Shown in pieces: positions 1 through 39,780 of a DNA stretch of 39,780 bases. The first letter of the stretch is position 1, and each line of letters begins with the position of its first letter. Where the stretch lies: NCBI GenBank assembly GCA_947446025.1, contig CANFEY010000045.1:1-39780 (forward strand). Reading direction: 5' to 3'. The position numbers and the translations under genes were made by a program. Below the pieces are notes generated by a model, which saw nothing but the letters and a program-made list of their open reading frames with translations, had not been told where the DNA came from and searched no databases. Source of the stretch: Bryobacterales bacterium. Its GTDB lineage: Bacteria > Acidobacteriota > Terriglobia > Bryobacterales > Bryobacteraceae.

Positions 1-135
1 AGCCTCTACCAAATCCTACAGGTTGTCAGCGTCACCATTTTCGAGCGGACGCCCATTCTACAGGCCCTTCAGCTACAACATACCGGAGAAAAATCAGACC
101 CATTTTTCAACCAGCTGAATCTGTTCGACTTATAG
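1..135 (+). CDS. IS4-family transposase, C-terminal fragment
   Basis: Frame 1 is open from the first base to a TAG at 133-135 and encodes the last 44 residues of a transposase. The tail contains a leucine/valine stretch, the pattern FERTPILQAL and a terminal NQLNLFDL, which resemble the C-termini of IS4-family transposases that carry an N-terminal DUF4372 domain. The catalytic DDE residues would lie upstream of the window. The matching N-terminus of a second copy (MNLGR) appears at the other end of the window. This fragment is cut by the window edge, not by a mutation that can be seen here. Confidence 0.8.
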   Translation, partial: SLYQILQVVSVTIFERTPILQALQLQHTGEKSDPFFNQLNLFDL

Positions 136-149
136 CCGGACACTACTGG
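1..149 (+). mobile_element. Right end of an IS4-type insertion sequence
   Basis: The first 149 bases are the 3' end of an insertion sequence: the end of a transposase reading frame (1-135) whose TAG stop lies inside a terminal repeat at 133-149, read as TAGCCGGACACTACTGG. The exact reverse complement of these 17 bases occurs at 39637-39653, where a second copy begins. The element ends 2 bases before the stop codon of the neighbouring mqnB gene. The IS4 assignment rests on the transposase tail and on family memory; the body of the element is outside the window. Confidence 0.85.
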
Positions 150-151
150 CT

Positions 152-724
152 TCAAGTGTACTCCCAATTTAGGAGGCGCTTCTGCGCGGCGGCCGCTGCT
201 TCCTTCACCTTCCATGACGCCCGATCCCTCCGACCTGTGAAGTTGCTGATGCCTCGGACTTCGCCTATGGGAATCCCGTAGCGTGCGGCAATTTGCGCGG
301 CGGCGGCGCCTTCCATGTTTTCTACCGCGCCTTGGGTACGGGAGTGAATGAGCGCTGAAAGCTCGTCGGTGCCGGTGCAGGTGGAGACTGTCACGAAGAG
401 GGCTCGGCGGGGGGCGGGGAAGAGTTGCAAGGGGTAGGTGGATTGCAGGAAGTCGGTAAGCTGAACGAAGCCGTCTGGGGTTTCGACGCCCAGGTCGCCG
501 AAGGTCTCGGACTCCGCGCAGACAACGTCGCTGATCTTGAGGCCCGAGCCTGGGTAGGCACCGCCGATGCCGACTACGATGACGCCGTCGGGGCGTTGCT
601 GTTCAATGGCGAGCGTCAGGGCGTGCGCCATGTTGACCTGGCCGACTCCGGTGATGACGGTCCGGAAGCGGGTTTTCAATAGGGCACATTCGAGTTCGGT
701 GGCGGCGGCGACTAAAAGGTTCAC
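152..724 (-). CDS. mqnB: Futalosine hydrolase (MqnB)
   Basis: This 190-residue protein has the nucleoside phosphorylase/MTA-SAH nucleosidase fold. It would cleave futalosine to hypoxanthine and dehypoxanthinyl futalosine in the cytoplasmic futalosine route to menaquinone. Supporting motifs are the N-terminal beta strand MNLLVAAATELE, the GVGQVN loop, the GIGGAYPGSGLKISDVV segment, the conserved ENMEGAAAA and the late ISNFTGRRDRASW. The Asn in the last motif, where MTA/SAH nucleosidases have Asp, favours futalosine hydrolase. The start is GTG at 724, with no well-placed ribosome site. The gene is slightly short for the family and its stop lies 2 bases from an IS end, so a few C-terminal residues may have been replaced. 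It is divergent from the acyltransferase gene with only 18 bases between starts. Confidence 0.88.
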   Translation of the reverse strand: MNLLVAAATELECALLKTRFRTVITGVGQVNMAHALTLAIEQQRPDGVIVVGIGGAYPGSGLKISDVVCAESETFGDLGVETPDGFVQLTDFLQSTYPLQLFPAPRRALFVTVSTCTGTDELSALIHSRTQGAVENMEGAAAAQIAARYGIPIGEVRGISNFTGRRDRASWKVKEAAAAAQKRLLNWEYT

Positions 725-742
725 TCACGCTATTCTAGTTAG

Positions 743-2143
743 TTGCTCCTCTCCTCGTCGACGTACTTCGTTTTTCTGGTTGCGGTCTTCTTCCTGTATT
801 GGCCGCTGGCGCGGTGGCGCGCGCTTTCGCTGGCCGTCATTCTGTTCGCGAACTATTTCTTCTACGCGCGCTGGGACATGGCGTATCTGCTGCTGATTCC
901 GGCGGCTTCCACGCTCGATTTCCTGGTGGGGTTGGGGTTGCAGGGTACGGCGTCGAAGCCCGTGCGCAGGGCGCTGGTCAGCTTCAGTATTCTGATGAAC
1001 ATCGGTCTGCTGGCGTTCTATAAATACATGCCGTTCCTGCTGCAGAATTGGTCGGCATGGACTGGTCGGGAGGCAGCGGAGTGGCATTGGAGCCTACCGA
1101 TCACGCTGTCGTTCTACGTGTTCCAATCGCTGACCTACACGATCGATCTGTACCGCCGCGATGCCAAGGGGACGCGTAGTTACCTGGCCCACCTGGCCGC
1201 CGTGTCCTTCTTTCCGACCACGCTGGCCGGGCCGATCACGCGTGTACAATCGCTCATCGATCAGATGGAAAAGCGCAAGCCGTTGGACGCAACCGACGGC
1301 GGGCGCGCGATGTTCCTGATCGGCATGGGGCTTGTGAAGAAGCTGATGATCGCCGACTATCTCGCGGAGAACCTCATCAATCGCGTGTTCGATTTCCCGA
1401 ACCTCTATAGCGGGACTGAGGTGCTCATCAGCGTCTACGCCTACGCGTTCCAGATCTACTACGATTTTTCGGGGTACAGTGACATCGCCATCGGCTCCGC
1501 GCTGCTGCTGGGGATGAAGCTGCCGGCGAATTTTAACCGGCCGTACCTAGCGGTGAACCTGACCGAGTTCTGGCGGCGGTGGCACATCACGCTCTCCAAC
1601 GGGCTGCGCGACTATCTATACTTCTCGCTGCCGGGGCTGCGGTCGTGGAAGGTGTTCTCTTATAGCAACCTGGTGCTGACCATGGTGATCGGCGGCTTAT
1701 GGCACGGGGCCAGTTGGAACTTCGTCATTTGGGGCGCGCTGCATGGATTCGGGCTGGTGATCGTGAGGCTGTGGCAGGGTTCGTTCGCCAATATGAAGGG
1801 CGTGCCGCGCGTGTTTCACTACGTGAGCATGTTCCTGACGTTCAACTTTGTCGTACTCGCGTGGATCTTCTTCCGCGCGCCGGATCTGGATGGTGCGCTG
1901 GCCATGCTGGCGCGGATCGCGTCGCTCACCGTTTCCTTCGTGAATATTTCGGTGCCGATCGGCGTGGTGCTGGGCGTCGGGTTGGTGGGCCACTACCTGC
2001 CGAAACGCTGGTATGACGAAGGACTAAACTTATATGTACGGGCTCCGTTCTACGCGCAGGCTGCGGCAATGGCGGCGCTGGTGTTCGGGTTGAGATACGT
2101 GGTGACCACGGGGGCGGCTCCGTTTATCTACAACCAGTTTTAG
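743..2143 (+). CDS. MBOAT-family membrane O-acyltransferase (AlgI/DltB-like)
   Basis: A 466-residue polytopic membrane protein of the membrane-bound O-acyltransferase family. In AlgI and DltB systems this protein moves an acyl group across the inner membrane for transfer to an exported polymer. Visible signatures are the N-terminal membrane block with FANYFFYARWD, the central TEFWRRWHITLSNGLRDY segment and GGLWHGASWNFVIWGALHG, which carries the invariant histidine at about residue 321. The frame opens directly after a TAG at 740-742, so TTG at 743 is the earliest start, and the protein begins as AlgI proteins usually do. No clear ribosome site precedes it. It heads a five-gene plus-strand cluster with two SGNH hydrolases, the arrangement expected for polysaccharide O-acetylation. 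The acceptor polymer cannot be told from the sequence. Confidence 0.9.
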   Translation: MLLSSSTYFVFLVAVFFLYWPLARWRALSLAVILFANYFFYARWDMAYLLLIPAASTLDFLVGLGLQGTASKPVRRALVSFSILMNIGLLAFYKYMPFLLQNWSAWTGREAAEWHWSLPITLSFYVFQSLTYTIDLYRRDAKGTRSYLAHLAAVSFFPTTLAGPITRVQSLIDQMEKRKPLDATDGGRAMFLIGMGLVKKLMIADYLAENLINRVFDFPNLYSGTEVLISVYAYAFQIYYDFSGYSDIAIGSALLLGMKLPANFNRPYLAVNLTEFWRRWHITLSNGLRDYLYFSLPGLRSWKVFSYSNLVLTMVIGGLWHGASWNFVIWGALHGFGLVIVRLWQGSFANMKGVPRVFHYVSMFLTFNFVVLAWIFFRAPDLDGALAMLARIASLTVSFVNISVPIGVVLGVGLVGHYLPKRWYDEGLNLYVRAPFYAQAAAMAALVFGLRYVVTTGAAPFIYNQF

Positions 2144-2154
2144 AAAGACAGAAG

Positions 2155-2180
2155 TCAGGAGACAGGAGTCAGGATTCAGA
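2155..2180. repeat. Short degenerate direct repeats before the first SGNH gene
   Basis: The gap between the acyltransferase stop and the next ATG consists of three imperfect copies of a CAGGA-containing unit (AGTCAGGAGACAGGAGTCAG and a following GGATTCAG). The last copy supplies a GGA about nine bases before the ATG at 2181, so the repeat probably doubles as the ribosome binding site. Confidence 0.5.
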
Positions 2181-3593
2181 ATGTTACCGGCTAAGACTAT
2201 GCTGGCTGCGGGGACCTTTGTGGGTCTCATGCTGCTTCCGCTCGCCTTGCCGCAACTCGCGGCGTACCGGTCTGTGGACGGGGCATCGGTGGCTAAGGTT
2301 TGGGATTTGCCATTGCCCGCTTTGCCGGAGCTGAACGGGATGCCGTCCATCGATAACTTGCGGGCGGAGCGGGCGCAGGCATTGGCTTCGCAGATTCTTG
2401 TCGATCCTAAAAGGCAGCTCGATCACTTCTACGATTCATTGTTGCGCGGCGGGACGGTACGCGTGGTTCACTATGGGGACTCGCCGACGACAGCGGACCT
2501 CATCACGGCGGATGTGCGTGGAATGTTGCAGAAGCAGTTTGGCGACGCGGGGGCTGGCTTTGTGCTCATCGCGCGGCCGTGGGCTTGGTACAACCATCGT
2601 GGCATGGGGATGGAGGCCGTGAACTGGGGCATCGATGTCGCGGGCCGGCCGGAGTTCAAGGACGGCATGTTCGGGCTCGGCGGCGGGAGATTTCGGGGTG
2701 CGCCGGGGTCGGTTGCGAACTGGACGTTGAAGAGCGGGCAGGCGCAATCGGTGGAGGTCGCCTACTTGGCGCAGCCCGGTGGCGGCATCTTCGTGTTTGA
2801 AGCCGACGGGCGGGAGATCGGCAGCGCGGATACGAATGCGGATCAGCCGCACGCCGGCTTCGTGACGTTTGCCTTGCCTCCGCGGTCCAGCGAAATGCGC
2901 GTGCGCGTGACGCAGGGCGCGGTGCAGCTCTATGGCGCGGAGTTCCGCAGGGACCGCGCGGGAGTGCTTTACAGCAGTCTCGGAGTGAATGGTGCCAGCG
3001 TCACGCTGCTCTCGCGGGCGTTCAACAAGGCGTACCTATCGGCCCAGCTGGCGCACTATCGGCCGGACCTTGTCGTGCTCGCCTACGGCACCAATGAAAG
3101 CGGGTATCCCGGTTTCATCGATACAACGTGGGTGAAGGAGATGGAGACCGCAGTGAAGCGCATCCGTGCGGCGTTGCCGGAAGCCTCGGTGCTGTTGATG
3201 AGTCCGATGGATCGCGGTGAGCTGAAGCCGGACGGCAGCATCGGCACGATTGATACGCTCCCGCGGTTGGTAGCGAAGGAGAAGCAGCTCGCGGTAGATC
3301 TTGGCGTCGGCTTTTTCAATACGTTTGAAGCGATGGGCGGGCGCGGGACGATGGCGAAGTGGTATGCATCGCAGCCCCGGCTGGTGGGCGCCGACTACAT
3401 CCATCCTCTGCCGGCGGGAGCCAAGATCGTCGGCGAATTGTTGTACGATAGCTTGCGCGACGGCTACAGCGAATTCAAGGTTCGCAAGCTGACGGAGCGC
3501 CAGGAAAAGGAACGGAAGCAGGAGCAAGCCCGCCGGGAACTTTTGCGGCAAAGGGCAAGCGCTCCGGTGAAGAGCGGTCCAGCGGCGCAGTGA
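2181..3593 (+). CDS. SGNH/GDSL-type hydrolase, exported (first paralogue)
   Basis: A 470-residue protein with an N-terminal signal or membrane anchor (residues about 5-28) and an SGNH hydrolase fold. Block I is HYGDSPTTAD with the likely nucleophile Ser101. Block III is AYGTNESG with Asn305. Block V is DYIHPLPAGAK with Asp405 and His408. The first catalytic blocks are separated by about 200 residues, suggesting an inserted beta-rich domain around residues 150-270, rich in Gly and aromatic residues. The C-terminus is a Lys/Arg/Glu/Gln-rich helix. Such enzymes next to AlgI-like proteins act as periplasmic O-acetyltransferases or esterases on the exported polymer. It shares a GTGA stop-start overlap with the second paralogue. 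Acyl transfer rather than hydrolysis is an inference from context. Confidence 0.85.
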   Translation: MLPAKTMLAAGTFVGLMLLPLALPQLAAYRSVDGASVAKVWDLPLPALPELNGMPSIDNLRAERAQALASQILVDPKRQLDHFYDSLLRGGTVRVVHYGDSPTTADLITADVRGMLQKQFGDAGAGFVLIARPWAWYNHRGMGMEAVNWGIDVAGRPEFKDGMFGLGGGRFRGAPGSVANWTLKSGQAQSVEVAYLAQPGGGIFVFEADGREIGSADTNADQPHAGFVTFALPPRSSEMRVRVTQGAVQLYGAEFRRDRAGVLYSSLGVNGASVTLLSRAFNKAYLSAQLAHYRPDLVVLAYGTNESGYPGFIDTTWVKEMETAVKRIRAALPEASVLLMSPMDRGELKPDGSIGTIDTLPRLVAKEKQLAVDLGVGFFNTFEAMGGRGTMAKWYASQPRLVGADYIHPLPAGAKIVGELLYDSLRDGYSEFKVRKLTERQEKERKQEQARRELLRQRASAPVKSGPAAQ

Positions 3594-4942
3594 CGGGAAT
3601 GCTGAAACAGGCGATCCAATTCGGATGCGTGGCGGCGATGTTCGCGGCCCTGCTGTTGCCTGCGGCCCAAAAGAAGCCCGCGCAGAAGAAGGCGGCTCCT
3701 GCAAAGAAAGCTGCCCCTGCAAAAGCCGCTAAGGCCAAATCTACTCCAGCACCAAGAATCAACGCGGACGAATTTGTCGCCCAGAGCCTGCAGCAAGGGC
3801 TGCAGATCCCAGTGGACAATCCAGCGGCATTGGTGCCGTTCTTCGAACAGCTCTACCGACATCAGAAGGGTGAATTGCCGGGGCCGGTGCGCGTGTTGCA
3901 ATACGGCGATTCGCACACCGCGGCGGATGAGTTAAGCGGCGAGTTGCGCGCGCTCTTTCAAGCCAGCTTCGGCAATGGCGGCGCGGGATTCTCCTTCGCC
4001 GGCAAGCCGTGGCGCACCTATCGGCGGCGGGATGTAAAGACGGGATCGAGCGACGGATGGCACACCGATGGTCTGGTGGCGAGATCCGGTGACGGCGTCT
4101 ACGGACTGGGCGGCGTGAGTATGACGGCGACCTCGGCGCGCGAGTCCCTGTATATCGAGGCGGACGCCAGCGAGTTTGAGTTGTTCTACTACCAGCAGCC
4201 TGGCGGTGGTTCGATGCAACTGTATGACGCGGGTGTGCCGCTGGACTTGATTTCAACGGGTGGGGAAGCGCGGCCGGGCTACTATCACGTGGCGGCGGCT
4301 CCGGGTCCGCACCGCTTCGAAGTGGAGACGCTGGGCCGCGATCCCGTGCGGCTCTTCGGTTGGGTGGCGGAGAACCCCACGGGGATCACCTACGAGACGT
4401 TCGGCATCAACGGCGCTTCGGCGACGACGGTGGGGCAGTGGGAGCCCGCCACGTTGCGCGACAATCTGGAACACCGCAACCCCGACTTGATCGTGCTGGC
4501 GTATGGCACCAACGAAGCGGGCTCCGCGCAATGGACGCTGGAAAAATATCAGACGATGTTCATGGGGTTGCTGCGGCAATTCCGCGAAGCTTCTCCCACG
4601 GCTTCGATTCTTGTATTGGGTCCGCCGGATCGCGCGCAACGCGTGCGGCGGCAGTGGCAGACCATGGCCCGCATCGGCATCATTGCGGAAGCGCAACGCC
4701 GGGCCGCTCTGCTGATGGGTTGCGCCTTCCTTGACCTGCGCGCGGAGATGGGTGGGGCGGGCGCGATGCAGCAGTGGGTGCGCGCGGGCGAGGCTCAGGC
4801 GGATCACGTTCACTTCACCGCGTCCGGCTACCGCTTGTTGGGCGACGCAATTTACACCGACATCATGGGTCAATACGGTGCGTTTCTGAAGGCCCGCGCC
4901 TCCATCATGGCTACACGCGGGGCAGGTGTTGTAACGCCGTGA
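3590..4942 (+). CDS. SGNH/GDSL-type hydrolase, exported (second paralogue)
   Basis: A 450-residue paralogue of the preceding protein. It has an N-terminal hydrophobic segment followed by a Lys/Ala/Pro-rich linker (about residues 24-52), which could span the peptidoglycan. The SGNH core has Ser108 in QYGDSHTAAD, Asn308 in AYGTNEAG, and Asp405/His408 in DHVHFTASGY. It shares the unusual insertion between blocks I and III with its neighbour, including a GINGASATT motif matching GVNGASVTL in the first copy, so the two probably arose by tandem duplication. The start is GTG at 3590 overlapping the upstream TGA; an internal ATG at 3599 is the alternative. The overlap implies translational coupling. 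It may work with the MBOAT protein in O-acylation of an extracellular polymer. Confidence 0.85.
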   Translation: MTGMLKQAIQFGCVAAMFAALLLPAAQKKPAQKKAAPAKKAAPAKAAKAKSTPAPRINADEFVAQSLQQGLQIPVDNPAALVPFFEQLYRHQKGELPGPVRVLQYGDSHTAADELSGELRALFQASFGNGGAGFSFAGKPWRTYRRRDVKTGSSDGWHTDGLVARSGDGVYGLGGVSMTATSARESLYIEADASEFELFYYQQPGGGSMQLYDAGVPLDLISTGGEARPGYYHVAAAPGPHRFEVETLGRDPVRLFGWVAENPTGITYETFGINGASATTVGQWEPATLRDNLEHRNPDLIVLAYGTNEAGSAQWTLEKYQTMFMGLLRQFREASPTASILVLGPPDRAQRVRRQWQTMARIGIIAEAQRRAALLMGCAFLDLRAEMGGAGAMQQWVRAGEAQADHVHFTASGYRLLGDAIYTDIMGQYGAFLKARASIMATRGAGVVTP

Positions 4943-4945
4943 ACT

Positions 4946-5086
4946 ATGGAATCCTCAAACGACTACTATTGCCCACAGTGCCAGAAGCCTGTTCCCGATC
5001 CACTGGTGTGCGGGGATTGCACGGCGGTAATTTGCCGTATGTGCGGGTCGCCGCTCGAACTGGTGGACGAACTCGGCGTGGGCTAG
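4946..5086 (+). CDS. Small zinc-ribbon protein, 46 residues
   Basis: A short frame from ATG 4946 to TAG 5084-5086 encodes 46 residues with six cysteines arranged as three CxxC pairs: Cys9/12, Cys22/25 and Cys30/33. This pattern fits a small zinc-ribbon protein that binds one zinc ion through four of the six cysteines. It begins 3 bases after the second SGNH hydrolase stop, and its last 46 bases overlap the proposed start of the SH3 lipoprotein in another frame, so it sits inside the operon. No other domain is visible. Its function is unknown; a cytoplasmic regulatory or assembly role is only a guess. The regular cysteine spacing is the main reason to believe it is real. Confidence 0.7.
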   Translation: MESSNDYYCPQCQKPVPDPLVCGDCTAVICRMCGSPLELVDELGVG

Positions 5087-6054
5087 CGGCGCTGCTGCTG
5101 GTCTTGACCGGCTGCGGATTTCAGGGCCAGCAGAAAGCCATCGGGTACGCCTATACCGGACCTTCCGCGCTCAACTTGCGCAATGACCTGGGCCTGCGCG
5201 CCACCACCACGGCCACAGTGGAGCACGGTGAGCGCCTGGAAATCCTCGAAACCAAACGCCGCTTCGTCCGGGTGCGGACCAAGCAGGGCTCGGAAGGTTG
5301 GACCGATTCCGCCTACCTGCTCACGCAGTCGCAAATGGACGATCTGACGCGCTTGGCGGAGCGTGCCCAGGGGCTGCCATCGCAGGGCGTGGGCACGGTG
5401 TTCGACACGCTGAACGTCCACACCGCGGCCAGCCGGACCTCCGCCAGCTTCGCCCAAATCGAAGAGGGCGAGAACATCGACGTGGTGGCGCATCGCGTGG
5501 CGGAGCGGGAGATGCCGGGTGGCGAGCAGTCGTCCGAAGACTGGTTCCTGGTGCGTACGAAGGAAAACCGGGCGGGCTGGGTGTTGTCGCGCATGGTGCT
5601 AATGTCCATCCCTGACGAGATTGCACAGTACGCCAACGGGCACTACATCACGGCGTATCATGCGTTGAATCCTGAACGGACCAGCTGGCTGTGGACCACC
5701 TCCGCCCATGCGCGCCAGCCGTTCGATTTCGACGGGTTGCGGGTTTTTGTGTTCAACGAACGCAAGAAATCCTACGAGACTGTCTTCACCGAGCGGAACC
5801 TGCGCGGCTACTACCCTGTTGAGCAGAGCGGCGATTCCTTCTCAGCTGTCATCGAAGAGAAGGACGGCAGCCTGGCCAAGCGCACCTATTCCTTCAATGG
5901 CTCGAAGGTGAAATTACTATCGAAGGAGCCGTACCAGGCACCGCCGGCGTTGCCGGAAGTAGGCGTGCCCAAGACGTTCGACACCACGGCTCCCAAGGAC
6001 GCCAACTGGGCGGACCGCGCGCGCGCATTCGCCGAATGGTGGTTCGGGATCTAG
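5041..6054 (+). CDS. SH3-domain lipoprotein
   Basis: From GTG 5041 this is a 337-residue lipoprotein. The signal peptide has an arginine-rich n-region, the core LAALLLVLTG and a lipobox LTGC with the lipidated Cys at residue 25. Two bacterial SH3-like domains follow, at about residues 33-93 (containing ALNLRNDLG) and 108-187 (containing TLNVHTAASRTS), each of the type that binds cell-wall peptides or glycans. The C-terminal 140 residues are beta-rich and not recognised. The frame is open further upstream, but the upstream part overlaps real genes in other frames and lacks a signal, so GTG 5041 was chosen; no ribosome site is evident. As last gene of the acylation cluster it may anchor or couple the system to peptidoglycan. 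The stop lies inside the shared palindrome at 6052-6074. Confidence 0.8.
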   Translation: MRVAARTGGRTRRGLAALLLVLTGCGFQGQQKAIGYAYTGPSALNLRNDLGLRATTTATVEHGERLEILETKRRFVRVRTKQGSEGWTDSAYLLTQSQMDDLTRLAERAQGLPSQGVGTVFDTLNVHTAASRTSASFAQIEEGENIDVVAHRVAEREMPGGEQSSEDWFLVRTKENRAGWVLSRMVLMSIPDEIAQYANGHYITAYHALNPERTSWLWTTSAHARQPFDFDGLRVFVFNERKKSYETVFTERNLRGYYPVEQSGDSFSAVIEEKDGSLAKRTYSFNGSKVKLLSKEPYQAPPALPEVGVPKTFDTTAPKDANWADRARAFAEWWFGI

Positions 6055-6074
6055 ATGGTGTCTGACACCATTTA
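6052..6074. repeat. 23-bp palindrome carrying both convergent stop codons (copy 1)
   Basis: The core ATGGTGTCTGACACCAT at 6055-6071 is a perfect inverted repeat around one central base. The flanking triplets are the stop codons of the two converging genes: TAG (6052-6054) for the lipoprotein and TTA (TAA on the minus strand, 6072-6074) for trpS. The second copy at 31478-31500 differs by one base. A transcript from either strand could fold into a stem of about 8 bp, so a bidirectional terminator is plausible, although no T-tract follows. Confidence 0.85.
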
Positions 6075-7058
6075 AGGCGTGTACAGTCCCATGGCGCGTT
6101 TCACCTTCTGGACCGTGTCCCGGGCGGCCGGCGTGACGCGTTCCGCACCCTCGGCCAGGACCTTTGCGACGTAGCCGGAGTCCGCGGTGATCTCGCGGTA
6201 GCGCTGCTGCATGGGTTCCAACGCAGCCACCACGGCCTCCGCCACGCGCTTCTTCAGGTCGCCGTAGCGCAGGCCGGTGAAGTCGTTGCGGATGCTGTCG
6301 TCAGAGGCTTCGGTGAAGGCCTGATAGATCGACAATAAATTGCTCACCCCTGGACCCATGGTATCGAGGTCAACCGCCGGATTCGAGTCCGTGGTCGCGC
6401 GCATGAGCTTCTTGCGGATGCGGTCGGGCGGGTCCAGCAAACTGATCGCGTGACCCTCGCCGGTGGTCGACTTGCTCATCTTCTTATCCGGATCATCCAG
6501 GCCCATAATGCGCGCGCCGTGTGTAGGCAGGCGCGTCTCCGGCATGGTGAACGTCTCTCCATACAACGAATTGAAGCGCTGCGCGATGTCGCGTGCCAGC
6601 TCCAGATGCTGCGTTTGATCGTCGCCCACCGGCACCACGTGCGCCTGATAGAGCAGAATGTCCGCCGCCATCAGAACAGGATATTGCAGCAGCCCGTCGC
6701 TGATAGACTCCTGCTCTTCGGTCTTGGCCTTGTACTGCGTCATGCGTTCCAGCCAGCCGATGGGGGTGACGCAGGTGAGCATCCACGCTAGCTCCGCGTG
6801 CTCCGGTACGCTCGATTGCACGACTAACGAAGAATGCTTGGGGTCGATCCCGAGAGCCAGCAGCATCCCGGCCAGTTCCAGAATCTTGCCGCGCAGTTCC
6901 GCCGGGTCCTGATAAATGGTGATCGCATGCAGGTCCACGATGCAGTAGATGCTATCGTAGTCATACTGGATCTTCGCCCAGTTCTTCAGCGCCCCCAGAT
7001 AATTTCCGATGTGTGGACTGCCTGTGGGTTGAATGCCGGAGAGAACACGCTTCTTCAT
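6072..7058 (-). CDS. trpS: Tryptophan--tRNA ligase
   Basis: A 328-residue class I aminoacyl-tRNA synthetase that charges tRNA-Trp in the cytoplasm. The HIGH-type signature is PHIGN at residues 15-19 and the second signature is a perfect KMSKS at 193-197. GIQPTG near the N-terminus, the VGDDQTQHLELARDIA segment and the length are all typical of bacterial TrpS. The ATG at 7058 fits the family start. The gene is monocistronic as far as can be seen: it diverges from the RlmD-type methyltransferase gene and converges on the lipoprotein gene, sharing the palindrome that supplies its stop codon. Nothing suggests a T-box or trp leader upstream, where only about 25 bases separate it from the divergent gene. 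Confidence 0.97.
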   Translation of the reverse strand: MKKRVLSGIQPTGSPHIGNYLGALKNWAKIQYDYDSIYCIVDLHAITIYQDPAELRGKILELAGMLLALGIDPKHSSLVVQSSVPEHAELAWMLTCVTPIGWLERMTQYKAKTEEQESISDGLLQYPVLMAADILLYQAHVVPVGDDQTQHLELARDIAQRFNSLYGETFTMPETRLPTHGARIMGLDDPDKKMSKSTTGEGHAISLLDPPDRIRKKLMRATTDSNPAVDLDTMGPGVSNLLSIYQAFTEASDDSIRNDFTGLRYGDLKKRVAEAVVAALEPMQQRYREITADSGYVAKVLAEGAERVTPAARDTVQKVKRAMGLYTP

Positions 7059-7081
7059 ATTTGTTTTAGAGGGGAACTTTT

Positions 7082-8242
7082 ATCGTAAACGAAGTCAGCA
7101 TCGAAAAGTGGGTCTACGGCGGCGATGGGCTCGCGCGAACGGAGGCCGGAGTGGTGATGGTGCCATTCGTTTTGCCGGGGGAGACGGTGAAAATCGGCCG
7201 GATTCACAAGGCTCACGCGCCGCTCGAAGGAATCGTGACGCCCTCGCCCGAACGGGTCGCCGCGCCATGCCCGTTGTTCGCGCAGTGCGGCGGCTGCCAC
7301 TACCAGCACGCGCCCTATGAGTTTCAAGTGGCGCGCAAGGTGGAGATTCTGCGCGAGCAGCTGCAGCGCGTAGGCAAGATCGCCTTCGACGGCGAGATCC
7401 GCGTGGTCAGCGGACCCGCCTACGGCTACCGCAACCGCGCGCAATTTCACATCGCTGACGGGCAGATCGGATTCCTGGAAGCGGGCTCCCACATATTGGC
7501 ACCCATCGAAGGCGAGTGCGCGACGGCGTCTCCGCGCCTCAACCAGGCCCTGGCGTCCCTGCGCGAAAAGCTCAACGATGCTCGCTTTCCGCGTTTCGTC
7601 AAGGCGGTGGAGGTCTTCACCAATGAGACTGATATTCAGGTCAACTGCATCGACGCCGAACGCGCCGTGGCCCGCCGTTTCTATGACTGGATGGAATCCA
7701 CCGTGGCCATCGACTACGAAACCGGCGCAGGCGCGTTCCGCGTGAGCCCGAAGTCATTCTTCCAAGTGAACCGTTTCCTGATTGATCCGCTGGTGGAAGC
7801 GGCCATAGGAGGCCATTCCGGCGGCACCGCGCTCGATCTGTACGCCGGTGCCGGACTGTTCGCTCTGCCGCTCGCCAAACACTTCTCCCGCGTGATCGCG
7901 GTGGAAGGCGGAAGCGCCGCCGCGCACGATCTCGCCTTCAACGCGCAACGCGCTGGGGTGGCGGTGGAATCGCAGTACGACCGCGTGGAAGACTACCTCG
8001 AACGCCTCGATGAGACACCGGACTTCGTGCTCGCCGACCCGCCACGCGCTGGGTTGGGGCAGGGAGTGGTGTTCAACCTGAAGCGCCTCGCGCCTCCGCG
8101 GTTGACCATCGTCTCCTGCGACCCGGCGACGTTGGCGCGCGATTTGGCCGCGATGCCGGAGTACAAGATTGAAGCGCTCACGCTGGTGGATCTGTTCCCG
8201 CAGACCTACCATATGGAAACCGTCGTCCGGCTGTCGCGCTAA
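7082..8242 (+). CDS. 23S rRNA (uracil-5-)-methyltransferase, RlmD/TrmA family
   Basis: This is a SAM-dependent methyltransferase that makes 5-methyluridine in RNA. From the start proposed here it has 386 residues. An N-terminal TRAM-like RNA-binding domain (SIEKWVYGGDGLARTEAG onward) is followed by an iron-sulfur motif CPLFAQCGGC, the FFQVNRFL segment, the SAM site LDLYAGAGLFALPLAK, ADPPRAG, and the catalytic cysteine in SCDPATLARD. The conserved TRAM start lies upstream of the first canonical start (GTG 7151), yet no ATG, GTG or TTG exists in frame after the TAG at 7067-7069. An ATC codon at 7082 sits at good spacing after AGAGGGG, so an AUC start is proposed. The family is certain; the target base (U1939 of 23S rRNA versus another site) is not. 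Confidence 0.88.
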   Translation: MVNEVSIEKWVYGGDGLARTEAGVVMVPFVLPGETVKIGRIHKAHAPLEGIVTPSPERVAAPCPLFAQCGGCHYQHAPYEFQVARKVEILREQLQRVGKIAFDGEIRVVSGPAYGYRNRAQFHIADGQIGFLEAGSHILAPIEGECATASPRLNQALASLREKLNDARFPRFVKAVEVFTNETDIQVNCIDAERAVARRFYDWMESTVAIDYETGAGAFRVSPKSFFQVNRFLIDPLVEAAIGGHSGGTALDLYAGAGLFALPLAKHFSRVIAVEGGSAAAHDLAFNAQRAGVAVESQYDRVEDYLERLDETPDFVLADPPRAGLGQGVVFNLKRLAPPRLTIVSCDPATLARDLAAMPEYKIEALTLVDLFPQTYHMETVVRLSR

Positions 8243-8272
8243 CAAAAAAACTGCTCGAGCCTCACTTTGGGG

Positions 8273-8301
8273 TTGACACGCGCCCCTATTCACCCTATTC
8301 T
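8273..8301 (+). promoter_or_regulatory. Sigma-70-type promoter of the TonB-dependent receptor gene
   Basis: A perfect -35 box TTGACA (8273-8278) is followed after exactly 17 bases by TATTCT (8296-8301), a good -10 box. It lies 97 bases upstream of the receptor ATG, which has a CGGAG ribosome site at 8386-8390. This is the clearest promoter in the window and suggests a long untranslated leader of about 90 bases. Confidence 0.75.
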
Positions 8302-8397
8302 AGATAGAGAATATATTATTTGATTCGCAAGGCATGTGGTTGTTGTCTCTGTTCGTCGCGTCCCTAACTCATCGCACGCAACCAACGGAGATCCATC

Positions 8398-11300
8398 ATG
8401 TTTCGAATCAATCCTTTAGCGGTTTTCTTGAGTATTTCGTTGTCCGTCTTCGGGCAAGGCAGCAGTTCGATATCCGGTATTGTCCGCGATCCCGCAGGCG
8501 CCCCCATTACCGATGTTCAACTGAAGGTAACGAACCAGGAGACGGGTGTCACCTTTGAAGTAAGTACCAACGAAGAAGGCTCCTACCGGACGCTGCCGTT
8601 GGCACCCGGTCCCTATTTTGTGGATGCGCGCAAAGAAGGTTTTGAGACCCTCCGGCGTGGGCCGTTGACGTTACAGGTGGGACAGGTGCTGGGCCTCGAT
8701 CTGGCGCTCAATCTGGGCCGCCAGAGCGATACGATTACGGTCACCGAGGAAGCTCCCGTGGTGGAGACGCAAACCTCCAACGTCACGCAGACGGTGAGCC
8801 GCCAGATGTTGGCTGGATTACCGCTTCCCAATCGGGCTGCCTCCTCCCTGGCGTTGCTGGCACCGGGCGTGGTGATGGTAGACACAGGTGTGGGCACGGC
8901 GGAGAACTATCCCATTTTCAGCATTGCGGGGGGGCGCGTGCGGAACCAGACCTTCGTTCTGGACGGCGGCAACGTCACCAACGCCACGGGATTGACCCGG
9001 CCGCAGCAGTTGGTCAGCCTGCCGGTGGACGCGATGCAGGAGTTTACCATCATCAGCAACAACTATTCGGCCGAGTATGGGCACTCGACGGGCGGCGTGG
9101 TTTCGATGTCCACGCGTGCGGGAACCAATCAATACCACGGGAGCGTTTTCGAATCGCTCAAGAACAATGTGTTTGACGCCCGCAACTACTTCGCCTCCAG
9201 TAGACCTCCCATCCGCCTGAACCAATTCGGCGGTTCTTTCGGGGGCCCTATCAAGAAGGACAAAACCCACTTCTTTGCCACCTGGGAGCGCACCATCCAA
9301 TTGACCAGCGAAACGCTGGCGTCCACCGTACCCACACTGGCGCAGCGGTCCGGGGATTTTAGCGGGTTCGCGATCTACGATCCGGCCACGACAGTTGGAA
9401 CATCGCGGCAGCTTTTTCCGAGCAGCATCGTTCCGGTGACGCGTCTCGATCCGGTGGCGCTCAGGGTTCTCAACTACTATCCACTTCCGAACCGGACGGC
9501 AACCTCCGCGGGTGCCCGCAACTATGCCGGCAACAGCGCAAACCGTTTGCATCGCGACATCGTGATGGGCCGCCTGGACCATCAGCTGGATTCCAACAAC
9601 GTGCTCATGGCGCGGTACTACATCAACGACAGCGCTACCGATGACAGCGGCACGTATGGGATTCCGGTGTCCGATCCCGCCTCGAACATCACCGATGTTC
9701 GAGTCCAGAGCTTTCTCACCTCCTACACCCATATCTTTGGACCGTCGTTGATCAACGATTTCAAATTCACCCACCTACAGCGCAAATTCATCAACACCCG
9801 CCCGGGGTATCTGGACAACCTGGCGGGGCAACTGGGCTTGCAGGGCGTGACGGACGCAGCGTTTCCCTCCTTCACCATCCCGGGGTACGCGACGCTCGGA
9901 AACCCTGGGGGAGCATTTCGAATTCAGACGCCGATTTTGGATCGGCAGATTCTGGATTCGGTGGCCTGGTTCAAGGGCAAACACTCCTTCAAATTCGGTG
10001 CCGAGTTTCGTGCCGGCGCGAACGATGAAATTCGAGATCGCGGTTCCGCCGGCAACTTCACGATTACGCCCCTCATCACCAGCCTGCCGGGCGTGACGGG
10101 CACGGGGAACTCTATTGCGAGTCTGCTGCTGGGCGAAGTGAACGCGGCCAGCATACAGGTCTCGGAAAAGATCCGCTCACGGTCCTCCTATATCGGCCTT
10201 TACGCGCAGGATGATTTCCGCATCACCAGCCGGCTGACGCTGAACATCGGCTTGCGGTGGGAAACCGAACTGCCGCGCCGGGAGGTGGACAACAAGATGA
10301 ATTCTTTCGATCCGCTGGCCATCAATCCTGTATCGGGGACGCCGGGAGTGGTCACGTTCGCGGGTTTGAATGGGACGCCTGTCCGGGCGTTCCAGACCGA
10401 CAAGAATAACTTTGGACCGCGCATGGGTTTCGCCTACCGGCTCGCCGGAAGGCGCGACACGGTGGTCCGCGGGGGTGCGGGGATCTTCTACGCGTCCACG
10501 GTGAGCAACACCATCGGCGATAGCGCCGCTCTGGGCTTTTCGACGCAGGCAAATTTCGTTGTGCCGCAAGCCGATCTGGAAAGCGCAATGCGCTTACGCG
10601 ACGGCTTCCCCGCAGTGACGCGGCCGGCTCTCACGCCCGGGTTCGGCGCTGTGCCGGTGGGGGCGCGGCCCACCACCGCCGTTTCCTACTTCAATCCCAA
10701 GCAGGTCGCGCCGATTTCCTACCAGTACAACCTGAGCATCCAACACGAAGCGGCGCAAGGTCTTCTGGTGGAGGCCGGCTATATCGGCAATGTCTCCCAC
10801 AACCTCACGGCGAACGACTTCAGTCTGAACCAGGTTCGCCCGGAACTCATGGGGGCGGGGAACGCGCAGTTGAGGCGGCCCTTCCCGCAGTTCAGCAACG
10901 TGACCTGGGTGAACCCGTCCATCGGTAACTCCACCTATCACGGAGGGTTCCTGCGCACGGAGCGCCGCTTCCGGACGGGACTTTCGTTCCTGGCGCATTA
11001 CACCTTCTCGAAGTTTCTCGACGACGTGGCTTCTTCCGACGAATACGGCGACCCGGGCTCCTATCAAGATGCCTACAATCGCGGCCTGGACAAAGCCCGA
11101 AGCGGCAGCGACGTGCCGCATCGCCTGCTGATCACGATGCTCTATGAAACACCGCAATTCAAAACGCACCGCTTGGTAAATGGGGTTGCGGGGGGATGGA
11201 AAGTCGGGATTCTGGAAACGGCGCAATCCGGGGCCGTGTTTACTGTAACCACCCTGGCCAATACCACCAACGCATTTCCCGCGGGTTCCCTGCGGCCGAA

Positions 11301-11634
11301 CATCCTGCGCGACGCGTCGTTATCCGGCGATCAGCGGTCCATCAACCGCTGGTTCGACACCAGCGCGTTCGTCGCGCCGCCCTTTTTCGCGTTCGGCAAC
11401 TCGCCGCGCTCCGGTTTGCGGGCGGCTCCTTTGTACACCACCGACGTCACGCTGGAAAAATCGTTCCGTTTGCGGGAGCCGTGGAAGTTCGATCTACGCT
11501 CAGAATTCTATAACGTCCTGAACCAAGCCAATTTCAACCCGCCGGGTCGCGTGTTGGGTTTGCCCGAGTTCGGGGTGGTCACCAGCGCTCGGCCGGGCAG
11601 GACGGTTCAACTCTCAGCCCGGCTGAGCTTCTAA
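8398..11634 (+). CDS. TonB-dependent receptor, Oar-like, with carboxypeptidase regulatory-like domain
   Basis: A 1078-residue outer-membrane protein. Residues 1-20 form a signal peptide. Residues about 22-105 are a carboxypeptidase regulatory-like (CnaB-type) beta-sandwich with SGIVRDPAGAPI and TNEEGSYRTLPLAPGPY. A plug domain follows (about 115-230) and the rest is a beta barrel ending in the terminal phenylalanine ARLSF expected for BAM insertion. Large families of these proteins are typical of Acidobacteriota and are thought to import bulky substrates, but the ligand cannot be predicted here. The start is supported by a CGGAG ribosome site and the promoter at 8273. Its stop overlaps that of the convergent response-regulator gene by 3 bases, so a functional link with the sensor pair is possible but not shown. 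Confidence 0.93.
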   Translation: MFRINPLAVFLSISLSVFGQGSSSISGIVRDPAGAPITDVQLKVTNQETGVTFEVSTNEEGSYRTLPLAPGPYFVDARKEGFETLRRGPLTLQVGQVLGLDLALNLGRQSDTITVTEEAPVVETQTSNVTQTVSRQMLAGLPLPNRAASSLALLAPGVVMVDTGVGTAENYPIFSIAGGRVRNQTFVLDGGNVTNATGLTRPQQLVSLPVDAMQEFTIISNNYSAEYGHSTGGVVSMSTRAGTNQYHGSVFESLKNNVFDARNYFASSRPPIRLNQFGGSFGGPIKKDKTHFFATWERTIQLTSETLASTVPTLAQRSGDFSGFAIYDPATTVGTSRQLFPSSIVPVTRLDPVALRVLNYYPLPNRTATSAGARNYAGNSANRLHRDIVMGRLDHQLDSNNVLMARYYINDSATDDSGTYGIPVSDPASNITDVRVQSFLTSYTHIFGPSLINDFKFTHLQRKFINTRPGYLDNLAGQLGLQGVTDAAFPSFTIPGYATLGNPGGAFRIQTPILDRQILDSVAWFKGKHSFKFGAEFRAGANDEIRDRGSAGNFTITPLITSLPGVTGTGNSIASLLLGEVNAASIQVSEKIRSRSSYIGLYAQDDFRITSRLTLNIGLRWETELPRREVDNKMNSFDPLAINPVSGTPGVVTFAGLNGTPVRAFQTDKNNFGPRMGFAYRLAGRRDTVVRGGAGIFYASTVSNTIGDSAALGFSTQANFVVPQADLESAMRLRDGFPAVTRPALTPGFGAVPVGARPTTAVSYFNPKQVAPISYQYNLSIQHEAAQGLLVEAGYIGNVSHNLTANDFSLNQVRPELMGAGNAQLRRPFPQFSNVTWVNPSIGNSTYHGGFLRTERRFRTGLSFLAHYTFSKFLDDVASSDEYGDPGSYQDAYNRGLDKARSGSDVPHRLLITMLYETPQFKTHRLVNGVAGGWKVGILETAQSGAVFTVTTLANTTNAFPAGSLRPNILRDASLSGDQRSINRWFDTSAFVAPPFFAFGNSPRSGLRAAPLYTTDVTLEKSFRLREPWKFDLRSEFYNVLNQANFNPPGRVLGLPEFGVVTSARPGRTVQLSARLSF

Positions 11635-12263
11635 AAGTCCAGGTGCAAAATCCCGCGCTCTAGAGCGATGGTGACGGCATGCGTGCGGTCGGAGGCACCC
11701 AGCTTAGCCAAGATGTTTTGCACGTGCATCTTGACGGTGCCGCTGGCGATACCCAAGTGGTGCGCGATTTCCCTGTTGGCCATGCCCTTGGCCACGTACT
11801 TCAGGACCGCGATCTCACGCGGCGTGAGCGCGACCTGGGGGAAATACTCGCTGAGGCGTTCGGCGACCTCGGTGGGCATCAGGCGCTTGCCCGAGTGTAC
11901 CGTATGGATGGCGTCGATCACCTTGGTGTGGACCATCTCCTTCAGAATGTAGCCGCGCACCCCGGCCTCAATGGTTTTGTAGATATCAGAATCGCCGTCG
12001 TAGCTGGTCAAGGCGATGATTTTCGCGTCGGGGTCGAGCTTGCGGATCTGTTTCGTCGCCTCGATGCCGTCCATGTCGGGCATGCGCAGGTCCATCAGGA
12101 CCACGTCGGGCCGCAAGCTGCGGAACATATCCACCGCCTCATGCCCGCCGCCTGCCTCGCCCACCAATTTCAGGTTGGTTTCGTTGGCGATAATCGAGGC
12201 AATGCCTTTGCGGACCAGCGGATGGTCGTCCACGCAGAGAATGGTGATTGTGGGAGCGCTCAT
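11631..12263 (-). CDS. LuxR/NarL-family response regulator
   Basis: A 210-residue two-component response regulator. The receiver domain (about 5-125) has the acidic pair D12-D13 and the phosphoacceptor Asp58 in VVLMDLRMPDMDG, with the conserved Lys in GYILKEM. The C-terminal helix-turn-helix (about 148-205) carries LTPREIAVLKYVAKGMANREIAHHLG in two adjoining pieces, the standard GerE/LuxR signature. It would bind DNA as a phosphorylated dimer. It overlaps the upstream histidine kinase gene by 4 bases (ATGA), so the two are translationally coupled and form a pair. The gene converges on the TonB-dependent receptor with overlapping stops. Its regulon is not visible. Confidence 0.95.
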   Translation of the reverse strand: MSAPTITILCVDDHPLVRKGIASIIANETNLKLVGEAGGGHEAVDMFRSLRPDVVLMDLRMPDMDGIEATKQIRKLDPDAKIIALTSYDGDSDIYKTIEAGVRGYILKEMVHTKVIDAIHTVHSGKRLMPTEVAERLSEYFPQVALTPREIAVLKYVAKGMANREIAHHLGIASGTVKMHVQNILAKLGASDRTHAVTIALERGILHLDF

Positions 12264-15193
12264 TTTGTGTCGGGTAGTGTAAGAGTAATGGCGGTTCCAG
12301 CACCCGGTTGGGTTACAAGGTCGAGCCTGGCACCTATCTGGGACGCGCGTTCCTTCATTCCGATGATGCCATAGTGGCCGGGGTCGGGACTGGCCGCGTC
12401 GTCGCGGGAAAAGCCAGAGCCGTCATCCTTCACGGTGATGGCGACGGCACCGGCGCGGGGCTCCAGGGTGACCTCGATGTGGTCCGCGCCGGAATGCTTC
12501 ACGGCGTTGTTGACGGCCTCGCGGACGATGCGGAGCACCTGGTACTCGGTTTCCGGCGGCAGTTCGCGGGAAATACTGCCCAGGTTCAGCTTGGTCTGGA
12601 CGGACTTTGTTTCCGTGAGCTCACGTACAGCGCGGTCCAGGGCAGCCGCCAGCCCGGATCCCGCCATTGCGCGTAGTCCCGACACCGATTGCCGGGTCTC
12701 CCGCAGGCAGGTGGCGGCGTCGCTGATGATGTCCTGTAGCGTCGCCTTCTCTCGAGGACTCTGAATCCGGCCACTGAGTGCCTGCAGCCCCATGGTGATG
12801 CCGGAGAAGCCCTGGATCAACGTGTCATGCAACTCACGGGCGATCCGGCTGCGCTCGGATACGATCAGGTCGTAGCGTTCATGCACCCGTTTGATGTGGA
12901 GTTGATAGCCCGCCCAGGCGATGGAACCTACCAGGATCGCGATCAGCGGCCAGAACCAGGCCCGCTGGTAAAACAGCGGCGTGAGTGAAAATTTGATGCG
13001 CGCGCCTGCCTCATTGCAGGGGCCGTCGTAGTTGCAGCCGGTTACCCGGAAGGTGTAGTCTCTCGGCGGCAGGTTCGTATAGAAGGCCTCGCGGCGTGTG
13101 CCGGCGTCGATCCAGCCGGTGTCATAGCCCTCGAGCCGGTAGCGGAAGCGGATCAGTTCCGGCAACGCGTAACTGAGTCCGGCGTAGCTGAACGCGATGT
13201 TCTTCTGGCCCGCGGGTAGCTCGGAAATGCGGTCCGGCGGGGTGGCCGCGCCATTCACCACGGGGTCCTCGATCACGATCGGCGGAGCGCCCTCGCGCGA
13301 GGGCTGGCCGGGGTCCAGCGCGATCAGTCCGCGCACGGTGGAAAACCACATACGGCCGTCCTGCATGCGCCACAGCGCGGGTTGCACGCCCGGGCGGCTC
13401 TCAATCACACGCTGCGCTTCGGTGGGACTGTAAGCAACGCTGGTCACGTGGTCCGTTTCCCCCGCCGCGAACCGCCGCAGGTCGGCCCGGGCCACCCAGA
13501 AGATCCCGCGGCTGCACGCCATCCACATGCGGTCCTGATCGTCCACGCTGATCCCGTAGAGTTCGGCGTCATACAATCCATCGCGCGTGAAGTACGCGGT
13601 GACCTTACCGCCGTCGATCAGCCGCAATCCCGCGCCGTTCAGGCCCACCCATAGCAGCCCATCGCGGTCCAGGAAGAAAGCGTTGGCGTTGCGCATATAG
13701 ACGCCGTTCTGCGTCAGCGGCTGGAACACTCCCTCTTGTGCCGCATAGATCCCTTCGTCCGTGCCCACCACGATGTTGCCATTGCGGTCCTGCCCAATGC
13801 TACGGATCTCGCGCCGGGGGGCGGAGGCAACCTTGCTCAACTGGCTGTTGCTGAGCTTGGCGAGGCCCTCCGCAGTGCCGATCCACAGCGCGCCCCCCCG
13901 GTCCCGGAAAAGACTGCGAACGTCGCTGGAGGGCAGTCCACTGAACGTGGTGTAGCGCTCAAATACCTTGCCCGCGCGGATGTGGGCCAGTCCATTTGCC
14001 GTCCCTGCCCATAAGGAGTGGTCGGAATCCTCGACCAAAGCACGTACGATATTGGATGGCAGGTCGACCGTGGGGGTGAGCTTTGTGAAACGGCGCCCGT
14101 CGAAACGCGCCAGGCCCGCGTTCAACGTTCCCGCCCAGATTATGCCCGCCGAATCCTGTAAGACGGGCCCGGTTTCGTTGCTAGGCAGTCCCTCGCTCAT
14201 CGTATACGGCACGCTGCGCCCGTCGGCGAACTGATTCAGTCCACGTTTGGTGCCCACCCACAGACTGCCCTCGTGGTCTTCCAGTATCGCCTGGGCGGTG
14301 CTCTGCGAAAGGCCGTCCTGCGGGCGGAAACCGTCCCACTTTCCGTTTCGCAGGCGGGAATAGCCGCTGCGTGTGCCCACCCACAAAGTGTCGCCCGCGC
14401 CTTTTCCCAGGGCGAAGATGAAGTCGTCCACCACGCCGTTCTTGGTCGTGAAGAGTTTCTGCTGGCCGCCTTTGAAGCGCACCAATCCGAAGGTGGTTCC
14501 TGCCCAAATAGTGTCGCCATCGCACAGTAAGGCGCGTATGGAGGCTGCCGGGGGAAGCCCCTGCAAGGGGTGGATCTTGAATGCGCCGTCGACCCTCTCG
14601 GTTAAGCGCGGCGTATCCCCGCCAATCCATAGGCGGCCCTTGGAATCCACACAGGCGGCGCGGGTATTGTCGCTGGCCATCCCGTCAGAGGCGTGGAACA
14701 TGCGGATGGGCTGCGCTGCATCCGCTGGATCGATGCGCGCCAGGCCGCGGTCCGAACACGTCCACACAATGCCGGAAGGCTCCGCCACCATGCACTGCAT
14801 CTGGCCGCTCTCGGCGTCTTTCGGCGGAGTATACTTGGTGGTTCCCGATGGACGGAGCGCGTACACATTGCCATCATTTCCGCCGAGCCACAGGGCCCCC
14901 GACGCATCCTGAGCTGCCGCGCGGATATAAAGGCCCGCCGGCGCACCCGGCAGCAGGCGTTCGGCGGGCGTGAAGCGGACCCCGTCGAAACGGTGCAAGC
15001 CGGCTTCCGTCGCAATCCACAGGTAGCCAGTGGGATCTTGGAGAATGCTGACGATGGCCCCGTCCGGCAGGCCTTGCTGCGTCTGCCAGATGCGGTGAAC
15101 GTACTGCGTGAGTTCGTGGTCCGGGTTCAGCGCGAAGGCGGGGAGCGAACACACGAACGCGGCAGTAACAAAGGCGCGTAACAGGCGTGGCAT
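12260..15193 (-). CDS. Membrane histidine kinase with Reg_prop beta-propeller sensor
   Basis: A 977-residue sensor kinase. A signal peptide is followed by a periplasmic region of some 14 repeated WIATxxGL-type blades (Reg_prop propellers, about residues 40-640), then a Y_Y_Y domain (about 660-735, ending NLPPRDYTFRVTGC), one membrane helix (about 745-765), and a cytoplasmic HisKA_3 dimerisation domain with RELHDTLIQGF and phosphoacceptor His789. The ATPase domain has the N box REAVNNAVKHS and G box DDGSGF. This matches sensors that detect oligosaccharides in Bacteroidetes, but here the kinase lacks the fused regulator and instead works with the coupled LuxR-type regulator. The ATG at 15193 follows an AGGAG very closely. 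The ligand is unknown. Confidence 0.93.
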   Translation of the reverse strand: MPRLLRAFVTAAFVCSLPAFALNPDHELTQYVHRIWQTQQGLPDGAIVSILQDPTGYLWIATEAGLHRFDGVRFTPAERLLPGAPAGLYIRAAAQDASGALWLGGNDGNVYALRPSGTTKYTPPKDAESGQMQCMVAEPSGIVWTCSDRGLARIDPADAAQPIRMFHASDGMASDNTRAACVDSKGRLWIGGDTPRLTERVDGAFKIHPLQGLPPAASIRALLCDGDTIWAGTTFGLVRFKGGQQKLFTTKNGVVDDFIFALGKGAGDTLWVGTRSGYSRLRNGKWDGFRPQDGLSQSTAQAILEDHEGSLWVGTKRGLNQFADGRSVPYTMSEGLPSNETGPVLQDSAGIIWAGTLNAGLARFDGRRFTKLTPTVDLPSNIVRALVEDSDHSLWAGTANGLAHIRAGKVFERYTTFSGLPSSDVRSLFRDRGGALWIGTAEGLAKLSNSQLSKVASAPRREIRSIGQDRNGNIVVGTDEGIYAAQEGVFQPLTQNGVYMRNANAFFLDRDGLLWVGLNGAGLRLIDGGKVTAYFTRDGLYDAELYGISVDDQDRMWMACSRGIFWVARADLRRFAAGETDHVTSVAYSPTEAQRVIESRPGVQPALWRMQDGRMWFSTVRGLIALDPGQPSREGAPPIVIEDPVVNGAATPPDRISELPAGQKNIAFSYAGLSYALPELIRFRYRLEGYDTGWIDAGTRREAFYTNLPPRDYTFRVTGCNYDGPCNEAGARIKFSLTPLFYQRAWFWPLIAILVGSIAWAGYQLHIKRVHERYDLIVSERSRIARELHDTLIQGFSGITMGLQALSGRIQSPREKATLQDIISDAATCLRETRQSVSGLRAMAGSGLAAALDRAVRELTETKSVQTKLNLGSISRELPPETEYQVLRIVREAVNNAVKHSGADHIEVTLEPRAGAVAITVKDDGSGFSRDDAASPDPGHYGIIGMKERASQIGARLDLVTQPGAGTAITLTLPDTK

Positions 15194-15217
15194 CTCTCCT
15201 ATGATCGCACTAGCCCG

Positions 15218-15814
15218 CTAGAACACGATGCCGAAGCCGGCGGAGACTTCGTTGATGCGGATCCACCCGCTGGACAGAGGCAGACCGAAGGGCTTGGGCG
15301 TGGTGTACTGGCGCACGTCGAAGCGCACAGCATAGGGTCCCGCCACGCGCACCTTCACTCCGCCGCCGTAGTTTACACCGAACTTGTTGCTGCCTCCGCC
15401 CTGGGCGGCGCTGCTGCCCGGGGGCGTGTAGTTCGCGAATCCGATGCCGCCGGTGGCAAACGGCCGCACGCGCGCTCCCTCGCGGTTGGCGTAGATCAGG
15501 TAGTTGTATCCGCCCATGTGGACCGCCATCCCCTGCTTGGTGGCCGTTGCGCCTTGCCCGAACTGCAACTGCGTGCGGTTGTAGGCGTACTGCACTTCGT
15601 GGCCGGTGATTCCGTCTCCGTTGAAGCCGATCCGGAAGCCGAAGCGGAACCCGTCCGTCAGGCTCACATCATCCTTGGTGCCGCCGATTTGGGCCGTCGT
15701 GCCGAGCCCGGCATTGCTCAACAGGTTCTGGCCGGCGCTCAGCCAGATCTCCCCATACTGAGCCCAGGCGGGCGTGGAACAGGCTAGCAGGAACAGCAGT
15801 GCGAGTTTCTTCAT
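15218..15814 (-). CDS. Outer-membrane beta-barrel protein, 198 residues
   Basis: From ATG 15814 this encodes 198 residues. A signal peptide ends in AWAQ, and the mature part is made of alternating aromatic and Gly-rich strands (FRFGFRIGFNG, HMGGYNYLIYA, GVNYGGGVKVRVAGPYAVRF) and ends in a Phe, all expected of a small OmpA/OmpX-like eight-strand barrel. The frame is open 22 codons further upstream, but ATG 15814 is preceded by GAGGAG at ideal distance and begins the signal peptide, so it is the start. No function can be assigned. It lies after the broken phosphatase on the same strand with a 73-base gap, and ahead of the sensor kinase gene. Confidence 0.82.
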   Translation of the reverse strand: MKKLALLFLLACSTPAWAQYGEIWLSAGQNLLSNAGLGTTAQIGGTKDDVSLTDGFRFGFRIGFNGDGITGHEVQYAYNRTQLQFGQGATATKQGMAVHMGGYNYLIYANREGARVRPFATGGIGFANYTPPGSSAAQGGGSNKFGVNYGGGVKVRVAGPYAVRFDVRQYTTPKPFGLPLSSGWIRINEVSAGFGIVF

Positions 15815-15887
15815 ATTCTCCTCAGACGGATCGCGTTGCGATTGAGTTACATTGTCGCGCGGACGGGTACGCGGATTCAAGATGCGG

Positions 15888-16764
15888 CTATTTGGTCAGC
15901 CGAACTTCGGGGTTTTCCAGCGAGGTCAGCTGGGTGTTGAGGAATTTCGCCGTGAGCGCGTGCTCGTCCACGGTGAGGTCCAGAAACCCGTACTCGGTGG
16001 CGTGGAACAAGGATTCTGGTTCGGCATGCCGCACCTTGCGCGACTTCGCGCCGCCACCGCCCGCGATCAGATACTCGACGCCGCCTGCCCGCAGGTGCTC
16101 CAGGTCGTGATCGTGGCCCGCGATGTAGAGGTCCATGCCGGCTTCCTTGAACAGCGGTGTCAACTCACGCCGTAACGCCCCGATTCTACGCTCATTGAGG
16201 TGTACGCCGGAGGTGTACATGGGGTGGTGACCGTAAACGATCCTCCAGCGGATTCCGGGCTCATTGCGGGTCTTGAAAAGTTCCTGTTTGAGCCACTCGA
16301 ATTGCGCAGCGGACCAGCCTTCCGTGTCGATGGCGAAGAATCGCGCCGGACCGGCGGCAAACGTATAGTATCGGGCCGGCATGCTCCACCTCAGCGTCCG
16401 GCGAGGCCGCGTGGGTTGGACAAATAATCCAAGGATGCCCGTAGTCGTGATTGCCCAGCGTCGCGTAGAAAGGCACGCCGAGCGGTGTGTAGAGGTCCTC
16501 CCAACGGGTCTTCCACATCGGGTCCTACGCGCTCTTCACACCGCAGCGGTAGAAGTTGTCTCCCAGCGTAAGGCCGAAATCAAACCGGGACTGCGCATGC
16601 CGAGCCGCCATCGCCTTCGCCACCGCTTTTTGATTGCCGTCTCCCGTCCCAAAGTCGCCGAACGCCACGATGTGGATAGGCTTGTTCGCGATGACCCGTC
16701 CCAAATCTTGCTGCGCGAAGAGGCTACCAAGACAGGCAACAAGCAGAGTCGCGCTCCTCAACAT
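15888..16764 (-). pseudogene. Purple-acid-phosphatase-like metallophosphoesterase, broken by a stop and a frameshift
   Basis: Reading the minus strand from ATG 16764 gives a signal peptide, then GDFGTGDGNQ, LGDNFYRCGV, and an in-frame TAG at 16525-16527. The same frame resumes with DPMWKTRWEDLY and the metal-binding GNHDYGHPW. Near 16381 the homologous sequence jumps to another frame, continuing as MPARYYTFAAGPARFFAID, GHHPMYTSGVH and GHDHDLEHL to 15888. Around the jump, residues that relatives have between AEVE and MPARYY are missing, consistent with a small deletion. Intact relatives are secreted dinuclear-metal phosphatases. All metal-ligand motifs survive but in separate pieces, so the gene is probably recently inactivated. 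Sequencing error could explain one lesion but less easily both. Confidence 0.85.
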
Positions 16765-16931
16765 GCGGACTCCTTTGCTTCATACCCGGCGCAATTTAGG
16801 ACAGGCAAATGCGGATACTTGCGGAAGTCCGGATTCACAAAGTGCAAGCCGCATTGGTAGAACACCGAGCCGCGGTCGGAGCGAATCAGGCGCACGTGGC
16901 GGCACGTCGCGCAGAGGCCGGGTGGCGTCAC
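16758..16931 (-). CDS. Small Cys-rich protein, 57 residues
   Basis: A 57-residue protein from GTG 16931 to TGA 16758-16760. It has cysteines at positions 7, 10, 27, 47 and 57, with LCATCRHVRLIRSDRGSVFY followed by CGL, and a conserved-looking LPVLNCAGYE near the end. The first four cysteines (CxxC, a single Cys, a single Cys) could bind a metal. I recall similar small CxxC proteins in Acidobacteriota but cannot name a family. The start overlaps the upstream lipoprotein stop as GTGA and its end overlaps the phosphatase ATG by 7 bases, so it is embedded in a coupled operon. This organisation and the cysteine pattern are the evidence that it is a real gene. Confidence 0.72.
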   Translation of the reverse strand: MTPPGLCATCRHVRLIRSDRGSVFYQCGLHFVNPDFRKYPHLPVLNCAGYEAKESAC

Positions 16932-17344
16932 TGTTTGACCGTGCCCGCTGGGGCAAACTCGGCTGCCTGGAAGGTGAACGCATCGACAGCATTTTTGTAG
17001 GTCACCGGTCCGGCGTTGCTCTGGACCACGAAGGTCACTCGGATCGTTTCCGAGTTGGCGCGGGATGGGTAGCTCTTGTACGCCACCTCGGCGATCTCGC
17101 GGGCCTTTGCCTGTTTCTGCGCCGCGGCAAGGCTGGTCCACGGGGAATTCACGGCGCTGATGTTGAGCACGCTGCCGTTAAGCAGGTTGACTCCCATGTC
17201 TTTGTGTCCTAATGCCTCTATCAGTGCCCTCTGGACAGCATTGAGATCGGTGAGCGTGCCTTGCAGTTCCTTGAGACCGGAACAGGCGGTGAGCAATCCA
17301 AAGAGAGACGCTAACCCAAGTCCAATCGCGGTTCGCCTTCGCAT
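16928..17344 (-). CDS. Small lipoprotein, uncharacterised
   Basis: A 138-residue protein with a lipoprotein signal peptide: MRRRTAIGLGLASLFGLLTAC with the lipidated Cys at residue 21 in the lipobox LTAC. The mature part begins with a helical GLKELQGTLTDLNAVQRAL stretch followed by mixed alpha/beta sequence. No known domain is recognised. The gene starts 2 bases after the purine nucleoside phosphorylase stop and its own stop overlaps the next start as GTGA, so it belongs to the packed minus-strand run. Localisation to a membrane, probably the outer one, is inferred from the signal only. Confidence 0.75.
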   Translation of the reverse strand: MRRRTAIGLGLASLFGLLTACSGLKELQGTLTDLNAVQRALIEALGHKDMGVNLLNGSVLNISAVNSPWTSLAAAQKQAKAREIAEVAYKSYPSRANSETIRVTFVVQSNAGPVTYKNAVDAFTFQAAEFAPAGTVKQ

Positions 17345-17346
17345 GA

Positions 17347-18087
17347 CTACCTCCCGAGCGCCGCCACGATCTCCCGGAGCAGGGCAGTCAAGGTGCCCTT
17401 GACCCGCTCTCCGGTTTCCAGGACCTCGGTGTGATTCAACTTCTGAGGCAGCACTCCGGCGGCCATGTTGGTGACGCAGCTGACCCCGAGCACCTTCATT
17501 CCGGCGTGATTTGCCGCGATGGTTTCCAGCACCGTGGACATGCCGACCAAGTCCGCGCCGATGGAGCGCAAGTAGCGAATCTCGGCGGGTGTCTCAAAGC
17601 TGGGGCCGCGCAGAGCAGCGTAGACGCCTTCTTGAAGGTTGAGCCCCAGGCGCGCGCCGATGCCTCGGGCCAGCGTGCGGTATTCAAGCGAGTAGGCCTC
17701 GCTCATGTCGATGAACGTCGCGCCTTCCAGCGGATTAGTGCCTTGCAGGTTGATGTGGTCCGAAATTAGCACAAGGTCGCCCGCCCTGTAGTCGAGGTTG
17801 ATGCCGCCCGCCGCATTGGTCAGGATCACGCTCTGCACGCCGCGCTTGGCCAGTTCCCGGATGCCGAAGGTAACCTGCTGCGCCGTGAACCCCTCGTACA
17901 AGTGCGCGCGGCCGGCGAGCACGATCACGTCCGCTCCGTCCACGCGTCCTTCGATGAGTTTGCCCGCGTGTCCGGCTACGCTCGAAAGCGGCCAGCCGGG
18001 GATCGCGGAATAGGGCGTCTCGCGGCGGTCTTCCAGGCTATCGGCGAAACCGCCCAGGCCGCTGCCGAGTACGACACCGATGCTCAC
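17347..18087 (-). CDS. Purine nucleoside phosphorylase I
   Basis: A 246-residue trimeric-type purine nucleoside phosphorylase that splits inosine or guanosine with phosphate into base and ribose-1-phosphate. Signatures are GVVLGSGLGGFAD at the N-terminus (phosphate loop), GRAHLYEG, the LTNAAGGIN segment, SDHINLQGTNP, GPSFETPAEIRYLR, GADLVGMSTVLETI and VTNMAAG. The open frame extends upstream to 18399, but that part is antisense-like noise inside nupC. GTG 18087, overlapping the nupC stop as GTGA, is the sensible start. This leaves the protein without the 20-30 residue N-terminal helix most relatives have before the phosphate loop. The neighbours NupC and a pyrimidine-nucleoside phosphorylase make this a nucleoside salvage set. 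Confidence 0.9.
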   Translation of the reverse strand: MSIGVVLGSGLGGFADSLEDRRETPYSAIPGWPLSSVAGHAGKLIEGRVDGADVIVLAGRAHLYEGFTAQQVTFGIRELAKRGVQSVILTNAAGGINLDYRAGDLVLISDHINLQGTNPLEGATFIDMSEAYSLEYRTLARGIGARLGLNLQEGVYAALRGPSFETPAEIRYLRSIGADLVGMSTVLETIAANHAGMKVLGVSCVTNMAAGVLPQKLNHTEVLETGERVKGTLTALLREIVAALGR

Positions 18088-19289
18088 AGCAACATCCCCG
18101 CAATGCAAGCGGTCATGAAGTTCGCCATGGTGCCCGCCGCCATCGCTTTCAATCCCAGCCGCGCGATGTCGGACTTGCGCGTGGGAGCCAACGCGCCGAT
18201 GCCGCCCACTTGCATTGCAATCGACGATAGGTTCGCGAAGCCGCACAGCGCGTACGTCGCGATCACCTTGGAATGCGGGTCCAGGGTCTGATGAATCTTT
18301 CCGAGGTCCGAAAACGCAACGAATTCGTTCAGGATCAAACGCGTGCCCAGCAGGTTGCCGACCGTGGCGCAATCGTCCCAAGCCACGCCCAACAGCCATG
18401 CGACGGGAGCGAACACCCGCCCCAGGATCGCCTGCATCGACAAGCCTTCGTAGAACGAGCCGAGAATTCCGTTCAGCAGAGCGATCAAGCTGATGAACGC
18501 CACCAGCATGGCTCCGATGTTTAGGGCCAGCATCAGCCCGTCGGAGGCCCCGCGCGAAGCCGCGTCGATCACATTGACCCCAGGCCGTTCGATCTCAATC
18601 TTCACCTCGCCCGAGGTGGCCGGCTTGTCGGTCTCCGGCACCAGAACCTTCGCCAGCATCAGCGTCGCCGGGCAGGTCATGATCACTGCAGTAAGCAAGT
18701 GCCGCAGTTCGACGTGCGCGATCAGCACATAGGCCGCCATGACCGAGCCCGAAACGTGCGCCATGCCGCTCACCATGACGGTGAATAATTCGCTTTCCGT
18801 CAGCCCGGCCAAAAACGGCCGGATGGTCAGCGGAGCCTCGGTGTGTCCCATGAAGATGCTGGCCGCCACGTTGGTGGTTTCCGCGCCACTGGTCCTCATG
18901 ATTTTCTGCATCGCCACCGCCATGCCGCGCACCATGAACTGCATCAGGCCGAGGTAGTAAAGCACCGAAAACAGCGAGGCTATAAAAATGATGATGGGGA
19001 GGATCTGGAACGCGAAGATGACGCCGAAGCCGCCCCCTTCGGTGCCCAGCTTGTCACCGAAGACAAATTGGATGCCTTGGCTGGCGTAGCTCAGCAGGTG
19101 GTTAATGCCGTCGGCCGTGCTCTCGAATACTACTGCAACGGGAGTCTTCAGCACCAGGAATGCGAAGGCGAACTGTAGCCCCAGGCCCCAGGCGACAATG
19201 CGCAGTTGGACCGCTTTGCGGTCGCGGGAGAAGAGATATGCTAACGCCAGGATCACTGCCAGCCCTAAAAGCCCAGTGAACCTTTCCAT
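18084..19289 (-). CDS. Concentrative nucleoside transporter, NupC family
   Basis: A 401-residue polytopic inner-membrane protein of the CNT family, which imports nucleosides with protons or sodium. The N-terminal three helices are followed by a gate domain, with SIFMGHTEAPLTIRPFLAGL and the later GTRLILNEFVAFSDL as the two characteristic substrate-site segments, and ALCGFANLSSIAMQVGGIGAL near the end. The length is standard. The ATG at 19289 lies 10 bases after the pyrimidine-nucleoside phosphorylase stop, and the stop overlaps the purine nucleoside phosphorylase start. Nucleosides imported here would be substrates for both flanking phosphorylases. Confidence 0.94.
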   Translation of the reverse strand: MERFTGLLGLAVILALAYLFSRDRKAVQLRIVAWGLGLQFAFAFLVLKTPVAVVFESTADGINHLLSYASQGIQFVFGDKLGTEGGGFGVIFAFQILPIIIFIASLFSVLYYLGLMQFMVRGMAVAMQKIMRTSGAETTNVAASIFMGHTEAPLTIRPFLAGLTESELFTVMVSGMAHVSGSVMAAYVLIAHVELRHLLTAVIMTCPATLMLAKVLVPETDKPATSGEVKIEIERPGVNVIDAASRGASDGLMLALNIGAMLVAFISLIALLNGILGSFYEGLSMQAILGRVFAPVAWLLGVAWDDCATVGNLLGTRLILNEFVAFSDLGKIHQTLDPHSKVIATYALCGFANLSSIAMQVGGIGALAPTRKSDIARLGLKAMAAGTMANFMTACIAGMLL

Positions 19290-19299
19290 GGCGTGCCTG

Positions 19300-20604
19300 C
19301 TAGCCGACGACTTCCAGAATCAGCGCCCGCTCATCCGGCGGATTGGCGGAAATGCGGAATGCGCCTTCGACGATCTGCGCGGCTTCTTCCACGTTCTCTT
19401 CGTTGGTGAAGTACAAGCGGCACAACACGCCGCCCGCGTCCACCTTCTGGCCGTTCTTGACTTCCAGGATGACGCCGACCGCGGGGTCAATCGCGCCGCC
19501 GGGAACTTCGCGTCCGCCGCCGATCATGGCTGCCGCGCGGCCGATGCCCTCGGCATCGATGCCCGAAATGTAGCCCCCGCGCGGCGAGGAAATCTCGCGC
19601 GCCCCGGTGGCGTTCGGCAGCAGTTCAAAGCGGTCCAGCACCTTCGGATCGCCGCCCTGCGCCTGAATCACGTCCTTCAACTTGCGGTAACCCGAGCCAT
19701 CCAGCAGCTTGGTCTGCGCCAACTCGCGCGCCTCTTCGAGGGTCGCCGTGACCTTGCCCATGTGGATCATGCGCGCGGCCAGTTCCAGCGAAAGCCGCGT
19801 CAGATCCGCCGGCCCGACATTCTGCAACGTCTGCGAAACTTCCATCACTTCCAGCGCATTGCCGATGGCGAAACCCAGCGGCTGGTTCATGTCCGTAATC
19901 AACGCCTGCACGCGCTTGTTGAGACGGCGTCCAGTGGCGACCATGGTCTGTGCCATGCGCCGCGCCGTGACTTGCTTCTTTAGGTGCCCGCCGCTGCCGA
20001 CCTTCACGTCCAGGATGAGCACTTCCGCGCCTTCAGCCGCCGTGCGGGCCATGATGGACGCTGCCATCAACGGAGCCGACTCCACCGATCCGGAAGCCGC
20101 GCGCAGGGCGAACAAGCGAGCCTCCGCCGGAGCCACCGTTTCCGGCTGATCCATGAACGCGAGGCCATGCGTGGCCAGCTGCGCTTTGAATTCGTCGATG
20201 CTCAGGTTGGAGCGGAATCCCGGAATCGCTTCCAACTTGTCCAAGGTGCCGCCGAAAAATTCGCGCGACCGGCCCGGCAACATGGGAACGATGACACCCG
20301 CCGCCGCAGCCAGAGGAGCCGCGATCAGAGCGGTCTTGTCGCCCACCCCCCCGGTGGAACACTTGGTGACTTTGATGCCCGGAATGCCGGATAAATCGAT
20401 GCTTTCGCCCGAGGCGATCATGCGCGCCGTCAGAGCGTCTACTTCGTGTTCGTCAAGGCCGCTGAACAGCACCGCCATGAGAAACGCCGACATCTGGTAG
20501 TCAGGAAGATCTCCCCTCGTATAAGCATCTACGATGAGATCGATCTCTTCTGGGGACAGTTCTTCGCCGTCCCTCTTCCGTTGGATGAGGTCGATTGTGC
20601 GCAT
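19300..20604 (-). CDS. Pyrimidine-nucleoside (thymidine) phosphorylase, divergent active site
   Basis: A 434-residue member of the thymidine/pyrimidine-nucleoside phosphorylase family, recognised by its full-length colinearity: MRTIDLIQRKRDG start, STGGVGDK, GGTLDKLEAIPGF, ILDVKVGSG and ALITDMNQPLG. Several residues that are nearly invariant are changed. The DKHSTGG motif reads TKCSTGG (Asp to Thr80, His to Cys82), SGRGLGHTGGT reads PGRSREFFGGT, RDVTATVDS reads RAASGSVES, and the active-site lysine equivalent to Lys190 of the E. coli enzyme is Arg187. Lys81, Ser83, Arg168 and Ser183 remain. It may have altered specificity or reaction. It sits directly before nupC and the purine phosphorylase, so a role in nucleoside or related phosphorolysis is still the best guess. 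Confidence 0.88.
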   Translation of the reverse strand: MRTIDLIQRKRDGEELSPEEIDLIVDAYTRGDLPDYQMSAFLMAVLFSGLDEHEVDALTARMIASGESIDLSGIPGIKVTKCSTGGVGDKTALIAAPLAAAAGVIVPMLPGRSREFFGGTLDKLEAIPGFRSNLSIDEFKAQLATHGLAFMDQPETVAPAEARLFALRAASGSVESAPLMAASIMARTAAEGAEVLILDVKVGSGGHLKKQVTARRMAQTMVATGRRLNKRVQALITDMNQPLGFAIGNALEVMEVSQTLQNVGPADLTRLSLELAARMIHMGKVTATLEEARELAQTKLLDGSGYRKLKDVIQAQGGDPKVLDRFELLPNATGAREISSPRGGYISGIDAEGIGRAAAMIGGGREVPGGAIDPAVGVILEVKNGQKVDAGGVLCRLYFTNEENVEEAAQIVEGAFRISANPPDERALILEVVG

Positions 20605-20631
20605 TAATAGATGAGGGTAGCATACTTCCGG

Positions 20632-21162
20632 TTAGGCCCGCCGGAGTTTTGCTCCCCGGATGGCGTAATCCACGCTGCTCCAACCAGTTGCAGCCAGGAC
20701 GACGTATGCCAGTTGGTCCGGCGCGGGGATGAATCCGGCGCGTCCGGCGACAATCCACACGACATACCCCATTTGCACGATGGTGCTCAGTTTGCCCGCA
20801 ACGGACGGGGGAAATTCGCGCCGTTCACTGGTGAAGAGTAACACTCCGATGACGAACACCAGGATCACGGCGTCGCGCCCCAGTACCAACCAGGCTAGCC
20901 AAGTGGGAATGGTTCCGTTCATCGCCAGGGTCAGGAAAGCGCCCATCAGCAGCAGTTTGTCCGCGATGGGGTCAAGCATCGCGCCGAGCTTGGAAGTCGC
21001 GTTGAAGCGGCGCGCCAGGTAACCGTCGAAGCCGTCGGTGGCGCCGATGAGCGTCATCCACACCATGGCGGCGGTCCACTCGCGTGTCCACAGCAACAGG
21101 AAAACGTAGGGCGCGGCTAGGATGCGGGCGATGCTCAGGAGGTTGGGAATGTGTCGCATCAC
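20632..21162 (-). CDS. CDP-alcohol phosphatidyltransferase (PgsA-like)
   Basis: A 176-residue integral membrane enzyme with the complete CDP-alcohol phosphatidyltransferase signature: Asp43, Asp46-Gly47, Ala50-Arg51, Gly60, Asp64 and Asp68 in TDGFDGYLARRF and GAMLDPIADK. Relatives of this length transfer the phosphatidyl group of CDP-diacylglycerol to glycerol-3-phosphate (PgsA), the first step to phosphatidylglycerol. Use of another alcohol cannot be excluded from the motif alone. The N-terminal HIPNLLSIARI is typical of PgsA. Its ATG overlaps the glycosyltransferase stop by 4 bases, and 27 bases separate it from the phosphorylase gene. Confidence 0.87.
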   Translation of the reverse strand: MMRHIPNLLSIARILAAPYVFLLLWTREWTAAMVWMTLIGATDGFDGYLARRFNATSKLGAMLDPIADKLLLMGAFLTLAMNGTIPTWLAWLVLGRDAVILVFVIGVLLFTSERREFPPSVAGKLSTIVQMGYVVWIVAGRAGFIPAPDQLAYVVLAATGWSSVDYAIRGAKLRRA

Positions 21163-23033
21163 CGCAGTCCAACGCCGGTCACAATTACTCCAAGAGCCCG
21201 TCCATCTGGCGGAACGGTGTGCGTCCTATCCACCCGGAGCCCTACCGAAACCTGCGCCGCGCCGGTCTTGAAGGGCACCTCAAGACTGTAGGCCCCCGGC
21301 TTGGTGTACATGTCTTCCCCGACCACCTTTCCATCGGCGAGCAGCGTCATCTTCCGCGCAGGCGCATCGGGAGGGATGAAATACACCACCCGTAATGACT
21401 TCGCATTGGCAGGAACTTTCAGTAGCACGCTGGCTTGCCCGGACATCCAGCCGTCAGGGAAGAGGCCCGAGATCATCTGCGCCGCCGCGTTTGGATCTTT
21501 GGGATCAACGTAGCTCAACTCCGTTTTACGCTCTACCACCACCGAAGCCGTCAAGTGGTCGACCACCTCGTGCGAGATATCGAACGGGCGCAGGCCTCGG
21601 GAAGCCGTGGAATAGCCGGAGCGGCCTTGCAGCGAAATGAGTCGTAGGGGGACGGAAGGCGAGATGACGGTTTCGAGCAGGCGAGCCATGGGCGTCGTCA
21701 CTGTGACCGGTTGCGCCAGTTCGCTGGTGACCACAATGTCGCCTGCGCGCAAGATTTGATCACGCAATAAGGGGAGCGCGCCGCGATCCTCCAGGTAATG
21801 ACGGATGCCGAGCTCCGCGTTCACCCACACGCGGCGGCCGTCGGCTTGTTGCATAACGGAGTCGGCGAAGGCTCGGGTGGCGGACCAGTGTTGGTAGTTC
21901 GCTGAGGCCAGCGCGAGCGAGAGTGCCAGCTGCGCGGCGAATCCGGCTAGCAGCTTCACAGGCGAAACCGCCTGCGCTACCAAAATGCACACCGGAGCGG
22001 CGAGCGGCAACAGGTAGCGGGCGCTGCCGGCGAAGAAGATCACTAGAGATGCTGTGAAGAAGATCAGCACCCAAGCGCTTTCGAACTCCTTGCGCACGAC
22101 GGAGGTGAGCAGCAGCGTTCCCGAAGCAATCGAAATCCAGAACAGCGGATTGGTGTCGTACATCAGTGCCGCGGAGGCGGCCACGGCGACCGCGGCCCAT
22201 CGCCACAGGCCTGCGTTTTTGCCGAACGCGAGGAACACCAGGGCAGGGCAGACGATCCATCCGGTGTGCGCGGTGAGTGCGATGCCGCTGGCGAATTTGC
22301 TGCCGGAGGACTGCACGCCGAGGCTGCGCAAGTAGCCGAGCAAGACGGCTACGGGAAGCACGCCGCTGCTCGACCACTCCCACGCCTGCCATGCGGCGAT
22401 GGTGGCGGGCGCGGCGAAGATCGCGAACCACGCAGGCTTCCACGTCCGGGCGTGCAGCCAAAGGTAGAGGCCGAGAATCGGCGTCAGCACCACGGCTTGG
22501 TTGGCATCGAGCGCCGCCAGCGCCGCGGCTCCCGCGGACAGCAAAAGCAGTGATACCGAACGGGTATCAATCGCCTTCATAAAATATACAAAAGATATCA
22601 ACCAAAATGCGAGAAACGGCAGGTCCGTCTCAAACGAATTGCCGTTGACCACGAACGCCGGCACGGCTAGAAAGAGCAGCGTGGCGAGCAACGCCCGCTC
22701 CGGGCAGAAGCGCCGCGCCAGGGACAGCATCGCCAGCGCAGCCAGCAGGCTGAATACGATGTAAGCCGCGTGGAACGGGACCTCGCGCACCTCGCCGAAC
22801 ACCGCCACCAGCCCGCCCAGCACCCACGCATTCAGCGGACCGTGCGGATGCCCGCGCATGTCTACCATCTGGCCGAGGAACGCGTACTGCGTGTGCAACG
22901 GATGCAGAGGGTCCACCTGCGCGTGCTGCGCCCCGTAGAGATAGTAGACATCGTCGCCCTGCACCGCCGTGTTGAGAAACGGCACGCGCAGCAGGATCGT
23001 CACAACAACGACGATGAGCGCCTCTTTCACCAC
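21159..23033 (-). CDS. GT39/PMT-like membrane glycosyltransferase
   Basis: A 624-residue membrane protein with roughly ten hydrophobic segments over its first 400 residues and a soluble C-terminal domain of about 220 residues. The first periplasmic loop contains GDDVYYLYGAQHA, the acidic-residue loop expected in GT-C transferases of the PMT/ArnT type that use polyprenyl-phosphate sugars. The C-terminal part is beta-rich (VLLKVPANAKSLRVVYFIPP onward) and may be a carbohydrate-binding sandwich. The acceptor is unknown. Its ATG overlaps the UPF0173 stop by 7 bases and its stop overlaps pgsA, so it is part of the coupled run. The GT39-like label rests on topology and the first loop, not on a full family match. 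Confidence 0.75.
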   Translation of the reverse strand: MVKEALIVVVVTILLRVPFLNTAVQGDDVYYLYGAQHAQVDPLHPLHTQYAFLGQMVDMRGHPHGPLNAWVLGGLVAVFGEVREVPFHAAYIVFSLLAALAMLSLARRFCPERALLATLLFLAVPAFVVNGNSFETDLPFLAFWLISFVYFMKAIDTRSVSLLLLSAGAAALAALDANQAVVLTPILGLYLWLHARTWKPAWFAIFAAPATIAAWQAWEWSSSGVLPVAVLLGYLRSLGVQSSGSKFASGIALTAHTGWIVCPALVFLAFGKNAGLWRWAAVAVAASAALMYDTNPLFWISIASGTLLLTSVVRKEFESAWVLIFFTASLVIFFAGSARYLLPLAAPVCILVAQAVSPVKLLAGFAAQLALSLALASANYQHWSATRAFADSVMQQADGRRVWVNAELGIRHYLEDRGALPLLRDQILRAGDIVVTSELAQPVTVTTPMARLLETVISPSVPLRLISLQGRSGYSTASRGLRPFDISHEVVDHLTASVVVERKTELSYVDPKDPNAAAQMISGLFPDGWMSGQASVLLKVPANAKSLRVVYFIPPDAPARKMTLLADGKVVGEDMYTKPGAYSLEVPFKTGAAQVSVGLRVDRTHTVPPDGRALGVIVTGVGLR

Positions 23034-23725
23034 TGAACGGTCTTACCCGGTTCCAGCGCCCATATTTCGGTTTCCGGATGATCGCGCAGCAACTCCGCCA
23101 AGGCTTCGGGCCGGCCGGTAAGCGGCGGAAACGTTCCGAAATGTAGCGGAATCACCTTGCGCGCGTCGAGCATCCTGCACGCCAGCGCCGCTTCCTTCGG
23201 ACCCATCGTGTACAGGTCGCCGATGGGCAGGAACGCGAGATCGGGATGGTAGAGCCGCTCAATCAGCTGCATGTCACTGAACACGTTCGTGTCGCCCGCG
23301 CAATAGACCGAGCGGCGGTCGGGCAAGCGCACTACGTAGCCGGCAGCCTCGCCGCCATAGATGATGTTGCCTTCGTCCAGAATGCCGCAGCTGTGCACGG
23401 CGTGCGTCATCGTCACCGACACAGGACCCACCTTCACCGTGCCGCCCTTGTTCATCCCGATGACGTTCTTCGCGCCTTTCTTCTCCAGCCAGTGCGAGGT
23501 TTCGTAGATGGCCACAATCCGCGGTGCGAACTTTTCGGATAACGGCAGCACGCCGTGAATGTGGTCGAAGTGTCCGTGCGAGACCAGAATCACATCCACG
23601 CGGTCCAGCACGTGGCCCGCCGGGTACGCCGGATTGCCGTCGATCCAAGGGTCCACCAGGATGACTTCGCCTGTAGCAAGGCGCATTGTGTAGGTCCCAT
23701 GACCCAGCCAAGTTATGTCGAGCAT
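23027..23725 (-). CDS. UPF0173-type metal-dependent hydrolase
   Basis: A 232-residue metallo-beta-lactamase-fold protein of the UPF0173 group. The metal site is SHGHFDHIHG with His50, His52, Asp54 and His55, further ligands are in THAVHS, CAGDTN and PLHFGTFP, and the N-terminal MLDITWLGHGTY is characteristic of the group. Members are cytoplasmic hydrolases of mostly unknown substrate. It is the first gene of the packed minus-strand run and diverges from a Bcr/CflA exporter whose longest frame would overlap its 5' end. Confidence 0.9.
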   Translation of the reverse strand: MLDITWLGHGTYTMRLATGEVILVDPWIDGNPAYPAGHVLDRVDVILVSHGHFDHIHGVLPLSEKFAPRIVAIYETSHWLEKKGAKNVIGMNKGGTVKVGPVSVTMTHAVHSCGILDEGNIIYGGEAAGYVVRLPDRRSVYCAGDTNVFSDMQLIERLYHPDLAFLPIGDLYTMGPKEAALACRMLDARKVIPLHFGTFPPLTGRPEALAELLRDHPETEIWALEPGKTVQW

Positions 23726-23771
23726 GATTCTTCGATTCTATCCTGAGATTGCTACACTGGGTGTTCCCCTC

Positions 23772-24989
23772 GTGACTCCCCAATCAGAAATGCCCCGCTG
23801 GCAGCGGTTTGAACTGCTCGTGCTTCTCGGTCTGCTGCAAGCTATGGCACCGGTGTCGATTGACCTGTATTTGCCCGCGATGCCGCAGCTGGAAGAAATT
23901 TTCCATGCTTCCGCGGCGGCCGTGGAATCGACGATGGTCCTGTATCTGGTGGGGTTCGCTTTCGGCCAGTTGTTATACGGGCCGCTCACGGACCGCTTTG
24001 GACGCAAGCCGCCGCTCTATTTCAGCCTTGCCTTATTCACGGTGTCGAGCGCGGCGTGCGCGTTCGTGCCATCGATCGGCTGGATGTCGGTGCTGCGCCT
24101 GTTCCAGGCTGTGGGCGCGTGTGGAGGCTCGGTGATCTCGCGCGCGATGGTGCGCGATATTTTCCCGCCCAGCCAGATGCGGCGCGTGTTTTCGATGTTG
24201 ATCTTGGTGCTGGGCGTGTCGCCGATCCTGGCTCCGATGCTGGGCAGCTACCTGCTGCTGTGGTTCGGCTGGAAGTCGGCGTTCTTCACGCAGGCCCTCA
24301 TCGGCACGCTGCTGTTCTTGGGAATGCACTTTCGATTACGCGAATCGCTGGCGCACGATGCGAAACGGCCGCTGCACATGGCAACGATTCTTTCGGGATA
24401 CCTAAGCTTGATCAAAGACCGCACCTTCATGGGCGCCTCCGCCGTCTGCGGCTTCAGCTCTGCCGGAGCCTTCGCCTACATCGCCAGCGCGTCTTTCGTG
24501 TTCATCAAGCAGTACGGCGTGGCCATCGAAAACTTCGGCTGGCTGTTCGGCAGCGTCGCGGCTGGCATGGTGGCGGCGTCACAGATCAACGGTCGCATGC
24601 CGCACAGTATCCCTCTATGGCGCGTATTGCGGGTCGCGAACCTAGTGCAACTCGCGGCGGCGGCGTTGCTGCTGGCAGCGGTGCTGACGGACTTTGGCGG
24701 CCTGCCGCTGGTCTTCGCCGCGATCTTCGTCTACATCGCAGGTCAGGGCTTTGTGTTCCCCAACGGCTCCACCATCGCGATGATGCGGCACGCGGAGATG
24801 GCGGGCACGGCGTCCGCTCTGTTGGGTACGAACCAATTTCTGATCGCGGCGGTGGCGACCGCGTTCCTGGGAGGACTGGCGAACCCGGCCATCCCCATGG
24901 CGTTGGTGATCCTCACATGCGCCGTGATTTCGCTGACGCTCAACTACCTTACGCTGGGGCCACGGATGGAGAGTTCTGCTGCCCCTTAG
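23772..24989 (+). CDS. Bcr/CflA-family multidrug efflux MFS transporter
   Basis: A 12-helix major facilitator of the Bcr/CflA (DHA1) drug:proton antiporter group, about 405 residues. Helix 1 contains the typical APVSIDLYLPAMPQLE, and the loop between helices 2 and 3 carries the MFS motif GPLTDRFGRKPPL. The helix-4 region with GGSVISRAMVRDIFP matches Bcr proteins. The open frame reaches back to 23715, overlapping the divergent hydrolase; GTG 23772 or ATG 23790 are more likely starts because a possible -10 box (TACACT, 23753-23758) lies just upstream. Relatives export bicyclomycin, sulphonamides or cysteine; the substrate here is unknown. Confidence 0.9.
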   Translation: MTPQSEMPRWQRFELLVLLGLLQAMAPVSIDLYLPAMPQLEEIFHASAAAVESTMVLYLVGFAFGQLLYGPLTDRFGRKPPLYFSLALFTVSSAACAFVPSIGWMSVLRLFQAVGACGGSVISRAMVRDIFPPSQMRRVFSMLILVLGVSPILAPMLGSYLLLWFGWKSAFFTQALIGTLLFLGMHFRLRESLAHDAKRPLHMATILSGYLSLIKDRTFMGASAVCGFSSAGAFAYIASASFVFIKQYGVAIENFGWLFGSVAAGMVAASQINGRMPHSIPLWRVLRVANLVQLAAAALLLAAVLTDFGGLPLVFAAIFVYIAGQGFVFPNGSTIAMMRHAEMAGTASALLGTNQFLIAAVATAFLGGLANPAIPMALVILTCAVISLTLNYLTLGPRMESSAAP

Positions 24990-25026
24990 CGTGGCTAACG
25001 ACCGCGTCAGTCCCGCCTTCGTAACA

Positions 25027-25968
25027 TCAAAGCTTCGTGATACAAATGGCTTTCCGGCCTACGATCCCGGTGGCGCATTCGATACCTGTCTCATCCCAAG
25101 TAGACATGTCAGAGACAGAGGAAGGCTCTCCAGCAAAAAGAACCTTTCCCTCGAACGGCTTCTGAGAGCCACGCTTGTGCGCGAACGCGAGGGCATCGTG
25201 AAACAGAACGTTGCCAAATCGTGGCGTTGAGGCGTTTGCGAAGTAACGCTCCACATTCCAGTTCGCAAAGTCGCCAAATATTGGCTCTCCAGAAGGTGAA
25301 TCCACTTGAAACCACCCACTCTGCCGGAGTGTGGAATCCGCTATTACAACGGTTGCGGATGTTTCCGAATTCTTGGAAATAAGGACGGAAATCGAATCTC
25401 CCACTTGTATTTCTGGACTATCGAAGAAGACGTTGAAGAGCGTGTTTCCGAAAACGCCTACTGTAATCCGTTGGACCAAACGCTCCTGATAGATCAAGGT
25501 TCCAACGAAGATGCCTTCTGGCCTAGGGATGCCGAACAGGCTGTCGCCCGGGCTAATTCCAACAACGGGGAAGAGTTATTTGGCCAGAGGAGAAATCGTA
25601 TAGACTCTTGGTAGGGTCCAACTGGCGGCCAACCAAGTAACGTCGAAACCTTCCTCCGCTCTCACCGATGACCCAGCCTTCCATCCTGAATTCGTCACAT
25701 CCACGGCTGGACTTGGAGTGCTCGAGGCGGGTGCCTTTGCAAACTTCAGTCGTACGTTTTTGTTCCCAGCAAAAAGACTCTCCCAAAACGGAAGTAGTTC
25801 CTTGTTCTCATCGGGTCTCCGAGGTATTCCATAGCTCGCTAGTGTCTTAAGGTCGACCGTCTTGAGATTCGTGCCCTTGGGAGGAGGAGGGAATGACCGG
25901 ATCGTAAGGTGCCGTCCGAAGTTGAGGCTGGTGTGTAGCCGAGTGGACATCTTCTGAGCCTTTTGCAT
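25027..25968 (-). pseudogene. G1-peptidase-like gene interrupted by an in-frame stop
   Basis: Two open stretches in the same minus-strand frame (25576-26013 and 25027-25497) are separated by a TAA at 25576-25578, and the frame between them is otherwise open. Together they read SGWKAGSSVRAEEGFDVTWL, ASWTLPRVY, then after the stop GDSLFGIPRPEG, VGDSISVLIS and IFGDFANWNVERYFANAS. This order of a tryptophan-rich strand, a GDSI strand and a late PxFGDF strand resembles the beta-sandwich of G1 (glutamic) peptidase-like proteins. I do not see the catalytic Gln and Glu, so activity is doubtful. ATG 25968 is the chosen start. The region is visibly lower in G+C than its neighbours, suggesting transfer. 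It could also be two short unrelated genes, but no ribosome site precedes the second part. Confidence 0.55.
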
Positions 25969-26056
25969 AAGTTGGATACTAGCGCGAACCCTCCGGATGC
26001 CGGGACGGGGCAATTAGATTAGAAAGGTGGAATCAGAGGTCAATCGTCGGGCTATC

Positions 26057-27781
26057 ATGGAACCTATGTATAGGCTTCTCCTTGTGACGCTCACCTACCT
26101 GGTTGCCTTTGCTCAGACGCCGGCGCAGCCCGCGAAACCTGCTCCCGTCCCTCCTACAGACGCAGCTCTGCGGGCCGCGGCCCCCGCCGAGTGGCCCAAC
26201 TACGGGCGCGACTACGCGGAGACGCACTACAGCCCGCTGAGCCAGATCACCGCCGCGAACGTCGCGAACCTCAAACCCACCTGGACCTTCGACCTCACCG
26301 CTGCGGGGAGCCCGGCGGGTCCGCTAGAGGCGACGCCCATTGTGTCGAATGGCGTCATGTATATCAGCGGCCAGTGGAGCACGGTGTTCGCCATCGACAT
26401 CCGCACTGGCCAGTTGAAGTGGAAGTATGACCCGCAGTTGCCCCGCACTGGCGGCCCGCGTCTCTGCTGCGGATCGGTGAATCGCGGCGTGGCGCTCTAT
26501 CAGGGTAAGGTGTTCATTGGCATGCTGGACGCTCGGCTGGTCGCGCTCGATGCCAACGACGGGCACAAGCTGTGGGACGTGCAGACTTCGGTGGACTTGA
26601 AGGAGTCGTATTCCATCACCGGCGCGCCGCGCGTGGTGAAGGGCAAGGTGATCATCGGCAACGGTGGAGCGGAGAACGCGGTGCGCGGCTACTTCTCGGC
26701 GTACGACGCGAACACCGGTGCACTCGCCTGGCGCTTCTTCACGGTCCCCGGCGATCCGTCGAAGCCGTTCGAGAATCCTGAGCTCGAGCAAGCCGCGAAA
26801 ACGTGGACCGGCGAATGGTGGAAATACGGCGGTGGCGGCACGGTGTGGGATGGCATGGCGTACGACGCAGAGCTCGACCTGCTCTACATCGGCACCGGCA
26901 ACGGCGGCCCGTGGGATCGCAACTTCCGCAGCCCGCAAGGCGGCGACAATTTGTTCCTCGCGACGATCCTCGCCATCAAGCCCGACACCGGCCGCATGGC
27001 GTGGTATTTCCAGCAGGTCCCCGGCGACCAATGGGATTACACCACCGTCCAACCGATGATCCTGGCCGACCTGAAAATCAACGGGCGCGACCGCAAGGTG
27101 CTGATGCAGGCTCCGAAGAACGCGTTCTTCTACGTGATCGATCGCGTGACGGGCGAGTTCATTTCCGCCAAGCAATACAGCCGCGCTACGTGGGCGACGG
27201 GCCTCGATGAGAAGACCGGCCGTCCCATCGAGACTCCCGCCGCGCGTTATGGCAAGGAGTTGGTGACGCTCTCGCCGGGTCCCGTCGGAGCGCACAACTG
27301 GCAGCCGATGGCGTTCCATCCCGGCACCGGCCTGGTCTACTTCGCCGCGCAGATGAGCGCCTTCGAATACGGCATCGATGGCGAGTACGTGTACAACAAG
27401 GGTGGCCGCAACCTCGGCGTGATCGCGCGCCCCGGCGCACTGCCGCGCGTCGAAGGTGAGCCTCCGCCGGTCAACACCTGGTTCGTGGCGTGGGACCCCA
27501 TCGCGCAGAAAGAGGCGTGGCGCGTGAACTACACCGGTGGGTCGGGCTCAGGGACGTTGGCGACCGGCGGGAATTTGGTGTTCCAAGCGAGCCCGCAAGG
27601 CAACCTGATCGCGTACAACGCGCAGACCGGCGCGAAGCTATGGGAAGGCTCGGTAGGTGCGGGTGCGGCGACGCCCGTGAGTTACGAGGTGGACGGTCGG
27701 CAGTACATCGCGATTGCCGGCGGTCGTGGCGCGGCGAATCAGCCGGAGAAGGTGACGGTGTTCGCACTGGAGGGACGCTAG
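26057..27781 (+). CDS. PQQ-dependent (quinoprotein) dehydrogenase
   Basis: A 574-residue exported eight-bladed propeller enzyme of the methanol/ethanol dehydrogenase family, which oxidises alcohols or related substrates in the periplasm with pyrroloquinoline quinone. A signal peptide ends near AFAQ. Blade motifs of the type AxDxxTGxxxW recur (IDIRTGQLKW, LDANDGHKLW, YDANTGALAW, IKPDTGRMAW, YNAQTGAKLW). A vicinal Cys-Cys in RLCCGSVNRG matches the disulfide ring beside PQQ. There is no CxxCH haem site, so an external cytochrome must accept electrons; none is encoded nearby. Starts at 26057 or 26066 both give a signal peptide. The gene stands alone, 5 bases ahead of the TIR pseudogene. Confidence 0.9.
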   Translation: MEPMYRLLLVTLTYLVAFAQTPAQPAKPAPVPPTDAALRAAAPAEWPNYGRDYAETHYSPLSQITAANVANLKPTWTFDLTAAGSPAGPLEATPIVSNGVMYISGQWSTVFAIDIRTGQLKWKYDPQLPRTGGPRLCCGSVNRGVALYQGKVFIGMLDARLVALDANDGHKLWDVQTSVDLKESYSITGAPRVVKGKVIIGNGGAENAVRGYFSAYDANTGALAWRFFTVPGDPSKPFENPELEQAAKTWTGEWWKYGGGGTVWDGMAYDAELDLLYIGTGNGGPWDRNFRSPQGGDNLFLATILAIKPDTGRMAWYFQQVPGDQWDYTTVQPMILADLKINGRDRKVLMQAPKNAFFYVIDRVTGEFISAKQYSRATWATGLDEKTGRPIETPAARYGKELVTLSPGPVGAHNWQPMAFHPGTGLVYFAAQMSAFEYGIDGEYVYNKGGRNLGVIARPGALPRVEGEPPPVNTWFVAWDPIAQKEAWRVNYTGGSGSGTLATGGNLVFQASPQGNLIAYNAQTGAKLWEGSVGAGAATPVSYEVDGRQYIAIAGGRGAANQPEKVTVFALEGR

Positions 27782-27786
27782 CTGAT

Positions 27787-28606
27787 ATGGCCAACCCGGA
27801 ACATTGGGCGAAACTACGTGAAGGCGTCGAAGCTTGGCTTCGCTGGCGATCGCCAACCCGACCCAACAGCCTGACCTCCGCATGGCACAACTTAAAGGGG
27901 CGAACCTCAGATGGGCAGACCTCCGTGGGGCCGGCCTAACCGGGGTGGACCTGAGCGGCGCGGACCTAAGCGACGCAGACCTAAGCGACGCGACCATTGG
28001 ATGGACAATCTTCGCCAACGTGGATCTGAGTAGAGTAAAAGGCTCGACACCGTTCAGCACTATGGTCCGTCCTCGATTGGTATCGATACCCTCTACAAAT
28101 CCGGACCAGGCGGAATCCCGGACAGCTTCATACGCGGTGCCGGAATCCCGCAAGACTTTCTCGACTATCTCCCTCCTTCACTACGCGGCTTCCCGATTCA
28201 GTTCTATTCCTGTTTCATCAGCTACTCCAGTAAAGACGAGGCCCAAGCACAGAACGTCCGTGTCTGGTTCGCCCCGGAAGACCTCAAGATCGGTGACCGT
28301 ACCCGGCGCGTCATTCACGATACAATCCGCCTCTACGACAAGTTGCTTGTGGTGCTTACCGAAAACTCAGTGGAGAGCGATTGGGTCGAAGAAGAGGTGG
28401 AGACCGCGCTGCAAAAGGAACGCAGCGACAAATCCACTGTGCTCTTCCCCATCCGCCTCGACGACGCCGTGATGACGACCACCAAGTCCTGGTCCGAGAC
28501 GATCCGGGACCGCAACATAGGAGACTTCCGCGATTGGAAGAATCACGACAGCTACAAGAAGTCCTTTGATCGGCTACTGAGGGACCTGAAAGGGGAAAAG
28601 GAATGA
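27787..28606 (+). pseudogene. Pentapeptide-repeat/TIR-domain gene with two frameshifts
   Basis: The gene begins at ATG 27787 with MANPEHWAKLREGVEAWLRW, then continues in a second frame from about 27852 as ANPTQQPDLRMAQLKGANLR with pentapeptide repeats (ADLRGAGLTGVDLSGADLSD), then in a third frame from about 28043 as LDTVQHYGPSSIGIDTLYKS, IRGAGIPQDFLDYLPPSLRG and a TIR domain. Each jump is explained by loss of one base. The TIR part has CFISYSSKDEA, VWFAPEDLKIGD, and SDWVEEEVETAL, which keeps the catalytic-type Glu, but the stretch between DEA and VRVWF is about 13 residues shorter than I expect, so an internal deletion is likely. Intact relatives are TIR effectors, often NAD-consuming. The last 264 bases could still be translated alone from an internal start. 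Confidence 0.8.
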
Positions 28607-28893
28607 AGAAAGATGTCAGCGAGATCCATGAAGCGTTTCGCCGCGGCGTTCGCGCCGGATTCGTTGCGATGAAGAGCGGCGAATTCACCGAGTACACAGC
28701 CACAAATATCAAGACCCTCTCCGCCCGAGTTCAAGCGCGAGGCCGCAAGCGTCTCGCCGCACTTGATCTCGCGTCACTCGCCGACGCCCGCGTGGGTATC
28801 CGGCAGGGGCTGGAGGATGCGCGCGCAGCCAAAACCCGTCCCGTTCGTGACTTCTTCGCAGAATTCGAAGCAAAAAATGACATTCAGCGTTAG
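28603..28893 (+). CDS. Small antitoxin-like protein, 96 residues
   Basis: A 96-residue protein whose ATG overlaps the TIR frame stop as ATGA, with an AAGGA-type ribosome site just before it. The C-terminal third (IRQGLEDARAAKTRPVRDFF, then AEFEAKNDI) resembles the toxin-binding tails of type II antitoxins such as ParD or Phd-like proteins. The N-terminal half (VSEIHEAFRRGVRAGFVAM) is helical and charged and is not recognised. No toxin gene follows on the same strand; an overlapping ATG at 28877 begins like a ParE toxin (MTFSV) but soon runs into sequence antisense to hicA. It may be an orphan or the remnant of a toxin-antitoxin pair. The assignment is tentative. Confidence 0.5.
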   Translation: MKKDVSEIHEAFRRGVRAGFVAMKSGEFTEYTATNIKTLSARVQARGRKRLAALDLASLADARVGIRQGLEDARAAKTRPVRDFFAEFEAKNDIQR

Positions 28894-28917
28894 AGGCTGG
28901 AAGCCATCAACTGAAGC

Positions 28918-29130
28918 CTACAAATCTTCTGGCACCAGCCCCGTCTTCTTCGAAACCTTGGCCAAGATCGCCGATCCTAACTCTTCGGAGTCGTGAAACG
29001 AGAATGGATAGTCCGCCCATCCTGCGCGCTTCATGATTTTGTGCGATCCCACCGTCCGGTCGTGCCGCCATCCGATGCGCTTCAGCGCGGCGAGAACGCG
29101 CCGTGCCTTCGCGGAAGGCCATTGGTTCAT
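28918..29130 (-). CDS. hicA: HicA-type mRNA interferase toxin
   Basis: A 70-residue protein with the double-stranded RNA-binding-like fold of HicA toxins. ARRVLAALKRIGW at the N-terminus and GSHKIMKRAGW with the catalytic His30 are the family signatures. Free HicA cleaves translated mRNAs; it is held inactive by HicB. The gene overlaps the upstream hicB stop by 4 bases, so both are made together, antitoxin first. The length is typical. The downstream end lies 24 bases from the convergent antitoxin-like gene. Confidence 0.82.
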   Translation of the reverse strand: MNQWPSAKARRVLAALKRIGWRHDRTVGSHKIMKRAGWADYPFSFHDSEELGSAILAKVSKKTGLVPEDL

Positions 29131-29333
29131 GCGGCGATATCGAACACAGCTTTCCCAGCGCTCGCAGAAAGTTCCCCGTGTGCGACCTTGTCACGCACGA
29201 TTTCCTCCGCAGCCGCTTGCGCCCGCTGAATCGCATCTTGCCGCGAAATGCCGTACAGCAGCACGTTTAACTCCGGCACCTCGGCAATCCAGCGGCCATC
29301 GGTTTCGCGATCCAATTCGATCGTGAGCTTCAT
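29127..29333 (-). CDS. hicB: HicB-type antitoxin
   Basis: A 68-residue protein with the partial RNase-H-like fold of short HicB antitoxins: MKLTIELDRETDGRWIAEVP, then ELNVLLYGISRQDAI and a following helix. It would bind and neutralise HicA. This short form lacks the C-terminal DNA-binding domain of long HicB proteins, so autoregulation would need another factor. It starts at ATG 29333 and overlaps hicA by 4 bases. The pair lies at the boundary between the decayed accessory stretch and housekeeping genes, and is divergent from the peroxiredoxin gene. Confidence 0.82.
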   Translation of the reverse strand: MKLTIELDRETDGRWIAEVPELNVLLYGISRQDAIQRAQAAAEEIVRDKVAHGELSASAGKAVFDIAA

Positions 29334-29446
29334 GCCCCAATGCTACCAAACTGAACCGCCAGTAATCCCGGGGCGGTGCAGTGTGATACCGTGGAGGCAA
29401 CCCCGCTTCCGTGGGGGCACAACCAATAGGAGACTCAAAAATCTAC

Positions 29447-30007
29447 ATGAAGCGGAACAACATTCGTTTGACTCTGGTGATGCTGGCGCTGGCGCTGGTG
29501 GCCGCGACGCTCGCCTTTGCGGCTACTATCCCGGCGGCGGGGGCCAAGGCTCCGGCGTTCAGCCTGCCTTCGCAGGAAGGCAAGCAGGTTGCGCTGAAGG
29601 ACTTCGCGGGCAAGTGGGTGGTGCTGTATTTCTACCCGAAAGATTTCACCGCCGGTTGCACCATTGAAGCGCACAACTTCCAGGAAGACCAGCCGAAGTA
29701 CACGGCTCTGAACGCGGCCATTGTGGGCGTGAGCGCGGACTCGGTGGACTCGCACAAGGAGTTCTGCACCAAGGAGAACCTGACCTTCAAGACGCTGGCC
29801 GATCCGACGGGCGCCATGATCGATCAGTACGGCTCGCTCACAAAGTTGGAAGGTGCGATGAAGGAACGCTTCAAGCAGGACCACATCGCCGCGCGCAACA
29901 CGTTCCTGATCGACCCGACGGGCACGATCCGCAAGGTCTATGCCAACGTTCAACCGAACCCGCACAGCAAGGAAGTGCTGGCCGACCTCGCATTGATGAC
30001 CAAGTAG
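29447..30007 (+). CDS. Exported peroxiredoxin (AhpC/TSA, BCP-like)
   Basis: A 186-residue thioredoxin-fold peroxidase with an N-terminal signal peptide or membrane anchor (about residues 8-26, ending AFAA). The peroxidatic cysteine is Cys71 in DFTAGCTIEAHNF. The BCP-type resolving cysteine five residues later is replaced by His, and the only other cysteine is Cys107 in KEFCTKE, so recycling would use that cysteine or an external thiol. It would reduce peroxides outside the cytoplasm. ATG 29447 was chosen because the signal begins there; an AGGAG lies about 14 bases upstream, rather far. A strong terminator follows at 30023-30057, so the gene is a single transcription unit. Confidence 0.9.
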   Translation: MKRNNIRLTLVMLALALVAATLAFAATIPAAGAKAPAFSLPSQEGKQVALKDFAGKWVVLYFYPKDFTAGCTIEAHNFQEDQPKYTALNAAIVGVSADSVDSHKEFCTKENLTFKTLADPTGAMIDQYGSLTKLEGAMKERFKQDHIAARNTFLIDPTGTIRKVYANVQPNPHSKEVLADLALMTK

Positions 30008-30022
30008 TGTTTCCGTAGTTCG

Positions 30023-30057
30023 ACGGCGGTCCGGTGAACCCGGGCCGCCGTTTTATT
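30023..30057 (+). terminator. Rho-independent terminator after the peroxiredoxin gene
   Basis: An inverted repeat with arms ACGGCGGTCCGG (30023-30034) and CCGGGCCGCCGT (30040-30051), one G-U wobble, closes a 5-base loop and runs directly into TTTTATTTT. The stem-loop lies 15 bases after the stop codon. It ends exactly at the convergent OsmC stop codon. Confidence 0.9.
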
Positions 30058-30480
30058 TTAGGCAGGCTCTTCCTGGATCTCCCACGTCGCTACGATCTCC
30101 ACGGTGGGCCGCAGGGAAGAGATGACGCCGCAGTACTTGTCGGTGGAGAGCTGGACGGCGTGCTCGACGGCTCTCTCTTCCACGCCCCGGCCGCGGACGA
30201 TATGCTTGACCTCCATGCGCTGGTAGCTGCGGGGGTGCTCCTCGCGGCGGGTGGCTCGGACTTCCACTCGATACGACGTCACTTGCTGGCGCTTTTTCTT
30301 GAGTACAGAGATGACGTCGGCTCCCGTGCACCCGGCGAGCGCGATTTGCACCAGCTCCAACGGGCCGGAAGCGGCGGAGCGTTGCCCATCGATGTCGATC
30401 ACCTGCGCGTGGCCGCTGGGCGTGGTGGCCACGAAGAAATCGTCGCCGGCCCAGTCGGCGGAGGCGTAGTCGTTCTTCAT
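30058..30480 (-). CDS. OsmC-family protein
   Basis: From ATG 30480 this encodes 140 residues of the OsmC/Ohr superfamily, enzymes that reduce organic hydroperoxides through two cysteines. The N-terminal strand region is WAGDDFFVATTPSG, the first conserved cysteine lies in LVQIALAGCTGADVISVLKK, and the second in STDKYCGVISSL. The longer open frame back to 30549 runs into the divergent dehydratase gene and adds unrelated sequence. This group, with the LAGCTGxDV motif, is the YhfA-like branch rather than Ohr. Its location back to back with a peroxiredoxin gene suggests a shared role in peroxide defence, but the genes are convergent and not co-transcribed. Confidence 0.88.
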   Translation of the reverse strand: MKNDYASADWAGDDFFVATTPSGHAQVIDIDGQRSAASGPLELVQIALAGCTGADVISVLKKKRQQVTSYRVEVRATRREEHPRSYQRMEVKHIVRGRGVEERAVEHAVQLSTDKYCGVISSLRPTVEIVATWEIQEEPA

Positions 30481-30520
30481 GACGGCATCATACCCCATGA
30501 GCCGGGCACACTGGAGAAAC

Positions 30521-31480
30521 GTGGCGCAATCGATCAGTTTGGCCGACATTCAGTTCGCGCGGCAGCGCGTGACGCCTTGCGTGCGGCGGACTCCGCAGGT
30601 GATCAGCGCGACGCTGAGCGAGGCGCTGAAGACCAACGTCTATTGCAAGCTGGAACTGTTCCAGAAGACAGGCTCGTTCAAGGTGCGCGGCGTGTTCAAC
30701 AAGATCCTCAGCCTGGCACCGGAGATGCGCAGCACGGGTGTGGTAGCGGTAAGCGGAGGGAATCACGGGCTGGCGGTGGCGTATGCGGCTCGGGCGCTCG
30801 ATTTGAAGGCGCTGATCCTGATGCCGGAGGGGACCCCGACCAACTACATCGAAGCCGCGCGCGGTTACGAGGCCGACATTGAGTTCGCGGCCACGGCATC
30901 CGACGCGTTCTCCCAAGTAGAAGACCTAGAGCGCGCCGGGTGGCACTTCATTCATCCGTTCGACGATGCGGACGTGATCGCGGGGCAGGGCACGATGGGG
31001 CTGGAGATTCTGGAAGACACTCCGCATGTCACCGACGTCATCGTGAGCATCGGCGGCGGCGGGATGATGACGGGCGTGGCGACGGCGATCAAGACGCTGA
31101 AGCCTGCGGTTCGCATCTGGGGCGTGGAGACGGAAGGCGCGGATTGCATGGCGCAGTCGCTGGCGGTGGGCGAGATTGTCGCGCTGAGCGGCGCTACTTC
31201 GGTGGCGCGGGCCCTGGGGGCGTCGGCTCCTTCGGAGGTGACCTTCGCGGCGGCGCAGCAGTTGCTGCAGGAAGTCGTGGTCGTCTCTGATGAAGAGGCT
31301 CTGGATTCGGTGCGCTTTTTGCTGGAGCGGATGAAGATTCTGGCGGAGCCTGCGGGCGCGTGTCCGTTGGCGGCTGCGGACCGGCTGCGGCGGCAGTTCA
31401 CGCCGGAACGGCACGTGGTGTTGCTGCTGAGCGGCGGAAATATTCCGCTGGATCAGCTGCTGCCGTTCGAGCCGCTTTAA
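30521..31480 (+). CDS. PLP-dependent threonine/serine dehydratase
   Basis: A 319-residue fold-type II PLP enzyme that deaminates threonine or serine to the 2-oxo acid. KLELFQKTGSFKVRGVFNKI contains the PLP lysine, SGGNHGLAVAYAAR the substrate loop, SIGGGGMMTGVATAIK the phosphate cup, and LLSGGN closes the fold. It lacks the C-terminal ACT regulatory domains of biosynthetic IlvA, so it resembles catabolic dehydratases or serine racemases. The frame is open to 30479, but GTG 30521 has a GGAG four bases before it and a natural N-terminus; ATG 30497 is the alternative. Its TAA stop is the left triplet of the palindrome at 31478-31500. Confidence 0.9.
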   Translation: MAQSISLADIQFARQRVTPCVRRTPQVISATLSEALKTNVYCKLELFQKTGSFKVRGVFNKILSLAPEMRSTGVVAVSGGNHGLAVAYAARALDLKALILMPEGTPTNYIEAARGYEADIEFAATASDAFSQVEDLERAGWHFIHPFDDADVIAGQGTMGLEILEDTPHVTDVIVSIGGGGMMTGVATAIKTLKPAVRIWGVETEGADCMAQSLAVGEIVALSGATSVARALGASAPSEVTFAAAQQLLQEVVVVSDEEALDSVRFLLERMKILAEPAGACPLAAADRLRRQFTPERHVVLLLSGGNIPLDQLLPFEPL

Positions 31481-31497
31481 ATGGTGTCTGACACCAT

Positions 31498-31500
<3 letters not shown>
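31478..31500. repeat. 23-bp palindrome carrying both convergent stop codons (copy 2)
   Basis: The same element as at 6052-6074, here as a perfect inverted repeat over all 23 bases, with arms TAAATGGTGTC and GACACCATTTA around one T. The outer triplets are the TAA of the dehydratase gene and the TAA (minus strand) of rpoD. It separates two convergent genes with no other intergenic sequence at all. Confidence 0.88.
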
Positions 31501-33138
<1,638 letters not shown>

Positions 33139-33170
33139 GCTTTGCTTTGACGCGATCACTTCAATCTAAG

Positions 33171-33233
33171 TCGGAGTTGCGCAGCGTGGCTCCTCCGAGC
33201 TGATTCCAGTTTACCCAATCCCTACGCTGCGCA
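33171..33233 (-). promoter_or_regulatory. Possible structured leader of rpoD with two exclusive hairpins
   Basis: In the 120-base dnaG-rpoD gap, TGCGCAGCGT (33178-33187) is the perfect reverse complement of ACGCTGCGCA (33224-33233), giving a 10-bp stem with a 36-base loop. A second pair, TCGGAG (33171-33176) and CTCCGA (33193-33198), straddles one arm of the first, so the two stems cannot form together. No T-tract follows. A regulatory role is inferred only from this layout. Confidence 0.4.
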
Positions 33234-33281
33234 CGCGCTGTTTGTGGCTCACGCCTCGCTTGCTTCCGGCGTGCGAACCAG

Positions 33282-35054
33282 TTAGGATGCGCGGCTGCGC
33301 GTTTCCCGCTCCAACTGCTCCAGCTCTCCGTACAGGCTGAGTGCTTCCTTCACCCGGCCCTCGCGCTCCGCGATTTTCACCTGCGACTTCAACTCCGAAA
33401 GCCGCCGCCTGCGTCCATCCGACTGGAGCCTTTCCAAGCAGGCCTTCGCCTGGGACCACGCAAGCTCCTCTTCCAACCCTTCCTCTGTATGATCGGTTGC
33501 AAGGGCGTCGTGCAATAGCGCGCGGGCTGATTCGCTCAGACGGCCCTCCACGTCGGCAAAGACACGGGCTTGGTCTTCGGATTCAACGTGCCGGAAAGCC
33601 TCGATAATTTCGCGGGTTACGAAGCTCGCCGTCATATCCTGGTGGATCTGCGGGAGTATCTCTTCCCGTACGCGGGGGCTTGCCAGGAGCGCTTCTATCA
33701 GGATGCGCTCAGACGAAGGAATCGCTGTGCGCGTGACTACCGGCGCGGCAGGGCGGCGTTCACTGGCGGCGCGCTTGAATTGATCCAGCACCATACTGGG
33801 GTCGACGCCCAGGTAGCTGGCCATGTCATTCACTACGGCGGCGCGCTCCAGTTTATCGGGGACCTTCTGCACGGCAGGCAGCAACCACTTGAATGCCTCC
33901 ACCCGGCCCTCCGCCGTGCGCATGTCGAACTTGCCGCGCGCGCGGTCTGCCATCCAATGAAAGTAGGTGGCGGCCCCGTCGAGCTTGGCGCGGTATGCCT
34001 CGCCGCCGAATTGTTTGACGAATTCATCGGGGTCCAGCTTGCTGCCCGCATCTCCTCCGCTTAAGGTGAGTACGCGCACGTGGAGCCCTTCGTCGAGCAG
34101 CAGCTTGATGGCCCCTTCCGCCGCGTTCTGGCCGGCGTTGTCTGGGTCGAAGTTGAGGATGACGGCATCGGCATGGCGGTGCATGGCGCGGACCTGCGCG
34201 TTGGTGAGCGCGGTACCGCAGCTGGCGACCACCTCGCGCACACCCGCCGCGTAGACGCCGATCACGTCCATGTAGCCCTCCACCAAAACCGTGCGTCCGC
34301 CCTTGCGCATGCCGTCGCGCGCGCGGTGCAGGTTGTAAAGGACGGTCGTCTTCTTGTAGATGGGTGTTTCCGGCGAGTTCAAATACTTCGGCTGATCCTC
34401 ATCGCGCATGGCGCGTCCGCCGAAGCCGATCACTTTGCCGGACTCGTTGTGGATGGGGAACATCAACCGGCCTCGGAAAGAATCGAAGTGGCCGGTCCCT
34501 TCGTTGCGCTTGCGCACCAGGCCGGATTGTTCCAGCTGTTCCGCCGAGTACTTGCTGAAGCGCCGCACTAGCGACTGGCCGGAAGGATCGGAGAAGCCGA
34601 GCCCAAAGACGTCAATCAATTCCGCTGTGATGCCCCGGCGGTCAAGATAGGCTCGCGCTTCGGTGCCGATGGGTCCGCGGAGGTTTTCGCGGAAGACGTC
34701 GGCCGCGGCCTCGTGCATCTCAAACAGCGCGGCCCGCAGGCGCGAATCGGCGTCGGAGTATTCGTTGCGCTGCGGCATGGGGATGCCGAAGCGTTCGGCC
34801 AGGGACCGCAGGGCTTCGGGAAAGGTGAGGCCGTCGTGCTCCATGACGAACTTGAGCAGGTCGCCGGAGGCTCCGCAACCGAAGCACTTGTAGAACTGGC
34901 GCTGCTGGTGGACGCTGAAGGACGGAGTCTTCTCCTGATGAAACGGGCACAGGCCGGAGTAGCGGCCCGTGGCTCCCTTCCGCTCCAGGCGCACGTATTC
35001 ACCAATCACCTTGACGATGTCGATGGAGGATTTGAGTTGTTCTACGAAGTCCAC
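33282..35054 (-). CDS. dnaG: DNA primase DnaG
   Basis: A 590-residue replicative primase that makes RNA primers at the fork. The N-terminal CHC2 zinc finger has CPFHQEKTPSF and YKCFGCGASGD. The central catalytic core carries the TOPRIM motifs VLVEGYMDVIGVY and LNFDPDNAGQNAAEGA. The C-terminal part, from about residue 440, is the helicase-binding domain. The open frame continues upstream to 35171, but GTG 35054 gives the standard start, DFVEQLKSSIDIVKVIGEYV after the initiator. It is followed by rpoD and preceded, after 68 bases, by a TIGR03437-type protein gene. Confidence 0.97.
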   Translation of the reverse strand: MDFVEQLKSSIDIVKVIGEYVRLERKGATGRYSGLCPFHQEKTPSFSVHQQRQFYKCFGCGASGDLLKFVMEHDGLTFPEALRSLAERFGIPMPQRNEYSDADSRLRAALFEMHEAAADVFRENLRGPIGTEARAYLDRRGITAELIDVFGLGFSDPSGQSLVRRFSKYSAEQLEQSGLVRKRNEGTGHFDSFRGRLMFPIHNESGKVIGFGGRAMRDEDQPKYLNSPETPIYKKTTVLYNLHRARDGMRKGGRTVLVEGYMDVIGVYAAGVREVVASCGTALTNAQVRAMHRHADAVILNFDPDNAGQNAAEGAIKLLLDEGLHVRVLTLSGGDAGSKLDPDEFVKQFGGEAYRAKLDGAATYFHWMADRARGKFDMRTAEGRVEAFKWLLPAVQKVPDKLERAAVVNDMASYLGVDPSMVLDQFKRAASERRPAAPVVTRTAIPSSERILIEALLASPRVREEILPQIHQDMTASFVTREIIEAFRHVESEDQARVFADVEGRLSESARALLHDALATDHTEEGLEEELAWSQAKACLERLQSDGRRRRLSELKSQVKIAEREGRVKEALSLYGELEQLERETRSRAS

Positions 35055-35122
35055 GGGTTGGGTTGCCTGAATCCAAATTGTCTCATGCCGTGGGGCAGGT
35101 TCCCCTCTTTTCCCGACCCGCC

Positions 35123-36718
35123 CTACTCGGTTGCAAAGAAACCTACCGCGTCCCGGACCCCATCGCCACAACGCAGCTCCCAGAACCCACCGGGCATGTC
35201 CAAGGGCAACGTCACGTCCACCTGATAAAACCCTAGCATCCCGCTCGAGTAGATCACCGCAGCCAACCCCATGGGCGTTCGATCCGGAAAGCCCGGAGCC
35301 AGGCCCGCGCAGGTCAACGCCTTCGCCACCCCCACCGGCGGGAACCGACCCCGCTCGCCCGTCGGTACCTCCTGCGACAGTGCTCCGAGGCCGGTCATGT
35401 AAACGTGAATCGTCTCGCCGCGCCGGGCCGGGTCCGCCGCGCTCACCACGCCGCGAAAATCCTGATGCGCCGCGATCAGCAACTCACCGGGTGAATTGTT
35501 GCGCACCTGCTGCACGGGAAAAGAGGGCCAATAGTCGCCGTCGAAGCCGATCGGCGTCAGGTCCTCGAAGGGATTCCCGGCCGCGCGCACCGCCACTCTG
35601 CGCTCCGCGCCCCGAGCCTCCCACGGCACCTGGAACCACAGCCCGTCCGCGTTGACGTCCGCCACCGGCCACTGGCCGCCCGTTGTGAAGACTTCCTGGC
35701 CCTGCATAAATTTCCCTGGCAAGAGGACCGCCGACCCCGGTACCACTGTTCCGCGCGGTTGGCCGTTGGCGACGTGCCCCAGCGGCGGCAAGATCTCCTC
35801 CCGCGACTCCGCCCGCAGATCGAAACGTAACAGCCGGTTGGTATCGGTGACCGCCCAGGCGACGTTGCCGTCCGCGCTGATTGTCAGCTCCACGAACGGT
35901 TCCGCCGAATCCGCCACCAGCGAGCTACGCCGCGCCGCTGGGTCCCAGCTCAGCAGTTGATGCCCAGCGGCGGCTAGATAAACCGCGCGCGCATTGCCGA
36001 TGCTCCAGCGGGTAGCTGCCGCCACACTCGTCCACTCGCCCGCCGCGGTATCGAGCACCCGTAGCGTGCCATCCAGGTCGGCGGTGATCCACCTGGCGTC
36101 ATCCGACATGGCCATGGAGCGCAGTTCCCCCGCAACCGGAAAGCGCAGCTCGTCCAGCCAACCTGGCCGCCGGAAGCCGATCTGTGGTTGTCCCGGTGCG
36201 AAGTAGGCGTACGACGCATCCGAGCCCACCTGTAGCCACGCCGAGTGCAAGGGCAGTCTCCCCCTTTGGCCGGACCGCGTGCTGATGATTTGCGGCACCA
36301 CCAGCTCCCCAGGAACCCCGCCTCCGCCCGCTGCGAACGCACCATTTGCGCTCACGCGCAAGTACTCGCGCGGGAAGTCTGAGGGGAGTATGATTCCGAA
36401 CACCTCGGCATCCTGGTGGATGCGCACCGGAGAGAAAAGACCTTGGCCCGGAGTGATGAACCACCCATAAACGTTGTCCGCGACGAACGGGAAATGGACG
36501 CTGCCCGGAATGCGCGCGGGCGTGGGAGTATGCACCAGCAGCCGCGTCCAAACTCCATTCTGCCAGCGGTAGATCTTCTGTTCGGTGGTAGCATCCGATT
36601 CCGTCTGCATCCGGAATCCGGTCTTGAACAGCAGGGTTTGTCCGGTAGCGTCCGTCGCGATCTCAGAAATCTGCGCGAACACCGAAGTAGCCAGCACCAG
36701 CGCAAGCAGCGTTTTCAT
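35123..36718 (-). CDS. Exported protein with Solibacter-type (TIGR03437-like) C-terminal domain
   Basis: A 531-residue protein with a signal peptide (MKTLLALVLATSVFAQ) and a beta-rich body that looks like a propeller, with recurring strand pairs such as MSDDARWITADLDGTLRVLD and ISADGNVAWAVTDTN. The last 110 residues (GETIHVYMTGLGALSQEVPTG, then GFYQVDVTLP) match the pattern I know as TIGR03437, a domain found almost only in Solibacter-like Acidobacteriota. Its function is unknown. Its ATG overlaps the ABC permease stop by 4 bases, so the two are coupled, and dnaG follows after 68 bases. It may be secreted or periplasmic. Confidence 0.82.
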   Translation of the reverse strand: MKTLLALVLATSVFAQISEIATDATGQTLLFKTGFRMQTESDATTEQKIYRWQNGVWTRLLVHTPTPARIPGSVHFPFVADNVYGWFITPGQGLFSPVRIHQDAEVFGIILPSDFPREYLRVSANGAFAAGGGGVPGELVVPQIISTRSGQRGRLPLHSAWLQVGSDASYAYFAPGQPQIGFRRPGWLDELRFPVAGELRSMAMSDDARWITADLDGTLRVLDTAAGEWTSVAAATRWSIGNARAVYLAAAGHQLLSWDPAARRSSLVADSAEPFVELTISADGNVAWAVTDTNRLLRFDLRAESREEILPPLGHVANGQPRGTVVPGSAVLLPGKFMQGQEVFTTGGQWPVADVNADGLWFQVPWEARGAERRVAVRAAGNPFEDLTPIGFDGDYWPSFPVQQVRNNSPGELLIAAHQDFRGVVSAADPARRGETIHVYMTGLGALSQEVPTGERGRFPPVGVAKALTCAGLAPGFPDRTPMGLAAVIYSSGMLGFYQVDVTLPLDMPGGFWELRCGDGVRDAVGFFATE

Positions 36719-37923
36719 TCGTACCTCAAAGCCTCCGTCGGATTCAGCCGCGACGCCTTGCGCGCCGGCAGCATCCCGAACACCAGTCCCACCAGCAGCG
36801 AGACCGTGAACGCTACCCCAATCGACAGCCCCGAAATCGGAATGGCAAACTCCGGCGCGAAGAACCGGGCCAGCAGCGCCGGCGTCACCCCCAGCGCAAT
36901 CCCCGCCACCCCGCCCATCAGGCTGATCAACACAGCCTCCGAAAGGAATTGCTCCAGCACGTCCCGCTTGCGCGCGCCCACGCTCAGCCGTAACCCGATC
37001 TCCCGCGTCCGCTCCGTCACGGTGACCAGCATGATGTTCATGATGCCGACGCCGGAGATCAGCAGGGCGATGCCGCTCACCACGATCAGGACGCCGGTGA
37101 GCAGCGCGGCCACCACGCGCGCGGTGTCGAGGATGGCGGCGAGGTTGTCCACGGTGTAGCGCGCTCCGGGGCGGTGGCGGCCTTCCAGAATGGTCCGCAC
37201 AATGTGTGTGACCGCAGGCACGTCTTCGGGGGAACGCGCGCTGACGTACAGCGGGTCCACGCGCTCCACAGGGGCGAAGTAGCGCAGCACCGTTACCGGG
37301 ATAACCACGTTCTCATCGTGCAGCTCAGACAATCCGAAACTCTGCGTGCGCTCCTTGAAGGTGCCGATGACGTCGAACTCCAGGCCCTGTAGTTTGATCT
37401 TCTGGCCGATCGCCTGCGATTGCCCGCCATACAGCCGCCGCGCGAGCTTCTCGGTCAGCATGGTCACGCGGTTGCGGTTCGCAATGTCGCCCGCGTCCAC
37501 AAAGCGCCCGGCAAGCCGCTCCAGGTTCCGCACCTGGGCGTAGAACTCATCCGAGCCGATGATGCTGACGTCTTCCTGCCGCCCTTCGACCCGCATGCGG
37601 TCCTGGCTGATCATGACTCCCGACACGGCGACCACGCGCTCCCCCAGCTGCTGGCGCACGGCCTCCACGTCGGCCACTTTGACGAAATCCCCCGCCGCGT
37701 CCGCCGAGGCATTGCCGCCGCCGGTGTACGAGGCGTAGATCATGTTGGAGCCGATGCGCTGAATCTGATCGATGATGTAGTCGCGGCTGGAGAGCGAGAT
37801 GGTGACCACCCAAATCACGCTGGCGTTGCCGATCAGCAGCCCCAGCGCGGTGAGCAGCGTGCGGCTCTTGTTGGAACTCAGCGCCCGCGTCGCCAGCCGG
37901 ATTGTCTCGCTTCGATGGATCAT
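36715..37923 (-). CDS. MacB/FtsX-type ABC transporter permease
   Basis: A 402-residue permease of the MacB/LolE type. One N-terminal membrane helix (about residues 20-45) is followed by a MacB-like periplasmic core of about 230 residues and three C-terminal helices, with the FtsX segment MNIMLVTVTERTREIGLRLSVGAR linking to the ATPase (given as two parts: MNIMLVTVTERTREIG and LRLSVGAR). Such permeases couple cytoplasmic ATP hydrolysis to movements in the periplasm and export peptides, lipoproteins or drugs. No cognate ATPase or membrane-fusion protein gene lies nearby, so a partner elsewhere is needed. It overlaps the downstream TIGR03437-type gene. Confidence 0.9.
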   Translation of the reverse strand: MIHRSETIRLATRALSSNKSRTLLTALGLLIGNASVIWVVTISLSSRDYIIDQIQRIGSNMIYASYTGGGNASADAAGDFVKVADVEAVRQQLGERVVAVSGVMISQDRMRVEGRQEDVSIIGSDEFYAQVRNLERLAGRFVDAGDIANRNRVTMLTEKLARRLYGGQSQAIGQKIKLQGLEFDVIGTFKERTQSFGLSELHDENVVIPVTVLRYFAPVERVDPLYVSARSPEDVPAVTHIVRTILEGRHRPGARYTVDNLAAILDTARVVAALLTGVLIVVSGIALLISGVGIMNIMLVTVTERTREIGLRLSVGARKRDVLEQFLSEAVLISLMGGVAGIALGVTPALLARFFAPEFAIPISGLSIGVAFTVSLLVGLVFGMLPARKASRLNPTEALRYE

Positions 37924-37957
37924 GCTGCAATGTCCGCGCTGGGCGGCCCGCCGCGGC

Positions 37958-38269
37958 CTAGCGCTCTTCCAGATGCTTTAACCGCGCGTCCAGAATCTCT
38001 TCCACGCGGTGCAGCTCCGCCCGCCACAGGTCGCGCATATCGTCGAAGCGCTGGTTGATGGCGTCAAAGCGATGCTCCATGGTGTCGAACCGCCGGTCAA
38101 CACCCCTGAACTGTTGGTCCACAGCCCGGAACTGCTGGTCCACAGAACGGAATCTCTCATCGGTCCCGTGGAACTTCGCATTGATGTAGGCGATCAGCGC
38201 GCCCACGAGCGCCGCGTTGAAGAGCATCGGAATCCCGATGGCGAGGTAGAGTTGTTCGTTGGTCATCAT
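37958..38269 (-). CDS. Membrane-anchored coiled-coil protein with heptad repeats
   Basis: A 103-residue protein with one N-terminal membrane helix (about residues 7-29) and then six consecutive seven-residue units beginning with Phe: FRSVDQQ, FRAVDQQ, FRGVDRR, FDTMEHR, FDAINQR, FDDMRDL. The heptad phase predicts a coiled coil facing the cytoplasm or periplasm. In DNA the first three units are near-identical 21-base repeats around 38090-38155, indicating recent tandem duplication. Similar anchored coiled-coil proteins occur widely and have no known function. It is followed after 34 bases by the ABC permease gene on the same strand. Confidence 0.78.
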   Translation of the reverse strand: MMTNEQLYLAIGIPMLFNAALVGALIAYINAKFHGTDERFRSVDQQFRAVDQQFRGVDRRFDTMEHRFDAINQRFDDMRDLWRAELHRVEEILDARLKHLEER

Positions 38270-38332
38270 GGGAATAGTGGACCAGCCTCGCCTTTCCTCT
38301 CCATCTTATCAGCGTTGAGTGAGCCTTAGGAC

Positions 38333-38375
38333 GGCGGGCATCCTGCCGGCGGCCGGCTTCCAGCCCGGCCCTACC
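38333..38375. repeat. GC-rich dispersed-repeat-like palindromic stretch
   Basis: The 225-base gap between the coiled-coil and TPR genes holds no frame of note. It contains GGCGGGCATCCTGCCGGC followed by GGCCGGCTTCCAGCCCGGCC, two adjacent imperfect inverted repeats. They resemble GC-rich extragenic repeats of the kind I recall from Solibacter-like genomes; there is no second copy in this window to confirm that. Confidence 0.35.
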
Positions 38376-38494
38376 GCCCGTGGTAGAAATCGAGAATGCG
38401 AAACCGCCTGTCGCCACCTCATGATCTCCGCATCTTGCACGACTGGGTAGGGGCATTTCTACCAACGGCTGCTAAGCTGCGAGTCCCGCGCCCG

Positions 38495-39025
38495 CTACTT
38501 CTTGCGCGCCCGAGCCACCCTCGCCAGCAACTCCGCGCCGTCTTCCGCATCCAGCGCGGCGATCTGCTTGGCCACGGCCTCCGCCTTGTCGAGCCCTCCC
38601 CCCACAATGCCGGGAGCCTCAAAGTAGAACTCAAAAAGGTCGTCCAGCGCATCGCGGTTTTTGGGGTCAAGTTCCACGGCCTTCTCAAACGCCGCCCGAG
38701 CCTTGCGTGCCCGCCCGAACGCCAGCAGCTTGTTCCCCTCCGCCAGCCGCCCGTAAGCCCGCCCCAGCCACAACTGCGCCTCGGAGCTTCTGGGAGAAAT
38801 CTCCGCCGCGGATTCCAGCACGTCCACCGCATCGCCGAACTTCTTCAACTCGTAGTAGCTCTGCCCCAACAGCAGCACGTTGTCGAAGTCTTTCTTGGAA
38901 GCCTTCTCCAAAACCGCCGCCGCCTGCTTGAAGTCAGAAGCTTCAAAGAAGGAGTGCGCCCGTTCCCACTCAGCAGTCTTGGACAGCAAGGGCAGGGAAG
39001 TCAGCAGTAATATCCAAGCACGCAT
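38495..39025 (-). CDS. Exported TPR-repeat protein
   Basis: A 176-residue protein from ATG 39025, with a short signal peptide (RAWILLLTSLPLLSK) and at least three tetratricopeptide repeats: the first around AHSFFEASDFKQAAAVLEKA, the next around LLLGQSYYELKKFGDAVDVL and AQLWLGRAYGRLAEGNKLLA, and the last with ARAAFEKAVELDPKNRDALD. TPR arrays bind partner proteins. The longer start at GTG 39031 is possible, but ATG 39025 has an AAGG seven bases before it. The C-terminus is Lys/Arg-rich. It follows the PEP-CTERM gene on the same strand after a strong terminator, so it has its own promoter or is silent. Confidence 0.83.
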   Translation of the reverse strand: MRAWILLLTSLPLLSKTAEWERAHSFFEASDFKQAAAVLEKASKKDFDNVLLLGQSYYELKKFGDAVDVLESAAEISPRSSEAQLWLGRAYGRLAEGNKLLAFGRARKARAAFEKAVELDPKNRDALDDLFEFYFEAPGIVGGGLDKAEAVAKQIAALDAEDGAELLARVARARKK

Positions 39026-39057
39026 ACCCACGCCTTCATGCTAGCAGCCGCACAACG

Positions 39058-39088
39058 AAAAAACGCGGTCCGGAGATCCGGACCGCGT
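39058..39088 (-). terminator. Rho-independent terminator after the PEP-CTERM gene
   Basis: On the minus strand, arms ACGCGGTCCGGA and TCCGGACCGCGT form a perfect 12-bp inverted repeat around two bases (39063-39088), followed by six T residues (39058-39063 on the plus strand as A). It ends the truncated PEP-CTERM gene 24 bases after its stop codon. Confidence 0.92.
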
Positions 39089-39112
39089 ATAGATGTCAGG
39101 AAAAGCTATGGA

Positions 39113-39636
39113 CTAACTCTTGCGCCGCTTGCGGGCCAGGAAGCCAAGGCCGAAAAGCGCCGAGCCAAGCAAGCCGAATGAGCTGGGTTCTGGAGTGATC
39201 GCGATTTGATTGAAGCCGTAGCCAAAGTCCAGGATGCTCACGCCGCTGCCCCCATTCGTATTGATAGTAAAGAGGGTTGAGGCGTATACTTGGCTGAAAA
39301 CCTGGCTGGCCGTGGGGAGATTCAGGGTAACGCCCTGAAGTGTACCCACAATTCCACCGGTCACGCTAGCGCCGGTTAGAGCGGAGCCGAAACTAGTGGC
39401 AGTGACCGTGGTACTGCCGTTGTTGGCATCCCAAGTGACGGTGAAATTCGCAATGTTCGCGGCGACGCATCCGCCACCGCCTGCTGTGGCTTGGCTGGTG
39501 GCCTGGAAGCACAAGCTGACCGCAGCAGCGACAGTATCGGTGCCGGAGAGGCTGAAGAAAGCCGGGTTAGTGATTGCGATGGATGAAAAAGCCCAGCTGT
39601 ACCCGGCACCCGGGGAATTGCTCCCATTGTTCTGCA
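39113..39636 (-). pseudogene. PEP-CTERM protein gene, 5' part cut off by an IS
   Basis: The native part encodes about 174 C-terminal residues of an exported protein. The end is a PEP-CTERM sorting signal: PEP in ITPEPSSFGLL, a hydrophobic helix and a basic tail ARKRRKS, which directs exosortase-dependent processing. The body is Thr/Ser/Gly-rich beta sequence. Upstream, homology stops at the terminal repeat of an IS element (39637). The open frame happens to continue about 36 codons into the IS to 39745, but that part has no signal peptide. The missing 5' end should lie beyond the IS, outside the window. The gene is therefore interrupted and probably inactive. Confidence 0.85.
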
Positions 39637-39780
39637 CCAGTAGTGTCCGGCTAACGCGCGACACGCCGACGGCAACTAACTGAAGAGTAGGCGGTTGAGG
39701 CCTCTTTTGAGTTGCCGCGATTTGAAATACCAGAAGACGAAACACGAGGCTGACACCATGAGGGATGAACCTTGGCCGCA
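39637..39780 (+). mobile_element. Left end of an IS4-type insertion sequence
   Basis: The element begins at 39637 with CCAGTAGTGTCCGGCTA, the reverse complement of the IS end at 133-149. A leader of about 110 bases leads to a transposase start at 39765. It has the same orientation as the element at the left window edge. It has inserted into the PEP-CTERM gene. Confidence 0.88.
39765..39780 (+). CDS. IS4-family transposase, N-terminal fragment
   Basis: The window ends 16 bases into a frame ATG AAC CTT GGC CGC, reading MNLGR. Transposases of the DUF4372/IS4 type start with similar short sequences (MN-x-G-K/R) before a VF(S/A)QL motif. An AGGG lies immediately before the ATG. The remainder of the gene is outside the window, so the assignment depends on the terminal repeat matching the element at the other end. 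Confidence 0.65.

Follow-up and report, generated by a model that had tools for sequence, protein, structure and literature searches.

Among the described systems closest to the repeat considered here, REP sequences are reported to occur mainly between unidirectional and convergent ORFs, and the ends of GTAG REPs often supply the stop codon TAG to flanking ORFs (Di Nocera et al. 2013, PMC3733652). The same study describes TIRtrons and their TIRYT transposases, accompanied by moderately abundant TIR repeats, in organisms that include Acidobacteria. In the classification of Quentin et al. (2018, PMC6006769), 20 of 26 TIRYTs were assigned to TnpA subclass 2.1, and REP-like sequences are given there as not found for subclasses 2.1 and 2.3.

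The locus analysed here lies in a stretch of 39,780 nucleotides (the window) of a Bryobacterales genome, G000, which is a draft assembly of 4.43 Mb in 120 contigs with home-made gene calls. An earlier note on this DNA had described two 23-bp copies of a palindrome, one base apart, at convergent junctions, with the outer triplets of each serving as the stop codons of the facing genes; both points are borne out by the sequence at 6052-6074 and 31478-31500, where four ORFs end exactly. At the first copy (A1, 6052..6074; TAGATGGTGTCTGACACCATTTA) a plus-strand gene (4774..6054) for a 426-aa protein with a bacterial SH3 domain (PF08239, E 2.2e-13) ends in the left triplet, TAG, and a minus-strand gene (6072..7058) for a 328-aa class I tRNA synthetase of the W/Y family (PF00579, E 2.2e-71) ends in the right one, TTA, which reads TAA on its strand. 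The left arm of A1 carries one substitution, AG in place of AA. The second copy (A2, 31478..31500; TAAATGGTGTCTGACACCATTTA) is a perfect palindrome between the converging ends of a plus-strand gene (30479..31480) for a 333-aa PLP-dependent enzyme (PF00291, E 1.2e-76) and a minus-strand gene (31498..33159) for a 553-aa RpoD-like sigma-70 factor with sigma-70 regions 1.2, 2, 3 and 4 (Pfam). The repeated unit proper is a 21-bp palindrome of the form AAATGG...CCATTT (AAATGGTGTCTGACACCATTT), hereafter class A, the outer T and A of the 23-bp form being flanking bases. When the window was searched with the 17-mer at the heart of this unit, allowing up to 3 mismatches, 4 matches were recovered, namely the same two sites on both strands each; 0.11 were expected from shuffles, and none of 100 shuffled windows attained 4.

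Genome-wide, the 17-mer occurs in 36 exact copies in G000 and a reversed control sequence in none. It is absent from all 60 relatives searched, 22 of which belong to the same genus and 45 of which have a completeness of 90% or more and a contamination of 5% or less. The inner 13-mer (GGTGTCTGACACC) has 61 exact copies in G000, which a grouping by eye of their surroundings divides into 36 of class A, about 15 asymmetric ones preceded by GGAGTTRT (or GTTAC) and followed by GATC, GAAC or GAATT, and about 10 with other arms. Within the genus, 20 copies of the 13-mer are present in the nearest relative (G014), most of those inspected having arms of their own; three further members carry a single copy each, and the other 18 carry none. 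From this distribution, class A looks like a recent expansion specific to one lineage. One 13-mer copy of G000 (L141, on contig C87) is embedded in 80 bases identical to those around a copy in genome G002 (L239, on C80), both near a contig end; the two genomes are about 75% identical at rpoD, unlike this segment, and a mis-binned contig or a recent transfer is possible. A search of a genome contig database found the 17-mer in 84 stretches, a set composed of apparent chance matches and of longer palindromes with genome-specific arms (rows L031-L110 inspected). In unrelated genomes the 17-mer or 13-mer core is found inside such longer palindromes (L033, L041, L053, L096, L101, L108, L113 and others).

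To relate the copies to genes, we considered gene 3' ends facing a copy at a distance of at most 150 bp, the genes being delimited with the help of codon usage learned from the fetched sequence. The 36 class A copies have 53 such facing ends, 41 of which are flush, i.e. the stop stands directly before ATGG (or after CCAT on the other strand), as TAA in 39 cases and TAG in 2; a further 5 of the 53 stop at a TGA within the core and 7 elsewhere. Facing ends are present on both sides of 20 copies, on one side of 13 and on neither side of 3, and both stops are flush in 12. That this is an ordinary dispersed repeat whose placement in stop codons is coincidental might be argued from the 16 of 36 copies that have no gene end on one or both sides; it is contradicted by the count of 41 in 53 facing ends in one register versus just 3 of the 22 ends that face the remaining 25 13-mers, and by the excess of convergent placements, at 20 of 36 copies versus 6 of the 35 junctions in the window (6 convergent, including the two with the element, 5 divergent and 24 tandem; binomial p 2e-7, with one window and home-made gene calls as the baseline). 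Coincidence thus appears exceedingly improbable. The placement and stop match for which the earlier note had set a genome-wide test therefore extend to the family, as does its statement that both frames are ended neatly, for which a sharper mechanism can now be given: a stop codon is split after its T, and the AA/TT of the element remakes TAA. A further class A copy (L009:1501-1517) lies within a long open frame of 606 aa, where the 21 bp amount to whole codons and the frame stays open.

The outer AA...TT of the unit is whole in 34 of the 36 copies, and the bases flanking it are frequent rather than fixed (left T in 28/36, right A in 33/36). These flanks read YT|AR in 21 of 36 copies and T|A in 25 of 36; in 359 kb fetched from the same genome, with overlapping occurrences included, YTAR accounts for 0.25% of positions and TA for 1.9%. 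When the 21-mer is removed in silico, a stop remains at the same place in 34 of the 41 flush ends (16 TAA, 15 TAG and 3 TGA) and the other 7 are left without one; in 10 copies the removal yields two convergent stops with a 4-bp overlap (YTAR). Set against 3 in 16, this excision count is not an independent test, since it partly follows from the YT|AR bias. The one shared register is the stronger point, as selection against damage would tolerate any site downstream of a stop.

Starting from what is directly observed, namely the copies, the single register they share, the bias in their flanks and an element-free site in G014 (described below), we consider it moderately probable that class A is a 21-bp palindromic, non-autonomous REP-like element that spread by insertion at YT^AR, remaking TAA on both strands. 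The element, AAATGGTGTC-T-GACACCATTT, would spread in this lineage by insertion with YT^AR as the preferred target, and on a GC-rich chromosome it is stop codons that would tolerate such sites, chiefly the 4-bp convergent-stop overlaps CTAG, TTAA, CTAA and TTAG. The T to the left of the cut would combine with the AA of the element as TAA, and its TT with the A to the right of the cut as TTA, i.e. TAA on the other strand; both frames would thus keep their stop at the same codon because the element starts with AA and ends with TT. The placement at convergent ends would then reflect target preference together with selection against damage, and not a terminator function. The same bases can be parsed as a miniature element of an IS630/mariner-like DDE transposase, TA-AATGG...CCATT-TA, with a 19-bp unit and a 2-bp TA duplication; inserted at CTAG, it would yield a product identical to that of the REP-like model (+21 bp), and TA indeed stands on both sides of many class A copies. 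For a duplication, however, the loss of the left T in 8 of 36 copies (with C in its place in 6) is unexpected when the remaining arm is whole in 34 of 36. Moreover, a 19-bp unit is shorter than DDE miniature elements are generally known to be, and the 13-bp core is the one that brackets a Y1 (HUH) transposase gene, which argues against a DDE enzyme and makes this parsing rather unlikely.

Insertion of a 21-bp element at split stops can be compared with the state of the same loci in G014, for which ten class A copies were examined, with neighbours contiguous there at 4 of the 10. A check of homologous junctions in relatives, as proposed earlier, revealed an element-free site at A1: G014 reads GATCTAGGGCG, 21 bases shorter, in which an overlapping CTAG carries both the plus- and the minus-strand stop, and both proteins stop at the same codon in G000 and G014. 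Another relative, G007, is likewise without the element at this locus. At C61:6352 the downstream gene ends at the same codon in both genomes, with CTA in G014 and TTA in G000; C15:54579 is an insertion relative to G014 with an untidy alignment, and the left flank of C28:53004 has no close alignment to G014. At A2, the G014 homology stops exactly at the two stop codons. Four other sites have their flanks on different G014 contigs, and the right flank of C15:38569 has no G014 match in the stretches searched. Of the 10 compared sites, 1 shows a clean gain of 21 bp at a pair of overlapping stops, the rest being untidy, tandem or rearranged. In the G014 counterpart of A2 (L176), the PLP-enzyme gene and rpoD are separated by an open frame that spans at most 225 codons, where G000 has only the element. 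The only class A copies without an intact AA...TT, A1 and C28:53004, have CTAG at the altered end, with the TAG stop of the relative kept. Read from the sequences, this retention of TAG is unpredicted by a simple insertion model.

The broken neighbourhoods raise the alternative of a rearrangement scar, whereby recombination between copies or the joining of breakpoints would have put one element between two gene ends. Homology ending at the stops of A2, with the extra G014 open frame in between, is in keeping with such a scar, as are the 5 of 9 scored element junctions that are non-neighbours in G014. Element-driven rearrangement accordingly looked strong at first: over all junction types the 5/9 compares with 12/55 control junctions broken (8 further unknown; Fisher p 0.048), in a scoring that left out C15:38569 and in which one control break (window 8242) falls at a G014 contig end. 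With tandem junctions left out the figures become 5/7 versus 5/17 (p 0.085), and among the scored convergent junctions 4/6 are broken with the element and 4/6 without it (1 further unknown). We withdrew the rearrangement reading because convergent control junctions without the element are broken at the same rate; with 4 of the 10 compared sites contiguous in G014 as well, a scar is very unlikely to be the origin of these placements.

Folded in silico as single-stranded DNA, A2 gives on either strand a hairpin with an 11-bp stem and a loop of 3 bases (z about -6); A1 gives a hairpin of 7 bp (z -3.85). This bears on the suggestion in the earlier note that the palindrome terminates transcription, which is left unsupported: the hairpin is present but the T-tract is missing, and neither the A1 nor the A2 junction shows a terminator-like site. 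The stable hairpin of A2 on both strands, along with the gene ends on both sides of 20 of 36 copies, might still speak for a selected bidirectional device that stops and terminates convergent genes, acting in transcription termination or at mRNA 3' ends. Against it stand the lack of a terminator-like site at these two junctions, the 3 of 36 copies that face no gene end, the absence of the element from the 60 relatives and the fact that a terminator needs no placement within a stop codon. We regard such a device as unlikely; target preference and protein-level neutrality would explain the placement, so that selection for a function is needless.

Two matches to the Y1_Tnp profile were found in G000, of which one lies above the cut-off (C21:44171-44863, 230 aa, E 8.5e-15). 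Its product has the motifs NHAH, WQ and YVEQNP, no second Pfam domain was found in it, and it matches the NCBIfam model for REP-associated tyrosine transposases with E 7.3e-19 and 68 bits, i.e. below the 80-bit cut-off. Inverted copies of AGTTCGGGAGTTGTGGTGTCTGACACCGATCT, with the same 13-bp core, bracket the gene; no class A copy is next to it, and the bracketing repeats have other arms. A G014 protein is 63% identical to this transposase over 219 residues, and inverted 13-mers, with other arms, surround its gene as well. The repeats at the C21 gene fold no better than shuffles (z -1.19 and -0.01; -0.67 for the G014 repeat), and this weak folding argues against the notion that they and class A simply have a hairpin in common outside the 13-bp core. 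The second Y1-like match (C43, E 8.9e-4, below the cut-off) was set aside as a candidate, GTC-N-GAC being absent from its fetched 6.5 kb. We infer from the shared core that the RAYT/TnpA-REP-like enzyme of C21 moves class A; an HUH transposase of this kind (TIRYT-type) would move the element as a single-stranded hairpin. The word mobile, used in the earlier note, thus fits the family, which is confined to G000 as far as the 60 relatives searched show, has an empty site in G014 and has a 13-bp core in common with the repeats of a RAYT-like gene.

A match to Y1_Tnp is also present in 32 of 37 other genomes, all of which were chosen for holding the 17-mer. GGTGTC-N-GACACC stands at 5 of 50 RAYT loci outside the genus, in 5 genomes (L224, L226, L229, L268 and L284), which is only suggestive in view of that choice of genomes. 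At the RAYT-like locus L226, from a Chromatiales MAG, five GGTGTC-N-GACACC lie within 3.3 kb, most of them with AATT arms. Three RAYT loci in other genomes (L227, L271 and L278) hold palindromes of the type GGGGTCTGACCCC. We tentatively raise the wider possibility that class A is an HUH-dependent miniature specialised for stops, whose AA...TT ends and YT^AR target would together render insertion silent for both convergent proteins and convert two overlapping stops to TAA-hairpin-TAA. The TIRYT / subclass 2.1 enzymes would thereby acquire a family of dispersed hairpins, with a GTC-N-GAC core found again in several phyla and genome-specific arms.

An element that remakes a stop on each side may spread without changing the neighbouring proteins. 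If the insertion model holds, a repeat would proliferate in a compact genome nearly free of cost, its ends repairing overlapping convergent stops, and the recent lineage-specific insertions with their empty counterparts would offer material for studying RAYT-type mobilisation of REP-like hairpins.

Of the described systems, TIRtrons/TIRYTs resemble the present one in that a RAYT-like Y1 HUH gene lies between inverted non-GTAG repeats, here and in G014, and in the dispersal of repeat copies, represented here by 61 13-mers, about 15 of which resemble the gene-flanking repeat while class A shares the core only. The published TIR motif is GGGGWSAS, whereas the core here has GGTGTCAG, one base off, and class A is a stand-alone palindrome whose arms differ from those at the transposase gene; in the portions of the published description drawn on here (PMC3733652, PMC6006769), a split-stop target is unmentioned. 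The motifs given for TnpA subclass 2.1 are NHVH, W[EQ] and Y[IV][EH]LNP with a C-terminal domain, compared with NHAH, WQ and YVEQNP in the C21 protein (PMC6006769). The acidobacterium Solibacter usitatus offers a further parallel in the repeats of its class 3 TnpA, about 600 dispersed hairpins found next to genes for HUH transposases (Quentin et al. 2018, PMC6006769); they differ in their foot, CnGA, and in the motifs of the enzyme, NHVH / W[TA] / YV..EQ, as against NHAH / WQ / YVEQNP.

With GTAG REPs and their RAYTs, class A shares the character of a short lineage-specific palindrome near gene 3' ends and at convergent junctions (Nunvar et al. 2010, PMC2817692; Di Nocera et al. 2013). Unlike them as described, it has no GTAG/GTGG head (GT[AG]G) at the hairpin foot, the flanks outside the 21-mer vary, and it remakes TAA on both sides, where REPs give TAG from one end. 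REPINs consist of two REPs in inverted orientation, whereas class A copies are single palindromes and well separated, the closest pair being 2.7 kb apart (on C61). What the two have in common is that REPINs, too, are regarded as miniature elements that RAYTs mobilise (Bertels and Rainey 2011, PMC3116915). In the open-licence literature, as covered by titles and abstract openings, neither this core nor a repeat restoring stops on both strands is described. Together these comparisons suggest that a stop-supplying repeat is known in principle, while its split-codon, two-strand version and this particular palindrome appear to be new.
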